Assembly: GCF_013839515.1 (NCBI RefSeq)
Contig: NZ_JACDNQ010000002.1
Location: forward strand, 62,001 to 126,000
Direction of reading: 5' to 3'
Length of the DNA stretch: 64,000 nucleotides
Source: Natronomonas salinimetallica
GTDB lineage: Archaea; Halobacteriota; Halobacteria; Halobacteriales; Haloarculaceae
Shown here: positions 1-64,000 of the stretch, in pieces
How positions within the stretch are numbered: position 1 is the stretch's first letter
Layout: each line of letters begins with the position of its first letter
Position numbers and translations under genes: made by a program
The notes under the pieces: model-generated
The model's database searches: none
What the model was told of the DNA's origin: nothing
The model's input: the letters and a program-made list of their open reading frames with translations, nothing else

Positions 1-111
1 GGCTTTGAGGCGGTGTGGGCCGCCGCCGGTACGCCGGAGGCCGTCTTTTCGATTTCCCCCGAGCGGCTCGTCGAGGCCGCCGATGCGACCGTCGCCGACG
101 TCCGCGAGTGA
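1..111 (+). CDS. C-terminal end of a YbaK/aminoacyl-tRNA deacylase-like protein (5' truncated by window)
   Basis: The first 36 codons read in frame to a TGA stop. The peptide carries FEAVWAAAGTPEAVFSISPE, then a short helix and a DV-containing end. The 'AAGTP..VF.ISPE.LV' pattern resembles the end of YbaK/EbsC-type Cys-tRNA(Pro) deacylases and prolyl-tRNA editing domains. Only the tail is visible, so the active-site lysine cannot be checked. The family call rests on remembered similarity. Confidence 0.5.
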   Translation, partial: GFEAVWAAAGTPEAVFSISPERLVEAADATVADVRE

Positions 112-281
112 GCGATTGTACGGACTGTCCGGGCCGCGTCCCGACGAGGGTGTTATCCGCTGTACTGACGATTCCGCCGTATTGGGGGTCGGTCACACGA
201 CGCTGCATCCACGGAAACGTGGTGTTATATCTGGTTGAACTACTACCAATCATTACTATTTGAACGGGTTTCGAAGGGGCA

Positions 282-291
282 ATATTAATAT
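282..291 (+). promoter_or_regulatory. AT-rich palindromic TATA-type promoter element of znuACB
   Basis: ATATTAATAT is a perfect 10-bp palindrome lying 24-33 bp upstream of the first ATG at 315. That is where the TATA box of a leaderless haloarchaeal transcript belongs. Its symmetry could also suit a metal-responsive repressor overlapping the promoter, but this is inference. A second AT-rich stretch (TATATTTCATAAAT) follows at about 301-314. Confidence 0.5.
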
Positions 292-314
292 GTCCTGGGG
301 TATATTTCATAAAT

Positions 315-1358
315 ATGGTCGACACGACGCGACGGCAGTTACTCACGGCGACGGCCGGGGTGGGCGGTATCGGGCTGTTTGCCGGCTGTATCGGTAGCGA
401 TGCGGGTACCGACAGCGCACCGGCGACCGGATCCGCCGATCGGGGGACGACCGCACAGGCGTCGTTTTTCGTCTTTGGCGACATCACCCAACAGATCGCC
501 GGTGACGCTGCCACGGCGGAACTGCTGGTACCGGTCGGGCAACACGGCCACGGGTGGGAGCCGGGTCCGAACGTCCGTCAAGCGATCTACGAGGCGGACC
601 TCTTCGTGCATGGCATGGAGAGCTTCCAGCCGTGGGTCGACACGATCGTCCGGGATCTCTCGGCCGACGGGGCCGGCGTGACGACGCTGGACATCGGTCG
701 CGGGGTCGACCTGCTCGAAGCCGGTGGCGACGACGAGCACACCGACGACGAGCACACCGACGACGAGCACACCGACGACGAGCACACCGACGACGAGCAC
801 ACCGACGACGAGCACGATCGCGGGTCGGTGGATCCACACTTCTGGATGGACCCGCTCCGCGTGAAGGAGGCCGCCGAGACCGTCCGTGAAGGCCTGATCG
901 ACGCCGACCCCGACAGCGCGGACACGTACGCCGACAACACTGCGCGGTTTCGGACGGAGCTCGATGCCCTCCACGGGCGAGCCGAATCGATCGTTGCGGA
1001 CGCCGGCACGGAGACGATACTCGTGGCGGGTCACAACTCGCTGCGGTATTTCGGGGACCGGTATGGCATCAACGTCGAATCGCTGACCGGCGTCTCCCCG
1101 GACGACATCCCGACGCCCAGGGACATCGAACGGGCCCAGTCGATCATCGACGACCACGACCTCCAGTACGTCTGTGCCGATCCGCTGGAGTCACAGCGGG
1201 CTGCCGACCAACTCGTCGCGGAAACCGACGTCGAGGACGTGCTCGATCTGACGGCGATGCCCGGGTTGACCGAGGCCTGGGAGTCAAAAGGCTGGGGCTA
1301 CGTCGACGTCATGGAGAACGTAAACCTTCCAACGCTGGAACGCGCACTGAACGCATAA
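315..1358 (+). CDS. znuA: Metal (zinc/manganese-type) ABC transporter substrate-binding lipoprotein, ZnuA family
   Basis: 347 aa. It captures a divalent metal outside the membrane and passes it to the permease encoded two genes downstream. The N-terminus has a twin-arginine-like TTRRQLL followed by a hydrophobic stretch and lipobox FAGC, so a Tat-exported lipid-anchored protein is likely. Probable metal ligands are in GQHGHGWEPGP, DPHFWMDP and AGHNSLRYFGD, and near the end in ADPLESQ. Between the first and second ligands is an acidic histidine loop of six DDEH repeats, the typical place for the His-rich loop of ZnuA proteins. It overlaps the ATPase gene by one base (TAATG). Zinc is inferred from the loop; manganese is possible. 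Confidence 0.88.
   Translation: MVDTTRRQLLTATAGVGGIGLFAGCIGSDAGTDSAPATGSADRGTTAQASFFVFGDITQQIAGDAATAELLVPVGQHGHGWEPGPNVRQAIYEADLFVHGMESFQPWVDTIVRDLSADGAGVTTLDIGRGVDLLEAGGDDEHTDDEHTDDEHTDDEHTDDEHTDDEHDRGSVDPHFWMDPLRVKEAAETVREGLIDADPDSADTYADNTARFRTELDALHGRAESIVADAGTETILVAGHNSLRYFGDRYGINVESLTGVSPDDIPTPRDIERAQSIIDDHDLQYVCADPLESQRAADQLVAETDVEDVLDLTAMPGLTEAWESKGWGYVDVMENVNLPTLERALNA
729..818 (+). repeat. In-frame 15-bp tandem repeat encoding DDEHT x6
   Basis: Six consecutive 15-bp units (GACGACGAGCACACC, the last one altered) start at 729, 744, 759, 774, 789 and 804. They encode DDEHT five times and then DDEHD. The near-identical codons show recent expansion by slippage or unequal recombination, so copy number probably varies between strains. 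Confidence 0.95.
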
Positions 1359-2095
1359 TGGGTCTTATCGAGGTTCAAAACGTCTCGTTCGCCTACTCCG
1401 ACCGCCCCGTGGTCGACGACGTCTCTCTCACTGTCGAGGCCGGGGAGTTCTTGGGGCTCGTGGGGCCGAACGGATCGGGAAAGACTACCTTGCTCGAGTT
1501 GATGATCGGCCTCCGAAAGCCGGACCGGGGGTCGGTCCGGCTGTTCGGCGAGCCGGCACACGCGTCGGCCGAGCGCGATCGGGTCGGGTTCGTCCCGCAG
1601 AACGTCGGCGACACGACCGGGGAGATGCCGGTGACAGTGCGGGAAGTCGTCCGCATGGGTCGGTATCCCCACCGGCTCATCGGCCGTTTCCGTGACGCCG
1701 ACCGGACCGCCGTTACCGACGCACTGCGCCGTGTCGATATCACGGACCTCGCCGACCGACGGGTCGGCCGGCTCTCGGGTGGCCAACGACAACGGGTCTT
1801 CATCGCCCGCGCGCTGGCGGCCGACGCCGACCTGTTGGCCCTCGATGAGCCCACCGTCGGTGTCGACGCGGAGTCACGCGAGGCTTTTTATACGCTGCTG
1901 CAGGAACTGAACGACGAGGGGATCACAATCATCCTGATCGAACACGACATCGGCGTCGTTACGACCCACGCGTCCGAGATCGCCTGTCTCAACCGGGAGC
2001 TGTTCTTCCACGGCGATCCCGAGGCGTTCGTCGAGACGAACGCCCTGGCCGACGCCTACGGCGGCACCCAGTCGATCGTCCACCACGATCACTGA
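1358..2095 (+). CDS. znuC: Metal ABC transporter ATP-binding protein, ZnuC family
   Basis: 245 aa ATPase that energises metal uptake at the inner face of the membrane. Visible motifs are Walker A GPNGSGKT (about residue 34), Q-loop VPQNVGD, ABC signature LSGGQRQRV, Walker B LLALDEPTVGVD and the H-loop LIEHD. Length is normal for the family. Its ATG overlaps the stop of the substrate-binding protein gene, and its TGA overlaps the ATG of the permease gene, so the three genes form one translationally coupled operon. Confidence 0.93.
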   Translation: MGLIEVQNVSFAYSDRPVVDDVSLTVEAGEFLGLVGPNGSGKTTLLELMIGLRKPDRGSVRLFGEPAHASAERDRVGFVPQNVGDTTGEMPVTVREVVRMGRYPHRLIGRFRDADRTAVTDALRRVDITDLADRRVGRLSGGQRQRVFIARALAADADLLALDEPTVGVDAESREAFYTLLQELNDEGITIILIEHDIGVVTTHASEIACLNRELFFHGDPEAFVETNALADAYGGTQSIVHHDH

Positions 2096-3108
2096 TGTCG
2101 AACGCACTCCTTCCCGCCGCGTCCGGCATATCCCTGCTTGCGACGGCTGTCGACCGCGGCGTCGGATTCCTCCTCGATACCCTGTGGGGCACGATGCTGG
2201 ACCTCCTCGCGCAACTGACCGGCATTGGCATGCTCGGCTTTCCGTACATGCAGCGGGCGTATCTGGCCGCGATCTGTATCGCGGTGATCGGCCCGCTAGT
2301 CGGCGGCTTTCTGGTCCACCGCGAGATGGCGATGATCGCCGACACGCTTGCACACTCGGCGTTCGCCGGCGTCGCCGCCGGCCTGTTCGTCAACGCCGTG
2401 TACGCGGTCGCCGTCCCCCCGCTTTTGTCCGCGCTGATCGTCGCCGCCGTCGCGGCCCTGTTGGTACAGACACTCGTCGACTATGCGGGGGCCTACCGAG
2501 ATACCTCGTTGGCGATCGTGCTCACCGGCGCGTTCGCGGTCGGCAGCGTTCTCATCACGGCGACTGACGGCGGTATCGCCGTCGGGATCAACGCGTATCT
2601 CTTCGGGAGTTTAGCGACCGTCTCGCGTTTCAACGCCGCCCTCCTGGTCGCGATGAGCGCGGTCGTCACGATCGGGATCACACTCGCCTACCGGCCGCTC
2701 GTCTACATCACATTCGACGAAGTCGGCGCGCGCGCCAGTGGAATCCACGTGAAACGGTACAACCAACTGCTGGCGGTGTTGACCGCGGTCGTCGTCGTCG
2801 GCGCGATGCAGATCATGGGCGTGATTCTCGTCGCCGCGATGATCGTCGTGCCGGTCGCTACGAGTACCTCGGTCCGTGGTTTCAAGCGCTCGATCGCGGC
2901 GGCGGTCGGCGTGGGGCAACTGGGAACGATCACCGGCGTCACCCTGTCGTATCAGTACGACGTCGCGGCCGGCGGTACCATCGTCCTCGTCGCGATCGGG
3001 CTCTACGTCGCCACCAAACTCGGCGTTCGGGCCGGCGGCCGAACGGCTACCGAGACGCCGGGTCGGGCGGCCCCCCGGACGGCGGACGGCGGCGACGAAC
3101 CGCGGTGA
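2095..3108 (+). CDS. znuB: Metal ABC transporter permease, ZnuB/ABC-3 family
   Basis: 337 aa integral membrane protein with eight or nine hydrophobic segments from about residue 40 to 310. The segment beginning MAMIADTLAHSAFAGVA is typical of the ABC-3 permease family (ZnuB/MntB), where DT..H.AF.G is a recognised feature. The C-terminal tail after residue 310 is hydrophilic and rich in arginine, proline and aspartate. Last gene of the znu operon, started by an ATG overlapping the ATPase stop codon. Confidence 0.9.
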   Translation: MSNALLPAASGISLLATAVDRGVGFLLDTLWGTMLDLLAQLTGIGMLGFPYMQRAYLAAICIAVIGPLVGGFLVHREMAMIADTLAHSAFAGVAAGLFVNAVYAVAVPPLLSALIVAAVAALLVQTLVDYAGAYRDTSLAIVLTGAFAVGSVLITATDGGIAVGINAYLFGSLATVSRFNAALLVAMSAVVTIGITLAYRPLVYITFDEVGARASGIHVKRYNQLLAVLTAVVVVGAMQIMGVILVAAMIVVPVATSTSVRGFKRSIAAAVGVGQLGTITGVTLSYQYDVAAGGTIVLVAIGLYVATKLGVRAGGRTATETPGRAAPRTADGGDEPR

Positions 3109-3245
3109 GCCGCCGGCCACGGACGTCCCTTCTGCCCCGATGGCGGGGCATCGGACTCGAAACGTCCATCAGATGCCACCGGACGCCGGTCTCGCGCCCG
3201 GCGAGTCGGAGAGTATTTTTTTCCACGGGCCGTACGACGTGATAG

Positions 3246-5339
3246 ATGGTACGGGTACCCGGAGTGTTCGATGCCGAACGTGTCGCAGTCGTCGGGGCGA
3301 CCGAGCGTGAGGGCTCGGTTGGGGCCGCAGTGATGGAGAACCTCATCGAAGACTTCGACGGTGAGGTCCGGCCGGTGAATCCGAGCGTCGATCAGGTGTT
3401 CGGGCTGTCCTGCGTGGACGACGTCGAGGAGACGAACGCCGATCTGGCGGTCGTCGTCGTCCCGCCGAAGGCGGCCATCGAGGTCCTCGAGTCCGCCGGG
3501 GATGCCGGGATCGAGAACCTCGTCGTCATCACGGCGGGCTTCAGCGAGGTGGGGAGTGAGGGCGTTGCTCGCGAGGCGGAACTCCGCGAGATCGCCGAAT
3601 CCAACGGGCTCAACGTCGTCGGGCCGAACTGCCTCGGCGTTGTCTCGACGCCGTCGGGGTTGAACGCGACGTTTAGCCCGCGCAATGCGCTTCCCGGACG
3701 GATGTCGTTCATGAGCCAATCCGGTGCGCTCGTGACGGCGATCCTCGCGTGGGCCGGCGACCGCGGCCTGGGATTCAAAGACATCGTCTCGCTCGGCAAC
3801 AAGGCCGTCCTCGACGAGGCCGATTTCGTCGAAACGTGGGGTGACGACCCCGACACCGACGTCGTCCTCGGATACCTCGAGGGGATCGACGACGGGACCG
3901 GGTTCGTCGAGACCGCCCGTGAGGTCACCCGAGAGACCCCTGTCGTCGTCCTCAAATCGGGGCGAACCGAGGCCGGCGCACGGGCGGCGTCGTCCCATAC
4001 GGGCGCGATCGCGGGCAGCGAGGCGGCCTACGAGGCCGGCCTCGAAAAGGCCGGCGTGATCAGAGCCGACTCCACCGAGGAGCTGTTCGACTTCGGGGCG
4101 ATGCTCTCGGGGGGCGACCTCCCCGAGGCCGACGGCGTCGCCGTCGTGACGAACGCCGGCGGTCCGGGCGTGATCGCGACCGATGCGATCGGCGACGCCG
4201 ACCTCGAATTGGCGACGTTCGCGGACGAAACCCGAGAACGGCTTCGGGATGCGCTCCCGTCGACGGCGAGCGTCCACAATCCGGTCGACGTCATCGGCGA
4301 TGCACCGGCCGAACGGTTCGATGCGGCCCTCGATGCCGTCCTCTCCGATCCCGACGTCGGTGCCGCCGCCGTCATCGCCTGTCCGACCGCCGTCCTCTCG
4401 TTCGATCGCCTCGCGGAGACGATCGCCGGACTCAAAGAACGGGAGTCGGTCCCGCTTGCGGTCTGTCTGATGGGCGGATCCGCCGTGGAGGCCCCCTCGG
4501 AGACGCTCTCGGCGGTCGGGACGCCGACGTATTTCGATCCGACGCGGGCCATCCGGAGCCTCGATGCGCTCCGGCAGTACCGATCGATCCGGAACCGGAC
4601 GTACGAGCCGCCGGAGACGTTCGACGTCGACCGCGGGACGGCCCGATCGATCCTCGAACGGGTCGAGACACAGGACGACAACCGCCTCGGAATCGAAGCG
4701 ATGGACCTCCTCGACGCCTACGGAATCGAGACGCCGGACGGAGCCGTCGTCGACTCCCCGGGCGCGGCGAGGGCGCTCGCCGAACGGATCGGCGGCGACG
4801 TCGTCATGAAGATCGTCTCTCCGGACATTCTACACAAGACCGACATCGGCGGCGTCGAGGTCGGCGTGTCGATCGGGGACGTCGAGGACACCTACGAGAC
4901 GCTCGTCTCCCGGGCGCGGAGATACCAGCCCGACGCCCGGTTGCTCGGCGTCCAGGTACAGGAACTGATCGATCCCGAAGCGGGTGTCGAAACCATCGTC
5001 GGCATGAACCGCGATCCACAGTTCGGGCCGCTTTTGCTCTTCGGTCTCGGCGGCGTCTTCGTCGAGGTGTTGGAGGATACGACCGTCCGGATCGCGCCCG
5101 TCTCCGAGCCCGAGGCCGCCGACATGCTCACCGACATCGACTCGACGCCGCTGTTGCGCGGGGCCCGGGGACGAGAGCCGGTCGACGAGGCGGGGATCGT
5201 CGAGACGATCCAGCGGCTCTCCCAGCTCGTGACCGACTTCCCCGCGATCGTCGAACTGGATATCAACCCGCTCGTGGCGACGGCCGACGGCGTCGTCGCG
5301 GTGGACATCCGCCTTACCGTCGATCCCGAAACCCTATGA
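3246..5339 (+). CDS. acd: Acetate/acyl-CoA ligase (ADP-forming), fused alpha-beta subunits
   Basis: 697 aa. It converts acyl-CoA + ADP + Pi to acid + CoA + ATP, the archaeal route for making ATP from acetyl-CoA. The N-terminal CoA-binding Rossmann domain begins RVAVVGATEREGSVG. The central succinyl-CoA-synthetase-like domain has ASSHTGAIAGS with the probable phospho-histidine H251. The C-terminal ATP-grasp domain (from about 470) contains VVMKIVSPDILHKTDIGGV. The length and the alpha-beta fusion match haloarchaeal ACD enzymes. A T-rich box at 3213-3220 lies about 30 bp before the ATG. It overlaps the next gene by 4 bp, so the two are probably coupled. Substrate range (acetate, propionate, branched acids) cannot be told from sequence. 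Confidence 0.9.
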   Translation: MVRVPGVFDAERVAVVGATEREGSVGAAVMENLIEDFDGEVRPVNPSVDQVFGLSCVDDVEETNADLAVVVVPPKAAIEVLESAGDAGIENLVVITAGFSEVGSEGVAREAELREIAESNGLNVVGPNCLGVVSTPSGLNATFSPRNALPGRMSFMSQSGALVTAILAWAGDRGLGFKDIVSLGNKAVLDEADFVETWGDDPDTDVVLGYLEGIDDGTGFVETAREVTRETPVVVLKSGRTEAGARAASSHTGAIAGSEAAYEAGLEKAGVIRADSTEELFDFGAMLSGGDLPEADGVAVVTNAGGPGVIATDAIGDADLELATFADETRERLRDALPSTASVHNPVDVIGDAPAERFDAALDAVLSDPDVGAAAVIACPTAVLSFDRLAETIAGLKERESVPLAVCLMGGSAVEAPSETLSAVGTPTYFDPTRAIRSLDALRQYRSIRNRTYEPPETFDVDRGTARSILERVETQDDNRLGIEAMDLLDAYGIETPDGAVVDSPGAARALAERIGGDVVMKIVSPDILHKTDIGGVEVGVSIGDVEDTYETLVSRARRYQPDARLLGVQVQELIDPEAGVETIVGMNRDPQFGPLLLFGLGGVFVEVLEDTTVRIAPVSEPEAADMLTDIDSTPLLRGARGREPVDEAGIVETIQRLSQLVTDFPAIVELDINPLVATADGVVAVDIRLTVDPETL

Positions 5340-6397
5340 CCCTACTCGTTACATCACTCGAAGAGAGCACAGGAAAGACCGCCGTCGCGCTGGCGCTCGG
5401 CACGGCCGCCCAAGCGCGAGACGAACGCGTCAGCTACATGAAGCCGAAGGGGACCCGCCTCCAATCGGCCGTCGGGAAAACGCTGGACGAGGATCCGATG
5501 CTCGCCCGCGAGGTGCTCAATCTCGACGCGGCGATGCACGAGATGGAGCCGATCGTCTACTCGCCGACGTTCGTCCAGGAGGCGATCCGGGGCCGGGAGG
5601 ATCCGGACGCGCTGCGGGAGCAAATCAAAGACAGCTTCGAGTCGGTCTCGGCCGACGCCGATCGGACGATACTCGAGGGCGGCGGCTCACTCACCACCGG
5701 CGGTATCGTCGAGTTGACCGACGTGGATCTGGCCGAACTGCTCGATGCGACCGTTGTCCTCGTGGCCGGGTTCGAGGACCCCGGCGACGTCGACGAGGTG
5801 CTCGCGGCCGCCGATCTCCTCGGCGACCGACTCGGTGGCGTCCTCTTCAACGACGTTCCCGATGCCGCCTTCGATACGCTCGCCAGCGACGTCGTCCCGT
5901 TCCTCGAAGGACGGGGCATCCGCGTCTACGGGACGGTCCCGCGGGACGAGGACCTCGCCGGCGTCACGGTCGGGGAGCTGGCCGAGGAGATCGGTGCCGA
6001 CCTCCTGACCGACGGGGTCTCGACCGACGGTCGCATCCGCCAGTTCGTCGTCGGCGCGATGTCCGCCGAGGAGGCTCTCGGACAGCTCCGGCGGATCCGC
6101 GATTCGGCGCTCATAACCGGCGGTGACCGGACCGACGTCCAGACCGCTGCGCTCGAAGCGTCCGGGATCGAGTGTCTCCTCCTGACGGGGGGACTTCGCC
6201 CCCCGGAGACCGTCCTCGGCCGCGCCGCCGCGGCCGACGTTCCCGTCCTGTCAGTCAGGACGGACACCGCGACGACGCTCGACCGGACGGACGCGGTAAT
6301 GAACACCGGGAAAACGAGAGACGGGACGACCGTCGAGCGGATGGGACGGCTCCTCGAGGACTACGCGGACGTCGATGCCCTGTTGGGTGGGCGCTGA
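5336..6397 (+). CDS. Phosphotransacetylase-family P-loop/DRTGG protein
   Basis: 353 aa. The N-terminal half resembles the dethiobiotin-synthetase-like domain of Pta proteins (LLVTSLEESTGKTAVALALG with the P-loop ESTGKT, later ILEGGGSLTTGG). The C-terminal half (from about 215) resembles a DRTGG domain. The catalytic phosphate-acetyltransferase domain is absent, so this is unlikely to be an active Pta. The start ATG lies inside the last codons of the ADP-forming acyl-CoA synthetase gene (ATGA overlap), suggesting a regulatory or accessory role in the same acetyl-CoA/acetate step. The role is inferred; the domain call is from recognisable sequence. Confidence 0.75.
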   Translation: MTLLVTSLEESTGKTAVALALGTAAQARDERVSYMKPKGTRLQSAVGKTLDEDPMLAREVLNLDAAMHEMEPIVYSPTFVQEAIRGREDPDALREQIKDSFESVSADADRTILEGGGSLTTGGIVELTDVDLAELLDATVVLVAGFEDPGDVDEVLAAADLLGDRLGGVLFNDVPDAAFDTLASDVVPFLEGRGIRVYGTVPRDEDLAGVTVGELAEEIGADLLTDGVSTDGRIRQFVVGAMSAEEALGQLRRIRDSALITGGDRTDVQTAALEASGIECLLLTGGLRPPETVLGRAAAADVPVLSVRTDTATTLDRTDAVMNTGKTRDGTTVERMGRLLEDYADVDALLGGR

Positions 6398-6472
6398 CAC
6401 CGACGGAACGCGACCGAGCGTCTCCCCTTGACGGGGCGACGGTCCCCGATCGGGAGCCGGCGGGAAACGGTA

Positions 6473-6871
6473 TCAGGCGGCGGATTCGACCGCCTCCACC
6501 AGCGTGGCCTTGTCCTGGACGCCGACCATCCGCTCGTACACCTCGCCGTCGGCGAACAGATACAGCGTCGGGACGCCCTGGACTTGGTACTCCGTGGCGA
6601 GGTCTTGGTGGGCGTCGATGTCGACTTTTAGCACGGTCGCATCGGTTTCAGCCGCGACCTCGGCGACGGTCGGGGCGAGCATCTTGCAGGGTCCACACCA
6701 GTCGGCGTAGAAATCGACGAGAACGACCGAATGCTCCTCCAGCAGCTCCTGGAAGTGCCCTGCCCCCCCGACGTCGATCGGCTCCTCCGGCGACTCGGGC
6801 GATTCCGCCCTCGCGGCCAGCTTCTCGCGTTTTTGTCTCCGGATTTCCTCGATGTCTTCCGTATCGCTCAT
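6473..6871 (-). CDS. Thioredoxin with N-terminal basic-acidic extension
   Basis: 132 aa from the ATG at 6871; a GTG two codons upstream is an alternative. The thioredoxin fold begins near residue 35 with active site WCGPCK (W58 to K63), cis-proline VPT and the usual DFYADWCGPC context, so it should be an active thiol-disulfide oxidoreductase in the cytoplasm. The first 30 residues (EDIEEIRRQKREKLAAR) form a charged helical extension that standard thioredoxins lack. It may mediate binding to a partner; this is inference. TTAATTTT at 6893-6901 on the minus strand is 22-30 bp upstream of 6871 and supports that start. Confidence 0.9.
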   Translation of the reverse strand: MSDTEDIEEIRRQKREKLAARAESPESPEEPIDVGGAGHFQELLEEHSVVLVDFYADWCGPCKMLAPTVAEVAAETDATVLKVDIDAHQDLATEYQVQGVPTLYLFADGEVYERMVGVQDKATLVEAVESAA

Positions 6872-7027
6872 AGACACGGTACGGCAGTGAGAAAATTAAT
6901 TCCTTCGGGGGTGTGTGCCGCCGACGCCGATCCCGGAACGGACCACCGCCGGGGGACTGTGCACAACCGTCGTTTCATCGGGCCGTCCACCGACAACAGT
7001 TAAGGGGAGCCGAGACGACCCGCCTCC

Positions 7028-7321
7028 ATGGAGACAGAATCGACGCCACAGGAGATCACGTCGCTCGTGGGCCGGGAAGTGTATTCGAACAACGGTGTGT
7101 TCGTCGGCGAGATCGAGGACATCCAACTGGACCTCCAGCGCGAAGCCGTCACCGGCCTCGCGTTGGGTGACGTCAATCGGGAGCTGTTCGAGACCCGCCT
7201 CTCGGGCTCGAAGGGCGTCATCGTCCCGTACCGGTGGGTCCGGGCCGTCGGCGACGTCGTACTCGTCAACGACGTGGTCGAACGTCTCAGCGAACCGGAC
7301 GGCGAGGAAGCGGCGGCCTAG
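7028..7321 (+). CDS. PRC-barrel domain protein, CdpB1-like candidate
   Basis: 97 aa made almost entirely of one PRC-barrel (SLVGREVYSNNGVFVGEIED ... GVIVPYRWVRAVGDVVLVND). Small haloarchaeal PRC-barrel proteins include the FtsZ-ring partners CdpB1 and CdpB2. This sequence, and its position tail-to-tail with a TrkA-N/DHH gene, agree with what I remember of CdpB1, but I could not verify this. TTAAGG at about 6999-7004 is 24-29 bp upstream, suiting a leaderless start. The C-terminus ends EEAAA, and the stop overlaps the convergent gene by 4 bp. Confidence 0.8.
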   Translation: METESTPQEITSLVGREVYSNNGVFVGEIEDIQLDLQREAVTGLALGDVNRELFETRLSGSKGVIVPYRWVRAVGDVVLVNDVVERLSEPDGEEAAA

Positions 7322-8775
7322 CTGCCGTTCGACCCGTCGTTACTGCTCCCGCTTTCGACGCCCATCGCCTCGAAGAGCTTCGAGCGGACCGCCTGCTCGG
7401 TGAGTTGTAACAGCGTCTCCCGGTTGTCGCCGGTGATCTCCAGCCCGGTAAAGATGCCGAGCGGGATCTCCGCGGAGGCGTCCGTCGAATGCCCCCGAAC
7501 CTCGCCGATCTCCTCGAAGGCGTCCTGTAGCACGTTGCCGATGTTGATCCGGATGTCCTTCGAGCGGGCCGCAAGATAGATCGTATCGTCCGCGATGGCG
7601 AACACCGCCGACGTCGTGATGCCCTCCAGGTTGAGGAGGTGTTGGGCCGCCTGTGAGAGGGCGTCCCGGTCGCGGATGAACCCGGCGTTCGAGACCAGAT
7701 GCGAACCCTTCACCTCGCGGCTCCGGATCGCCTCGGCGAGCACGTCGAGCGTCTCGGGACTCATCGACGGCGACTCGACCTGTTCGAGCGTGTCGTGGTT
7801 CGCGAAGGGGTACAGATACGCTGCCGCCGTCAGGTCGGCGGGCGTCGTGTCCCGTTTGAAATCGAGCGTCTCGGCTCTGATCCCGTACAACAGCGCGGTC
7901 GCGACCTCCTCGGAGAGGCTGAGATCGAACTCCTGGACGTACTTGGTCATGATCGTCGACGTCGAGGAGACGTTCGACCGGATGTCGCTGAACGTGGCCC
8001 CGTAGTCGACCTCCGGCTCGAAGTGGTCGATCAGGATATCCACGTCGCCGTCGACGACCGGCTCCGTCGCCTTCGCGCAGTCGACCAACGCGAGCGTGTC
8101 GTACTCCTCGAGGTTCGTCTCGGCCAGCGAGACGAGCTCGATCCCGAGCAGATTGACGAACGCCCGGTTCTCCTGGTGGCCGATTTCGCCCTCATAGAGG
8201 ATGTCGGCTTCGACATCGCGCGAGCGGGCGATGGCCTGTAAAGCGACCGCCGAGGCGATGGAGTCCGGGCCGGGCGAGCGGTGGGCGAGGATCCCGACGG
8301 AGTCCCCACCGTCGAGGAGATCCGACAGCTGTGTCGCCTTGTATTCGAGCTCGCCCTGTTCGAGCGCACGGAGCGCCGAGTCGGCGATGACGGCGGAGGG
8401 GTTGATGACGACGTCCGCACCCGCCGCCCGGAGCTCGTCGGCCATGACCGGGTCGGACGCCCGGACGATGATAAACCGATCGCCCTCCCTGTCGCCGAGG
8501 TTCTCGACGGCGGCCAGGTTCGCGTCGACGTCCGGCGAGAGAATCAACACGACGTCGCGGTCGGCGACGGCTTCGGCGGCCGCCTCGGCGTGGATGTCGG
8601 CACGGCGCGCGTCGAGGTCTTGGTCTCTGAGCGCTCCGACGCGCCCCTCGTCTTGATCCAGGATGAGGACGTCTTTGTCCTCCGCGACTAACTCCTCCGC
8701 GACGGCGTGACCGACGCTACCGCACCCGAGGATCGCATACGTCGACATCGACGCCATCGAGATCGCGGTGCTCAT
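7318..8775 (-). CDS. TrkA-N / DHH-DHHA1 phosphoesterase family protein
   Basis: 485 aa. The N-terminal Rossmann TrkA-N domain starts YAILGCGSVGHAVAEEL, with an acidic LDQDEGRV end to the second strand (NAD-type). The DHH phosphoesterase domain is marked by AHRSPGPDSIASA, LALVDCAKA and ILIDHFEP. The C-terminal DHHA1 domain carries GGHSTDAS-type residues (VRGHSTDASAEIPLG). The family relates to RecJ/NrnA nucleases and c-di-nucleotide phosphodiesterases; the real substrate is unknown. I chose the first ATG (8775) because TATTAA at 8804-8809 (minus strand) lies 29-34 bp upstream. MSTYAIL at 8748 is the alternative. It ends 4 bp inside the convergent PRC-barrel gene. Confidence 0.85.
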   Translation of the reverse strand: MSTAISMASMSTYAILGCGSVGHAVAEELVAEDKDVLILDQDEGRVGALRDQDLDARRADIHAEAAAEAVADRDVVLILSPDVDANLAAVENLGDREGDRFIIVRASDPVMADELRAAGADVVINPSAVIADSALRALEQGELEYKATQLSDLLDGGDSVGILAHRSPGPDSIASAVALQAIARSRDVEADILYEGEIGHQENRAFVNLLGIELVSLAETNLEEYDTLALVDCAKATEPVVDGDVDILIDHFEPEVDYGATFSDIRSNVSSTSTIMTKYVQEFDLSLSEEVATALLYGIRAETLDFKRDTTPADLTAAAYLYPFANHDTLEQVESPSMSPETLDVLAEAIRSREVKGSHLVSNAGFIRDRDALSQAAQHLLNLEGITTSAVFAIADDTIYLAARSKDIRINIGNVLQDAFEEIGEVRGHSTDASAEIPLGIFTGLEITGDNRETLLQLTEQAVRSKLFEAMGVESGSSNDGSNGS

Positions 8776-8803
8776 TATACCGCCAACGAAGGGGTACTAT
8801 CAC

Positions 8804-8809
8804 TTAATA
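8804..8809 (-). promoter_or_regulatory. TATA box of the DHH phosphoesterase gene
   Basis: TATTAA on the minus strand, within GTATTAAGTG, lies 29-34 bp before the ATG at 8775. This is the spacing for a leaderless archaeal transcript and it favours the longest start. Confidence 0.5.
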
Positions 8810-8898
8810 CGACCGTCCAGTTCCTGCCGTGGCAGACACTCCCCATCGGTCCGAGGAACGCAACGTATTTCAAGCGACCGCCGGTACGTTTGATCGCA

Positions 8899-8972
8899 GG
8901 GCCGATAGCTCAGTCAGGGAGAGCATCTGGCTCTTAACCAGACGGTCGGGGGTTCAAATCCCCCTCGGCCCG
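8899..8972 (+). tRNA. tRNA-Lys (anticodon CTT)
   Basis: 74 nt fold into a full cloverleaf. The acceptor arm GGGCCGA pairs with TCGGCCC, with discriminator G. The D-arm is GCTC...GAGC. The anticodon stem TCTGG/CCAGA encloses loop CTCTTAA with anticodon CTT. The T-arm GGGGG-TTCAAAT-CCCCC is intact. No CCA is encoded and there is no intron. A T-run (GTTTTTG) right after the gene may end transcription. The 3' half of the gene is duplicated downstream. Confidence 0.97.
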
Positions 8973-9120
8973 TTTTTGCGACGAACGGACGTGAGGAGCA
9001 GGGCGGTCCGGGATATGAATCCTGGAAGACGCAGCGCGAACGGCGTGAGCGACCGTTTTCGTCCGGTTCAAATCCCCCTCGGCCCGTTTTTGCGACGAAC
9101 GGACGTGAGGAGCAGGGCGG
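8951..9120 (+). repeat. Direct repeat duplicating the tRNA-Lys 3' end (56 bp, 114 bp apart)
   Basis: The 56 bases at 8951-9006 (T-arm to end of tRNA-Lys plus 34 bp downstream) recur without mismatch at 9065-9120. Weaker similarity continues for about 20 bp past both copies (GAAT at the same offset). Only the upstream copy is attached to a complete tRNA. Duplicated tRNA 3' ends are the usual product of integrase-mediated insertion, but 114 bp is too short for an element. This is a collapsed att pair or a simple tandem duplication. Confidence 0.9.
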
Positions 9121-9217
9121 CCCGTGTTTTGAATGCCACCAAGCAGTGCCGAGCGAAGCGATGTCTGCTCGCCACGACGAGAAACCCCATACAGTCCGGA
9201 TCGCGGTCGTCGCCCGA

Positions 9218-9673
9218 TCACGCCGGATACGTCCCGTCGAGCCGTGTCCGTTCGATCACGGCATCCTCAATCGCCGAACGGAGGGCATCGGCGTCCGTCC
9301 CTGGCGGGAGTTCGAGTTGTGCATCCAACGCGAAGAGTTCGAACCGGTATCGGTGCTCTCTGTCCGGCGGGTTCGGTCCGCCGTAGCCGGTCTCGCCGTA
9401 ATCGTTCGCTCCTTCCGTCGCGTCCTCCGGCGTCCACCCCTCGGGGATCCTCGCCGTCCCGGGTGGGATATTCCAGACGACCCAGTGATCCCATACCTTC
9501 CCCGCCGGTTCGACCGCGTCGGGATCGTCCACGACGAGAGCCAGCGACTCGGCCCCGTCGGGGACGTTCTCGATTTCCAGCGGTGGGTTCACGTTCTCGG
9601 CCTCGTAGCCGTGCTGTTCGGGGATCCGTCCGCCGTCCGCGAACGCCGGGCTCGTGAGTGTGAGTTCGTTCAT
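9218..9673 (-). CDS. YbhB/YbcL family PEBP-like protein
   Basis: 151 aa phosphatidylethanolamine-binding-protein fold, cytosolic (no signal peptide). Typical signatures are the start LTLTSPAFADGGRIPEQHG, NVNPPLEI, LALVVDDPDA, DHWVVWNIPP, GYGGPNPPD and HRYRFELFALD. Length matches the prokaryotic family. The biochemical role of archaeal members is unknown. It stands alone after the tRNA repeats and convergent with nothing, so context gives no hint. Confidence 0.9.
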   Translation of the reverse strand: MNELTLTSPAFADGGRIPEQHGYEAENVNPPLEIENVPDGAESLALVVDDPDAVEPAGKVWDHWVVWNIPPGTARIPEGWTPEDATEGANDYGETGYGGPNPPDREHRYRFELFALDAQLELPPGTDADALRSAIEDAVIERTRLDGTYPA

Positions 9674-9773
9674 CTGTGTTGTTCCTCCGGTTGAGGGGTG
9701 TCGCTTTCCGACAGCGGCTTCGATCCCGGGATACTATATCTTTGTGCCGATCGGACGTACGAACTCACGCGAC

Positions 9774-10046
9774 CTACGGCCGTTCGGATACTGAATCGGA
9801 TCCCCCATCCGGAGCGGTTCGATCACGCTCGGCGAGCGCACCGACGGCCAAGACCAGCGCGTACAACAGACAAAATCCCAACAAAAAGATGAGTACGATC
9901 AGGTCCGGATCGGCGTAGCCGCCCCCGGCCGCCGAAGCGACACCCCCGGCCGCCGAAGCGACACCCCCGGTGGCCGGGGACACAGCAGCTACTGTGAGGC
10001 CGCTTCCCGTCATCGTTCGGCGTCGGTGCCCGGACGTGGATCCCAT
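9774..10046 (-). CDS. Small single-pass membrane protein with Ala/Gly repeat
   Basis: 90 aa. A basic N-terminus is followed by a low-complexity TGGVASAAGGVASAAGGG stretch, one strong transmembrane segment (LIVLIFLLGFCLLYALVLAV, about 52-71) and an acidic cytosolic tail. The repeat comes from a 21-bp tandem duplication at 9922-9963. On the minus strand TGATAATG at 10070-10077 is 24-31 bp upstream of the ATG at 10046, supporting expression. I do not recognise a family; a short GC-rich open frame remains possible. Confidence 0.5.
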   Translation of the reverse strand: MGSTSGHRRRTMTGSGLTVAAVSPATGGVASAAGGVASAAGGGYADPDLIVLIFLLGFCLLYALVLAVGALAERDRTAPDGGSDSVSERP

Positions 10047-10083
10047 GCGTTCGCCCCTCGATCTTCGAGCATTATCAGGGCTG

Positions 10084-10833
10084 CTAGGAGGGGAACGTAT
10101 CCCGACGTAGCGGTCGGTAGTCGCAGTCGGGATAGATCTCGATCTCCGGCCACCCCTCGACCCCCGTCGTCAGATGCATCCGGTCCGTCACGTCTTCCAT
10201 CGCGTCGAGGACGCCGTCCAAAAGCACCGCGAGCTGGCGGTAGGCGACGGCGGTTCCGTCACCCTCGCGGCCGAACGCCGCCTCGATGACCTCATCCCGT
10301 ACGGTATCGGCCTCGCCTTCGAGGGCGCGGATCGTGCTCACCCCCTCCGTGATCGATCCACCGTCGTCGGGCCGGATCAACGCCCCGATGAACTCTCCGA
10401 CGACGCGTTCGAGTTCGTCCATCGCCGCGACGGCGATCTCCGCCATACGCGAGAGGCCCCCGAGGCAGTCCCCGCGGCGCGTCGGCGCGATGGCGAGGAG
10501 TTCCCCGGCGAACTGCTCTGCGGCGTTCGCGATCGTATCGAGCCGCTCGTAGAGTTCGAGCATCCGGTCGGTATGGCGGTGATCCCACTCCGCGACCCCC
10601 CCGGTATCCCTTCCGGCCGCGTCGGTGAGGAGTCGCCCGAGTTCCAGTTTGAGCCCGTCGCAGTCGCTCTCGACGTTCCGCATCCGGGCGAGGATCGGCC
10701 GGTAGGCCCGTCCCTCCCCGTAGCGTCCGAGGAGTACGGGAAGCGCGGCCACACAGTCCGCGAGCCGTCCGAGATACCGCCGGGTCGTCGCGTCGAGACG
10801 CCGGCCGAACGCGATCGGGTGATCCGCTCTCAT
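10084..10833 (-). CDS. DUF47 / PhoU-like protein
   Basis: 249 aa, all-helical. It has the acidic metal-site patterns of the PhoU/DUF47 family (NVESDCDGLKLELGRLL, ANAAEQFAGELLAI, RALEGEADTVRDEVIEAAFG, LLDGVLDAMEDVTDRM). Family members act with low-affinity phosphate transporters or in phosphate signalling. Here no Pit permease is adjacent, but the pst operon lies 1.3 kb away, so a link to phosphate homeostasis is reasonable. GCCTTTAACC (minus strand, about 10855-10864) is in the right place for a TATA box. Confidence 0.75.
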   Translation of the reverse strand: MRADHPIAFGRRLDATTRRYLGRLADCVAALPVLLGRYGEGRAYRPILARMRNVESDCDGLKLELGRLLTDAAGRDTGGVAEWDHRHTDRMLELYERLDTIANAAEQFAGELLAIAPTRRGDCLGGLSRMAEIAVAAMDELERVVGEFIGALIRPDDGGSITEGVSTIRALEGEADTVRDEVIEAAFGREGDGTAVAYRQLAVLLDGVLDAMEDVTDRMHLTTGVEGWPEIEIYPDCDYRPLRRDTFPS

Positions 10834-10910
10834 CGTCCGTCCCTCCCTCCGGTCGGTTAAAGGCGGTTGCTATGACCCCTCGATAGCGCCCGATACGGGG
10901 TGTAAACCGG

Positions 10911-10934
10911 ACGTAGTGCTATATTGCGCTACGT
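10911..10934. promoter_or_regulatory. 24-bp inverted repeat, copy 1 (possible operator)
   Basis: ACGTAGTGC, then TATATT, then GCGCTACGT: 9-bp arms with one mismatch around an AT core, preceded by CCGG. A related palindrome lies at 11843-11866. Copy 1 sits between the stop of the coiled-coil gene and the start of the DUF47 gene, about 78-101 bp upstream of that start. Regulator binding is inference. Confidence 0.45.
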
Positions 10935-10994
10935 ACGGGGACCGCTTGCTTCCCTGCGAGGACGGGCGTACGTCGGTGCCGAACGATTCGGGCA

Positions 10995-11786
10995 TCACCC
11001 TCCGCAGTTCGACATAGCTCGTTCGACCCGCCGTCTGTGTTCCGCGACCGTCTCCAACAGCTCCGCGACGAGCGACATCACCGGATAGTCGACGTCGAGG
11101 TCCTGATACAAGTACACGGTCACGTCGGGGACGTCGCCGGGGAGTCGCTGGATGCGCCGCTGATCGAAGATCGCGTCCTGTCGTCGGTCGGAGAGCGCCG
11201 CACAGTTCTTCGCTATGACGCGCAGCCGAGCCCGGTAGGCGTCGAGGGTGCCGAACCGCATCTCCCCGAACTCGGCCGAGTCGAGGTCGGCACACTCCGC
11301 CGCGAGTGCCTCGAGTTCGGACTGTGCCTCGAGAACCGACTTCCGCTCGCGGTCAACGGCGTCGACGAGCGACTCGCGGGCGGATTGGGAGGTTTCGACC
11401 GCCGACAACAGCGCTCGCTTGCACCGGCCGTTGAACACGGTGCCGTCGGTGAGCGCCGAGGCGATATCGGGCGAGAACTCCTCGGCGAGGCTCTCGACGT
11501 AGGTGTCGTCGTACTCTTCGACGTAGTGTGGGGCGCTCATCAGCGTCGATTCGTAGGCCTCCCGAACCCGCCGGAGCCCCGTCGCGGTGCTCGATACGCC
11601 GGCCGACACCCCGACTGGCTGTCGGTTTCGGGGCGTGTATCGCTCCGTCGGAATCGAGCGAACCCGATCCGCGAACGCCTCGAGGGCCTCGAGTTCGTCC
11701 GAGATCCGCCGTCGCTCGCGCCGGAGTTCCGACACCGCCGCTGCCAGCCGGTCGTCGACGTCGATTCGAGTGGCGGACGCGTCCAT
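10995..11786 (-). CDS. Haloarchaeal coiled-coil protein resembling DUF7260
   Basis: 263 aa, acidic, no signal peptide or membrane segment. Long charged helices dominate: residues 10-50 (AVSELRRERRRISDELEALE) and 140-190 suggest coiled coils, followed by LYQDLDVDYPVMSLVAELL and a basic end. It resembles a haloarchaea-only family often annotated DUF7260, with no known function; the name is from memory. GTTTATCA on the minus strand (about 11810-11818) lies 25-31 bp upstream of the ATG. Placed between the DUF47 gene and the pst operon. Confidence 0.65.
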   Translation of the reverse strand: MDASATRIDVDDRLAAAVSELRRERRRISDELEALEAFADRVRSIPTERYTPRNRQPVGVSAGVSSTATGLRRVREAYESTLMSAPHYVEEYDDTYVESLAEEFSPDIASALTDGTVFNGRCKRALLSAVETSQSARESLVDAVDRERKSVLEAQSELEALAAECADLDSAEFGEMRFGTLDAYRARLRVIAKNCAALSDRRQDAIFDQRRIQRLPGDVPDVTVYLYQDLDVDYPVMSLVAELLETVAEHRRRVERAMSNCGG

Positions 11787-11842
11787 ACCTGTCGGAGGGT
11801 CGATCTACGTGATAAACGGTCGTAATTGGGATATAGGTCCGG

Positions 11843-11866
11843 ACGTAGCTATATATGGCCGTACGT
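11843..11866. promoter_or_regulatory. 24-bp inverted repeat, copy 2 (possible operator)
   Basis: ACGTAG...TACGT arms around TATATAT. It matches copy 1 (10911-10934) at 18 of 24 positions, and the same CCGG precedes it. It lies about 57-80 bp upstream of the coiled-coil gene start on the minus strand and about 280 bp upstream of pstS. Confidence 0.45.
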
Positions 11867-11881
11867 ATCGGCATGGCGTGA

Positions 11882-11927
11882 GCCGTTACACTGCCACGGT
11901 ACGGGCCGTTACACTGCCACGGTACGG
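11882..11927. repeat. 23-bp tandem duplication
   Basis: A 23-bp unit beginning GCCGTTACACTGCCACGG occurs twice in tandem (11882-11904 and 11905-11927) and is followed by the first bases of a third copy. Intergenic, upstream of pstS. It has no coding potential. Confidence 0.9.
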
Positions 11928-12115
11928 GCCGTCATCCGTCGGTTCCTCCGAGCGTTTCTCCCCCGTGGTGCGGAACCCGTCTCGATGTCGCGTCGGTAGT
12001 GGATCGTTCCGTTCTCGCTCACCACGCAAAAATAAATATGTCTATATAGCACTCGATTGTGGAATAGTTTCAATCGAACCAGTAGAGACCGATCTACAGT
12101 ACTCATAGCATCCTC

Positions 12116-12121
12116 TTTATG
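12116..12121 (+). promoter_or_regulatory. TATA-like box of pstS
   Basis: TTTATG lies 24-29 bp upstream of the ATG at 12145. This spacing favours that ATG over the GTG at 12142. Confidence 0.45.
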
Positions 12122-12144
12122 CCTATCTCGGAAATCAGCAGGTG

Positions 12145-13191
12145 ATGGCACCAAGCCACTTCGACGGACTGACGCGGCGTAACGCGATCAAAGCAATCGG
12201 CGGTGCGGGCGCGTTCGCCGTGGCCGGCTGTACCGAGACCGAGGGCAACGGAAACGGTGACGGGACGTCCGGCGGAAACGGAAACGGTAGCGGCGAAAAC
12301 GACATGTCCGGCGGCAGCGAGTCGGAATCGCTCTCCGGGGCGATCAACATCGCCGGCTCCAGTACCGTCTTCCCGTTGATGTCCGCCGTCGCCGAGGAGT
12401 ACTCGGAGGAGAACCCCGACGTCAGCGTGGACATCAGCTCTACCGGATCCGGCGGTGGCTTCTCGAATTACTTCTGTGTCGGTGAGACCGACTTCAACAA
12501 CGCGAGCCGGCCGATCAAGGGGGAAGAACAGGACCTCTGCTCGGAAAACGACGTCGAGTACATCGAGTTGATCGCCGCGACCGACGCCCTGACGGTCGTT
12601 ATCAACAACGACAACGACTTCGCGACCGAGATGACCATCGACGAACTCGCACAGATCTGGCAGGAGGGCGCAGCGGAAACGTGGAGCGACGTTCGCGACG
12701 AGTGGCCCGACGAGGAGATCGAGCGATACGGGGCCGCGGACACCTCCGGTACCTTCGATTACTTCGTCGAGAACGTCCAGGGCGCGGAGGCCGGCCACAC
12801 CGACGACTACCAGGCGACGGAGCAGGACAACACGATCGCCCAGGGCGTCGAAGGCAGCGAGTACGCGATCGGCTACTTCGGCTTCGCCTACTGGTATCAG
12901 AACCAAGATCAGATCACGCCCGTCGCGATCGATAACGGCAACGGGCCCGTCGAACCGAGCCTCGAGACGGCGGCGTCCGGCGAGTACCAGCCGCTGTCGC
13001 GGCCGCTGTTCACGTACCCCTCGATGTCGTCGCTCGCCAAGGACCACGTCGCCGATTTCGCCCGGTACTTCGTCAGTCAGACCGACAACGAGCAGATCGT
13101 CGCCGAGGAGGTCGGCTACGTACCGGCGACGCAGGACGTCAAAGAAGAACAGATGCAGAAGCTTGAAGACGCGATCGAAGAAGCACAATAG
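12145..13191 (+). CDS. pstS: Phosphate ABC transporter substrate-binding protein PstS
   Basis: 348 aa from ATG 12145 (a GTG one codon earlier is possible). It binds inorganic phosphate outside the cell for the high-affinity Pst importer. The N-terminus has a twin-arginine motif (TRRNAIK), a short hydrophobic run and lipobox VAGC, then a Gly/Asn/Ser-rich linker, so a Tat lipoprotein. The mature domain starts INIAGSSTVFPLMSAVAEEY and contains STGSGGGF and NNASRPIK, the phosphate-cradle motifs of PstS. First gene of pstSCAB-phoU; 111 bp separate it from pstC. Confidence 0.95.
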   Translation: MAPSHFDGLTRRNAIKAIGGAGAFAVAGCTETEGNGNGDGTSGGNGNGSGENDMSGGSESESLSGAINIAGSSTVFPLMSAVAEEYSEENPDVSVDISSTGSGGGFSNYFCVGETDFNNASRPIKGEEQDLCSENDVEYIELIAATDALTVVINNDNDFATEMTIDELAQIWQEGAAETWSDVRDEWPDEEIERYGAADTSGTFDYFVENVQGAEAGHTDDYQATEQDNTIAQGVEGSEYAIGYFGFAYWYQNQDQITPVAIDNGNGPVEPSLETAASGEYQPLSRPLFTYPSMSSLAKDHVADFARYFVSQTDNEQIVAEEVGYVPATQDVKEEQMQKLEDAIEEAQ

Positions 13192-13291
13192 TACATGTAT
13201 GATGATCCGGCGTCCCCTCTGTCCACCGCCGACGGTCCGACGGCTCCCAGCCGTGCGGGAGACACCACACTCCGCTGTATGCCCCAACGAA

Positions 13292-13297
13292 GGTGAT
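13292..13297 (+). promoter_or_regulatory. Shine-Dalgarno-like GGTGAT deciding the pstC GTG start
   Basis: GGTGAT ends 5 nt before the GTG at 13303. An ATG at 13296 is ruled out because it meets a stop after seven codons, so the GTG is the start. Confidence 0.5.
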
Positions 13298-13302
13298 GGC
13301 TC

Positions 13303-14277
13303 GTGAGCAGCGGTACTGAGGCGCCGGACCTCCAGCGATCGAGCGGCATCGAGCGCATCAAAGAGACCGGATACGGCGGCGTCTTCGTCGCGTGTGCCGC
13401 CGTCACGCTGTTGACGACGATCGCGATCTTCGTGACGCTGCTCTCCGATGCGTTCGCGTTCTTCATGCAGGTGCCGGCCACCGAGTTCCTGTTTTCGACC
13501 GAGTGGAGTCCGAATCCGCTGGGTGGCGGGCAGGTGTTCGGTATCGTCCCGCTCGTCATCGGGACGCTCACCGTGACGATCACGGCGGCGTTAATCGCGA
13601 TCCCGATCGGGACGCTCACCGCGATCTACCTCAGCGAGTACGCGACGTCGCGTCTCCGGTCGATACTGAAGCCGATGTTGGAGGTGCTCGCGGGCATCCC
13701 GACGGTCGTCTACGGCTACTTCGCGCTCGTGTACGTCACACCGGCGCTGCAGGCGACCCTGTTTCCCCAGATGAGTACGTTCAACGCGCTGTCGGCGTCG
13801 CTCATGGTCGGCATCATGACGATCCCGATGGTGTCCTCGATCAGCGAGGACGCGATGAGCGCCGTCCCGGACTCGCTGCGACAGGCGGGGTACGGCCTGG
13901 GCGCGACGAAGTACGAGGTATCGACCGGCATCGTCGTTCCCGCGTCGCTGTCGGGGATCGCCTCCTCGTACATCCTCGCCATCTCGCGTGCCATCGGCGA
14001 GACGATGATCGTCGTCGTCGCGATGGGCGCACAGGCGAATATGCCCGACGTTCAGCGGGCGATCCTCGGGATTCCGTACATCCACCCGGGCGACGTCCTC
14101 TTCGACCCGGGGATGACGATCACCGTCTCGATGGTACAGATCGCCGGCAGCGACCTCACCGGCGGAACGGTCCCCTACGACGCGATGTTCGCGCTCGGAT
14201 TGGCCCTCTTTGTCGTCACGCTGATTATGAACGTACTGAGTGACCTCATCGCCGAACGATATCGGGAGGAGTACTGA
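13303..14277 (+). CDS. pstC: Phosphate ABC transporter permease PstC
   Basis: 324 aa membrane permease subunit of the Pst complex, with about six transmembrane helices. GTG start. The EAA-like loop lies near EDAMSAVPDSLRQAGYGLGA, and ISRAIGETMIVVVAMG is the usual PstC/PstA segment after it. Length is normal. The stop codon is followed directly by the ATG of pstA, so the two permease genes are co-translated. Confidence 0.94.
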   Translation: MSSGTEAPDLQRSSGIERIKETGYGGVFVACAAVTLLTTIAIFVTLLSDAFAFFMQVPATEFLFSTEWSPNPLGGGQVFGIVPLVIGTLTVTITAALIAIPIGTLTAIYLSEYATSRLRSILKPMLEVLAGIPTVVYGYFALVYVTPALQATLFPQMSTFNALSASLMVGIMTIPMVSSISEDAMSAVPDSLRQAGYGLGATKYEVSTGIVVPASLSGIASSYILAISRAIGETMIVVVAMGAQANMPDVQRAILGIPYIHPGDVLFDPGMTITVSMVQIAGSDLTGGTVPYDAMFALGLALFVVTLIMNVLSDLIAERYREEY

Positions 14278-16047
14278 ATGGCGGTCGAACGGGACACCGC
14301 CGACTCCGGCTTCGGGGAAGTCAGCCGGATCAAAGGCATCGCATTCCGGTATCTCTCCTTCGGCGCATCGGTGATCGGCATCCTCGCGCTGGCGGCGTTG
14401 TTGGTGTACGTCTTCGTCGACGCGTTCGATCTCGCCAACGCGAGCCCCGAGTGGCTCCTCACGTACTTTTTGACGCTCGTCGCCCCCTTCATCGGGTTCT
14501 GTCTGTACAGCGCCGGCGACCGGGAACTGCTCGGACGGACGGTGCTCGCGTTGGGTGGCGGCCTCCTCGGAACGGCCGTCGCCTTCGAGGCGATCGAGCT
14601 CCTCGTTCGGCCGATCCCGCGGCTCACGTGGCCGGTCGCGTATCTGTTCGTCGTTGCGGTTCCGGTCGTCGGATACGTTCTCTTCGCCGGTGCACAGAAA
14701 CCAGTCGGCCGGACCGGCTTCGGCCTGCTCGGCCGACCCGTCGGTGGGGCCACACTCGGCACCGCCGTCGCCATGCTGTTCATCGTGTTCGATATGCGGC
14801 TGTGGTTTCTGGTGTACACGCTCGGGATCTTCCCGGCCGGCCTCGTTCGCGCCTACGGCGGCCTTCGGGGCGCAGGCCGGCTGGCCGGACTATCGGTTCC
14901 GATCGGTGTCGTCGGCGTCGTCGCGGCCGCGTTCCTCCGAAACGTGATCCGTACGTACCCGACGTCGCCGCTCATCTTCGCGTGGACGTTCGGCGTGCCG
15001 ATCGCGTTCGCCGCCGCCACGCTCGTCGGTTCGCGCGGCGCGAGCCGGGAATCGGCCGCGGCGGTCGGCGTGGTCTCGCTCGTGGCCGCCGGCCTCGGGA
15101 CGACGCTCGGCTCCTCGGCCCTTCCGGACGGATCGACGGTGCTGGTGCTCGCGGCTACGGTCGCGCCGACCGCCACGTACCTACATCGCACCGTGGAATC
15201 CGGCGAGGGGCTGTCCGGACTGGCGCTACCGGTGCTTCTCGGCGGCGGCGCCCTCGCCGGCGCGGCGATCGTCGGGGCATTCGGGATCCCCGCCCCGGAT
15301 CCGTGGCTCGATCCGGGCTTCGTCACGGAGGCCCCCTCGCGAAACGCCGTCGAAGCCGGCTTGTACCCCGCGATCGTCGGATCGGTCATCATTATCGCGA
15401 TCGTCGCGCTACTGTCGTTCGTCCTCGGCGTCGGCGCGGCCGTCTTCCTCGAAGAGTATACCGCCGACACCGGGATCGTGGGGGGGATAACCCGAATCAT
15501 CCAGATCAACATCGCAAACCTGGCTGCCGTCCCCTCCGTCGTCTACGGGCTGCTCGGGCTCGGCCTGTTCGCGAACCTGCTCGGGTTCGGGTTCGGGACG
15601 GCCGTGACGGCCTCGCTGACGCTATCGCTTCTCATCCTGCCGATCACGGTCATCTCGGCCCAGGAAGCGATCCGGTCGGTGCCGAACGATCTCCGGCAGG
15701 CCTCCTACGGGATGGGGGCGACCCGCTGGCAGACGACGAAAAACGTCGTATTGCCCGAGGCGCTGCCGGGGATTTTGACCGGTACGATCCTCGCATTGGG
15801 GCGGGCGATCGGCGAAACCGCGCCGCTCATCATGATCGGCGCTGCGACGACCGTCTTCAGCGCGCCGAACGACGTCTGGAGTCGGTTCAGTGCGATGCCG
15901 ATGCAGATCTTCGCGTGGTCGGACTTTCCCCAGGCGGAGTTCCGATACGGGGTCGTCGCGGCCGGCGTTGTGACGCTTCTCATCGTCCTGCTCAGCATGA
16001 ACGCGACCGCGATCATCATTCGGAACAAGATGGAACGAGGCACCTAA
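14278..16047 (+). CDS. pstA: Phosphate ABC transporter permease PstA, with extended N-terminal membrane region
   Basis: 589 aa, about twice the length of bacterial PstA. The last 270 residues are the transport domain ([51 protein letters not shown]). The first ~300 residues add about nine hydrophobic segments not needed for the core fold. Long PstA proteins are usual in haloarchaea, as far as I recall; the role of the extra helices is unknown. Starts immediately after the pstC stop; the pstB gene begins one base after its stop. Confidence 0.92.
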
Positions 16048-16048
16048 C

Positions 16049-16927
16049 ATGTCACAGAACGACGTACCCGATACCGAAGCACAGACCAACGCGGGCGGTG
16101 AGACACGGTCGGATCCGGACGATTCACTCGTTCGGACCGACGTTCGTGCTACCGGATCGACCGGACACGGCGGCTCCAACGAGACGGTTGTCGAGACCCG
16201 CGACCTCGACGTGTACTACGGGGACGAACGGGCGATCGACGACGTTTCGATGGAGATCCCCGAACACCAGGTGACCGCGTTGATCGGTCCCTCCGGCTGC
16301 GGCAAATCGACGTTCCTGCGGTGTGTCAACCGAATGAACGACCTCATCGACGTCGCCCGCGTCGAGGGAACTATCACGCTGCGCGGGACGGACATCTACG
16401 ACAGCGACGTCGATCCGGTGGCGTTGCGCCGGAAGGTCGGGATGGTGTTTCAAAAGCCCAATCCCTTCCCGAAAAGCATCCGTGACAACGTCGCTTACGG
16501 GCTCGAAGTACAGGGACGAGACGTCACCGAGGACCGGATCGAGGAGTCCTTGCGCGCGGCGGCGCTTTGGGAGGAAGTCAAAGACCAACTCGACGAGTCG
16601 GGACTCGCGCTCTCGGGCGGCCAACAACAGCGGCTCTGTATCGCCCGAGCGATCGCACCCGATCCCGAGATCGTCCTGATGGACGAACCGACGTCGGCGC
16701 TCGACCCCGTCGCAGCCTCGAAGATCGAGGACCTCATCGACGAGTTGGTCGAAGACTATACCGTCGTCATCGTCACTCACAACATGCAGCAGGCCGCCCG
16801 GATCTCCGATAAGACGGCCGTCTTCCTCACCGGCGGGGAACTCGTCGAGTTCGACGACACCACGACGGTCTTCGAGAACCCCGACGACGACCGCGTCGAG
16901 GACTACATCACCGGCAAGTTCGGGTGA
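16049..16927 (+). CDS. pstB: Phosphate ABC transporter ATP-binding protein PstB
   Basis: 292 aa ATPase of the Pst importer. Walker [22 protein letters not shown] after the Q-loop, signature LSGGQQQRL, Walker [14 protein letters not shown] and H-loop VTHNM are all intact. The NPFPKS segment is specific to PstB. A disordered acidic N-terminal extension of about 45 residues precedes the ABC domain, common in haloarchaeal PstB. The phoU start overlaps or directly follows its stop. Confidence 0.95.
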
Positions 16928-16929
16928 CT

Positions 16930-17595
16930 ATGGCACGAGTAGAGTACCAAGAGCAGTTAGACGACCTCCGCAGGAACGTCGTGGCGATGGGCGATACCGT
17001 CATCGACCGCTACGACGCGGCGCTGCGGGCTCTCGAGACGAAAGACGAATCGCTCGCCGAGGACGTCATCGACGGCGACGAGGAAATCAACGAACGGTAT
17101 CTCGACCTCGAAAGCGACTGCATCGACCTGTTCGCGCTCCAACAGCCGGTCGCGAGCGATCTCCGCTTTGTCGCCTCGTCGTTCAAGATCATCACCGATC
17201 TCGAGCGGATCGGTGACCTGTCGGTCAACCTCGCCGAATACACCATCGCGGCCGAGCGCGAACGCTACCCGGAGATCGACCTCATCCACATCGGCACCGA
17301 AACCGGGGGGATGCTCATGGAGGCAATGGACGCCTACGAGGCCGGCGATCCCGAACTGGCGAGCGAGGTCGCCGAACGTGACGACGAGATCGATCACCTC
17401 TGTTCGGCGGCAAGCGACGCCGTCGTCGAGGATCTGATCCGGACGGACTACGGCGACGAGGCCGACGAGGTGATGGACGACGTCTCGAGGCTGCTTTTGA
17501 CGGTCCGTGATCTCGAACGCGTCGGCGATCACGCGGTGAACATCTGTGCTCGGACGGTGTATATGATCGATAGCGACGCGGGGTTGATCTACTGA
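16930..17595 (+). CDS. phoU: Phosphate signalling protein PhoU
   Basis: 221 aa from ATG 16930 (a GTG at 16924 overlapping the pstB stop is an alternative). Two three-helix bundles carry the PhoU metal-cluster motifs (ESDCIDLFALQQPVASDLR, then DLERIGDLSVNLAEY, and again LLLTVRDLERVGDHAVNIC). It damps phosphate uptake by contacting PstB and signalling partners; in archaea the downstream path differs from the bacterial PhoR/PhoB pair. Cytosolic, in operon with pstSCAB. Confidence 0.94.
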   Translation: MARVEYQEQLDDLRRNVVAMGDTVIDRYDAALRALETKDESLAEDVIDGDEEINERYLDLESDCIDLFALQQPVASDLRFVASSFKIITDLERIGDLSVNLAEYTIAAERERYPEIDLIHIGTETGGMLMEAMDAYEAGDPELASEVAERDDEIDHLCSAASDAVVEDLIRTDYGDEADEVMDDVSRLLLTVRDLERVGDHAVNICARTVYMIDSDAGLIY

Positions 17596-17597
17596 CC

Positions 17598-18611
17598 ATG
17601 GCCCGACCGATCGGCGACGGAAGCGGCCCGATAGAACGGAAAATACAGGTCACCGGTGGATCGACGTATACGGTTTCGATCCCGAAAGCGTGGGCGAACG
17701 CACGTGATATCGGCTCCGGCTCTCCGGTGTATCTATACCCTTTCGAGGATCGGCTGGTCGTCGCCCAACCGGACCGGGACGGGGTCATCAGGCACGCACG
17801 AATCAACGTCGAGGCCGTCGGGGAGGACGCGCTGTCCGAACAGATCGAAGCGGCCTACGCCGCCGGTGCCGACGAGGTCGTCGTGGAGTCCGACACCGGC
17901 TTCGATTCGACGGAACGGCGGATCGCGAGCGGCGCGATCACGAGCCTCGTTGGGATCGAGATTTCCTCCGAGACCGACCACGAGATCGTCGCACGGAGCC
18001 TGCTCGATCCATCGGAAGTCTCACTCGACGGGACGATCGACCAACTCCGGGGGATCGCGCTGTCGATGCACGAGAACGCAATCCGGGCCGTGATCGGGGC
18101 AGACGACGACAGCGAGGAGCTCGCCCGCCACGTCGTCTCGCGCGACGACGACGTCGACCGGCTGTTCGCCCTCGTCAGTCGCCAGTTCTACCGGGCGCTG
18201 ACGGACGTCCGCGAGATCGATAAACTCGGGATCGACCGCCGGATCGCGTTCACCCGGTTCCGGACGGCCAGACAGCTGGAGCGGATCGCGGATCACGCCG
18301 AACTCATCGCCGACGTCGCTATCAGGCGGGACGGTCCGCCGGATCCGGATCTCGGCGACCGCTTCGAGGAGCTTGCGACCGACGCCAGACGGGTCGTCCG
18401 GGCGGCTCTGGACGGCAACACCGGTGAGGCGTTGATCCGTCGCGACGACGTCGTCGATCGTATCGAGGACCTCGATCGGGACCTCTATGGGGCGGATCGG
18501 GACGGAACGTACCTTCACGGGCGCGTGCTCGAAAGCGTGAGACGGACGGCCGAATACGGCGGGAACGTCGCCGAGATCGCGACGCTCGCCGGGATCGCAG
18601 AACGACAGTGA
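17598..18611 (+). CDS. AbrB-type DNA-binding / PhoU-domain phosphate regulator
   Basis: 337 aa. The N-terminal ~50 residues form a swapped-hairpin AbrB/SpoVT domain (ERKIQVTGGSTYTVSIPKAWA). The rest is PhoU-like, with DLR-type acidic helices (RTARQLERIADHAELIADVA, VDRIEDLDRDLYG). Such fusions are thought to act as transcription regulators of phosphate genes in archaea, directly joining the PhoU sensor fold to DNA binding. It starts 2 bp after the phoU stop, so it is the sixth gene of the operon. It is a candidate reader of the palindromes at 10911 and 11843; that link is speculation. Confidence 0.88.
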   Translation: MARPIGDGSGPIERKIQVTGGSTYTVSIPKAWANARDIGSGSPVYLYPFEDRLVVAQPDRDGVIRHARINVEAVGEDALSEQIEAAYAAGADEVVVESDTGFDSTERRIASGAITSLVGIEISSETDHEIVARSLLDPSEVSLDGTIDQLRGIALSMHENAIRAVIGADDDSEELARHVVSRDDDVDRLFALVSRQFYRALTDVREIDKLGIDRRIAFTRFRTARQLERIADHAELIADVAIRRDGPPDPDLGDRFEELATDARRVVRAALDGNTGEALIRRDDVVDRIEDLDRDLYGADRDGTYLHGRVLESVRRTAEYGGNVAEIATLAGIAERQ

Positions 18612-18651
18612 ATCCGCACAAACCGGAACTCGACGACACCATCAAAACGAC

Positions 18652-19092
18652 ATGACAGACACGTACACACTCGGATTCGTCTGCGTACAGAACGCGGGCC
18701 GAAGCCAGATGGCGACGGCGTTCGCGGAGCGAGAACGGACGCGGCGCGGCCTCGAGGAAGCCGTCGAAATCGTGACCGGCGGCACGCATCCGGCGGAGTC
18801 GGTCCACGACGTCGTCGTCCGGGTCATGAACGGGACGGACACGGGGATCGACCTCTCCGATCGGACGCCCCGGAAGGTACCGTCCGAGGAGCTCGGAGCC
18901 TGCGACGTCGTCGCGACGATGGGCTGTTCGACGCTCGAACTCGACGCCGATGCGGACGTCGACGTCCGTGACTGGGCGCTCGACGACCCCGACGGGGCCG
19001 ACCTCGACGAGGCCCGCCGGATCCGCGATACGGTACAAAAGCGCGTCGAGGACCTCTTCGACGAGGTCGAGGCCGACCTCGGGCATCGGTAG
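18652..19092 (+). CDS. Low-molecular-weight protein phosphatase / arsenate reductase-like protein
   Basis: 146 aa. The P-loop C11VQNAGRS18 fits the CX5R(S/T) signature of LMW phosphatases and ArsC-type arsenate reductases. The second acid is expected in the DWALDDPDG segment, the usual DP motif near the C-terminus. It follows the phosphate regulator by 40 bp, and could dephosphorylate a protein or reduce arsenate entering through the phosphate importer; sequence does not separate the two. Further cysteines needed for thioredoxin-coupled ArsC are not evident (only C84 and C89 around CDVVATMGC). Confidence 0.85.
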   Translation: MTDTYTLGFVCVQNAGRSQMATAFAERERTRRGLEEAVEIVTGGTHPAESVHDVVVRVMNGTDTGIDLSDRTPRKVPSEELGACDVVATMGCSTLELDADADVDVRDWALDDPDGADLDEARRIRDTVQKRVEDLFDEVEADLGHR

Positions 19093-19110
19093 TGGATTTC
19101 GTGTGCCATG

Positions 19111-19196
19111 GTATAGTAGACATCGCAACTATGTACACATCGATCGCACTGCCGCCGTGCGATCGAGTGTATATTGTCTTCCAATCTCTACTATAC
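19111..19196. repeat. 86-bp palindromic element (10-bp terminal arms, 10-bp central hairpin)
   Basis: GTATAGTAGA at 19111-19120 is the exact reverse complement of TCTACTATAC at 19187-19196. In the centre TCGATCGCAC (19140-19149) pairs with GTGCGATCGA (19157-19166) around a 7-nt loop. The whole unit could fold into a long hairpin and may end transcription of the phosphate operon, or be a mobile repeat. Its right end runs into the next MITE-like element. No clear target duplication is visible. Confidence 0.8.
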
Positions 19197-19301
19197 TGAC
19201 GGACAAAAGAATGTACACACGACGCACGAGGATCACGCCGCTCGACGGAGCGAACGGCGGATCACTCGTGAGTCGATTTTATTTGATTTCGGCCACCAGT
19301 A
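19194..19301. mobile_element. MITE-like element, family 2 copy 1 (108 bp)
   Basis: Runs from TACTGACGGACAAAAG to CGGCCACCAGTA. It matches the reverse complement of 40264-40371 with only about five differences over 108 bp, and contains the same near-perfect internal hairpin (CGCCG...CGGCG). The flanking 3 bp do not match here (CTA/TAT), perhaps because the 86-bp palindrome abuts its left end. Non-coding and too short for a transposase. Confidence 0.8.
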
Positions 19302-19384
19302 TATATCCCCGGCGGAGGACCGAACAGTCCCACCGCCTCCCTCACCGGCGCACGAATCGCGTGCCATCGGGACCGCCGGCAGTC

Positions 19385-20059
19385 TCACCGAAGCCGTCGG
19401 GTAACTGCGAGTCCCTCTCCGAGCGGCAGGAGCGTCGTCTCGAACCCCTCGGCGGACCGGACGTGATCGAGATAGACCGCGATACCGCGGGCCGCCTCGG
19501 CGTGTGGATCGCCGGGTCGCCCGCCGTCGCCGCCGTCGACCAGTCTGTCGTACACCGCCTCGAACCCGTGAGGGCCTTCGATCGCGTTGTCGGCGACGAC
19601 GAGGCCGCCGACGGAAAGCTTCGGGCGGATCGCCTCGAACGCCTCGACGTACCGGTGTTTTTCGTTGTCGATCAACGCGACGTCGAAGGGGCCCTCGTAG
19701 CCCTCGACGGTCTCGATCGCGTCCCCCAACTCGAACCGTGCCCGGTCGGCGTAGCCGCCCCGGTCGAGATACTCGCGGGCCGCATCGAGTTCGCCGGCGT
19801 CGACCTCGGTGAGGACGATCTCGCCGCAGTCGGCCATCCCGCCGAGGAACCAATAGGCCGAGTAGCCGAACCCGGAGCCGAACTCGAAGACCCGTTCGGC
19901 GTCGGCGAGGCCGGCGAGCGCCCGCAGCCACCCGCCGACGGCGGGTCCGACGGTGGGAAAGCCGGTCTCCTCGGCGCGTCGGTCCATCTCGGAGAGCACC
20001 GCGTCCGGTGCGGGGCCGACGGTCGCGGCGACGGCGTCGATGTCGTCGGGAACTGTCAT
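19385..20059 (-). CDS. Class I SAM-dependent O-methyltransferase (caffeoyl-CoA OMT-like)
   Basis: 224 aa starting MTVPDD at 20059, chosen because TTTTAT (minus strand, 20087-20092) is 28-33 bp upstream. SAM-binding motif I is VFEFGSGFGYSAYWFL, followed by VLTEVDAGEL, and motif IV FDVALIDNEKHRY, as in the bacterial/archaeal O-methyltransferase family 3. The methyl acceptor is unknown. Cytosolic. It stands alone with its 3' end facing the repeat cluster. Confidence 0.85.
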   Translation of the reverse strand: MTVPDDIDAVAATVGPAPDAVLSEMDRRAEETGFPTVGPAVGGWLRALAGLADAERVFEFGSGFGYSAYWFLGGMADCGEIVLTEVDAGELDAAREYLDRGGYADRARFELGDAIETVEGYEGPFDVALIDNEKHRYVEAFEAIRPKLSVGGLVVADNAIEGPHGFEAVYDRLVDGGDGGRPGDPHAEAARGIAVYLDHVRSAEGFETTLLPLGEGLAVTRRLR

Positions 20060-20228
20060 GCGACCGGACCGAAGGGCCGTGAGGACATAAAAGCGGTATC
20101 TGCGGCTTCGAGGCGGCGGCTCCGGCCGCACGTCGTGCGGGACCGGTGGTCCCTCCGGGTATCCGAACGCCCCCGGCCCGTGCGGGGTGAGCGAGGTCGA
20201 AACACCGAGCGGCGGAGGGCGGGGGAGT

Positions 20229-20798
20229 TCATTTCGGCCACTTTATCGAACAGCCACGGGAGGGCAGAAACGTCTCCTCCGGCGTTTCACCCGCGAGGAC
20301 GGCATCGATCGCATCGCGCATGTCGCCCCCCGGTTCGCCGGAGGGCTCGTCGTCGGGGGTCATCGCGTCGTCGAAGCGGCCGTGGTAAGCCAGCCGGAAC
20401 GTGTCGTCGTCGTTTTCGAACAAGAACGGATCGGGCGTACAGACCGCACCGTAGGCCCGTGCGACGGCGGCCGTTCCGTCGCGAAGATACGCCGTGAGAT
20501 CGACCTCGCCGCGCTCGACGCGCTCGACCATCTTCTCGAAGGAGTCCTCGGGGTACTCCCCGGCGTCGTTGGGGTTGATCCCGACGACGGCGACGCCGTC
20601 GTACTCCTCTGTGATCCCGTTCATCGTCTCGAACTTCGCCTGCACGTACGGGCAGTGATTGCACATGAACACGACGAGCAAGGCGTCGTGGTCGTCGAAC
20701 GCCCCGAGACTGTAGGTCCGCCCGTCGGTCTCCCGCAGTTCGAACTCGGGGGCACGGTCGCCGTACTCCAGTTCGTCCGCGTCTGATTCGCGTGCCAT
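20229..20798 (-). CDS. Thioredoxin-like redoxin with CNHC motif
   Basis: 189 aa from ATG 20798; a T-rich box (about 20820-20828, minus strand) 22-30 bp upstream supports this start. The AhpC/TSA-type fold has VVFMCNHCPYVQAKFE, a CxxC redox pair in the place used by the 'thioredoxin family' proteins common in haloarchaea. Later landmarks are VVGINPNDAGEYPEDS and CTPDPFLFE. Probably a thiol oxidoreductase or peroxidase-like enzyme in the cytosol; substrate unknown. Confidence 0.85.
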   Translation of the reverse strand: MARESDADELEYGDRAPEFELRETDGRTYSLGAFDDHDALLVVFMCNHCPYVQAKFETMNGITEEYDGVAVVGINPNDAGEYPEDSFEKMVERVERGEVDLTAYLRDGTAAVARAYGAVCTPDPFLFENDDDTFRLAYHGRFDDAMTPDDEPSGEPGGDMRDAIDAVLAGETPEETFLPSRGCSIKWPK

Positions 20799-20884
20799 GG
20801 GCGGTCTTTGCGCCCCTCGGAAAAAAACCATCCCTCGATCGGTCGGCCCATCCCCCCCCGTCGTCCGGAGGCGCCCGACCGCGT

Positions 20885-21304
20885 TCACCCCTCGAACGTC
20901 GTCAAAAAGACCGCCACGACCGCGAGGACGATGCCGGCGCCCTTCCGAACCGTCAGCGCTTCGTCGAGAACGACGATCCCGATGACCGAACTGGCGACCA
21001 AAAAGAGCCCGAAGATCGGGACGACGACGCTGACCGGCCCGCCCGCGAGCGCTCTGTAGTACGCGAGGATGCCGACGGTCAGACAGGCCCCGGCGGCGTA
21101 CATGTACGGGGCCCGTTCGTGGGTCAGCGCCGAGAGGAAGGGCCGGTCGGTCGCGAGCACGAGCGTGAGCGTGCCGACCACGAGCATCCCGTTCGTCACC
21201 AATGCGACGGTGTCCGCCGGGAGTTCCTGCATCGCGACCTTCGTCAACGGTGCGACCGCGGCGTAGGCGACGAGCGCAACCAGCGCATACCAGAGGTACT
21301 GCAT
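20885..21304 (-). CDS. EamA-type (DMT superfamily) small transporter
   Basis: 139 aa with four predicted transmembrane helices (about 3-23, 34-54, 67-87 and 95-138). The pattern YALVALVAYAAVAPLTKVAM and PIFGLFLVASSVIGIVVLDE is characteristic of EamA/EmrE half-size transporters. The conserved glutamate in VVLDEALT is present. It probably works as a dimer; the cargo is unknown. The start region is tandemly duplicated just upstream. Confidence 0.82.
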   Translation of the reverse strand: MQYLWYALVALVAYAAVAPLTKVAMQELPADTVALVTNGMLVVGTLTLVLATDRPFLSALTHERAPYMYAAGACLTVGILAYYRALAGGPVSVVVPIFGLFLVASSVIGIVVLDEALTVRKGAGIVLAVVAVFLTTFEG

Positions 21305-21331
21305 ACGTCTCCCCGGAGGTACTGCATACGT
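21293..21331. repeat. 23-bp tandem duplication over a start codon
   Basis: GAGGTACTGCATACGT occurs at 21293-21308 and again at 21316-21331 (period 23). Each copy contains CAT, the minus-strand ATG. Copy 1 carries the start of the EamA-type gene. Copy 2 gives an out-of-frame ATG 23 nt further upstream. Confidence 0.9.
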
Positions 21332-21424
21332 ATCACGTCAACGACGCGCGAAGATCGCTGTCGACGTTCTCACCGGTGCTTTCGAAACCGTCAAACCCGG
21401 TCACAGCCAACGCACACACATCAG

Positions 21425-22240
21425 ATGACGCTCACGAAACGGATCATCCCGTGTATCGACGTCGATGTGGACGACGACGGGGAGGCAGCCGTCTACACCG
21501 GGGTCAACTTCGAGGACCTCGAGTACACCGGCGACCCCGTCGAACTCGCAAAAAAGTACAACGAGGCCGGCGCAGACGAGTTCGTCTTTCTCGACATCAC
21601 CGCGTCGGCGGAGGGCCGGGAGACGATGCTCGACACCGTCTCGGCGGTGGCCGACGAGTGTTTCATCCCGCTGACCGTCGGCGGCGGCATCCGGACGACC
21701 CCCGACATCAAGGAGACGCTTCGGGCCGGCGCGGACAAGGTGTCTATCAATACCGGTGCGATCGAACGCCCCGAACTGATCGAGGAGGGTGCCGAGGCGT
21801 TCGGCAGTCAGTGTATCGTCATCTCCGTCGACGCCCGGCGGCGCTTCGACGAATCGGGCGAGTACTACGCCGAGGTGGACGGCGAATCATGCTGGTTCGA
21901 GTGTACCGTCAAGGGCGGCCGCGAGGGAACCGATATCGACGTCGTCGAGTGGGCTCGCGAGGCCGCAGGCCGGGGCGCGGGCGAGCTCTTCGTCAACTCG
22001 ATCGATGCCGACGGGACCAAAGACGGCTACGACGTCCCGCTGACGAAGGCGGTCTGTGACAACGTCTCGACGCCCGTCATCGCCTCCTCGGGGTGTGGCT
22101 CCCCGAAACACATGGAGGAGGTGTTTACCGACGCCGGTGCGGACGCCGCCCTCGCCGCGTCGATCTTCCACTTCGAGGAGTACTCCGTCGACGAGGTCAA
22201 ACGAACCCTCGACGAGCAGGGGATCCCCGTTCGGCTCTAG
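21425..22240 (+). CDS. hisF: Imidazole glycerol phosphate synthase subunit HisF
   Basis: 271 aa (beta/alpha)8-barrel cyclase of histidine and purine-precursor synthesis: PRFAR plus HisH-derived ammonia gives IGP and AICAR. It starts [20 protein letters not shown], where the first catalytic aspartate is D12. [30 protein letters not shown] (second catalytic Asp) and [17 protein letters not shown] are the standard phosphate-binding and catalytic motifs. The insertion around residues 18-22 is acidic, as in halophiles. HisH is not in the window. Confidence 0.95.
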
Positions 22241-22274
22241 CGGTGTGGCGGCCGTGGGTTCGGCGAACAGAAGC

Positions 22275-22280
22275 TTTTAT
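22275..22280 (+). promoter_or_regulatory. TATA box upstream of the mini-ORF and zinc-ribbon gene
   Basis: TTTTAT predicts a transcript start near 22303-22310, immediately before the ATG of a seven-codon mini-ORF rather than at the GTG of the main gene. Confidence 0.45.
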
Positions 22281-22310
22281 CCCGTCGGGAGCGTCGGTGC
22301 GGGCACCAAG

Positions 22311-22334
22311 ATGGCGGTGTACGTACGCCGGTGA
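22311..22334 (+). CDS. Seven-codon upstream ORF (MAVYVRR) overlapping the next start
   Basis: ATG at 22311 reads MAVYVRR and stops with TGA at 22332-22334. The GTG of the main gene is 22331-22333, so stop and start overlap as GTGA. This is the geometry of translational coupling by re-initiation. The mini-ORF could equally be incidental. Confidence 0.35.
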   Translation: MAVYVRR

Positions 22335-23146
22335 AATGGCAGTGTGCATGGTGTGGCCGGGAATACGACTCCGAGGACCCGCCCTGTGGGACCTGCGGAC
22401 ACGAGGTGTTCGAACCGGTCTCTGCGGGATCGGCTTCCCCGTTCGAGAGCGGATCACTCGTGTGGGTCTGTACGAACTGCGGACGCGAACACGTCAAACA
22501 CTCGCCGCCGTGTTCGCGCTGTGGGAACCACGTCCTCGAGAAGCGCGAGGCCGGCAGCGCCGACCTGAGCGAGGACGTCTCGATCCCCGGTTACCTCTCC
22601 GTCGGCAAGCCGTACCTGTTCGGCATCGTCGCCGTCCTCGTGTTGGTCGGGCTCGTCCTCGCGGGCGTCGTTCCGCTTCCGGGCCTCACGGGGCCGCCGG
22701 CCCCTCCGGACGCGCCGGGCGATGCGGATACGAGCGCGGGACTCGACCTCGCCGTCGTCGAAGCGGAACTCCACGGGAGTCTCGACGCCGAACGAGCGGC
22801 GGCCGGGAGCGCCCAGCGGGCACGCGGTGACGGTCTCGACGCGTTCGCCGAGTACGCGACCCGCCACCGTGTCGCCGACCGATACGACCCCGAGTACGAC
22901 GGGACGGTTCCCGATTTCGGAGCGTTCGATCCCCAGTGTGGTACCTCCCCGACGTTCGGAATCGCGGAGCCGGACGTCGATATCACTGCGTACGACGGCG
23001 AGTCGGCCGTGGCCGAGGCGCTCGCCGATCGGCTGCTGTCGAACGGGGACGTCCGCGAGGCCGCCCTCGACGATCGCAGGGCCGAGGGAATCGATGTCCA
23101 CGTCGGGCCGGACGGGACGGTGTTCGTCGGCTATCTCGCCTGTTGA
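22331..23146 (+). CDS. Membrane-anchored double zinc-ribbon protein with CAP-like domain
   Basis: 271 aa. Two CxxC...CxxC zinc ribbons at the N-terminus (CAWCGREYD...CGTCGHE and CTNCGREHV...CSRCGNH) are followed by one transmembrane helix (about 93-115) and a proline-rich linker. The outer domain looks like a divergent CAP/SCP domain (LHGSLDAERAAAGSAQR, VADRLLSN-type helix, GIDVHVGPDGTVFVGYLAC). The GTG start follows from a stop in the frame of the upstream ATG. Topology suggests an inside zinc sensor or binder joined to an outside domain. Function unknown; CAP assignment is tentative. Confidence 0.75.
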   Translation: MKWQCAWCGREYDSEDPPCGTCGHEVFEPVSAGSASPFESGSLVWVCTNCGREHVKHSPPCSRCGNHVLEKREAGSADLSEDVSIPGYLSVGKPYLFGIVAVLVLVGLVLAGVVPLPGLTGPPAPPDAPGDADTSAGLDLAVVEAELHGSLDAERAAAGSAQRARGDGLDAFAEYATRHRVADRYDPEYDGTVPDFGAFDPQCGTSPTFGIAEPDVDITAYDGESAVAEALADRLLSNGDVREAALDDRRAEGIDVHVGPDGTVFVGYLAC

Positions 23147-23188
23147 CCGGTCGGTCGCCGGCCGTATTCGAAAGTACGTCCGGCGGTA

Positions 23189-23473
23189 TCAGGCCGCGGA
23201 TTCGAAGGATTCGGCGAAGGCGTCGGCTTTCGTCTTTACACCGGCCGCCCCGGCCTCGAGGGCGTCGAGCGGGTCGATGCTGCCGTCCGTTTTGAGCGTA
23301 ACGACGGGGTCGGTCTGGCCACCCGACTGTTCGGGGTTCATATCGTAGGTCGCGGTCGTGACGCCGTCGACTTCGAGCAGTGCCCCCTTCAGGACGTTCA
23401 TGAAGGTGTGGTCCTCGCCTTGTACTTCGATCGACAGTTCCGTCTCCAGGTTCTCGATGACACGGAGGTCCAT
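23189..23473 (-). CDS. rpo11: DNA-directed RNA polymerase subunit L (Rpo11)
   Basis: 94 aa. [20 protein letters not shown] is the RPB11/RpoL dimerisation signature, followed by [12 protein letters not shown]. It pairs with subunit D (Rpo3) to start RNA polymerase assembly, like the bacterial alpha dimer. Length is standard. Convergent with the zinc-ribbon gene; its stop lies 43 bp past that gene's end. Confidence 0.93.
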
Positions 23474-23653
23474 TACCGGACGGTACGCGTATCGGCCGTA
23501 TGAGCGTTACGGAGCCTCGGTGACAGACCGACTCCTCGGACACGCTCTCTCCTGACACGTTTCCCCTTGATACGCCCCGATGATCAGGTGCCGTCCGGGG
23601 GTAGCCGACGCGAGCCGCCCTTTGTGTATAGTATTGTAAATTTCACCCAAAAC

Positions 23654-23660
23654 TATTATA
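23654..23660 (+). promoter_or_regulatory. TATA box of the downstream thioredoxin gene
   Basis: TATTATA lies 26-32 bp before the ATG at 23686, inside an AT-rich stretch (about 23628-23660) that stands out from the GC-rich surroundings. Confidence 0.6.
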
Positions 23661-23685
23661 CCGCCGCGGGCGCTACTCCGAAGCG

Positions 23686-24030
23686 ATGAGTTCCAAAGCA
23701 GAACCCGTCCCGACCGAACCGATCCACCTGAGCGACGACGGCGATCTCGACGATGTGGTATCGACGTACGACGTCGTCCTCGCCGACTTCTACGCCGACT
23801 GGTGTGGTCCGTGTCAGATGATGGAGCCGGCGATCGAGTCGGTCGCGGCCGACACCGACGCCGCCGTCGTGAAAGTCGACGTCGACCGGTTTCAGGGGCT
23901 CGCCTCCCAGTTCGGCGTCCAGGGGATCCCCGCGCTGTTCCTCTTTGCCGACGGCGAGAACGTCGAACAGCTCGTCGGGATGAAATCCGAAGAACAGCTC
24001 TCGAACGTGATCGATCGCTACACCGAGTGA
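23686..24030 (+). CDS. Thioredoxin
   Basis: 114 aa. Active site WCGPCQ with C40 and C43, cis-Pro in GIPALFLF, and DFYADWCGPC context. Typical cytosolic thioredoxin length apart from an acidic 25-residue lead. Leaderless promoter upstream. A run of 12 cytosines (24034-24045) starts three bases after the stop codon. It is a second full thioredoxin in the window besides 6473-6871, so the two probably serve different partners. Confidence 0.93.
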   Translation: MSSKAEPVPTEPIHLSDDGDLDDVVSTYDVVLADFYADWCGPCQMMEPAIESVAADTDAAVVKVDVDRFQGLASQFGVQGIPALFLFADGENVEQLVGMKSEEQLSNVIDRYTE

Positions 24031-24033
24031 CGT

Positions 24034-24045
24034 CCCCCCCCCCCC
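24034..24045. repeat. Homopolymer of 12 cytosines
   Basis: Twelve C residues in a row directly after the thioredoxin stop. Such runs are prone to replication slippage and to sequencing or assembly error. Confidence 0.9.
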
Positions 24046-24133
24046 GCCGTGACCGGCCGATCCACGCGGTCTTGACGGAGGCTGACCCCGACGCGCTCGA
24101 GCGAACACTACGGCCGCTACAGTGACTCATACG

Positions 24134-24421
24134 ATGACCGATACAACGTCCGGGACGACCCGAGTCTGGATGGTCGAACGGACCTACTCCGACGACGAAC
24201 AGAACCTGATCATCATCACCTACGCGACGCCCGATGGTCGCCGGGACTTCCGCAAGGAGCGCGCGCTGACGAGCTTCACCGGGACGCGACGGGAGACGCC
24301 GGTCAGCCTCGACGTCGATCCCTCGGATCTCGGCGTCGTCGAGGATCCCGACCGGCGCGAGCGGTACGCGGCCGAGGCCGATCGGATGGCCGAAAAACAC
24401 GACCCCGGCGATCCGTTGTAA
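24134..24421 (+). CDS. Conserved haloarchaeal hypothetical protein
   Basis: 95 aa from ATG 24134 (GTG 24122 is possible). The N-terminal half looks like a small beta-sheet (RVWMVERTYS..EQNLIIITYATPDG), the rest is charged and helical (RRERYAAEADRMAEKHD). No signal peptide, cysteine or membrane segment. I do not recognise the function. Its 100-bp spacing from the thioredoxin gene gives weak operon support. Confidence 0.65.
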   Translation: MTDTTSGTTRVWMVERTYSDDEQNLIIITYATPDGRRDFRKERALTSFTGTRRETPVSLDVDPSDLGVVEDPDRRERYAAEADRMAEKHDPGDPL

Positions 24422-24481
24422 CGGGGGATCGGCGAGTACCGATCCGGCTCGATACGCGCCGATACCCGACGACAGTCCCCG

Positions 24482-24814
24482 TCAGTCGTCCGCCGCGGTC
24501 GGCTCCGACCCATCGGTCGCGGCGACGTCCTCGATACTCGGCGGATACTTGCCCCGTTCGAGTTTGAGATCCGACTGTGGGCGCGCCATGCACGTCAGCG
24601 CATACGACTCTCGCTCCTCCTCCGTCAACGCCCGTGCGGCTGGCTGGGCGACCTCGCCCTCGATAATCTCGGCCGAGCACGCCAGGCACATCCCGACGCG
24701 GCAGGAGTACTCCTGTGCGATGCCCTCCTCGATACAGCGTTTGAGGATCGTCTGTTTGTCCGAGACCGTGATCGCCTCGCCGGTCCCGACGAACTCGACG
24801 GTGTACTCTGTCAT
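24482..24814 (-). CDS. [2Fe-2S] plant-type ferredoxin
   Basis: 110 aa. Cluster ligands C38, C43, C46 and C75 lie in SCRVGMCLACSAEI and ALTCMARP, the CX4CX2CX28-29C pattern of plant/halophile ferredoxins. It transfers single electrons in the cytosol. It lacks the ~20-residue acidic insertion near the N-terminus seen in the main haloarchaeal ferredoxin, so it is a shorter paralogue. Partner enzymes are not evident nearby. Confidence 0.92.
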   Translation of the reverse strand: MTEYTVEFVGTGEAITVSDKQTILKRCIEEGIAQEYSCRVGMCLACSAEIIEGEVAQPAARALTEEERESYALTCMARPQSDLKLERGKYPPSIEDVAATDGSEPTAADD

Positions 24815-24889
24815 ACCGATGGGTTAGACCAACCCGGACAAAACTCTTTACCTCCGGGTGTGGCCTCTCGCGCCGTCGGGTCCGGATAA

Positions 24890-24952
24890 CGTGGCCTCGG
24901 TCGTTCGCGCTCTCCGTCATAGCGTGGTCTCGGTCGTTCGCGCTCTCCGTCA
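24890..24952. repeat. 33-bp tandem duplication upstream of the MutS-like gene
   Basis: The string CTCGGTCGTTCGCGCTCTCC, with a few flanking bases, occurs twice with a period of 33 (from about 24890 and 24923). The two copies differ at one position (GGCCTC/GGTCTC). It lies within the 100 bp before the ATG at 24984, so it may alter promoter spacing. Confidence 0.85.
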
Positions 24953-24983
24953 GCCTCATACCCCACCTGGACGTTCCACGAAC

Positions 24984-26765
24984 ATGGATCTAGAGGCGTA
25001 CTGGGGGATCGGCCCGAAGACCCGGGAGACGCTCGAATCGTCCATCGGGACCGAGGCCGCCGTCGAGGCCATCGAGGCAGGGAACGTGCGGCGACTCGTC
25101 GAGGCCGGGGTCGATCGGAGCCGCGTGACGCGCGTGCTCAGACACGCTCGAAGCGCCGACGGGATGGCGCTTTTGGCGACGCGGGACGCCCGACTCGTTT
25201 ATAAAGACCTCCTCGATTCGATCGCCGACCACGCCGTGAGCGAGGCGGCAGCCGATCGGCTCCGGACGCTGACCCCGCTTGCCGACCAAGCCGAAATGAG
25301 TGCCCACCTCGATGCCGTCGAACGTGGCCGGGACGGATGGGAACGGCTCGATGACGACGCCCGGACGGCAGTCCTCGACGCCTTCGAGCGTTACGACGGC
25401 GCGCCCGACGGTCGGATCGCAGCCGTCGAAACGGCGATCGAACTGTCGGAACGCGACGTCGTCGGGGAGGAGGCGGCCTCCGAAGACGGTGGCCGATCCG
25501 TCTTCGATCCGATCGCCGCCCTCGATACCGGTGCGCTGGCTGAAGCGGCGGTCGCGCTCGACGCGCTCGGCGATGGCCGGATCGACCGCGGGGCGGACGA
25601 CGAACTCGACCGACTGCGGGACGCCCGCGAGTCCGTCGACCGACTCTCGGCGAACGCCGAGGGGGTTCTCGAGGAACTGCGATCGGAGGGCGTCGGCGAC
25701 ACCGCGGCGTTCCGGGAGGGACTCGTCGAGTACCTCCGCCGGGAGACCACGGTCGACCCGGCCCGGGTCCGATCGTCGATGGCCGAGGACGCCGTCGACG
25801 CCTCGGGGTTTCTCACCCAGACGCTCCGAGCGCTCCGCTCCGATCTGGAGGCGGCGATCGAGGAGCGATCGATCGACGTTCGTGCCGATCTGGAGGCGGC
25901 GATCGAGGCGGCGGGTGAGGACGTCGACCGGGCCGGCGGCGCGGTGACGACGGTCGCACGTGAGCTCTCTTTGGGACGGTTTGCGGCGGCCTACGACCTC
26001 CGGCGACCCCGATACGCCGACGCCGACGGCCTCGCGGCCGTCGACGCCCGAAGCCTCTCGTTGCTCGAGGCCGACGCCGACATCCAGCCGATCACATACG
26101 CCGTCGGCGAGCACGGCCTCGATGCCCCCACCGGCGAACGGGTGACGGTACTTACGGGGGCCAACAGCGGCGGGAAGACGACGCTGTTGGAGACGCTGTG
26201 TGAGATAACCGTCCTCGCACACATGGGACTGCCCGTTCCCGCGGCGGCCGCCGAGGTGTCCGTTCTCGATCGGCTCGTCTTTCATCGCCGGCACGCGAGT
26301 TTCAACGCCGGCGTCCTCGAGTCGACGCTGCAGTCGGTCGTCCCGCCGCTGGTTTCGGGCGACCGGACCCTCATGCTCGTCGACGAGTTCGAGGCGATCA
26401 CCGAACCGGGACGGGCCGCGGACCTACTCGGCGGACTCGTCCGACTCTCGATCGCCGAGAGCGCGATCGGCACGTTCGTGACGCACCTCGCGAACGACCT
26501 CGAACCGCTGCCGGACGCGGCGCGGACCGACGGGATCTTCGCCCGCGGGCTGACGGAGTCGCTGGAACTGGAGGTGGACTATCAGCCGCGGTTCGGCGAG
26601 GTCGGCCGCTCGACGCCCGAGTTCATCGTCTCGCGGCTCGTCGCGAACGCCGACGACCGCGCCGAAGAGGCGGGGTTCCGGACCCTCGCCGAGGCCGTCG
26701 ACACCGACATGATCCAGCGGACGCTATCGGATGCCGAGTGGACGGCGCTCGGTTCCTCGGAGTGA
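24984..26765 (+). CDS. MutS-related ATPase with N-terminal helix-hairpin-helix
   Basis: 593 aa. An HhH-like start (YWGIGPKTRETLESSIG) is followed by long helices (100-340), resembling the MutS lever/clamp, and a MutS-type ABC ATPase: Walker A TGANSGGKTTLLE near 392, then LPVPAAAAEVSVLDRLVF, Walker B LMLVDEFEAI near 465 and THLANDL. The mismatch-recognition domain I is absent, so a MutS2/MutS5-like role in recombination, or ribosome-associated activity, is more likely than mismatch repair. No Smr nuclease domain is seen. A lone gene. Confidence 0.8.
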   Translation: MDLEAYWGIGPKTRETLESSIGTEAAVEAIEAGNVRRLVEAGVDRSRVTRVLRHARSADGMALLATRDARLVYKDLLDSIADHAVSEAAADRLRTLTPLADQAEMSAHLDAVERGRDGWERLDDDARTAVLDAFERYDGAPDGRIAAVETAIELSERDVVGEEAASEDGGRSVFDPIAALDTGALAEAAVALDALGDGRIDRGADDELDRLRDARESVDRLSANAEGVLEELRSEGVGDTAAFREGLVEYLRRETTVDPARVRSSMAEDAVDASGFLTQTLRALRSDLEAAIEERSIDVRADLEAAIEAAGEDVDRAGGAVTTVARELSLGRFAAAYDLRRPRYADADGLAAVDARSLSLLEADADIQPITYAVGEHGLDAPTGERVTVLTGANSGGKTTLLETLCEITVLAHMGLPVPAAAAEVSVLDRLVFHRRHASFNAGVLESTLQSVVPPLVSGDRTLMLVDEFEAITEPGRAADLLGGLVRLSIAESAIGTFVTHLANDLEPLPDAARTDGIFARGLTESLELEVDYQPRFGEVGRSTPEFIVSRLVANADDRAEEAGFRTLAEAVDTDMIQRTLSDAEWTALGSSE

Positions 26766-26770
26766 GGGCA

Positions 26771-26923
26771 GTGAGTGCGGGTGGGGTGCCGTGAGTGCGG
26801 GTGGGGTGCCGTGAGTGCGGGTGGGAGGGCAGTGAGTGCGGGTGGGGTGCCGTGAGTGCGGGTGGGAGGGCAGTGAGTGCGGGTGGGGTGCCGTGAGTGC
26901 GGGTGGGAGGGCAGTGAGTGCGG
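26771..26923. repeat. 20/21-bp minisatellite, eight units
   Basis: Units beginning GTGAGTGCGGGTGGG start at 26771, 26791, 26811, 26832, 26852, 26873, 26893 and 26914. They alternate between a 20-bp form (ending GTGCC) and a 21-bp form (ending AGGGCA). The array starts six bases after the MutS-like stop codon and ends 12 bp before the TATA box of the next gene. The GT-rich strand is strongly asymmetric. Confidence 0.95.
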
Positions 26924-26935
26924 CAGCCGATACCG

Positions 26936-26941
26936 TTTTAT
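26936..26941 (+). promoter_or_regulatory. TATA box of the small RHH gene
   Basis: TTTTAT lies 24-29 bp upstream of the ATG at 26965. It fixes a 47-aa product instead of longer frames that would translate the minisatellite. Confidence 0.6.
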
Positions 26942-26964
26942 TCCCGTCCGGTGTGGTGGGCGTC

Positions 26965-27108
26965 ATGTCATCGTCCAACGAGTCCGTCGAAATCGAGGTC
27001 ACCTTCGACGAGGGGCTCCTCGAACGGATGGATCGGCTCCGCCTCTCGCCGGGCTACGAGAGCCGATCCGACGTCGTGACCGCGGCCCTCGATGCCGTCG
27101 GGGAGTGA
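26965..27108 (+). CDS. Small ribbon-helix-helix (CopG/MetJ-type) protein
   Basis: 47 aa. VEIEVTFDEGLLERMDRLRL followed by GYESRSDVVTAALDAV has the beta-strand/helix/helix pattern of RHH DNA-binding proteins: an N-terminal strand, then a helix, then a (S/T)RSD-type N-cap on the second helix. It is near the minimum size for an RHH dimer. It may be an autoregulator; the targets are unknown. No toxin gene is next to it. The minisatellite lies directly upstream. Confidence 0.7.
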   Translation: MSSSNESVEIEVTFDEGLLERMDRLRLSPGYESRSDVVTAALDAVGE

Positions 27109-27177
27109 CGCTGCCGATCCGGACGGACGGCGCTGCCGAGACGGTAGGCATTTCTTCGGCCCGACGTACCGGCACGT

Positions 27178-29292
27178 ATGGACAGAAAACGGGCGATGAC
27201 GAGCGTCGATCTCGCCGCCCTCGTCGGGGAGTTACGGGAGTACACCGGCGCAGTCGTCGACAAGGCATACCTCTACGGCGACGACTTCGTCCGGCTGAAG
27301 ATGCGCGATTACGACCGCGGGCGGATCGAACTCGTGATCGAGACGGGCGATCCCAAGCGGGCCCACGTCGCCGTCCCGGAGCACGTCGCCGACGCGCCGG
27401 GGCGGCCGCCGAATTTCGCGATGATGCTCAGAAACCGGATCGCGGGTGCGAACTTCGAGGGTGTCGAACAGTACGGCTTCGACCGCATCCTCACGTTCCG
27501 GTTCGAGCGTGAGGACGCAACGACACTCGTCGTCGCCGAGCTGTTCGGCGACGGCAACGTCGCCGTGATGAACGAGGACAGAGAGGTCATCGACTGTCTG
27601 GACACCGTCCGGCTGACTTCCCGGACGGTTGCGCCGGGGTCACAATACGGCTACCCGGACGAGCGTTTCAGCCCCCTCGACTGTGACTACGAGGCCTTCG
27701 CCGCGCGGATGGCGGAGTCGGACACCGATCTCGTCCGGACGCTCGCCACGCAACTCAACTTCGGCGGGCTCTACGCCGAGGAGCTGTGTACCCGCGCCGG
27801 CGTCGAGAAGACGATGGACATCGAGGGGGCGACCGAGAAACAATACGAGGCGCTGTTCGGCGCGCTTGAGCGCCTTCGGGAGCCGATCCTCGAGGGCCGA
27901 ACCGATCCTCGGCTCTACGAGACCGACGACGGTGACGTCGTCGACGCGACGCCGCTTCCCCTGCGGGAACACGAGGCCAAGGGCTACGATGCGACCGCCT
28001 TCGAGAGTTTCAACGGCGCGATCGACGAGTACTTTTACCGGCTCGAAACCGAGTCCGAGGCGGACGAACAGGCCGGAGCCGGGAGCGACCGCCCCGACTT
28101 CGAATCCGAGATCGCAAAATACGAGCGGATCATAGAACAACAGGAGGGGGCCATCGAGACGTACGACGAGCAAGCCGACGAGGAGCAACGGAAGGCGGAG
28201 TCGCTGTACGGCAACTACGACCTGGTCGACGATATCTGCTCGACGGTTCGCGAGGCTCGCGAGGACGGGGTCCCGTGGGACGAAATCGAGGCGACGTTCC
28301 GGGCCGGGGCCGAGCAGGGCATCGAGGCGGCCGAGGCGGTCGTCTCCGTCGACGGCGCGGCAGGAACGGTAACCGTCGACCTCGGCGACGGCTCCATCGA
28401 GTTGGATCCGATGGTCGGCGTCGAAAAGAACGCCGATCGCCTCTACACCGAGGCAAAACGCGTCCGAGAGAAAAAACAGGGCGCACAGGCCGCGATCGAG
28501 GACACCCGTGCGGATCTCGCCGACGTCGAGCGCCGCCGCGAGGCGTGGGAGGCCGACGACGAGGGCGAAGACGACGGGGGTGAAAGCGAGGACGTCGAGA
28601 CGGACTACACCGCCATGTCGTCGGTGCCGGTCAGATACGACGAGCAGTGGCACGAGCGGTTCCGGTGGTTCCGGACGAGCGACGGCTTTCTGGTACTGGG
28701 CGGGCGAAACGCCGACCAAAACGAGGAACTCGTCAAAAAGTACATGGATCCCTCTGATCGGTTCTTCCACGCGCAGGCGCACGGAGCACCGGTTACGGTG
28801 CTGAAAGCGACGGAGCCGGACGAACCCGCCCGCGACGTCGACATCCCGGACCGGAGCAAACGCGAGGCCGCCCAGTTTGCGGTGTCGTACTCCTCGGTCT
28901 GGAAGGACGGCGCGTTCGAGGGGGACGTCTACGAGGTCGATGCCGACCAGGTGTCGAAGACCCCGGAAAGCGGCGAGTACATCGAGAAGGGAAGTTTCGT
29001 CATCCGGGGCGATCGGGACTACTACCGCGACGTGTCGGTCGGCGTCTCGATCGGGATCAAATGCGAACCTGATACCCGCGTCATCGGGGGGCCGCCGTCG
29101 GCGATCGATCCCGTCGCGGAGACGTCGATCCGCATCGAACCCGGACAGTACGCCCAAAACGACGTCGCAAAACGGCTCTATCGGGCGTTCCGCGAGCGGT
29201 TCACCGACACGAGCTTCGTCCGCAAGGTCGCAAGCCCCGACCGTATCCAGGAGTTCTGTCCCCCCGGCGGGAGCCGGATGATAGAGAAGTGA
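27178..29292 (+). CDS. rqcH: Ribosome rescue protein RqcH (NFACT/Rqc2 family)
   Basis: 704 aa. It binds obstructed large ribosomal subunits and, in bacteria, recruits tRNA-Ala to add C-terminal tails. NFACT-N covers about 1-230 (SVDLAALVGELREYTGA, FAMMLRNRIAGANFEG). Charged coiled coils lie at about 300-350 and 425-460. The NFACT-R (DUF814) domain is near 490-590 (WHERFRWFRTSDGFLVLGGR, FFHAQAHGAPVTVL), and a C-terminal NFACT-C-like part follows. Normal length for archaeal members. Single gene; no signal peptide. Confidence 0.93.
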   Translation: MDRKRAMTSVDLAALVGELREYTGAVVDKAYLYGDDFVRLKMRDYDRGRIELVIETGDPKRAHVAVPEHVADAPGRPPNFAMMLRNRIAGANFEGVEQYGFDRILTFRFEREDATTLVVAELFGDGNVAVMNEDREVIDCLDTVRLTSRTVAPGSQYGYPDERFSPLDCDYEAFAARMAESDTDLVRTLATQLNFGGLYAEELCTRAGVEKTMDIEGATEKQYEALFGALERLREPILEGRTDPRLYETDDGDVVDATPLPLREHEAKGYDATAFESFNGAIDEYFYRLETESEADEQAGAGSDRPDFESEIAKYERIIEQQEGAIETYDEQADEEQRKAESLYGNYDLVDDICSTVREAREDGVPWDEIEATFRAGAEQGIEAAEAVVSVDGAAGTVTVDLGDGSIELDPMVGVEKNADRLYTEAKRVREKKQGAQAAIEDTRADLADVERRREAWEADDEGEDDGGESEDVETDYTAMSSVPVRYDEQWHERFRWFRTSDGFLVLGGRNADQNEELVKKYMDPSDRFFHAQAHGAPVTVLKATEPDEPARDVDIPDRSKREAAQFAVSYSSVWKDGAFEGDVYEVDADQVSKTPESGEYIEKGSFVIRGDRDYYRDVSVGVSIGIKCEPDTRVIGGPPSAIDPVAETSIRIEPGQYAQNDVAKRLYRAFRERFTDTSFVRKVASPDRIQEFCPPGGSRMIEK

Positions 29293-29358
29293 GACGGCCG
29301 TATCGTCCGGTCGGCCGCCTCCACGGGATATAAACGCACCCGACACGTTGATGTCGGT

Positions 29359-30450
29359 ATGTTCCGGGAGGCGATCGATTACCCGACACAACGCCCCGAA
29401 GGTGGTCGTTCGGTCATCGTCGGCGGGCTCGTTCTCGTCGTCATCATGGCCTCCCTCGGTGTCGCCGGGCTCGATACGCCCTACGCGTATCTCGCCGCCG
29501 TGGCCCTCTTGCCGTGGCTCCTCGTCCGGGGATATTACGTCCGCGTCGTACGGACGACGATCGGGCGCGACCAGCCCACGCCGCCTCGGTTCGGCGACGT
29601 CCGACGTCTGCTCCGTGACGGCGTGGTGGCGGTCGGCATCTCGGCTGTCTACCTGTCGCCGGGGATCGTGGTCCTCGGGCCGCTGGCGGTCTCACAGGCA
29701 CTCGGCGCTGACTTTCCGACGCGTCTGACCGACGTCGGGATTCCGGAGAACGCCACCGCGGTTGCGGTACCGATCGTGGGGCTTCTCGCCGTACTCGCGC
29801 TCATGTACGTCATCGGCGCGCTCTACGTTCTCCCCGTCGCGGTCGCACGGTTCGCCTACACCGATCGGCCCGGTGCCGCCTTCGAGATCCGGCCCGTCGT
29901 TTCCGGGGCCGTGACCGAGGACTACGCCACCGCGTGGGGCATCTCCGTCGCGTTACGAGTGTTCGTGCTCCCGTTTACCTACCTGCTTCGGCTCCTCCTC
30001 GTCGGGTTCTTCTTGCAGTTCATGATCGCTACCAGCGTCCGGTACTGCTACGGGCAGGGCGTGGGGGCCGCACTCGATCTCGATCCGGTCCCCGCCACAC
30101 ACGAGCGGAGCGACCCCGACGACTGGGCGCTCCGATCCGCCGTCGAACGGGTCCCGTCCGACGACGGGGCGTTCGGAAGCCGGCGTCGGCGACCCCTGAC
30201 CGGGGGCCGAGAGCTTACGCCCGCGGTACGGCGGGTGGCGGGCGGCGATTCCAGGGGGGCCCCCGAGGCTGAGACGGATGCGGACCCGACATCGGATGCG
30301 GACCCGACATCGGATGCGGACCCGACATCGGATGCGGACCCGACATCGGAGACGTTCGGCGGCGGTTTCCGGCCCGCCGTCGATCCGGATCGGACCGGGA
30401 GCGAGAGCGAACGCGGGACCCGGAGTGAACACGAGGATGACGACGACTGA
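29359..30450 (+). CDS. DUF4013 integral membrane protein with repeat tail
   Basis: 363 aa. Two hydrophobic blocks (about 20-75 and 90-230) form five or six transmembrane helices with the DUF4013 look (PWLLVRGYYVRVVR, VVSGAVTEDYATAW, FMIATSVRYCYGQG). The C-terminal ~130 residues are hydrophilic and acidic and include DADPTS-type repeats from four 18-bp DNA units. Family function is unknown. Convergent with the DUF5794-like gene, with a MITE between them. Confidence 0.8.
   Translation: MFREAIDYPTQRPEGGRSVIVGGLVLVVIMASLGVAGLDTPYAYLAAVALLPWLLVRGYYVRVVRTTIGRDQPTPPRFGDVRRLLRDGVVAVGISAVYLSPGIVVLGPLAVSQALGADFPTRLTDVGIPENATAVAVPIVGLLAVLALMYVIGALYVLPVAVARFAYTDRPGAAFEIRPVVSGAVTEDYATAWGISVALRVFVLPFTYLLRLLLVGFFLQFMIATSVRYCYGQGVGAALDLDPVPATHERSDPDDWALRSAVERVPSDDGAFGSRRRRPLTGGRELTPAVRRVAGGDSRGAPEAETDADPTSDADPTSDADPTSDADPTSETFGGGFRPAVDPDRTGSESERGTRSEHEDDDD
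30277..30348 (+). repeat. In-frame 18-bp tandem repeat, four units
   Basis: GATGCGGACCCGACATCG is repeated four times without change (30277, 30295, 30313, 30331), coding for DADPTS repeats in the acidic tail of the DUF4013 protein. Identity at the DNA level implies recent expansion. Confidence 0.95.
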
Positions 30451-30506
30451 GACTGTCGGCTGGCCCCGTTGGACGACACGCACGCGCCGGTGTCGTGGTA
30501 TCCTCA

Positions 30507-30613
30507 TACTGCCGGACGTGCCGACTTGAATCGCGGGCCACTCGACACGCACGTTCGACCGGCAGTTCGGACATGTACCGAGTCGGACGTTCACGAACGG
30601 ACGTCCGGCAGTA
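30507..30613. mobile_element. MITE, family 1 copy A (107 bp, 3-bp target duplication TCA)
   Basis: Ends TACTGCCGGACGT (30507-30519) and ACGTCCGGCAGTA (30601-30613) are exact inverted repeats of 13 bp. The flanks are TCA (30504-30506) and TCA (30614-30616), a perfect 3-bp duplication. It lies between two convergent genes, and its right-hand TCA is the TGA stop codon of the minus-strand gene. About 93% identical to the outer element at 58648-58864. No open frame. Confidence 0.92.
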
Positions 30614-31510
30614 TCAGAGCCAGGGAGCGCGGTCGCCGTCCGGGACGCCGGGCGAGCCGTCCTCCTCGACGCCGTCGTCGAGCAACGGCTCGCCGTCCGC
30701 GTCGGCGGCGTCTGGGCCGCCGTCGGTCGCCGGAGCCTCGCCGCCCCCGTCTGCGGGACCGGGGAGGTCGATCGCACCCTCGGGGTTGAACGCCAGGAGG
30801 CCGGTGAGCGCGAGGACGATGAGCGCCAGCGGCTCCTCGCCCGTGATCGGGCCGACCTCGAGGATCGTCAAGGGGAGTACGCCCAGCGCAACGGCGCTCC
30901 CGAAGCGGAACCGATCGATATCGACGTTGCCGCGCAGCCACGGGCCGAGCAGGGCGACCGCGAGCGCGAACCCGACGCCGATGATCGCCGCGCCGGTTCC
31001 GTAGAGGACGTACACGGGCTCGGAGATGATCGCGAGCTCGAAGCCGTTCGGCCGGAAACTGGCGACCAGCCCGAGCGCGATGATGACGCTCGGGTTCGGG
31101 AGGTATTCGCCGATGGTGGCGCTGGCGGTCTTGGCCGCGATCGCGAGGATGACCAGGGCGGCGAAGCGCTCGAAGATCGCCATCGACAACAGCGACTCGA
31201 TGGTCGGGGCGATGGCCGCCTGGATCGCGGCGAGCGGGACGACGAGCGCCCCGACGAGCAGGATGTTCCGGACGCGCTCTCGGCGGCTGCCCTCCATCTC
31301 GGCGAGGACGACAGCGAGCGTCGCGCTGCCGCCGAAGATGAGCAGCCCGACCTCGACCATACCGAGGAGCGACGACACTGCCCCCGCGAGGACGAGAGCC
31401 GCGAAGATCCCGTCCAGAAGCGGCAGCGCCATGACGGTGGCGAGCAACCGGGTTCCCTCGCCGACGCGTCGCTCGAGGCGTAACGCGACCGGATGTCGTG
31501 ACGTACTCAT
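30614..31510 (-). CDS. DUF5794-like haloarchaeal membrane protein
   Basis: 298 aa with about seven transmembrane segments between residues 20 and 240 (ATVMALPLLDGIFAALVLAG, FAALVILAIAAKTASATIGE, PLTILEVGPITGEEPLALIV), then an acidic disordered tail. Resembles a haloarchaea-specific family labelled DUF5794; function unknown. The ATG overlaps the stop of a small upstream frame (ATGA), suggesting coupling to that now-frameshifted gene. The TGA stop is the target duplication of the adjacent MITE, and it was already the stop before insertion. Confidence 0.78.
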   Translation of the reverse strand: MSTSRHPVALRLERRVGEGTRLLATVMALPLLDGIFAALVLAGAVSSLLGMVEVGLLIFGGSATLAVVLAEMEGSRRERVRNILLVGALVVPLAAIQAAIAPTIESLLSMAIFERFAALVILAIAAKTASATIGEYLPNPSVIIALGLVASFRPNGFELAIISEPVYVLYGTGAAIIGVGFALAVALLGPWLRGNVDIDRFRFGSAVALGVLPLTILEVGPITGEEPLALIVLALTGLLAFNPEGAIDLPGPADGGGEAPATDGGPDAADADGEPLLDDGVEEDGSPGVPDGDRAPWL

Positions 31511-31717
31511 CCGTCAGGCCGGGAGCCCCTCACCGTAGGATCGGCGGTGACGATGGCGATACCCTCCGGGACGGTCGCGTCCGAACCCGAACCCGAACTC
31601 GAACCGTTTGAGGGTATTCTCCGCGTTCTTGTTCCGCATCGCAGCTGTAAATGTGGCGCCGGTGGGGAGGGCGTACTCGCCGGCGGTACACTGTGCGATG
31701 GGACTTGCGGAGTCCAT
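31507..31717 (-). pseudogene. Small gene split by a +1 frameshift, upstream of the DUF5794-like gene
   Basis: From ATG 31717 the frame reads MDSASPIAQCTAGEYALPTG and continues to about KNAENTLKRFE. It then enters a TTCGGG hexamer stretch (about 31579-31600) and degenerates into an Arg/His-rich tail ending at 31514. One base over, the frame reads SDATVPEGIAIVTADPTVRG, is acidic with GC-rich third positions, and ends with TGA overlapping the next ATG. TTTATG at 31744-31750 lies 27-33 bp before 31717. Together these indicate one gene of about 70 aa broken by one extra base, or a sequencing error. Family not recognised. Confidence 0.55.
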
Positions 31718-31743
31718 ACCGAGGTATTCGGGTGTGTCTTGCA

Positions 31744-31750
31744 TAAATGT
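31744..31750 (-). promoter_or_regulatory. TATA box for the small frameshifted gene and DUF5794-like operon
   Basis: CATTTATG on the minus strand, 27-33 bp upstream of ATG 31717, makes that ATG a probable leaderless start and marks the gene as once expressed. Confidence 0.5.
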
Positions 31751-31876
31751 TGTGTGAGTCGAGGGCACATGCGAACGACGAACGACCACTATGATGGTTG
31801 GGGAGTCGGCGGACCGTCCGAAAACGAACGTCGTTGGCCACGATCGTCCGTTCGTCCGCCGATCACGGTTTCGATG

Positions 31877-31928
31877 CCGGCGATACCGTGCCGTCCGTAC
31901 ACGCCCGGCGATACCGTGCCGTCCGTAC
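31877..31928. repeat. Two 24-bp direct repeats (period 28) upstream of guaB
   Basis: A 24-bp string beginning CCGGCGATACCGTGCCGTCC occurs at 31877-31900 and 31905-31928 without mismatch. They lie 54-105 bp before the guaB ATG, upstream of its TATA box, so they may be regulator sites or a simple tandem duplication. Confidence 0.85.
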
Positions 31929-31981
31929 CCACGGACCCGTTCTCTCGCAACGCTTTTGCATCGCGGCTTCCCACCGTTTAC

Positions 31982-33463
31982 ATGGCGAGCGAGGAACCCT
32001 TCTCAGAGAAGCTCCGTGTACCCGAGGCGTTGACGTTCGACGACGTGTTGCTCCGTCCCAAGGAGAGTCGCGTCGAGCCAGACGACGCCGACATGGCGAC
32101 CCGTGTCTCGACGAACGTCACGCTGAATCTGCCCGTCCTCTCGGCGGCGATGGACACCGTCACCGAGGCCGACTTGGCGATCGAGATGGCCCGTCAGGGC
32201 GGCCTCGGCGTCCTCCACCGCAACATGACCGTCGAGGAGACCGCAGCACAGGTCGAACAGATCAAACGCGCCGACGAACTCATCATTCGCGACGTCGTCA
32301 CCGCCGATCCGGACCAGACCGTCCGCGAGGTCGACGCGATGATGGAGCGGGAGGGCGTCTCGGGGGCTCCCGTCGTCGACGACGACGACGACGTCGTATT
32401 GGGGATCATCTCCGGCACCGACATTCGCCCGTATCTGGAAGTCGGCGAGTACGACGCGGTCCGCGAGGCGATGACCGACGAGGTCGTCACCACGAGCGAT
32501 GACGTGACGCCGCGGGAAGCCCTCGAACTGATGTACGAACACAAAATCGAGCGGGTGCCGATCGTCGACGGGGAGAACCGCCTGACGGGGCTCATCACGA
32601 TGGCGGGCGTGCTCGCGCGGCGCGAACACGACAACGCGGCCCGCGACGGGGACGGCGCGTTGGTCGCCGGCGTCGCGGTCGGCCCCTTCGAGACGGACCG
32701 TGCCCGGGCGGCCGACGAGGCCGGCGCGGACGTCGTCTTCATCGACTGTGCACACGCCCACAACCTCGACGTCATCGACTCTGCTCGCGAGATCGAGGCC
32801 GACGTGGACGCCGACGTCGTCGTCGGCAACGTCGGGACGCGCGAGGCGGCCGAGGAGATCGTCGACTTCGCCGACGGCATCAAGGTCGGGATCGGTCCCG
32901 GATCGATCTGTACCACCCGGATCGTCTCCGGATCGGGGATGCCACAGATCACCGCTATCGCGGAGGTCGCCGACGTCGCATCGCGACACGGCGTCCCGGT
33001 GATCGCCGACGGCGGGATCCGATACTCCGGCGACGCGATCAAGGCTATCGCCGCGGGTGCCGACGCGGTCATGCTCGGATCGTACTTCGCCGGTACCGAC
33101 GAGGCCCCCGGCCGTGTCATCACCATGAACGGCAAACGCTACAAGCAGTACCGCGGGATGGGTTCGGTCGGCGCGATGAACGACGGCGGCGGCGACCGCT
33201 ATCTCAAGGAAGAAGACGAGGACGAGGAGTTCGTTCCCGAGGGCGTCGAGGCGGCGAAGCCGTACAAGGGGCCGCTCGCCTCCGAACTCCACCAGCTCGT
33301 CGGCGGGATGCAGTCGGGCATGGGCTACGTCGGCGCGGAAACCATCCCGGCGTTCAAAGAGCGAAGCGAGTTCGTCCGGGTCTCCTCGGCCGGCCAGACC
33401 GAGAGCCACGCCCACGACGTCGTGATCACGGACGAGGCACCGAACTACAGCCCCGACAGCTAA
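31982..33463 (+). CDS. guaB: Inosine-5'-monophosphate dehydrogenase
   Basis: 493 aa. Oxidises IMP to XMP with NAD+, the committed step of guanine nucleotide synthesis. The barrel begins LTFDDVLLRPKES. Two CBS domains are inserted at about 95-215. The catalytic cysteine is C310 in GSICTTRIVSG, and the flap region contains YRGMGSVGAM with the acidic KEEDEDEEFVPEG. I start at ATG 31982 (MASEEPF) because CTTTTGC at about 31951-31957 sits 25-31 bp upstream. A longer in-frame extension is Cys/Pro-rich and unlike the family. Full length. Confidence 0.95.
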   Translation: MASEEPFSEKLRVPEALTFDDVLLRPKESRVEPDDADMATRVSTNVTLNLPVLSAAMDTVTEADLAIEMARQGGLGVLHRNMTVEETAAQVEQIKRADELIIRDVVTADPDQTVREVDAMMEREGVSGAPVVDDDDDVVLGIISGTDIRPYLEVGEYDAVREAMTDEVVTTSDDVTPREALELMYEHKIERVPIVDGENRLTGLITMAGVLARREHDNAARDGDGALVAGVAVGPFETDRARAADEAGADVVFIDCAHAHNLDVIDSAREIEADVDADVVVGNVGTREAAEEIVDFADGIKVGIGPGSICTTRIVSGSGMPQITAIAEVADVASRHGVPVIADGGIRYSGDAIKAIAAGADAVMLGSYFAGTDEAPGRVITMNGKRYKQYRGMGSVGAMNDGGGDRYLKEEDEDEEFVPEGVEAAKPYKGPLASELHQLVGGMQSGMGYVGAETIPAFKERSEFVRVSSAGQTESHAHDVVITDEAPNYSPDS

Positions 33464-33488
33464 GGCCGTTCCGGCCCCTTCCGCGGGG

Positions 33489-33496
33489 ATATTAAA
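33489..33496 (+). promoter_or_regulatory. TATA box of a 55-aa membrane protein gene
   Basis: ATATTAAA lies 23-30 bp upstream of the ATG at 33519. It supports a real short gene where no long frame exists. Confidence 0.55.
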
Positions 33497-33518
33497 CGCC
33501 GCTCCCGTATTCTGCGGT

Positions 33519-33686
33519 ATGTCCGGCACCATCGTCCCGCTGGTCGCCGCCTTCGAGTGGCTCTTCGGTACCTTCGGGCCGTTCTTGATCCCGGCGACGC
33601 TTTTCGTTCTCGGTGCCGTGGGATATCTCGTCCTCTATGTGATCGAACGCGCTCGGAGCGACGACTGGTCCGGCGGTGGACGGTGA
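33519..33686 (+). CDS. Small single-pass membrane protein, 55 aa
   Basis: Reads MSGTIVPLVAAFEWLFGTFG, then a hydrophobic helix (FLIPATLFVLGAVGYLVLYV, about 22-41), and a charged cytosolic end with ERARSDDW. A TATA box is correctly placed, codon third positions are GC-rich, and it ends 10 bp before a tandem repeat. Possibly a small haloarchaeal membrane peptide of the kind often missed in annotation; function unknown. Same strand as guaB, 55 bp after it. Confidence 0.65.
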   Translation: MSGTIVPLVAAFEWLFGTFGPFLIPATLFVLGAVGYLVLYVIERARSDDWSGGGR

Positions 33687-33696
33687 TACGGCCGGC

Positions 33697-33759
33697 GACC
33701 CCGAGCGTACGCGGTGTGACCCCGAGCGTACGCGGTGTGACCCCGAGCGTACGCGGTGT
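33697..33759. repeat. 21-bp tandem repeat, three units
   Basis: GACCCCGAGCGTACGCGGTG plus one base is repeated at 33697, 33718 and 33739 without change. It is intergenic, between the 55-aa gene and the peroxidase-related gene. Each unit holds the palindrome GCGTACGC, so it could bind a dimeric factor, but this is unproven. Confidence 0.95.
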
Positions 33760-33845
33760 GACGTTCGGAGACACACACCGGTGACGGTGAGTCCACGTTC
33801 GGGAATGAGGAAACGAATTATATCCGTCCGGATCGATCGTGGGAT

Positions 33846-34430
33846 ATGAACGACGACGCGATGGGCCGGTTTCCGGTCCCCGATCGGGAGGAACTCCCCG
33901 ACGACGTTCGCGAGCGAATCGACGAGGAGGCCGAGCGGGCCGGCTTCACCCCGAACGTCTTCTCGGCGTTCGCGTACAAGCCGAGTCACTTCCGGGCATT
34001 TTTCGCCTATCACGACGCGCTGACGCAGGATACGGCCCTGGAGCGTGCGGAGATCGAAATGATCGTCGTCACGGTGTCCGGCATCAACGACTGTCTGTAC
34101 TGTGTCGTCGCCCACGGGGCCTTACTCCGGATATTCGCCGACGCCCCGAAGCTCGCGGACCAACTGGCGACGAACTACCGGGCGGCGGACCTTTCGGGGC
34201 CTCACCGCGAGATGCTGGATTTCGCCGCGAAGCTCACCGAGACGCCCGACAAAGTCGACGGGACGGATTTCGACCGGCTGCGGGAGGCGGGCTTTTCGGC
34301 CGAGGCGATCTGGGATATCGCCGGCGTCGTGGCCTTTTTCAATCTCTCGAACCGGATGGCGATACTCACCGACATGCGGCCCAACGATCGGTTCTATACG
34401 ATGGGCCGCGGCGAAACCGGGGGCACGTAG
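33846..34430 (+). CDS. Peroxidase-related (AhpD/carboxymuconolactone decarboxylase-like) enzyme
   Basis: 194 aa, all-helical. The AhpD-type redox motif CLYCVVAHG (CxxC followed by H) sits near residue 88, after ERAEIEMIVVTVSGINDC. The C-terminal half (DFAAKLTETPDKVDGTDFDR, IAGVVAFFNLSNRMA) matches the 'uncharacterised peroxidase-related enzyme' group. It probably protects against peroxides or alkylhydroperoxides using the CxxC pair. AATTATATCC at 33813-33822 is 24-33 bp upstream (leaderless). Confidence 0.88.
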   Translation: MNDDAMGRFPVPDREELPDDVRERIDEEAERAGFTPNVFSAFAYKPSHFRAFFAYHDALTQDTALERAEIEMIVVTVSGINDCLYCVVAHGALLRIFADAPKLADQLATNYRAADLSGPHREMLDFAAKLTETPDKVDGTDFDRLREAGFSAEAIWDIAGVVAFFNLSNRMAILTDMRPNDRFYTMGRGETGGT

Positions 34431-34804
34431 CCGGAGATCCCGATACTGCCGGCCGTAGCTTCGTGACGGTGTTCGCCACCCCTGACGGCGAGGTCCGTGA
34501 CAGACGCACAGCCGGCAGTGTGGACCGCGCTCCGACGCCGGGTACACGGACGGGGCGTTCGTCGATTTCGACGACGAAGCGCGGTCCCGGCGTCGTCGAG
34601 CGGTTCGTCCAGTCCACCGTACGAAGCCGGCAAGCAGGTCTGGGGGACGCCGACCGGCCACCCGTCGGTGAGCGGTACGCGACCGTCCGTATCGTGGAGA
34701 CGCCGGAGGAGCCGACACCAACACGGGAGCGCTACCGAGCACTCCCAACCGCTCTATACACCTCCTAGAAGCGTTTAGAAGGAAGCATGCCGTCCACCCA
34801 CGTG
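34431..34804. other. 374-bp stretch without a convincing gene
   Basis: Frames on both strands are open for up to 90 codons, but none has a family-like sequence, a good promoter or consistent halophilic composition. It includes an imperfect inverted repeat at 34444-34520 and two possible TATA sequences (34754-34760, 34774-34779) for the next gene. It may contain a decayed gene; I cannot identify one. Confidence 0.5.
34444..34520. repeat. Imperfect 77-bp inverted repeat with MITE-like ends
   Basis: TACTGCCGGC (34444-34453) pairs with GCCGGCAGTG (34511-34520) with one mismatch, and pairing continues patchily inward (CGTGACGG/CCGTGACA). The outer bases resemble the 107-bp MITEs, but the unit is shorter and has no target duplication. 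It may be a decayed element or a terminator hairpin after the peroxidase-related gene. Confidence 0.5.
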
Positions 34805-35395
34805 ATGGCTGATCAACGACAGCCGACGGCGAGGACCCGTACCGAACCGGTACGCCACCCTATCTGTACCGATCCAACGACGCCGCTTGTGGTCACCTGC
34901 TACGTCCGGGGCGACGTCACGGCTCCGAGCCGTCGCCAGATCGAGGCCGTCCGCCGGCGACTGGAGACGCTCGGGGAGACGTCGCTCGTGGCGGATGTTC
35001 GGGTTCGACAGTGGCCTCCCCGTCGACACGCGACCGGAGCGGGAGCCGACATCACGACGTGCGATGCGCTCGTCGAGCGCTTCGAGCAGTGGGCCGACGA
35101 CTCGGCGTACTCGCTTCGGCCCGCGATCCGCCGCCGGAGCGCGTCGCAGTCGCTGCTGGAGGACGACCCGTCCGCTCCCGGGGTCTGTGTCCCGGTCATG
35201 CTGTTGGAACTGGAGTACGCCGAGCGCGAGACGTCCGGGCCGGCGGGTGTCATCCCCTATACGGTCCCGACTGATTCCGGCGACGCGATCACGTATACCG
35301 TCAGCGACTGGCTGGCGGCGGCCGAGGGTGCGACCGACGTCGGGGTCGGGGACTCCCGCCGCGGCGAGTACGAACGGGTTCCCCAGCGAGCGTAG
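34805..35395 (+). CDS. Haloarchaeal hypothetical protein
   Basis: 196 aa from ATG 34805; the ATG at 34787 is also possible, since TATA-like sequences fit either. The body is a mixed alpha/beta protein (TPLVVTCYVRGDVTAPSRRQ, CDALVERFEQWADDSAYSLR, VMLLELEYAERE, ITYTVSDWLAAAEG). The layout of one domain with an 'RFEQWADD..YSLRPA' helix resembles haloarchaea-only proteins found beside regulators, but I cannot name the family. No membrane segment, single scattered cysteines. Function unknown. Confidence 0.6.
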   Translation: MADQRQPTARTRTEPVRHPICTDPTTPLVVTCYVRGDVTAPSRRQIEAVRRRLETLGETSLVADVRVRQWPPRRHATGAGADITTCDALVERFEQWADDSAYSLRPAIRRRSASQSLLEDDPSAPGVCVPVMLLELEYAERETSGPAGVIPYTVPTDSGDAITYTVSDWLAAAEGATDVGVGDSRRGEYERVPQRA

Positions 35396-35433
35396 TCTCG
35401 ACGCCGATCGGGAACCGAGGCCGCCGCCACACA

Positions 35434-35439
35434 TTTATT
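35434..35439 (+). promoter_or_regulatory. TATA box deciding the GNAT start
   Basis: TTTATT lies 24-29 bp upstream of ATG 35463 but only 9-14 bp from ATG 35448, so the shorter protein is the likely leaderless product. Confidence 0.55.
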
Positions 35440-35462
35440 ACACGGGTATGTCAACTTGGGAC

Positions 35463-35975
35463 ATGGATCTGTACGTCGCCCACCCCGACGACGTCGGCGC
35501 GATCCGGGAGATCGCGCGGACATCGTGGGAGCACGACTATCCGGACATCCTGAGCCGCGAGAGCGTCGAGGCGGCCATCAACGGCTGGTACGGTCACGAT
35601 CGGTTGCGCGAGGAACTCGAAGATCCCTGGACGCACATCTACGTCGCGACCGCGGACGATGCGGGAGAGGGGGCCGGAACCCACGGAATCGCTGGCTTCG
35701 CCCACGCCGTTCTCGACGGGGACGAGGGGCACCTCCTGCGGATCTACGTCTCCCCCGACGCACGACGGAACGGGATCGGGAAGGCGCTCTTCGATCGGGT
35801 CCACCACGAGCTGGGTCGACACGACATCGATCGGCTCAACGCGATGGTGCTCGCCGACAACGAGTTGGGCAACGAGTTCTACGCGGACCGCGGCCTCGTA
35901 CTCGCCGAGCGGGCCGAAACGACGGTCGGCGAGGAAACGTTCGAGGAGAACACCTATTCGCTGGATCTCACCTAG
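35463..35975 (+). CDS. GNAT family N-acetyltransferase
   Basis: 170 aa. Starts MDLYVAHPDDVGAIREIART. Acetyl-CoA-binding motif A is LLRIYVSPDARRNGIGKALF (R/Q-x-x-G-x-G/A variant RRNGIG), and the motif B region is LNAMVLADNELGNEFYADRG. Length is normal. The acetyl acceptor (protein N-terminus, small amine or antibiotic-like molecule) cannot be told. Separate promoter; no evident operon partner. Confidence 0.88.
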   Translation: MDLYVAHPDDVGAIREIARTSWEHDYPDILSRESVEAAINGWYGHDRLREELEDPWTHIYVATADDAGEGAGTHGIAGFAHAVLDGDEGHLLRIYVSPDARRNGIGKALFDRVHHELGRHDIDRLNAMVLADNELGNEFYADRGLVLAERAETTVGEETFEENTYSLDLT

Positions 35976-36083
35976 GGGCCGGGGCGAATCGTCCGCCCAC
36001 CGAAGCGCCGATTCCGCCGCGGAGGGGCCGTTCGTCCCCGGCCGTGACGCATGTGGGCATCGGCGATACGGACCATACCAGGG

Positions 36084-36962
36084 CTACTCGAAGATCTCCG
36101 CGCCGCGTCCGATCGCCGTCTGGTAGGCGCGGGCGTCGACGCCGACGGCGTCGAAGGCGTCGAGCATCGTCGCCGCAATGGACCGTCGGTCGCGCTCGCG
36201 GCAGGCCGCGATCACCGCGGGTCCGGCCCCCGAGATCGTCACACCCGTCGCCCCGGCCTCGAAGGCGGCAGACCGGACCGACTCATAGCCCGTAATCAGG
36301 TCCGCACGGACGGGGCTGACGATCGAATCGTCCATACCGCGCCCGACGAGTTCGGGATCGCCACGGGCCATTCCGATGGCCAACGTCGCGGCGTTTCCGA
36401 CGACCTCGACGACGTCTTCCAGCCGCGCTCCGTCGGGAACGACGCCCCTTGCGTCCCGCGTCGAGACGACGATCTCCGGCAGACAGGTGACGAGCGGTAT
36501 CGACGCGTCGACTGCCGTCACCCCGTCCGGGCGGGCGATGGTGAACCCGCCCATGATCGAGGGGGCGACGTTGTCGGCGTGGGCGGCCCCCGAGACGACC
36601 GCCTCCCCCTCGGCGGCGATCGGGACGAGTTCCTCGCGCGTCAGGCCGCGGCCGTACAGGTCGTTTAGTCCGACCGCGGCGGCCGCGGCCGACGCCGCCG
36701 AGGAGCCGAGTCCGGAGGCCGGCCGGACGCCCTTGTCGATCTGGATGTGGGCCGGGGCCTCGAGCGCCTCGGCGACCGCGCCGACGGTGTTCTTTTCGGG
36801 ATCCTCGGGGATGTACTGGCTCCCGACGCCGGTCACTTCTATCGTGGTGCGGTCGGCCTTTTCGATACGAACGACGTCCGCCGGTCGACCGAGTGCCGCG
36901 CCGAAGACGTCGAAGCCACTCCCCAGGTTCGCACTCGTCGCGGGGGCCCGCACCGTAACCAT
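36084..36962 (-). CDS. thrB: Homoserine kinase
   Basis: 292 aa GHMP kinase that phosphorylates homoserine for threonine synthesis. Starts MVTVRAPATSANLGSGFDVF, the typical ThrB opening. The ATP-binding GHMP motif is RPASGLGSSAASAAAAAVGL, and the C-terminal glycine-rich motif is GATGVTISGAGPAVIA. TTTTAT on the minus strand (36988-36993) is 26-31 bp before the ATG, so a leaderless start. Standard length. No other thr genes are nearby. Confidence 0.94.
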   Translation of the reverse strand: MVTVRAPATSANLGSGFDVFGAALGRPADVVRIEKADRTTIEVTGVGSQYIPEDPEKNTVGAVAEALEAPAHIQIDKGVRPASGLGSSAASAAAAAVGLNDLYGRGLTREELVPIAAEGEAVVSGAAHADNVAPSIMGGFTIARPDGVTAVDASIPLVTCLPEIVVSTRDARGVVPDGARLEDVVEVVGNAATLAIGMARGDPELVGRGMDDSIVSPVRADLITGYESVRSAAFEAGATGVTISGAGPAVIAACRERDRRSIAATMLDAFDAVGVDARAYQTAIGRGAEIFE

Positions 36963-37184
36963 GTAGCCCCGTTCCATTCGCCCCGGAATAAAACCCGACC
37001 TTTCGCTCCGCGTCGTCGCCCCGATAGCCCATACAGCCGGGCAGACACGTACCGCATCTGGCGTGTGTCCAACATCCCCGTAGATACGGGACGCATCAGG
37101 ACCGTCGAGGAGGCTCACCGTGTCGTTACGGTATCCCGCGGCCGAACAGTCACGTTTTTTGCTTCTGGTTCCCGGTACTGTGGT

Positions 37185-37538
37185 ATGGCTACGAACACCA
37201 CCTCGAACGGGGGGTCCGAAGCGAGAACGTTTCCGGCGGCACTGCCGGTCGAGATCCCGTATCGGAGCCGACTGAGTTGGGAACTCGGGACGCGCGTCGT
37301 CGGCGGTACCGAGACGGAGCTGTTGAGCCGCTGGCGCTCCGAGGACGGCTGGGCGCTCGCCGTTTTCCGGGCCACCAGCGAAACGCTCATCATCCGGTTT
37401 CAGACCCCTGCCGGCCGGGAGTTGTTCTACGGTACGGAGGCGTCGGTGCGTTCGACCGTCCGGACGCGGCTCGAGGCACGGCCAGCCTGGCGGCGGGCGG
37501 ATCGACGTGACGAACCGGCCGATCAAAACGACACGTAG
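37185..37538 (+). CDS. Small haloarchaeal hypothetical protein
   Basis: 117 aa. After a polar lead, IPYRSRLSWELGTRVVGGTE and WALAVFRATSETLIIRFQTPA suggest a small beta-sheet with a basic helical end (RTRLEARPAWRRADRRD). No cysteines, signal or membrane segment. TTTTTT at 37155-37160 is 25-30 bp upstream of the ATG. Function and family not recognised. Confidence 0.55.
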   Translation: MATNTTSNGGSEARTFPAALPVEIPYRSRLSWELGTRVVGGTETELLSRWRSEDGWALAVFRATSETLIIRFQTPAGRELFYGTEASVRSTVRTRLEARPAWRRADRRDEPADQNDT

Positions 37539-37638
37539 CCGAGAGAGGTGGCGAGTGGCCGAACGGGCGTGTGGCGGTGGGACCGGCGTCTCCGATGCGC
37601 ATGAAAAGAGCCAACAGCCGCGGCGTCGATTCCCCGGT

Positions 37639-39033
37639 ATGATCGGCATCGTCGGCGGCGGCCTCGCCGGACTCGCCGCCGCCTACCGCCTCCAGCGGGC
37701 GGGCCACGACGTTCGGGTATTCGAGGCCGCCGCCGAGCCGGGCGGCCTCGCCGCGAGCTACGAGACCGCAGGCGACCGCGTCGAATCGTACTATCACCAC
37801 CTCTCGAAGTCCGAGGAGACGATCGTCGAGTTGGCCGCGGAGCTCGGCGTCGGCGAGCGGATCGAGTGGCGCGTCGGTAAGAACGCCTACTACGTCGACG
37901 GCGTCTCTCACCCCCTCGATACGCCCTGGGAGATCGCAGCCTACCCGCACCTGTCGCTCTACGATAAGATCCGGCTTACGGCCCTGACGCTCGGAATCGA
38001 CGTCCGCGGCGGCCGTCCGCGGCGGGACACCTACGACGACATCGAAGCGTTCGAGGACGTCCCCGTCACGGAGTTCCTGTTGGAACACACCACCCGCGGC
38101 GTCTACGAGTACTTTTTCGAACCGCTCTTGGACGCCAAGTTCGGCGACAGAACGGAGGATATTTCGGCGGCGTGGCTGCTCGGCCGCATCAAGTTCCGGG
38201 GCGAACGGGACCTCCTCCGGGGCGAGATCCTGGGCTATCTCGACGGCGGATTCGCCGTCCTCGTCGATGCGCTGGTAGAGGCGGTCGGACGGGATCGAAT
38301 CGACACGGAGACGGCCGTCACGGAGCTATCGTTTTCCGGAGGTGACAGCGGGACCGTCACCGACGGCGGCGCCAGCGCCGGGGACCGTATCGCACCCCAG
38401 GCAGACGGCGACTCGACGCCGTCGGTCACGTCGTTGACGACCCAGCGTCGCGGCGAGGGGGGGTCCGGGACACACGACGTCGACAGCGTCGTCGTCGCGA
38501 CGATGCCGGACGTCCTCGAATCGCTAACCGGCTACGGGTGCGACGTCGACTTCCAGGGATCGATCTGTGCGCTCGTCTCGATGTCCGAGCCGCTTTTGGA
38601 TACCTACTGGCTGAACATCGCCGACGATGCCCCGTTCGGGGCGTTGATTGAGCATACGAACTTCGTCCCCCCGGAGCGATACGGCGGCGAACACCTGTTG
38701 TACGTCGCAAGCTACGTCCAAGGGCCGACGGACGACCTGTGGCAACGGGACGACGACGGGATCGAATCGCTGTGGCTCGAGGGGATCGAGTCGCTGTTCC
38801 CCGAGTTCGACCCCGACGCCGTCACCGACGTTCGGATCTCACGAAACCCGAAGACCGCCCCCGTCTACGAGCGGGGGTATCTGGACATGGTCGTCCCCTA
38901 CGATCTCGCGTCAGCCGGCCACCCCGGAGTGTATTACGCCGGCATGGCCTCGCGGGCGCAGTACCCCGAACGGAGTCTCAACGGTGCGATCGAGGCGGGC
39001 TATGCGGCCGCCGATCGGATCCTGGATCGGTAG
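37639..39033 (+). CDS. FAD-dependent oxidoreductase (amine-oxidase / protoporphyrinogen-oxidase-like)
   Basis: 464 aa. The N-terminal FAD-binding Rossmann motif is MIGIVGGGLAGLAAAYRLQR with the acidic FEAAAEPGGLAAS. The middle resembles NAD(P)-binding/desaturase-like flavoproteins (YYHHLSKSEETIVELA, FEPLLDAKFGDR). The C-terminal FAD contact is YYAGMASRAQYPERSLNGAI. A disordered Ser/Gly/Asp-rich insertion lies at about 240-275. Close in type to UDP-galactopyranose-mutase-like or phytoene-desaturase-like proteins; substrate unknown. Start chosen at the ATG giving the Rossmann strand directly. Confidence 0.85.
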   Translation: MIGIVGGGLAGLAAAYRLQRAGHDVRVFEAAAEPGGLAASYETAGDRVESYYHHLSKSEETIVELAAELGVGERIEWRVGKNAYYVDGVSHPLDTPWEIAAYPHLSLYDKIRLTALTLGIDVRGGRPRRDTYDDIEAFEDVPVTEFLLEHTTRGVYEYFFEPLLDAKFGDRTEDISAAWLLGRIKFRGERDLLRGEILGYLDGGFAVLVDALVEAVGRDRIDTETAVTELSFSGGDSGTVTDGGASAGDRIAPQADGDSTPSVTSLTTQRRGEGGSGTHDVDSVVVATMPDVLESLTGYGCDVDFQGSICALVSMSEPLLDTYWLNIADDAPFGALIEHTNFVPPERYGGEHLLYVASYVQGPTDDLWQRDDDGIESLWLEGIESLFPEFDPDAVTDVRISRNPKTAPVYERGYLDMVVPYDLASAGHPGVYYAGMASRAQYPERSLNGAIEAGYAAADRILDR

Positions 39034-39153
39034 GGGCCGTCGCCACCCGATCGTCGGGTATCGCTGACGGTCTCGGACGGACCGTCTTCCTCGGGTCCCG
39101 GCGAACGCCGATCCGGCCTGACGCTCGCTGATACGTTGCTGTAACGGCCCGTC

Positions 39154-40152
39154 TTAAATCCGGTCGTACTCCCGTCGGAACGTTTCGAGCGTCGCCGCTA
39201 ACACGCCGATGACGATCGGGCCGACGAACAGCCCGGTGAAGCCGACGGAGTAGACCCCGCCCGCGACGCCGATGAGGATCACACCCGGATTCAGCCCCGC
39301 CTGCTGGTCGATGAGGATCGGGCGCGCGTAGTTGTCGAAGAGGCTGACGACGATGACGCCGTAGACGGCCAACAGTACCCCCGCGGTCACCTCGTCGATG
39401 ACGACGAGATAGGCGGATGCGGGTCCCCACACGAGAAACGAGCCGATGAGCGGCAACAGCGAGAGCACCGCCATGACGAACGTCCAAAACACCGCGTTCG
39501 GGATGCCGGCGACCCAGAGGCCGACGCCGGCGATGAGCGCCTGTACCAGCGCCACGACGATGTGGCCGATGACGACGCCCCAGGTCGTCGCGTCGATCTT
39601 CGAGACCAGATCCTCGACGACGTGCGGCGGCAGCGGAACGGTGTCCTTGCCCCACTCGACGAACGCCGGGCCGTCGCGCAACAGATAATAGAGCAAAAAC
39701 AACATGAGCGCAATCCCGATCCCGGCCTGGAGGGCGAATCTGAAAACGCCGGTATAGCCGTCGAAGAGCACGCGGATGAGTTGATCGCCGGCCGTCGCGA
39801 GCAGATCCGTGAGCTCGATGTCGACCTCCTGGCCGAGGAGGTCGGAGAGCCGACGCTCGATCGCCTCGGTATCGAGGTCGATGTCGCCGGCCGCGATCGC
39901 CCGGAGGTCGCCGACGAACACCGAAATGATGTACACGAGCGGGACGATGACCGCGATAATCGTCGCGAAAATGAGGCTCAGTGCCGACGCGGCCCCGCCG
40001 ATGTGTGCCTCGAGACGTCGGTGTAGCGGGTAGAGCACGTACCCCAAGAGCAAGGACGCTACGACGTATTCGAGAAACGGCACGACGATGAGAAGCGTCA
40101 CCACGGAGACGAGCGCGATGACGAGGAGGAGGAACGCCTGCCCGCGGTTCAT
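39154..40152 (-). CDS. AI-2E family (PerM-type) membrane transporter
   Basis: 332 aa with about eight transmembrane helices. The family pattern is clear: an N-terminal hydrophobic pair (LLVIALVSVVTLLIVVPFLE), a soluble helical region around 90-140 (IERRLSDLLGQEVDIELTDL), then FLLYYLLRDGPAFVEWGKDT and the C-terminal block WVAGIPNAVFWTFVMAVLSL. Archaeal members may be Na+/H+ or other exporters; the AI-2 role is not general. TTTTTAAT (minus strand, about 40173-40180) is a TATA box 21-28 bp upstream. Confidence 0.87.
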   Translation of the reverse strand: MNRGQAFLLLVIALVSVVTLLIVVPFLEYVVASLLLGYVLYPLHRRLEAHIGGAASALSLIFATIIAVIVPLVYIISVFVGDLRAIAAGDIDLDTEAIERRLSDLLGQEVDIELTDLLATAGDQLIRVLFDGYTGVFRFALQAGIGIALMLFLLYYLLRDGPAFVEWGKDTVPLPPHVVEDLVSKIDATTWGVVIGHIVVALVQALIAGVGLWVAGIPNAVFWTFVMAVLSLLPLIGSFLVWGPASAYLVVIDEVTAGVLLAVYGVIVVSLFDNYARPILIDQQAGLNPGVILIGVAGGVYSVGFTGLFVGPIVIGVLAATLETFRREYDRI

Positions 40153-40203
40153 ACAGCCCCGTCGCCGCGGGGATTAAAAAGGCTACGGGGAGCCGAGGGC
40201 CGT

Positions 40204-40260
40204 CTAGCTCGCGCCCTTGGAGTCCCCGTCGTCGACGCCGGGCGACTCCCGGGGGTCGAT
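40204..40260 (-). other. Remnant of the original 3' end of the DUF6149-like gene
   Basis: If the 108-bp element and one TGA copy are removed, the DUF6149-like frame reads on into IDPRESPGVDDGDSKGAS and a TAG at 40204-40206, an acidic halophile-like tail of 18 residues. This stretch is therefore former coding sequence cut off by the insertion. Confidence 0.7.
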
Positions 40261-40263
40261 TGA

Positions 40264-40371
40264 TACTGGTGGACGAAATCAAATGAAACCGACTCACGAG
40301 TGATCCGCCGTTCGCTCCGTCGAACGGCGTGATCCTCGTGCGTCGTGTGTACATTCTTTTGTTCGTCAGTA
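40264..40371. mobile_element. MITE-like element, family 2 copy 2 (108 bp, target duplication TGA)
   Basis: Runs from TACTGGTGGACGAAATC to TTGTTCGTCAGTA, flanked by TGA (40261-40263) and TGA (40372-40374). Inverted relative to 19194-19301, with about five mismatches. It contains the internal hairpin CGCCGTTCG...CGAACGGCG. It inserted in the 3' end of the DUF6149-like gene and supplies that gene's present last codon and stop. Confidence 0.92.
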
Positions 40372-40917
40372 TGAGTCGGGTGCTTCCGTATCGCCTCCGA
40401 CGACCGTTTCGCCGTCGCCGGTCTCGACGTAGACGTCGTCGGCGAACCCGGCGATCGCGTTCTCGTATTCGGTCGTCTCCAGCCGCTCGGGCGTTGCGGG
40501 GGCGTCCGCGACGCCTTCCGCCGGGGCGAACACCCCGAGCGGATCGTCGATGGTGATCTCATAACGCTCGAAGAACGTTTCATAACGGCGGTAATGGGCT
40601 TCGAGTTCCTCGCCCGGAATCTCCATCATCTCCGTCCAGCCGTGATCGAAGAAATCGAAGTTCGCCTGGATGTGCGTGATCTCTCTGGCCTCGGCCTCGG
40701 TGTAGCCGGACTCGAGGGCGGCAACGTAGCTGTCCATCGTCGCATCGAAGAAGTCATCGAGGTGGTCGCGCCGCTCCTCGCGGCTTCCCTCCGTTGTCTT
40801 CCCCAGGAAGATCTTCGTATGCATCTTCACCAGGCCGTACCGTGCGACTCCCTTGATGCCGGGGGTAGTGAGCGCTTTCTTCGATGCCCAGTGGCGCGGG
40901 TTCTGATAGATCTTCAT
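40366..40917 (-). CDS. DUF6149-like haloarchaeal protein, C-terminus truncated by a MITE
   Basis: 183 aa from MKIYQNPRHWASKKAL at ATG 40917 (TTCAATAC on the minus strand about 23-30 bp upstream). The helical body with ARYGLVKMHTKIFLGK, HLDDFFDATMDSYVAALESG, ITHIQANFDFFDHGWTEMME and ITIDDPLGVFAPAEG resembles a haloarchaea-only family (DUF6149 from memory). The present end ...APDSY takes its tyrosine and stop from the inserted element. The original protein was 17 residues longer (18 replaced one). The core domain is intact, so it probably still works. Function unknown. Confidence 0.78.
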   Translation of the reverse strand: MKIYQNPRHWASKKALTTPGIKGVARYGLVKMHTKIFLGKTTEGSREERRDHLDDFFDATMDSYVAALESGYTEAEAREITHIQANFDFFDHGWTEMMEIPGEELEAHYRRYETFFERYEITIDDPLGVFAPAEGVADAPATPERLETTEYENAIAGFADDVYVETGDGETVVGGDTEAPDSY

Positions 40918-41091
40918 ACGAACGGGGAGGGCCCGAGGCGTATTGAACGCCCTGCTAGCGGAACCGGCCTTTCGGCGACGCTCCGTCGGTCGCCCCCGGC
41001 CGTGTATACACCTTCGGCGTCCCGTCGGCCCCATCGAACCGGGGGCGTCGATATGGCAATTAACATTAACCCGGATCCTCTATCCGTACCC

Positions 41092-42336
41092 ATGTGTGCG
41101 TCCCACGTAATCATCGGTGACGGCATTGCCGGCGCCTCCGCGGCCGAAACGATCCGGGAGGGCGATCCGGACGCCGACATCACCGTGCTCACCGAGGAAG
41201 GCGAAGCCCTATACAACCGAATCCTGATCAAGGAATTCGCCAAGGGAAAGCTCCCGGAGGCCCCCGTCTCGATCCACGACCCCGACTGGTACGACGAGCG
41301 CGAAATCGACCTGCGACTCGATACGGTCGTCACCGAAGTCGACCCCGACGCTCACGAGGTCTACACCTACGGGGGGGAGACCTTCGAATACGACAAACTC
41401 CTCGTCGCGACCGGCGGGACGCCGACACAGCTCCCGGTCGACAACAGCGACGCCGACGGGATCCACCACTTCTGGACGTTCGAGGACGCACGAGCCATCA
41501 AACGGAGCGCGGAGGCAGCCGAGAAGGGCGTCGTGGTCGGTGCGGGACTGTTGGGTATCGACCTCGCCGCCATCTGTGGCGCACAGAACGTCGACGCACA
41601 CTACCTGATGCGCGGCGAGTCCTGGTGGCGATACGCGCTCTCCCCGGACGGCGCGGAGATCATCCACGATGCCCTCGAAGACGTCGGCGTTACGCCGGTG
41701 TTCGATTCGGGCGTCGATCACTTCGAGACCGACGACGAGGGGCACGTGACCGCCGCGGTCGATCCCAACGGCGAGCGCTTCGAGGCGGAGTTCGCCGGGA
41801 TCGCGATCGGGCTGAACTTCAACACCGAGTTCCTCCGCGGAAGCGGGATCGAGACCGACAACGGGATCATCACCGACGAGTACATGCGGACGAACGTCGA
41901 GGACGTCTACGCCGCCGGTGACATCACCGAGTTCTACGACGTAATTCTCGGCGACCGCGCCCAAAACGGCGCGTGGGGGTCGGCGAAGGAGCAGGGCAAC
42001 ATCGCCGGACAGAACATGGTCGCCGACGGCCCCGAGGCGGAGTTCGAATGGGTCTCCTCGTACTCGATCACCCACTTCGAGTTCCCGTTTCTCTCCTTCG
42101 GCCACCCGACCCGCGGCGACGACTCGGTCGAAAAGAAATACGACGACGGGACCTGGCGTCGGGTCGCACTCAAGGACGGCCGCGTCATCGGCGGCGTGCT
42201 CATCGGCGACCTCTCGGCACAGTCGGTATTAAAAAAGCTCGCCCGGAAGCGACTCGACGTCTCCGACCGGACCGATCTCCTCTTGGAACAGGGCGTCGAC
42301 ATCGACGCCTTCGAGGATCCGGCGACGGCGGACTGA
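41092..42336 (+). CDS. NAD(P)H/FAD-dependent oxidoreductase (pyridine nucleotide-disulfide type)
   Basis: 414 aa. First Rossmann motif HVIIGDGIAGASAAETIREG binds FAD, second motif GVVVGAGLLGIDLAAICGAQ binds NAD(P)H, and the FAD tail motif is VEDVYAAGDITEFYD. It has the layout of NADH oxidase / nitrite-reductase-like or rubredoxin-reductase-like flavoproteins, with a C-terminal domain from about 335. There is no CxxxxC redox disulfide at the first FAD site. The electron acceptor is unknown. ATG 41092 with ATTAAC about 27 bp upstream. Confidence 0.86.
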   Translation: MCASHVIIGDGIAGASAAETIREGDPDADITVLTEEGEALYNRILIKEFAKGKLPEAPVSIHDPDWYDEREIDLRLDTVVTEVDPDAHEVYTYGGETFEYDKLLVATGGTPTQLPVDNSDADGIHHFWTFEDARAIKRSAEAAEKGVVVGAGLLGIDLAAICGAQNVDAHYLMRGESWWRYALSPDGAEIIHDALEDVGVTPVFDSGVDHFETDDEGHVTAAVDPNGERFEAEFAGIAIGLNFNTEFLRGSGIETDNGIITDEYMRTNVEDVYAAGDITEFYDVILGDRAQNGAWGSAKEQGNIAGQNMVADGPEAEFEWVSSYSITHFEFPFLSFGHPTRGDDSVEKKYDDGTWRRVALKDGRVIGGVLIGDLSAQSVLKKLARKRLDVSDRTDLLLEQGVDIDAFEDPATAD

Positions 42337-42421
42337 TCCGGCACCGACGCCCGTGCTCCCGTCGCCGGGGCCGCCGACCCGATTCCAAAGTGTTTTCTCT
42401 CGGCACCTCCCTCTACCGCGT

Positions 42422-42838
42422 ATGGACGGCGGCGGCTCATCAGACATGACGCTCGCGTTCGAGTTGGAAACGCTCAAAGAGCTTGCGAACCCCGAAGCGG
42501 TGTTTTCGGACGCCCGTTCGTGGAGCGAGTACGTCGGGGTGATCTCCGAGAAGCCGACCTACGTGGTAACGAACTTCACGCGGAAAAACCGGATCAGACA
42601 GGATTTCTTCTCCGGACCGCGGGGCCGCGAGGAGAGCCTCGAAAGCGTCAAAAACCAGTTCCAGACCGACCGCCACGTCTTCGTCGGGCAGAGCGAGGCC
42701 GACGAGTCCCTCGCGGAGACCGCAGACTGGGAGTTCCTCCCGATCGAATCGGCGGCGGAGGCGGCCGGATGGGAACTCAGCACCGACGACGAAACCGGAG
42801 AGGACGCCGAGGTCGAACGCCGCGACGACTGGCCGTAG
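42422..42838 (+). CDS. Haloarchaeal hypothetical protein resembling DUF7124
   Basis: 138 aa. Contains FELETLKELANPEAVFSDAR, KPTYVVTNFTRKNRIRQDFF and SGPRGREESL, then an acidic end. It looks like a small alpha/beta domain conserved in haloarchaea (family name DUF7124 from memory). A T-rich promoter box (GTGTTTTCTC, about 42389-42398) lies 24-33 bp before the ATG. No known function; no cysteine or membrane segment. Confidence 0.7.
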   Translation: MDGGGSSDMTLAFELETLKELANPEAVFSDARSWSEYVGVISEKPTYVVTNFTRKNRIRQDFFSGPRGREESLESVKNQFQTDRHVFVGQSEADESLAETADWEFLPIESAAEAAGWELSTDDETGEDAEVERRDDWP

Positions 42839-42928
42839 GCTGCCCCCTCAAAGCGCCGCGCGCCCGGCGGACCCGATTCGGATTCGGATTCGGCTACCCT
42901 TAAGGGGCCGGCGGACCCGGATACGGGT

Positions 42929-43810
42929 ATGGGTCTCGACATTGGTCAAGCGCTCCGCGAGGGAGCGTCCCGCACGGCCGGAAGGAACGGCCTCCTCGTG
43001 GCCGCCGTTTTCGCCGGTATCGCCCTCCTGACGACGGTACTGTTTCAATCGCTCCTCATCGCCGCCGCCGAATCGGCACTTTCGACGTTTCAGAGCGCGT
43101 CCCCACAGGAGTTGGGGCTCGCGCCGGCGGAGTACGACGACGCGATCACCCAGTTTGAGACGGCGCACGAGCAGGTCCGATCGAACGCTCCGTTCGCTGT
43201 CGACCTCTCGGCTGGGATCGCTGCTGCTGGATTGCTCGTCTTGGCGATCGGTGCTGAGGCTGTCTCGATCGCCGCAGTTCGTGTCTTCGCGACCGACGAA
43301 CCAGGGACGGCAACGGCCGATCTCATTACCGACAATGCCCTGCTCGCGACGCTGAACGGCTTCGTCGGCAAGATCGTCGTTTGGGGGCTCATCCTCGTCG
43401 GATCGCTGTTCTTGTTGGTGCCGGGGGTCGTCCTCGCGGTCCTGTTTTTCTTCCTCAGACAGGAGATCGCCATCCACGACAAGAACTTCGTCCAGGGGAT
43501 GGCCGATTCCTGGCGGGTCACGAAGGGACACCGGGTCGAAGTCTTCCTCGTCGGTGCCGTCCTCGTCATCGTCTCGCGGTTCGAGGAGGTAACGTCCGCG
43601 GCCATTGGTGTCGTTTCGACCCCTGCTGGAACGGTCGCCGCGGCGGTCGTCGGCGGCCTGTTGGGCGCGTTCGGCACGGCGGCCGCGACGCGCGCGTACG
43701 TCCAAATCGGCGTCGACGAGGGCGGTGACGCCACGGACGACGCCGAACCGGACGAGGAGCCGAAAGACCCCTACGACGCGGCGCTCAGTGCGGACGACCT
43801 CACGCGGTGA
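42929..43810 (+). CDS. Haloarchaeal multi-pass membrane protein (DUF7847-like)
   Basis: 293 aa with about five or six hydrophobic segments (GLLVAAVFAGIALLTTVLFQ, GIAAAGLLVLAIGAEAVSIA, GLILVGSLFLLVPGVVLAVL and others) and an acidic C-terminal tail. The middle motif FFFLRQEIAIHDKNFVQGMA, followed by DSWRVTKGHR, is shared with haloarchaeal membrane families annotated DUF7847/DUF4013-like. CTTAAGG at about 42898-42904 is the TATA box. Function unknown. Confidence 0.72.
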   Translation: MGLDIGQALREGASRTAGRNGLLVAAVFAGIALLTTVLFQSLLIAAAESALSTFQSASPQELGLAPAEYDDAITQFETAHEQVRSNAPFAVDLSAGIAAAGLLVLAIGAEAVSIAAVRVFATDEPGTATADLITDNALLATLNGFVGKIVVWGLILVGSLFLLVPGVVLAVLFFFLRQEIAIHDKNFVQGMADSWRVTKGHRVEVFLVGAVLVIVSRFEEVTSAAIGVVSTPAGTVAAAVVGGLLGAFGTAAATRAYVQIGVDEGGDATDDAEPDEEPKDPYDAALSADDLTR

Positions 43811-43852
43811 CCGAACGCCGTCTTTAACCGGATCGGCCGCCCAGACAGGACA

Positions 43853-44380
43853 ATGCCAACGCCGCGCGTTCCGGGCGACGACGACCGACTCGAGCTCCCC
43901 TGTGGCGAGACCGTCCGGGCCGTCGACCTCGATATGGGTCTCCGGGAACTCGAGTGCGACTGTGGCGGACACCACGCCCTCGTCGTCGATGCCCACCCGA
44001 TCTCGCGATTCGTTCCCGAGTCGATCGTCGACGTGTTGGCCGGGAGCATCGAGACCGACGACGAGTTCCCCGAGTTCGGTACGCCACACGTGATGGGGAT
44101 GGTTCTGGAGGAGTTCCCCGAGAAGGTGTCCGTCGCCGACGTCTCCGACGACGGCCGGGTCGGATACGCGCTGATCTGGATCGCCGACTTCGACGCCCGC
44201 CGCCTCCACGAAATCGTCGTCGAACTCCTCGTCGAGTTGATGGAACACGCCGCGAGCCACGGCGACGAGGCGACCGCAACGCGGTTCGAACAGCAGATGC
44301 TCGAGTTCGACGTCGCGGCGTTCGTCGAGGAGTACCGCCACGAGCGCGAGTTCGACTCGGAGTTCGACACGCCGGTCTGA
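43853..44380 (+). CDS. DUF5815-like haloarchaeal protein
   Basis: 175 aa. An N-terminal small region with LPCGETV and LRELECDCGGHHALVVDAHP (possible metal ligands) is followed by helices (ESIVDVLAGSIETDDEF, EIVVELLVELMEHAASHGDE, TRFEQQMLEFDVAAFVEEYR). Strongly acidic. Resembles a haloarchaea-only family (DUF5815, from memory) with no known role. CTTTAACC at about 43823-43830 is 23-30 bp upstream, so probably leaderless. Confidence 0.72.
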   Translation: MPTPRVPGDDDRLELPCGETVRAVDLDMGLRELECDCGGHHALVVDAHPISRFVPESIVDVLAGSIETDDEFPEFGTPHVMGMVLEEFPEKVSVADVSDDGRVGYALIWIADFDARRLHEIVVELLVELMEHAASHGDEATATRFEQQMLEFDVAAFVEEYRHEREFDSEFDTPV

Positions 44381-44537
44381 TCCGGCCGGCAACCGGGCCG
44401 CAGCCGACCTCCGGGGCGGACGTGACCGACAGCCGTGTCGGACGGCCGAACCGCCCGCAGTCGCCCGGTATTCCCGCCCTCCGTGTATGACATTTGTCTG
44501 ACGGATGCTTATGGTATGGGAGGCCATGTACACCCAC

Positions 44538-44774
44538 ATGCGCATACGCCGTGGCGAGTTCGAGCGTATCCGCTCCGTGCTGTCGGAGGCCGATCCGGAC
44601 GAGCCGTTGACCGCCCGGGAGATCCTCGAGTTGCTCGAGGACTACGGCGAGGAGTTCGACAGCGCCCACCGCGTAGCGACGGTACTCGGGCGCGAGGCCG
44701 ACGGCGGCGCCGCCGACGTCGAGGTCATCCGGGATCAGCCCTACCGGTATCGACTCGGCGACGGGCGAAACTGA
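44538..44774 (+). CDS. Small winged-helix-like haloarchaeal protein
   Basis: 78 aa from ATG 44538; ATGs at 44505 and 44526 are alternatives, but TTATGG at 44510-44515 fits 44538 best. RIRRGEFERIRSVLSEADPD, LTAREILELLEDYGEEF and AHRVATVLGREADGG look like a winged-helix core ending in a beta hairpin (VEVIRDQPYRYRLGD). A role in DNA binding is possible but not shown. No operon partner. Confidence 0.62.
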   Translation: MRIRRGEFERIRSVLSEADPDEPLTAREILELLEDYGEEFDSAHRVATVLGREADGGAADVEVIRDQPYRYRLGDGRN

Positions 44775-44838
44775 GAGCCGGCGTGGGGCGGCCCGCCGTC
44801 GATATACACGGCGACCCGCGCGACGGCGTTCCGAGCGC

Positions 44839-45807
44839 TCACGTGTCGCCGAACCGATCGAGCCCGACCTGTTTTCGCCGAACGCCGTCCGGATCGGCCA
44901 CCCACGGGGTTCGGTCGTCCCTGACGGATTCGGTGTCGGCTGCCGGCGGGTCCGCCGGCGCGTGGCCCGCACAGTCGGGGCCGCATTCGCGGGCCGGATC
45001 GACGAACCGACCCTTCCACGCGCAGTAGGGCAACACGTCCGACGGCCCGAACGGCGGACCGCGCGCGCTCGCCTGCTCACATCCCGGCATCGTGTCGGGC
45101 CGCCAGCCCTTCCCGTAGGCGCGCTCGGCGATCCGCCGGCGGAGTCGCGCTTTCTCCGCGGCCCCGACCGGCTCGATCTCGACCGCGGTCGGCGACCCGT
45201 CCAGCACGGCGATCCCGGCCTCGTCGGCCGCCAAGGGCTCCGGTTCACGTACCGTCTCGAAGTCCCCCGCCTCGGCGTCGAAACGCCACACGCCGACCGG
45301 ATCGGGGATTCGATGTAGGTGTGCGCCGGTCACGTACGATTCGGTGACGAGGACGACCTCGTCGAAAAGCGACAACGAGACGTCCTTTCGCAACTGGCGT
45401 TCGAGGTCACCGGGGCGAGCGAGATCCGGCTTGTTCTCGAACGCGCGGAGCCCGCCGATCCACTCGGGATACTCACTCGCCCGGCGGACAAACCGGCGTC
45501 CGCCGCGGTGCTCGGTCTCGAAGAAGCCGATCCGGATGGCCCGGTCGGCGATCGCGGCCGCGCGCTCTGGGGTGGCGTCGATCGCTTCGGTCGGCCGGCG
45601 CGCCCGTCCGACACCCACGTCACTCTCGATGGCGGGGCCGGGAATCGCCTCGGACGTGATCTCCGTCCGGCGACCGAACGCCGGTCCCGGTGAGACCTCG
45701 ACGACGTCGACGATCCGGGTGTGGGTGCCGAGTTGGCGCGCGAGGAGGCCATCGCTATCGGCCTCGAGGGCGCTGCACATCGCGAGTTCGAAGGCGAACT
45801 CCCGCAC
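44839..45807 (-). CDS. DUF5787-like haloarchaeal protein
   Basis: 322 aa starting at GTG 45807 (REFAFELAMCSALEADSDGL). TTTTTGG on the minus strand, 23-29 bp upstream, supports this leaderless start. Motifs include ARQLGTHTRIVDVVEVSPGP, AIESDVGVGRARRPTEAID, FENKPDLARPGDLERQLRKD and VTESYVTGAHLHRIPD. The ENKPD...D layout recalls restriction-endonuclease-like (PD-(D/E)xK) folds, but I cannot confirm it. A Cys-rich segment near the end (MPGCEQAS, YCAWKGR, ECGPDCAGH) may bind metal. Family name DUF5787 from memory. Function unknown. Confidence 0.72.
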   Translation of the reverse strand: MREFAFELAMCSALEADSDGLLARQLGTHTRIVDVVEVSPGPAFGRRTEITSEAIPGPAIESDVGVGRARRPTEAIDATPERAAAIADRAIRIGFFETEHRGGRRFVRRASEYPEWIGGLRAFENKPDLARPGDLERQLRKDVSLSLFDEVVLVTESYVTGAHLHRIPDPVGVWRFDAEAGDFETVREPEPLAADEAGIAVLDGSPTAVEIEPVGAAEKARLRRRIAERAYGKGWRPDTMPGCEQASARGPPFGPSDVLPYCAWKGRFVDPARECGPDCAGHAPADPPAADTESVRDDRTPWVADPDGVRRKQVGLDRFGDT

Positions 45808-45865
45808 GTTTCCTCCGAGGGGCGGCGGAACCAAAAACGGCGCGCTCGAGGGGGAACGTCCGCCG

Positions 45866-46831
45866 TTATGCGAACGCGAGGTCCTGTTCGGCTTCGAGCA
45901 GTTCGTGATAGCGGTTGCGGATGGTGACCTCGGAGATGTCCGCGACCTCCGAGACGGCGGCCTGCGTCGTCTTCTCGTTGGTGAGAAGGGAGGCGGCGTA
46001 GACGGCGGCGGCGGCGAGGCCGACCGGCGACTTCCCCGAGTGGACGCCCTGCTCTTTGGCGTTGCCGAGTAGCTTCCGGGCGCGGTTTTCGGCCTCCTCG
46101 GAGAGGTCGAGTTCGCTCGCAAAGCGCGGGACGTAGCTCTCGGGGTCGGCGGGCGCGACTTCGAGGCCGAGTTCGCGGACGACGTAGCGGTACGTGCGGG
46201 CGATCTCGCTTTTTTCGACGCGGGAGACCCCCGCGACCTCGTCGAGGCTGCGCGGGACACCGGCCTGTCTGGCGGCGGCGTACACCGACGACGTCGAGAC
46301 GCCCTCGATGGAGCGGCCGGGGAGGAGGTTTTCGTCGAGCGCGCGTCGGTAGATGACGCTTGCGGTTTCGCGGACGTTTTCGGGGAGGCCGAGCGCGGAG
46401 GCCATTCGATCGATTTCGCCGAGGGCCTGTTTGAGGTTGCGTTCCTTGGAGTCACGCGTCCGGAAGCGCTCGTTCCACTTGCGGAGTCGCTGCATCTTCT
46501 GGCGCTGGCGGGAGTCGAGGGAGTTCCCGTAGGCGTCCTGATCGCGCCAGTCGATGTTGGTCGAGAGGCCCTTGTCGTGCATCATGTTGGTGGTAGGGGC
46601 TCCGACGCGGGACTTTTGATCCTTTTCGGCGCTGTCGAAGGCGCGCCACTCGGGACCGCGGTCGATCTCGTCTTCCTCGACGACGAGGCCACAGTCTCGA
46701 CAGACCGTCTCGCCGTGCTCCGAGTCGGCTGTGACCTTGCCGCCGCACTCCGGACAGCCAGTCGTCTCGTCTCGTTCGGTCTCCGTTTCGGTCTCGGTCT
46801 CGGTCGTCCGTGTTCGTGTATGTTCGCTCAT
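45866..46831 (-). CDS. tfb: Transcription initiation factor IIB (TFB)
   Basis: 321 aa. Binds TBP-DNA and recruits RNA polymerase. Zinc ribbon with C26, C29, C44 and C47 (CPECGG...CRDCG), B-finger region RGPEWRAFDSAEKDQKSRVG, then two cyclin folds (about 120-215 and 220-315), each with the expected helices (GVPRSLDEVAGVSRVEKSEI; VADISEVTIRNRYHELLEA). The acidic TETETETETE lead is a TE repeat. Haloarchaea carry several TFBs with different promoter preferences; which paralogue this is cannot be said. TAAATC on the minus strand, about 27-32 bp upstream, serves as TATA box. Confidence 0.95.
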   Translation of the reverse strand: MSEHTRTRTTETETETETERDETTGCPECGGKVTADSEHGETVCRDCGLVVEEDEIDRGPEWRAFDSAEKDQKSRVGAPTTNMMHDKGLSTNIDWRDQDAYGNSLDSRQRQKMQRLRKWNERFRTRDSKERNLKQALGEIDRMASALGLPENVRETASVIYRRALDENLLPGRSIEGVSTSSVYAAARQAGVPRSLDEVAGVSRVEKSEIARTYRYVVRELGLEVAPADPESYVPRFASELDLSEEAENRARKLLGNAKEQGVHSGKSPVGLAAAAVYAASLLTNEKTTQAAVSEVADISEVTIRNRYHELLEAEQDLAFA

Positions 46832-46912
46832 GCTACGTGGCGGGGGCTGCCAGGCAGGGATTTACCCCAGAAAGACCCGGTCAGATGTCAGTATATAGTG
46901 GACGTGCGAAAG

Positions 46913-46924
46913 GTATTTAAATAC
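46913..46924. promoter_or_regulatory. 12-bp palindrome between tfb and deoC-like genes
   Basis: GTATTTAAATAC is a perfect palindrome inside an AT-rich stretch of the 194-bp divergent promoter region, about 82-93 bp before tfb and 102-113 bp before the deoC-like gene. It could be an operator or a second TATA box for tfb. Confidence 0.45.
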
Positions 46925-46996
46925 TTTGGTGCTTTCGGGCGACGCCATCGGAAAAGCGCGGTGGCCGTCGTACTCGCCCCGGCGACGTGGTGTCGA

Positions 46997-47002
46997 TTTA
47001 TA
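46997..47002 (+). promoter_or_regulatory. TATA box of the deoC-like gene
   Basis: TTTATA lies 24-29 bp upstream of ATG 47026 and selects that start over upstream in-frame codons. Confidence 0.6.
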
Positions 47003-47025
47003 CCTGCGTGTGGCGTATCCCGGGT

Positions 47026-47697
47026 ATGGACCGAGACGCATTCGCCGCCCGCATCGATCACACTGCCCTCGGGCCGGAAACGGCTGTCGGTGACGTCGAA
47101 GCGGCGCTCGACGTCGCTGCCCGGTACGGCATGAACGCCCGCGTTCCGCCGTGCTACGCCGCCGAGGCCGCCGAGCACGCACCGGCGGTGACGCTCGTCA
47201 GCGTCTGTGGGTTTCCCCACGGACAGGCGGCCCCCGAAACCAAGGAGTTCGAAGCCGAGCAGGTCTGGCGGGACGGGGCAGACGAAATCGACGCCATGCT
47301 CAACGTCGGGCGGCTCCGCGACGGCGACGACGCGGCGGTCGAAGACGAACTCGCGCGGACGGTGGCGGCGGTTCCGATCCCGGTGACCGTCGTCGTCGAA
47401 GCGCCGCTGCTCTCGGTCGGAAAGCTCCGGACCGCCTGTGAGCTCGCCGAGGAGGCCGGTGCCGCGTCCCTCGGGACGACGACCGGCTTCTCCGGCGGTG
47501 CGACCGTCGAGGACGTCGAGATCATGTCCGAGTACCTGCCGGTGAAAGCGAGCGGGGGCATCGAGGGCTTCGATACGGCGCTCGCCATGCTCGAGGCGGG
47601 GGCCGACCGCATCGGGACGCCGGCCGGCGACGCGATCGTCGAGGGGTTCGACGCCGACGCGGTCGACGCGTCGCGGGTCGCTCCGACCGAGGAGTGA
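47026..47697 (+). CDS. deoC: Deoxyribose-phosphate aldolase family protein lacking the Schiff-base lysine
   Basis: 223 aa DeoC/DERA TIM barrel ([61 protein letters not shown]). DERA normally cleaves 2-deoxyribose-5-phosphate through a lysine in KTSTGF. Here that segment reads [11 protein letters not shown], so the lysine position is G150. The other catalytic residues, D89 (EID) and K174 (VKASGG), are present. VVVEAPLL also lacks the lysine seen in many relatives. It may be inactive, use another lysine, or have a different reaction. Length is normal and the frame is clean, so it is not a pseudogene by appearance. Confidence 0.85.
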
Positions 47698-47759
47698 TCG
47701 CCCCCGAATGGTCCGAAGCGTCGCCCTTTTGCCCGGCGGCGCACAAGAGCCGGTAGCCG

Positions 47760-49004
47760 ATGGCCACCTACCACATCGAGACGTACGGCTGTACGTCGAA
47801 CCGGGGTGAGAGCCGCCGGATCGAGCGTTCGCTCCGCGATGCGGGCCACCACCCCGTCGAGGGCCCCGACAACGCCGACGTGGCCATCCTCAACACCTGT
47901 ACGGTCGTCGAAAAGACCGAACGGAACATGCTGCGCCGCGCCGAGGAACTGGCGTCCGAGACCGCTGATTTGATCGTCACCGGCTGTATGGCGCTCGCTC
48001 AGGGCGAGGCGTTCGCCGATCTGGACGTCCAGGTGCTCCACTGGGACGACGTCCCCACCGCGGTCACGAACGGCGAGTGCCCGACGACGACGCCCGACGC
48101 CGAGCCGATCCTCGACGGCGTCATCGGCATCCTTCCGATCGCCCGTGGCTGTATGAGCAACTGCTCGTACTGTATCACCAAATTCGCCACCGGCCGGGTC
48201 GACTCGCCCTCCGTCGAGGAGAACGTCGAGAAGGCCAGAGCGCTCGTCCACGCCGGCGCGAAGGAGATCCGCGTGACCGGCCAGGATACCGGCGTCTACG
48301 GCTGGGACACCGGCGAGCGGAAGCTCCCCGAGCTGCTCGATCGGATCTGTGAGATCGACGGCGAGTTCCGGGTCCGCCTCGGGATGGCAAACCCCGGCGG
48401 GATCCACGGCATCCACGAGGAGCTGGCCGACGTTTTCGCCGAAAACAAGAAGCTCTACGATTTCATCCACGCCCCCGTCCAGTCGGGCTCCGACGAGGTC
48501 TTAGAGACGATGCGCCGCCAACACCGCGTCGAGAAGTTCGAGGAGGTCGTCGAGGCGTTCGACGACCGTCTCGACCACTGGACGCTCTCGACGGACTTCA
48601 TCGTCGGCTTTCCGACCGAAACCGAGGCCGACCACGAGCGCTCGATGGCGCTTCTCGCCGACGTGCGTCCCGAGAAGATCAACGTCACCCGCTTCTCGAA
48701 GCGTCCCGGCACCGACGCCGCCGAAATGAAGGGCCTCGGCGGGACGAAAAAGAAAGAGCGCTCCAAGGCGATGTCGGAGTTGAAACGCGAGATCTGTACG
48801 GAGACACACGCCTCGATGGTCGGCGACATCCACGAGGTTCTGGCCGTCGAGCCCGGCACCGGTGATTCGATCAAGTGCCGCGACGAGGCCTACCGGCAGG
48901 TGATCGTCACGGACGCGGCTGATCGTGGCGTCGAAGTAGGCGACGTCCTCGACGTCGAGATCACGGCCAGCGAAGCGATGTACTGTTTCGGCCAGCCGGT
49001 CTGA
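47760..49004 (+). CDS. tRNA t6A37 methylthiotransferase (MtaB/CDKAL1-type radical SAM)
   Basis: 414 aa. Adds a methylthio group to t6A37 in ANN-decoding tRNAs. The N-terminal MTTase domain has cysteines in YGCTSNRGES, NTCTVVEKTE and TGCMALAQGE for one 4Fe-4S cluster. The radical SAM cluster is C131, C135, C138 (GCMSNCSYC). TRAM domain at the end (HEVLAVEPGTGDSIKCRDEA). The first cysteine motif GCTSN fits the archaeal/eukaryotic MtaB branch rather than MiaB. Full length, ATG start. Confidence 0.93.
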   Translation: MATYHIETYGCTSNRGESRRIERSLRDAGHHPVEGPDNADVAILNTCTVVEKTERNMLRRAEELASETADLIVTGCMALAQGEAFADLDVQVLHWDDVPTAVTNGECPTTTPDAEPILDGVIGILPIARGCMSNCSYCITKFATGRVDSPSVEENVEKARALVHAGAKEIRVTGQDTGVYGWDTGERKLPELLDRICEIDGEFRVRLGMANPGGIHGIHEELADVFAENKKLYDFIHAPVQSGSDEVLETMRRQHRVEKFEEVVEAFDDRLDHWTLSTDFIVGFPTETEADHERSMALLADVRPEKINVTRFSKRPGTDAAEMKGLGGTKKKERSKAMSELKREICTETHASMVGDIHEVLAVEPGTGDSIKCRDEAYRQVIVTDAADRGVEVGDVLDVEITASEAMYCFGQPV

Positions 49005-49030
49005 TTCCCTCCCCGCGCTTCCGGCATCCG

Positions 49031-49079
49031 ACGGTCCATACGACGACCCACCGTCGACGACGGTCCATACGACGACCCA
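49031..49079. repeat. 29-bp tandem duplication downstream of the methylthiotransferase gene
   Basis: ACGGTCCATACGACGACCCA occurs at 49031-49050 and 49060-49079 without mismatch (period 29). It lies between two convergent genes. Confidence 0.9.
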
Positions 49080-49099
49080 ACGACGCCATCGGCGCGGAG

Positions 49100-50029
49100 T
49101 TATTCTTCGGTGGCGTCTTTCCACTCGCCGATTCCGGCCGGGTCGAGATGGAGGTGGACGTCGCCGACGTCCTCGAGATCCCGAAGCGACGTGACGAGAT
49201 CGGTCTCGATGTCGTGGGCCTCGATGAGCGTCAGTTCGCCGTCGACCTCGACGTGGGCTTCGACCTCCAGATCCGTCCCGTCGTAGAAGACGACGAGGTC
49301 GTGGACCCCCGAGACCGCCGAATGCGACCGGAGGACGTCCGCCACCGCCCGGCACTGCTCGTCACTCGGGGCGGCACCGATCAGATACGAGACGTTTTCG
49401 CGACCGATCTCGACGCCCTGATAGACGACCAGGAGGCTGACGAGTCCGCCCGCGAGCGCGTCGAGAACCGGGTAGCCGAAAAAGACGCCGATGACGCCCG
49501 CCAGGGCGGCGATGGACGTGTAGATGTCGTTACGACAATCGATCGCTAGGGCATCGAGTGCCGACGAACCGACGGTCGTGTTCACGCGGACGGTGTACCA
49601 GTACACCAGATACATATCGGCCATCGCGAACACCAACGAGCCGACGAGCAAGGGGCTAAAATCGACGGACGGCCCCTCGATCAGGCCGAGGGCGGACTCA
49701 TACAGGAGGTTGAGCCCCAACAGGACGATGACGCTCCCGACGAACAGCGCGGCCAGCGGCTCGACCCGCTGGTGGCCGTGCGGGTGGGTCTCATCGGGGT
49801 CGTCGTAGACGCTTCGGCCCCACACCAACACGACGACGCTCGCGACGAGGTCGGCGACCGAGTGAGCGGCGTCGGCGAGGAGGGCGACGGAGCCGAACGC
49901 GAGCCCGGCGGCCGCTTCGACGACGATCTTGACCGCGTTCCCGACGACGTTGACGACGGTGGCGCGCGTGAACCCGCGCCTCTCGCGGTCGGCGTCCAGG
50001 CCCGCCTCGGCGACGGCCGTATCGCTCAC
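49100..50029 (-). CDS. Cation diffusion facilitator (CDF) metal efflux protein
   Basis: 309 aa from GTG 50029, chosen because TTTATG on the minus strand lies 26-31 bp upstream; the longer ATG start (50056) would sit inside that TATA box. Six transmembrane helices. Metal-site residues lie in ADAAHSVADLVAS (TM2) and CRNDIYTSIAALAG (TM5), with HPHGHQRVEPLAAL in the loop. A C-terminal cytosolic dimer domain follows (VSGVHDLVVFYDGTDLEVEA). It exports zinc, cobalt, iron or manganese; the HD/ND pattern at the sites does not decide which. Confidence 0.9.
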   Translation of the reverse strand: MSDTAVAEAGLDADRERRGFTRATVVNVVGNAVKIVVEAAAGLAFGSVALLADAAHSVADLVASVVVLVWGRSVYDDPDETHPHGHQRVEPLAALFVGSVIVLLGLNLLYESALGLIEGPSVDFSPLLVGSLVFAMADMYLVYWYTVRVNTTVGSSALDALAIDCRNDIYTSIAALAGVIGVFFGYPVLDALAGGLVSLLVVYQGVEIGRENVSYLIGAAPSDEQCRAVADVLRSHSAVSGVHDLVVFYDGTDLEVEAHVEVDGELTLIEAHDIETDLVTSLRDLEDVGDVHLHLDPAGIGEWKDATEE

Positions 50030-50054
50030 GGCGAAATATATCCGAACCGTCCGC

Positions 50055-50060
50055 ATAAAT
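50055..50060 (-). promoter_or_regulatory. TATA box deciding the CDF GTG start
   Basis: TTTATG (minus strand) is 26-31 bp upstream of GTG 50029 and overlaps the alternative ATG at 50056, which it therefore rules out for a leaderless transcript. Confidence 0.55.
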
Positions 50061-50067
50061 CATCGGA

Positions 50068-50607
50068 TTAGTCACTGACGAGGACGGCACTGCCCTCGGG
50101 GCATCGCGTCCCCGGCTGGTCGGCGAAGGCCGCCCGGAGTTGGTCGTAGCTCTCCTCGAGCGCCTGGACGATGACTTTCGTATCCGAACAGACCGGCATG
50201 AAGTTGGTGTCTCCACCCCATCTCGGGACGACGTGCGTGTGGAGGTGGCCGTCGACGGAACCACCCGACGCGTCGCCGAGGTTGAGACCGAGGTTGAGAC
50301 CGTCCGGGTCGAACGCCGCCTCGAGCGCGGTCATGGTCCGCTGTTTGAGCCGGGCGTGGTCCGTGAGCGCCGCCTCCCCGAGGTCGGTGTACTCGCCGGT
50401 GTGTCGTTTCGGGATGACCATGACGTGGCCGGGGTTGTACGGATAATTGTTCAACAGGACGAACGTACGGTCGGACTCGGCGACGACGAGCGCCTCCCGG
50501 GCGTCGTCGCGCTCGGGGAGGACACAGAAGGGACAGCCATCGATCTCCGTCTCCGAGCCGTCGCGCTCGACCCACTCGATTCGCCAGGGAGCGAATACCT
50601 GATCCAT
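50068..50607 (-). CDS. HIT family hydrolase
   Basis: 179 aa. The histidine triad is GHLHTHVVPRW, with the nucleotide-contact motif LLNNYPYNPGHVMVIPKRHT. Zinc-ligand-like CPFC (residues 25-28) is present, as in Fhit/GalT-like HIT proteins of archaea. It probably hydrolyses or transfers nucleotidyl groups (AP4A- or adenylate-type substrates). A strong TATA sequence (TTTTATATA, minus strand, 50656-50664) lies about 50 bp upstream, so this gene has a ~20-nt leader, unlike its neighbours. Confidence 0.9.
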   Translation of the reverse strand: MDQVFAPWRIEWVERDGSETEIDGCPFCVLPERDDAREALVVAESDRTFVLLNNYPYNPGHVMVIPKRHTGEYTDLGEAALTDHARLKQRTMTALEAAFDPDGLNLGLNLGDASGGSVDGHLHTHVVPRWGGDTNFMPVCSDTKVIVQALEESYDQLRAAFADQPGTRCPEGSAVLVSD

Positions 50608-50829
50608 GTGCCGGTTCGGGGCGGCTCCCGGATAATCCGTTCGAGCCGAACCAAGTATATAAAAGTTGTGCCCGTTTACCGGTCGCGGTAACCGTTCATA
50701 CCGACACAGACTCCGTTTTAAACGGTCTTCGGCTCCGAAAGGCCGTTTCGGCGGATCGGGCCGCTCCCGGTGAACGGTCCGGAACCGACTCGCCGTTTTA
50801 GGCCCGTTCGACGCTACCGAACCCGATAC

Positions 50830-51033
50830 ATGTCGACTCGAACCGACGACGCGGACGGCACGATGACCGAAACCTGTGAGACGTGTGGCCGAAACACCCC
50901 CCACGACGTTTCGATTCAGCTCCGGACCGAGAGCCAACGGAGCGAAAACGCCGAGTTCTCCCGGGAGCCCTACCGCGTCGCGGTCTGTCGGCGCTGTGGC
51001 GACGAACAAACGATCCGAATGAACAACGCGTAG
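50830..51033 (+). CDS. Small zinc-ribbon protein (DUF7835-like)
   Basis: 67 aa. Two CxxC knuckles, CETCGRNTPHDVSIQ and CRRCGDEQTIR, are separated by about 40 residues, forming a zinc beta-ribbon. Resembles a haloarchaeal family listed as DUF7835. GTTTTAGG at about 50793-50800 is 30-37 bp upstream. An internal ATG at 50863 would still keep both knuckles. Possibly a nucleic-acid- or protein-binding adaptor; function unknown. Confidence 0.75.
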   Translation: MSTRTDDADGTMTETCETCGRNTPHDVSIQLRTESQRSENAEFSREPYRVAVCRRCGDEQTIRMNNA

Positions 51034-51137
51034 CGCCGTCCACGGTCGCCGCTGGCTCGGTTCACGATCGACGGGCGGATTCGTCCGGAAACTGCTCCCG
51101 ACGTACCAGAATCTTCTTTGTCCGCCTCATCCGAGAC

Positions 51138-58994: not shown

Positions 58995-61256
58995 ATGGGA
59001 CTGGATGAAGATTCATTAGAGTATCACCGAGTCGACCCGCCGGGAAAGATCGAGATCTCGACGACGAAGCCGACGAACACCCAGCGGGATCTCTCCTTGG
59101 CGTACTCACCCGGCGTGGCCGCCCCCTGCAACGAAATCGCCGCGGACACCGAACAGGCCTACACCTACACCACGAAAGGCAACATGGTCGGAGTGGTCTC
59201 CAACGGCAGCGCCGTCCTGGGACTGGGCGACATCGGGGCCCAGGCCTCGAAACCGGTCATGGAGGGCAAAGGCGTCCTCTTCAAACGCTTCGCCGACATC
59301 GACGTCTTCGACATCGAACTCGATCAGGACGACGCCGAGGACATCGTCACGTCGGTGAGCGCAATGGAGCCGACGTTCGGCGGGATCAACCTGGAGGACA
59401 TCAAGGCCCCCGAATGTTTCGAGATCGAGACGCGCCTGCGCGAGGAGATGGACATTCCCGTCTTCCACGACGACCAACACGGCACCGCGATCATCTCCGG
59501 GGCCGCGCTGCTCAACGCCGCCGAAGTTGCCGGCAAACCCCTCGAAAACCTCGATATCGTCTTCTCCGGAGCCGGTGCTTCGGCCATCGCAACCGCGCGG
59601 TTCTACGTTTCACTCGGTGCCGACGCGGACAATATCACGATGTGTGACTCCTCGGGGATTATCACCGAGGCCCGCGGGGAGGCGGGCGAACTCAACGAGT
59701 ACAAACGCGAGTTCGCGAGTTCGGGGTCGGGCGGTGATCTGGCGGACGCGATGGCGGGTGCGGACGTATTCGTCGGGCTGTCGGTGGGTGGCATCGTCTC
59801 CGAGGCGATGGTGCGTTCGATGGCCGACGATCCGATCGTTTTTGCGATGGCGAACCCGGACCCGGAGATCCGGTACGAGGCGGCCAAGGGCGCCCGCGAG
59901 GACACGGTGATCATGGCGACGGGACGGTCGGATTACCCCAATCAGGTCAACAACGTCCTTGGGTTCCCCTTCATCTTCCGCGGCGCGTTGGACGTCAGAG
60001 CGACCGAGATCAACGAGGCGATGAAAGTCGCCGCCGCCGAGGCGCTGGCGGACCTCGCCAAACAGGACGTCCCCGACGCCGTCGTCAAAGCCTACGGCGA
60101 CCAGCCCCTGCAGTTCGGCCCCGAGTACATCATCCCAAAGCCCCTCGACCCCCGCGTCCTCTTCGAGGTCGCACCCGCGGTCGCGGAGGCCGCGATAGAA
60201 AGCGGTAGCGCCCGCGAGGACTTCGACCTCGACGAGTACGCCGAACGGCTGGAGGCGCGGTTGGGGAAATCGAGGGAGATGATGCGGGTGGTATTGAACA
60301 AGGCCAAAAGCGATCCCAAACGCCTCGTCCTCGCCGAGGGCGACGACGAAAAGATGGTCCGGGCCGCCTACCAGTTGATCGATCAGGGGATCGCCGAACC
60401 GATCCTCATCGGCGACCGTGAGGAGATCTGGGCCCAGGCCGAAGCGCTCGGTCTCGATTTCGATCCCGAGATCGTCGACCCGGAGGAGGGGAATCTCGCT
60501 CCGTACGCCGATCGGCTTTACGAACTCCGCCGGCGCAAGGGCGTCACCCGGCGGGAAGCCGACGAACTCATCGAGGACGGCAACTACCTCGGTAGCGTGA
60601 TGGTCGAGATGGGCGATGCCGACGCCATGCTGACCGGGCTGATGCATCACTATCCTTCGGCGTTGCGGCCGCCGCTACAGATCGTCGGGACCGAGGAGGA
60701 ATCGGAGTACGCGGCGGGGGTGTACATGCTGACGTTCAAAAACCAGGTCGTCTTCATCGCCGACGCGACGGTCAACCAGGCCCCGGACGGGGACGTCCTA
60801 GAGGAGGTGACGAAACAGACCGCCGAGTTGGCCCGCCGGTTCAACGTCGAACCGCGGGCGGCGCTTCTGTCGTATTCGGACTTCGGCAGCGTCGACAACG
60901 AGGGGACCCGCAAGCCGCGGGAGGCGGCCCGACGGCTGCGTGAGGACCCCGACGTCGGCTTCCCCGTCGACGGCGAGATGCAGGCCGACACCGCCGTCGT
61001 CGAGGAGATGCTCGAAGGGAGCTACGGGTTCTCTGATCTGGAGGAACCGGCGAACGTGTTGGTGTTTCCGAACCTGGAGGCCGGCAACATCGCTTACAAA
61101 CTGCTACAGCGGCTCGGCGGCGCCGAGGCCATCGGCCCGATGCTCGTCGGCATGGACAAACCCGTCCACGTCCTCCAGCGCGGCGACGAGGTCAAAGACA
61201 TCGTCAACCTCGCCGGCGTCGCCGTCGTCGACGCCCAGTCGGGCAACGCCCAATAA
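58995..61256 (+). CDS. maeB: NADP-type malic enzyme fused to a phosphotransacetylase-like domain (MaeB)
   Basis: 753 aa. The N-terminal ~420 residues decarboxylate malate to pyruvate: [53 protein letters not shown], and the NAD(P) Rossmann site [16 protein letters not shown]. The C-terminal ~320 residues look like phosphotransacetylase ([50 protein letters not shown]). In MaeB this domain usually acts as an acetyl-CoA sensor and not as an enzyme. Start ATG 58995 ([15 protein letters not shown]). Confidence 0.94.
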
Positions 61257-61331
61257 CCGCCACACGTTGGCCGGACATCGCGGGGGTCGAGGTTCGAAAC
61301 GTTGAAACCGCGTTCAGCCAACAGAAGTGGT

Positions 61332-62201
61332 ATGTCACGAGGACGAGCGCCGAACCGACGTCAGTACCTGACCGCCCTCGGGGCGGGCGCTGCGGTGGCG
61401 TTGGCCGGCTGTATGGGCGGCAACGGCGGTGACGACGGAAACAGCGAGGACGGTGACGACGGCGCCAACGGCGACGCCGGATCCGAGACGGTCGTCATCG
61501 GATCGGACATCCCCTACGCTCCCTTCGAATACCGAAACGAGGCGGGCGAACTCGTCGGCTTCGACGTCGAGATCGCCGAAGCGGTCTTCGGCGACCAACT
61601 CGGCCTCGGGTACGAGTTCGAGGAGACCGGTTTCGACGGCATCATCGCGTCGCTGAACAACGCGAACTTCCGGGTCATCATGAGCGCGATGACGATCAAC
61701 GAGACGCGGGCCGAACAGGTCGATTTCTCGGATCCCTATTTCACCGCCTACCAGACCGTCCTGACTCTCGATGACGGCGAAATCGCCGAACTCGAAGACC
61801 TCCAGGGCGAAGCCGTCGGCGTCCAGCGTGGGACGACCGGCGAGGCGGCCGCCGAGGAACTCCAGTCGGACTTCGAGGGCGACCTCGAGATTCAAAGCTA
61901 CGATCAGATCAACGGCGCTTTCGACGCGCTGCTCAACAATCAGGTGTCCGCGGTCATCAACGACAACACGGTGAGCGGGGAGTTCGCCGCCGAGAACGAC
62001 GGTGTCGCTTTCCTCGAAGGCGACGGGGTCGCCGCGGACCGCGAGGACGCCCCGGAGTATCTCACCCTGACGATCGAGGAGTACGGGATCGCCTTCCGGC
62101 AGGACGACGACGAGTTCCGCGAGGAGGTAAACGGTGCCCTCGCCGCGATCCGTGAGAGCGGTACGTACGACGAGATCTACGACGAGTACTTCGAAGCCTG
62201 A
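61332..62201 (+). CDS. Amino-acid-type ABC transporter substrate-binding lipoprotein (family 3)
   Basis: 289 aa from ATG 61332. The N-terminus has a twin-arginine (NRRQYLTALG) and lipobox LAGC, then a Gly/Asp/Asn-rich linker. The SBP family 3 domain has VIGSDIPYAPFEYRNEAGEL, VGFDVEIAEAVFG, MSAMTINETRAEQVDFSDPY and ELEDLQGEAVGVQRGTTGEA. The ligand-binding arginine is probable in NETRAEQ. It captures a polar amino acid or related solute outside the cell. First of three genes with the permease and ATPase. Confidence 0.92.
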   Translation: MSRGRAPNRRQYLTALGAGAAVALAGCMGGNGGDDGNSEDGDDGANGDAGSETVVIGSDIPYAPFEYRNEAGELVGFDVEIAEAVFGDQLGLGYEFEETGFDGIIASLNNANFRVIMSAMTINETRAEQVDFSDPYFTAYQTVLTLDDGEIAELEDLQGEAVGVQRGTTGEAAAEELQSDFEGDLEIQSYDQINGAFDALLNNQVSAVINDNTVSGEFAAENDGVAFLEGDGVAADREDAPEYLTLTIEEYGIAFRQDDDEFREEVNGALAAIRESGTYDEIYDEYFEA

Positions 62202-62265
62202 CCGCGCCGGCTTAGAGACCCCATACTACGCACCCACCAGAGAGACACCACACAACGCATCGAAC

Positions 62266-63147
62266 ATGGCAACACAGACAGACCCGGAGTCCGGGACCGG
62301 CGGCGTGATGATGCGCGATCGGCTCGTCAAACGGATCGGGGAGATAGCCGCCGGCGGCTTCCTGTTGGCCATCGGCGGCCTCCTCGTGTGGATCCTCTCG
62401 ACGCAGGTCAACTACACGCTGCTCACCTCGACGCTGATCGCCCGACGCTTCGCCGAGGCGTTCCTGTTGGTTCTGCGGATCGTCGTCATATCGAGCCTGT
62501 TGTCCGTGTCTTTCGGCGTATTGGTCGGCCTCGGCCGGATCTCGACGTCGAACGTCACCGGTCGGATCGCGAAGGGATACGTGGAGTTCTTCCGCGGGAC
62601 GCCGCTTTTGTTCCAGTTGTTCGTCATCTACTTCGGTATCCCGCGGCTGTGGGCGACCGGGCAGTTCCCGATCCAAGACTGGGCGGTTCCGGCGGCCGTG
62701 ATCGGGTTGACGCTGAACCACGCGGCGTACGTCGGCGAGGCGATACGCGGCGGCATCAGCGCAGTTCCGGACGGACAGATGGAGGCCGCCCGCTCGCTCG
62801 GTATGTCCCGCGTGATGGCGCTCCGTGAGGTCGTCCTCCCGCAGGCGTGGCGGAACGCCTTGGCCGCCATCGGAAACGACCAGATCATCCTCGTCAAGGA
62901 CACCTCGCTTTTGACGGTCATCGCCGTGCCGGAGATCATGAGTGTCTTCCGAAACATCAACAGCAATCAACTCGACCCCTGGACGCCGCTTGTGTGGGTC
63001 TGTCTACTGTATCTCGCGATCACGATGTCGATGAGTCAGTTGGTCAACGGTCTCGAACGGCGATCCGACTGGGGCTCGGACAACAGCATGCTCGGCCGCC
63101 TTTCGAGGGGCACGTCCGGCGGCGACACCGAGGGGGGTGATCGCTGA
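62266..63147 (+). CDS. Amino-acid ABC transporter permease
   Basis: 293 aa, about five transmembrane helices. HisM/GlnP-type permease motifs: YVEFFRGTPLLFQLFVIYFG, NHAAYVGEAIRGGISAVPDG and the EAA loop QMEAARSLGMSRVMALREVV with LPQAWRNALAAIGNDQI. A single permease gene suggests a homodimeric channel. The first ~35 residues are a hydrophilic cytosolic lead. Ends at the base before the ATPase ATG. Confidence 0.92.
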   Translation: MATQTDPESGTGGVMMRDRLVKRIGEIAAGGFLLAIGGLLVWILSTQVNYTLLTSTLIARRFAEAFLLVLRIVVISSLLSVSFGVLVGLGRISTSNVTGRIAKGYVEFFRGTPLLFQLFVIYFGIPRLWATGQFPIQDWAVPAAVIGLTLNHAAYVGEAIRGGISAVPDGQMEAARSLGMSRVMALREVVLPQAWRNALAAIGNDQIILVKDTSLLTVIAVPEIMSVFRNINSNQLDPWTPLVWVCLLYLAITMSMSQLVNGLERRSDWGSDNSMLGRLSRGTSGGDTEGGDR

Positions 63148-63876
63148 ATGGCCGACCCCCTCGTCGAATTCGACGGCGTCGAAAAGTACTTCGGCGACGT
63201 CCACGTCCTGAAAGACGTCGACCTCGCCATCGAGGAACGGGACGTGGTCGTCGTGATCGGCCCCTCCGGGTCGGGAAAATCGACGCTGTTGCGGTGTGTG
63301 AATCGCCTCGAGGAGATCCGAGACGGCGACATCCGCCTCGACGGTCGGTCCGTTCTCGAGACGGACGTCAACGAGATCCGCCAGCAGGTCGGGATGGTGT
63401 TTCAGTCGTTCAACCTCTTTCCGCACAAGAGCGCCCTCGGGAACGTCTCGCTCGCGCCGCAAAAAATACGGGGGATCCCGGAGGCGGTCGCCGACGACCG
63501 CGCCCGCGAGCTCCTCGAACGGGTCGGCCTCGGTGACCAGACCGATTCGTACCCCGACGCGCTCTCGGGCGGGCAACAACAGCGGGTCGCGATCGCCCGC
63601 GCACTCGCAATGGACCCGAAGGTGATGCTCTTCGATGAGGTCACGAGCGCGCTCGACCCCGAATTGGTCGGCGAGGTACTCGACGTGATCGAGGACCTCG
63701 CGGCCGATGGGATGACGATGGTGCTCGTGACCCACGAGATGGGGTTCGCCCGCGAGGTGGGCGATCGGATCGTGTTGATGGCCGACGGCCGGATCGTCGA
63801 GGTGAGCGAGACCGAGGCGTTCTTCGAGCGCCCCGAGACCGAACGCGGCAGACAGTTTCTCTCCCGGCTGTTGTAG
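63148..63876 (+). CDS. Amino-acid ABC transporter ATP-binding protein
   Basis: 242 aa. Walker A VIGPSGSGKSTLLRCVN, Q-loop GMVFQSFNLFPHKSALGNVS, signature [15 protein letters not shown], Walker B KVMLFDEVTSALDPELVGEV, H-loop LVTHEMGFAREV: the GlnQ/HisP subfamily of polar amino-acid importers. The Walker B glutamate is present. ATG directly follows the permease stop, so the three genes form one operon. Confidence 0.94.
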   Translation: MADPLVEFDGVEKYFGDVHVLKDVDLAIEERDVVVVIGPSGSGKSTLLRCVNRLEEIRDGDIRLDGRSVLETDVNEIRQQVGMVFQSFNLFPHKSALGNVSLAPQKIRGIPEAVADDRARELLERVGLGDQTDSYPDALSGGQQQRVAIARALAMDPKVMLFDEVTSALDPELVGEVLDVIEDLAADGMTMVLVTHEMGFAREVGDRIVLMADGRIVEVSETEAFFERPETERGRQFLSRLL

Positions 63877-63878
63877 GG

Positions 63879-64000
63879 CTACATAAAATCCGAGAGGCCG
63901 GCCTGCCCGTCGTCGTCATCGGCCGACTCGGCGCGTGTCTCGGCGTCCGTCCCGTCCCCCTCCTCGCGCCCCGTATCGTCGGTCCCGGCGGCGCCGAAAT
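63879..64000 (-). CDS. C-terminal end of an unidentified protein with PIP-box-like tail (5' truncated by window)
   Basis: The minus strand reads an acidic linker rich in D, E, G and T ending in DDDDGQAGLSDFM and TAG at 63879-63881. The last eight residues QAGLSDFM fit the PCNA-interacting consensus QxxLxxF(F/Y/M), often found at the very end of replication and repair proteins. The protein itself lies outside the window, so its identity is open. The stop is 2 bp past the convergent ATPase gene. Confidence 0.5.
   Translation of the reverse strand, partial: FGAAGTDDTGREEGDGTDAETRAESADDDDGQAGLSDFM

Follow-up and report, generated by a model that had tools for sequence, protein, structure and literature searches.

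The window, by which we mean the whole analysed stretch of 64,000 nucleotides of the Natronomonas salinimetallica genome, contains four related short elements of three types, rather than two copies of a single one. The types are named after their ends: C stands for TACTGCCGGAC, T for TACTGTCGGAC and D for TACTGGTGGAC combined with TACTGACGGAC or TACTGACGAAC. The ends of the family in general are abbreviated as TACTGYCGGACRNAANTNNNTGAA-like.

The first C-type element (copy 1, 30507-30613) is 107 bp long and has perfect 13-bp inverted ends, TACTGCCGGACGT and ACGTCCGGCAGTA. It is flanked by a target duplication, TCA on the left (30504-30506) and TCA on the right (30614-30616). Read on the minus strand, the right triplet is the TGA stop codon of a 298-aa gene (30614-31510, minus strand), and this stop codon was the insertion target. 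The element's other neighbour, a gene ending at 30450, carries a tandem 18-bp repeat (GACCCGACATCGGATGCG) at 30300-30350, which encodes DPTSDA units.

The second C-type element (58648-58864), flanked by TGA/TGA, measures 217 bp because a T-type element of 107 bp (58711-58817) with TACTGTCGGACGTAA ends and TTA/TTA flanks sits inside it. Without this insert and one TTA, the remaining 107 bp are identical to copy 1 at 100 of 107 positions (93.5%). The preliminary description had reported copy 1 with its perfect 13-bp ends and TCA flanks and a 93%-identical copy between TGA triplets, and both statements hold, the second after subtraction of the insert. It overlooked the interruption of the second copy, the identity of the triplet at 30614 as a stop codon and the related D-type element at 40264-40371. 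The latter is 108 bp long, has TACTGGTGGACG and TACTGACGAAC ends, is flanked by TGA/TGA and differs from copy 1 in its interior. Its end (TAC TGA) supplies a new stop codon to the adjacent minus-strand gene, which is shortened from 200 to 183 aa.

Perfect 13-bp inverted repeats accompanied by a TNA duplication (spacing of about 73-260 bp) occur at two places in the window, and none of 60 first-order Markov sequences of the same length contained such a combination at comparable spacing. Hairpin folding of three window elements gave z values from -3.2 to -7.6. An Rfam search of the window returned tRNA only, with no Rfam family at the places occupied by the elements.

Insertion at a stop codon and copies in the same genome

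Of the other 19 genomes in the genus, 18 have a match to the protein encoded at 30614-31510. All 18 orthologues, one of them partly N-masked, have their stop codon after the same last residues, and TACTGNNGG is absent within the 400 bases that follow it in every case. As the orthologous stop codon exists without the element in all 18 congeners, 30507-30613 is an insertion. Loci L429 and L433 read CTC-TGA-GG, like the reconstructed empty site of the window, where the TGA of the gene has been duplicated as the target and is directly followed by the element. Next to the orthologue, none of the 18 genomes showed the gene that ends at 30450 in the window, so the empty-site comparison rests on one flank. 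The preliminary description had linked a constant gene context in related species to a conserved regulatory element; the comparison shows instead that the element at 30507-30613 is independent of gene context.

The search of the 2.78-Mb genome with copy 1 (121-bp query), also suggested earlier, returned 22 matches. Fourteen of them, including copy 1 itself, cover at least 105 bases with 88-100% identity, one more has 77% identity and the others are pieces. The T-type element at 58711 gave 27 matches, eleven at full length with 97-100% identity and one at full length with 84%. Four T-type copies (L064-L067, G000) adjoin 10-base assembly gaps, and since copies are cut by such gaps, the copy counts from this draft genome are lower bounds. 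Ends of the form TNATACTGNNGGAC occur 168 times in the genome, against none for the reversed control pattern. Among the TNATACTGNNGGAC matches listed, 68 of 100 are D-type ends, five of which belong to one tandem array.

Nested copies with their own duplications are found for T in C (58648-58864 of the window) and for D in T (G000:C1:197484-197703). At L011 and L017 a single TNA is common to two element ends, and L009 has a similar join with no recognisable second element. Near a contig start (L360, G000:C3:1-200) a 23-bp unit, to which a D-type end contributes its last 20 bp and a TCA triplet the rest, is repeated five times in tandem. This array could be the product of repeated one-ended events or an assembly artefact.

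Spread, ends and target sites of the superfamily

When one genome from each of 84,980 species was scanned for the pattern TACTGNCGGAC N70-100 GTCCGNCAGTA, at least 113 stretches matched, and all 113 matches listed are haloarchaeal by record title. The genera among the matches listed are Natrialba, Natrinema, Natronorubrum, Natronococcus, Natronolimnohabitans, Natrarchaeobius, Salinadaptatus, Halorientalis and Halococcus, together with several uncultured lineages. The distribution is patchy within the window's genus, strict matches being present in 5 of 20 genomes, its own included. Relatives of the T-type element were found in 5 of 96 other genomes, every one of the same genus. TACTGNCGGACA ends are abundant in Natronolimnohabitans sp. 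A-GB9 (349) and in YIM A00010 (192), with 1 and 3 occurrences of the control pattern, respectively.

Plasmids with related elements were found in Natribaculum, Natronorubrum, Natrialba, Natrinema, Natrononativus and Halobiforma. One of the three element queries used for this matched no haloarchaeal plasmid, and the 217-bp copy of the window had no match among plasmids and phages. Viral contigs gave no matches for paired ends; two single-end matches in them, inside a long frame of an apparent phage, were taken as chance.

From the returned loci, 160 distinct elements were taken. This set does not represent all copies: D copies fetched later were excluded (four D copies are in the set), as were ends outside TACTGN[CT]GGAC. 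By interior identity (72% threshold) the 160 elements fall into 23 clusters, 11 of which are single copies. With one representative per cluster (46 ends), R is kept at end position 12 in 45 ends, A at position 14 in 36, A at position 15 in 34 and T at position 17 in 34, while TGAA at positions 21-24 is kept in 33, 32, 32 and 35 ends. Positions 12, 14-15, 17 and 21-24 were left free by the database scan pattern; position 12 was fixed by two other patterns. Bipartite ends are common to the 23 interior clusters, consisting of an outer part, TACTGYCGGACR, and an inner part, AA-N-T-NNN-TGAA.

Element length varies little. In a first set of 145 elements it ranged from 94 to 109 bp and was 107-109 bp in 112 of them, although the database pattern allowed 92-122 bp. 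Two length classes can be seen in that set, 94-100 and 104-109 bp, with few of the families being independent. A wider scan (60-160 bp) also returned single lengths such as 75, 115 and 123-132 bp.

L163, L173 and L197 contain additional related families, whose ends include TACTGGTGGCTGTA. The L163 family is interrupted by a TACTGCCGGAC-type element and the L173 family by a repeat with ACAGCCAGACGTGA ends. A repeat with TAGTGATTATTG ends and a TCA triplet lies at positions 3691-5803 of L135 and is possibly a separate TNA-target family.

An exact 3-bp duplication flanks 115 of the 160 elements and is TNA every time (TCA 58, TGA 41, TTA 8, TAA 8). When the triplet is read as TRA, it is preceded by C in 81 of the 115 cases (23% of control sites) and followed by G in 54 (20% of control sites). 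With this preference for C at -2 and G at +2, the target is CTNAG-like. Together with the nested insertions, the exact duplications support the view, already put forward in the preliminary description, of a non-autonomous family generating 3-bp TNA duplications.

Stop codons among the insertion sites

Genes around the elements were called by a codon-usage score after removal of the elements; this is a simple caller, not a curated annotation. Elements less than 150 bp from a locus end were excluded, which reduced the whole set from 160 to 154 and the exact-duplication set from 115 to 110. Stop-codon and orientation counts refer to exact-duplication copies unless stated otherwise.

The duplicated triplet is the stop codon of a gene in 45 of the 110 copies, is otherwise non-coding in 61 and is coding in 4. 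Thus, 106 of the 110 elements are located outside called genes, 45 of them on stop codons. Among control TNA sites outside called genes in the same loci, 286 of 4,809 are stop codons. The motif-weighted expectation is 7.5%, compared with the observed 45 of 106 (p = 4e-23); this and the following p-value are optimistic because related copies within one genome are not independent. A stricter test was restricted to sites at most 100 bp downstream of a gene 3' end and having C before or G after the triplet, for elements and controls alike. Here 43 of 63 elements, compared with 169 of 440 control sites, lie on the stop codon (odds ratio 3.4, p = 7e-6), and removal of two orthologous repeats leaves 41 of 61 elements (odds ratio 3.3). 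The same 100-bp test with no motif demand gives 47 of 70 versus 304 of 1,048 (odds ratio 5.0).

With imperfect duplications included, 61 of 154 elements are at stop codons; these belong to several end types, some types having none there. In the window's own genome, 6 of 19 elements are at stop codons. Of 10 annotated plasmid records, 3 (L299, L302, L303) have an annotated gene whose end directly adjoins the element. The orientation of the element relative to the gene shows no bias among the 45 stop-codon copies (17 versus 16, 12 undecided), and this speaks against the element functioning as an RNA signal.

Overall, we infer that most of this distribution reflects purifying selection combined with the target motif, and that beyond these stop codons are still preferred about threefold. 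A better selection model may remove part of the excess.

The mobiliser and relation to known systems

An autonomous transposon with the family ends was not found in the loci examined from the own genome, other genomes and plasmids, which cover the genomes in part. The own genome has five matches to PF01609 (DDE_Tnp_1), of which L080-L083 were inspected and L084 overlaps L080. L082 scores above the NCBIfam cut-off for an IS5-family transposase and L080 just below it; L081 and L082 share 90% identity. L080-L083 contain no TACTG with TNA in front of it, and the unit that L081 has in common with L082 does not terminate in TACTG. Thirty DDE_Tnp_1 loci (of 73 PF01609 matches) from seven other element-bearing genomes included none with matching ends. 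PF13586 exceeded the cut-off in none of 10 genomes, with one weaker match.

Twelve haloarchaeal plasmids (6.44 Mb) contain 69 exact TACTGNCGGAC ends and no pair of them at IS distance, the pattern being one that misses D-like ends. Relaxed end pairs revealed no partner in 381 of the 637 kb of a Natribaculum plasmid or in 40 stretches of other genomes, none of them longer than 20 kb. A looser scan of 447 loci (2.88 Mb with overlaps) returned 11 end pairs 630-2213 bp apart. They were rejected as autonomous partners, as inspection by eye of the longest frame, over its first 80 residues, showed no transposase. Several pairs (L003, L019, L148 and L337) each consist of two distinct short elements separated by other sequence; at L337 (G000:C1:35293-36391) two D-type elements enclose about 0.9 kb that contain a 215-aa reading frame. 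A 1192-bp pair in L125 and a 3.3-kb pair in L163 were also rejected, with host genes located between short elements.

Non-autonomous MITE-like elements of about 107 bp, moved in trans, duplicating TNA at a CTNAG-like target and retaining a preference for stop codons, very probably account for these observations. Three features of MITEs are present: the elements are short and have no transposase gene, they combine inverted ends (fixed in the 160-element set by construction of the search) with a target duplication, and near-identical copies exist alongside element-free sites. As no autonomous relative or transposase was found, movement in trans is something we infer. Judging from the ends, the nesting and the constant 3-bp size of the duplication, the enzyme acting in this way would be a DDE-type transposase. 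Such an enzyme would recognise both ends through their outer TACTGYCGGACR and inner AA-N-T-NNN-TGAA parts and move the element, which would then be joined to a 3-bp staggered cut at the CTNAG-like target, duplicating TNA. Where the insertion falls on a stop codon, as in about four in ten copies, the duplicated TGA or TAA keeps the gene intact.

Several identities of the mobiliser can be considered. One of them, compatible with the MITE reading, is a host transposase, stand-alone or domesticated, that lacks element ends and in this resembles RAYT; we hold this tentative proposal to be rather unlikely. It would explain why hundreds of ends per genome have no long partner in the stretches examined and why ends and length are alike across many genera, but no candidate gene emerged. 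The conserved ISH3-like transposase of 558-586 aa (L083 in the own genome, L269 and L289), which is 67-77% identical across the own genome, G103 and G099 and scores below the NCBIfam cut-off, was tried in this role. It was set aside because its conserved DNA ends in another sequence; by eye, it looks like an ISH3-type transposase with its own conserved right end. Bacterial REP sequences, which are high-copy extragenic palindromic repeats, are believed to owe their mobility to such a gene of the host, encoding the tyrosine transposase RAYT, but the 3-bp duplications of the window family point to a different chemistry.

An ordinary IS5-family, IS1031-like element, which the preliminary description had proposed as the source of the transposase, is also compatible with MITE-like elements but seems an unlikely mobiliser. 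The 3-bp TNA duplication, a property of the IS1031 group of the IS5 family, fits, and the own genome does encode an IS5-family transposase (L082). However, the IS5-family ends in this genome are unlike TACTG, none of the 30 PF01609 loci described above has matching ends, PF13586 stays below its cut-off in all 10 genomes, and in G103, which bears elements, PF01609 matches one protein only, which is 77% identical to the ISH3-like L083 and is not of IS5 type. Within the part of the genomes covered, neither a transposase gene bounded by the family ends nor a full-length IS with the same ends was found, leaving the earlier assignment unsupported. It is similarly improbable, in our opinion, that one dedicated non-IS transposase, stand-alone or domesticated, serves the family across haloarchaea, recognising a conserved bipartite end, moving many dissimilar interiors of about 107 bp and aiming at stop codons, which outlast their own duplication, as a safe harbour.

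It is highly improbable that the family is a conserved regulatory or terminator element of 3'-UTRs which spread by duplication and not by transposition: gene 3' ends are preferred and three window elements fold as hairpins, but none of the 18 congeners carries the element behind the orthologous stop codon, target duplications are exact, copies are nested, orientation to the gene is about even and no Rfam family lies at these places.

MITE-like elements are known as a kind. What sets this family apart is the wide haloarchaeal spread, the stop-codon bias and the lack of a visible autonomous partner. Dissimilar interiors combined with shared bipartite ends and near-constant length pose the question of which enzyme moves the family, and the stop-codon bias suggests a strategy of harmless insertion. 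Nested mosaics and the trimming of C-termini, as at 40264 in the window, matter for genome annotation. No description of the family was found in the literature searched (ISfinder, most subscription journals and supplements lay outside the search), which is weak evidence of novelty.

Several known systems are comparable. SMR-A of Haloquadratum walsbyi is about 110 bp long, has inverted terminal repeats and many copies and contains no gene; its mobilisation was called enigmatic (PMC3119063). The window family resembles it in length, inverted ends, copy number, absence of a gene and haloarchaeal host. As far as the accessible part of that source goes, no target duplication is reported for SMR-A, which inserts into the near-terminal palindromes of PATEs and of IS605-type transposons (PMC3119063). 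By this description it is set apart from the window family, which makes 3-bp TNA duplications and occupies stop codons or other non-coding sites.

Among IS5-related archaeal MITEs, a 140-bp one from Methanosarcina acetivorans is linked to ISMma12 and, in the portion of the paper available, apparently has a 3-bp direct repeat (PMC3852290). Such MITEs are like the window family in being short, with inverted repeats and apparently a 3-bp repeat, but they have a named autonomous IS, whereas none was found for the window family (PMC3852290). RUP of Streptococcus pneumoniae is, according to the accessible part of its description, a 107-bp intergenic element with about a hundred copies, a TA target and IS630-Spn1 as the proposed partner (PMC2229807). 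The window family shares with RUP the length of 107 bp, the intergenic location, the copy number of about a hundred and the inverted ends, but differs from this IS630-type MITE in that its duplication is the 3-bp TNA rather than TA and its host is unrelated (PMC2229807).
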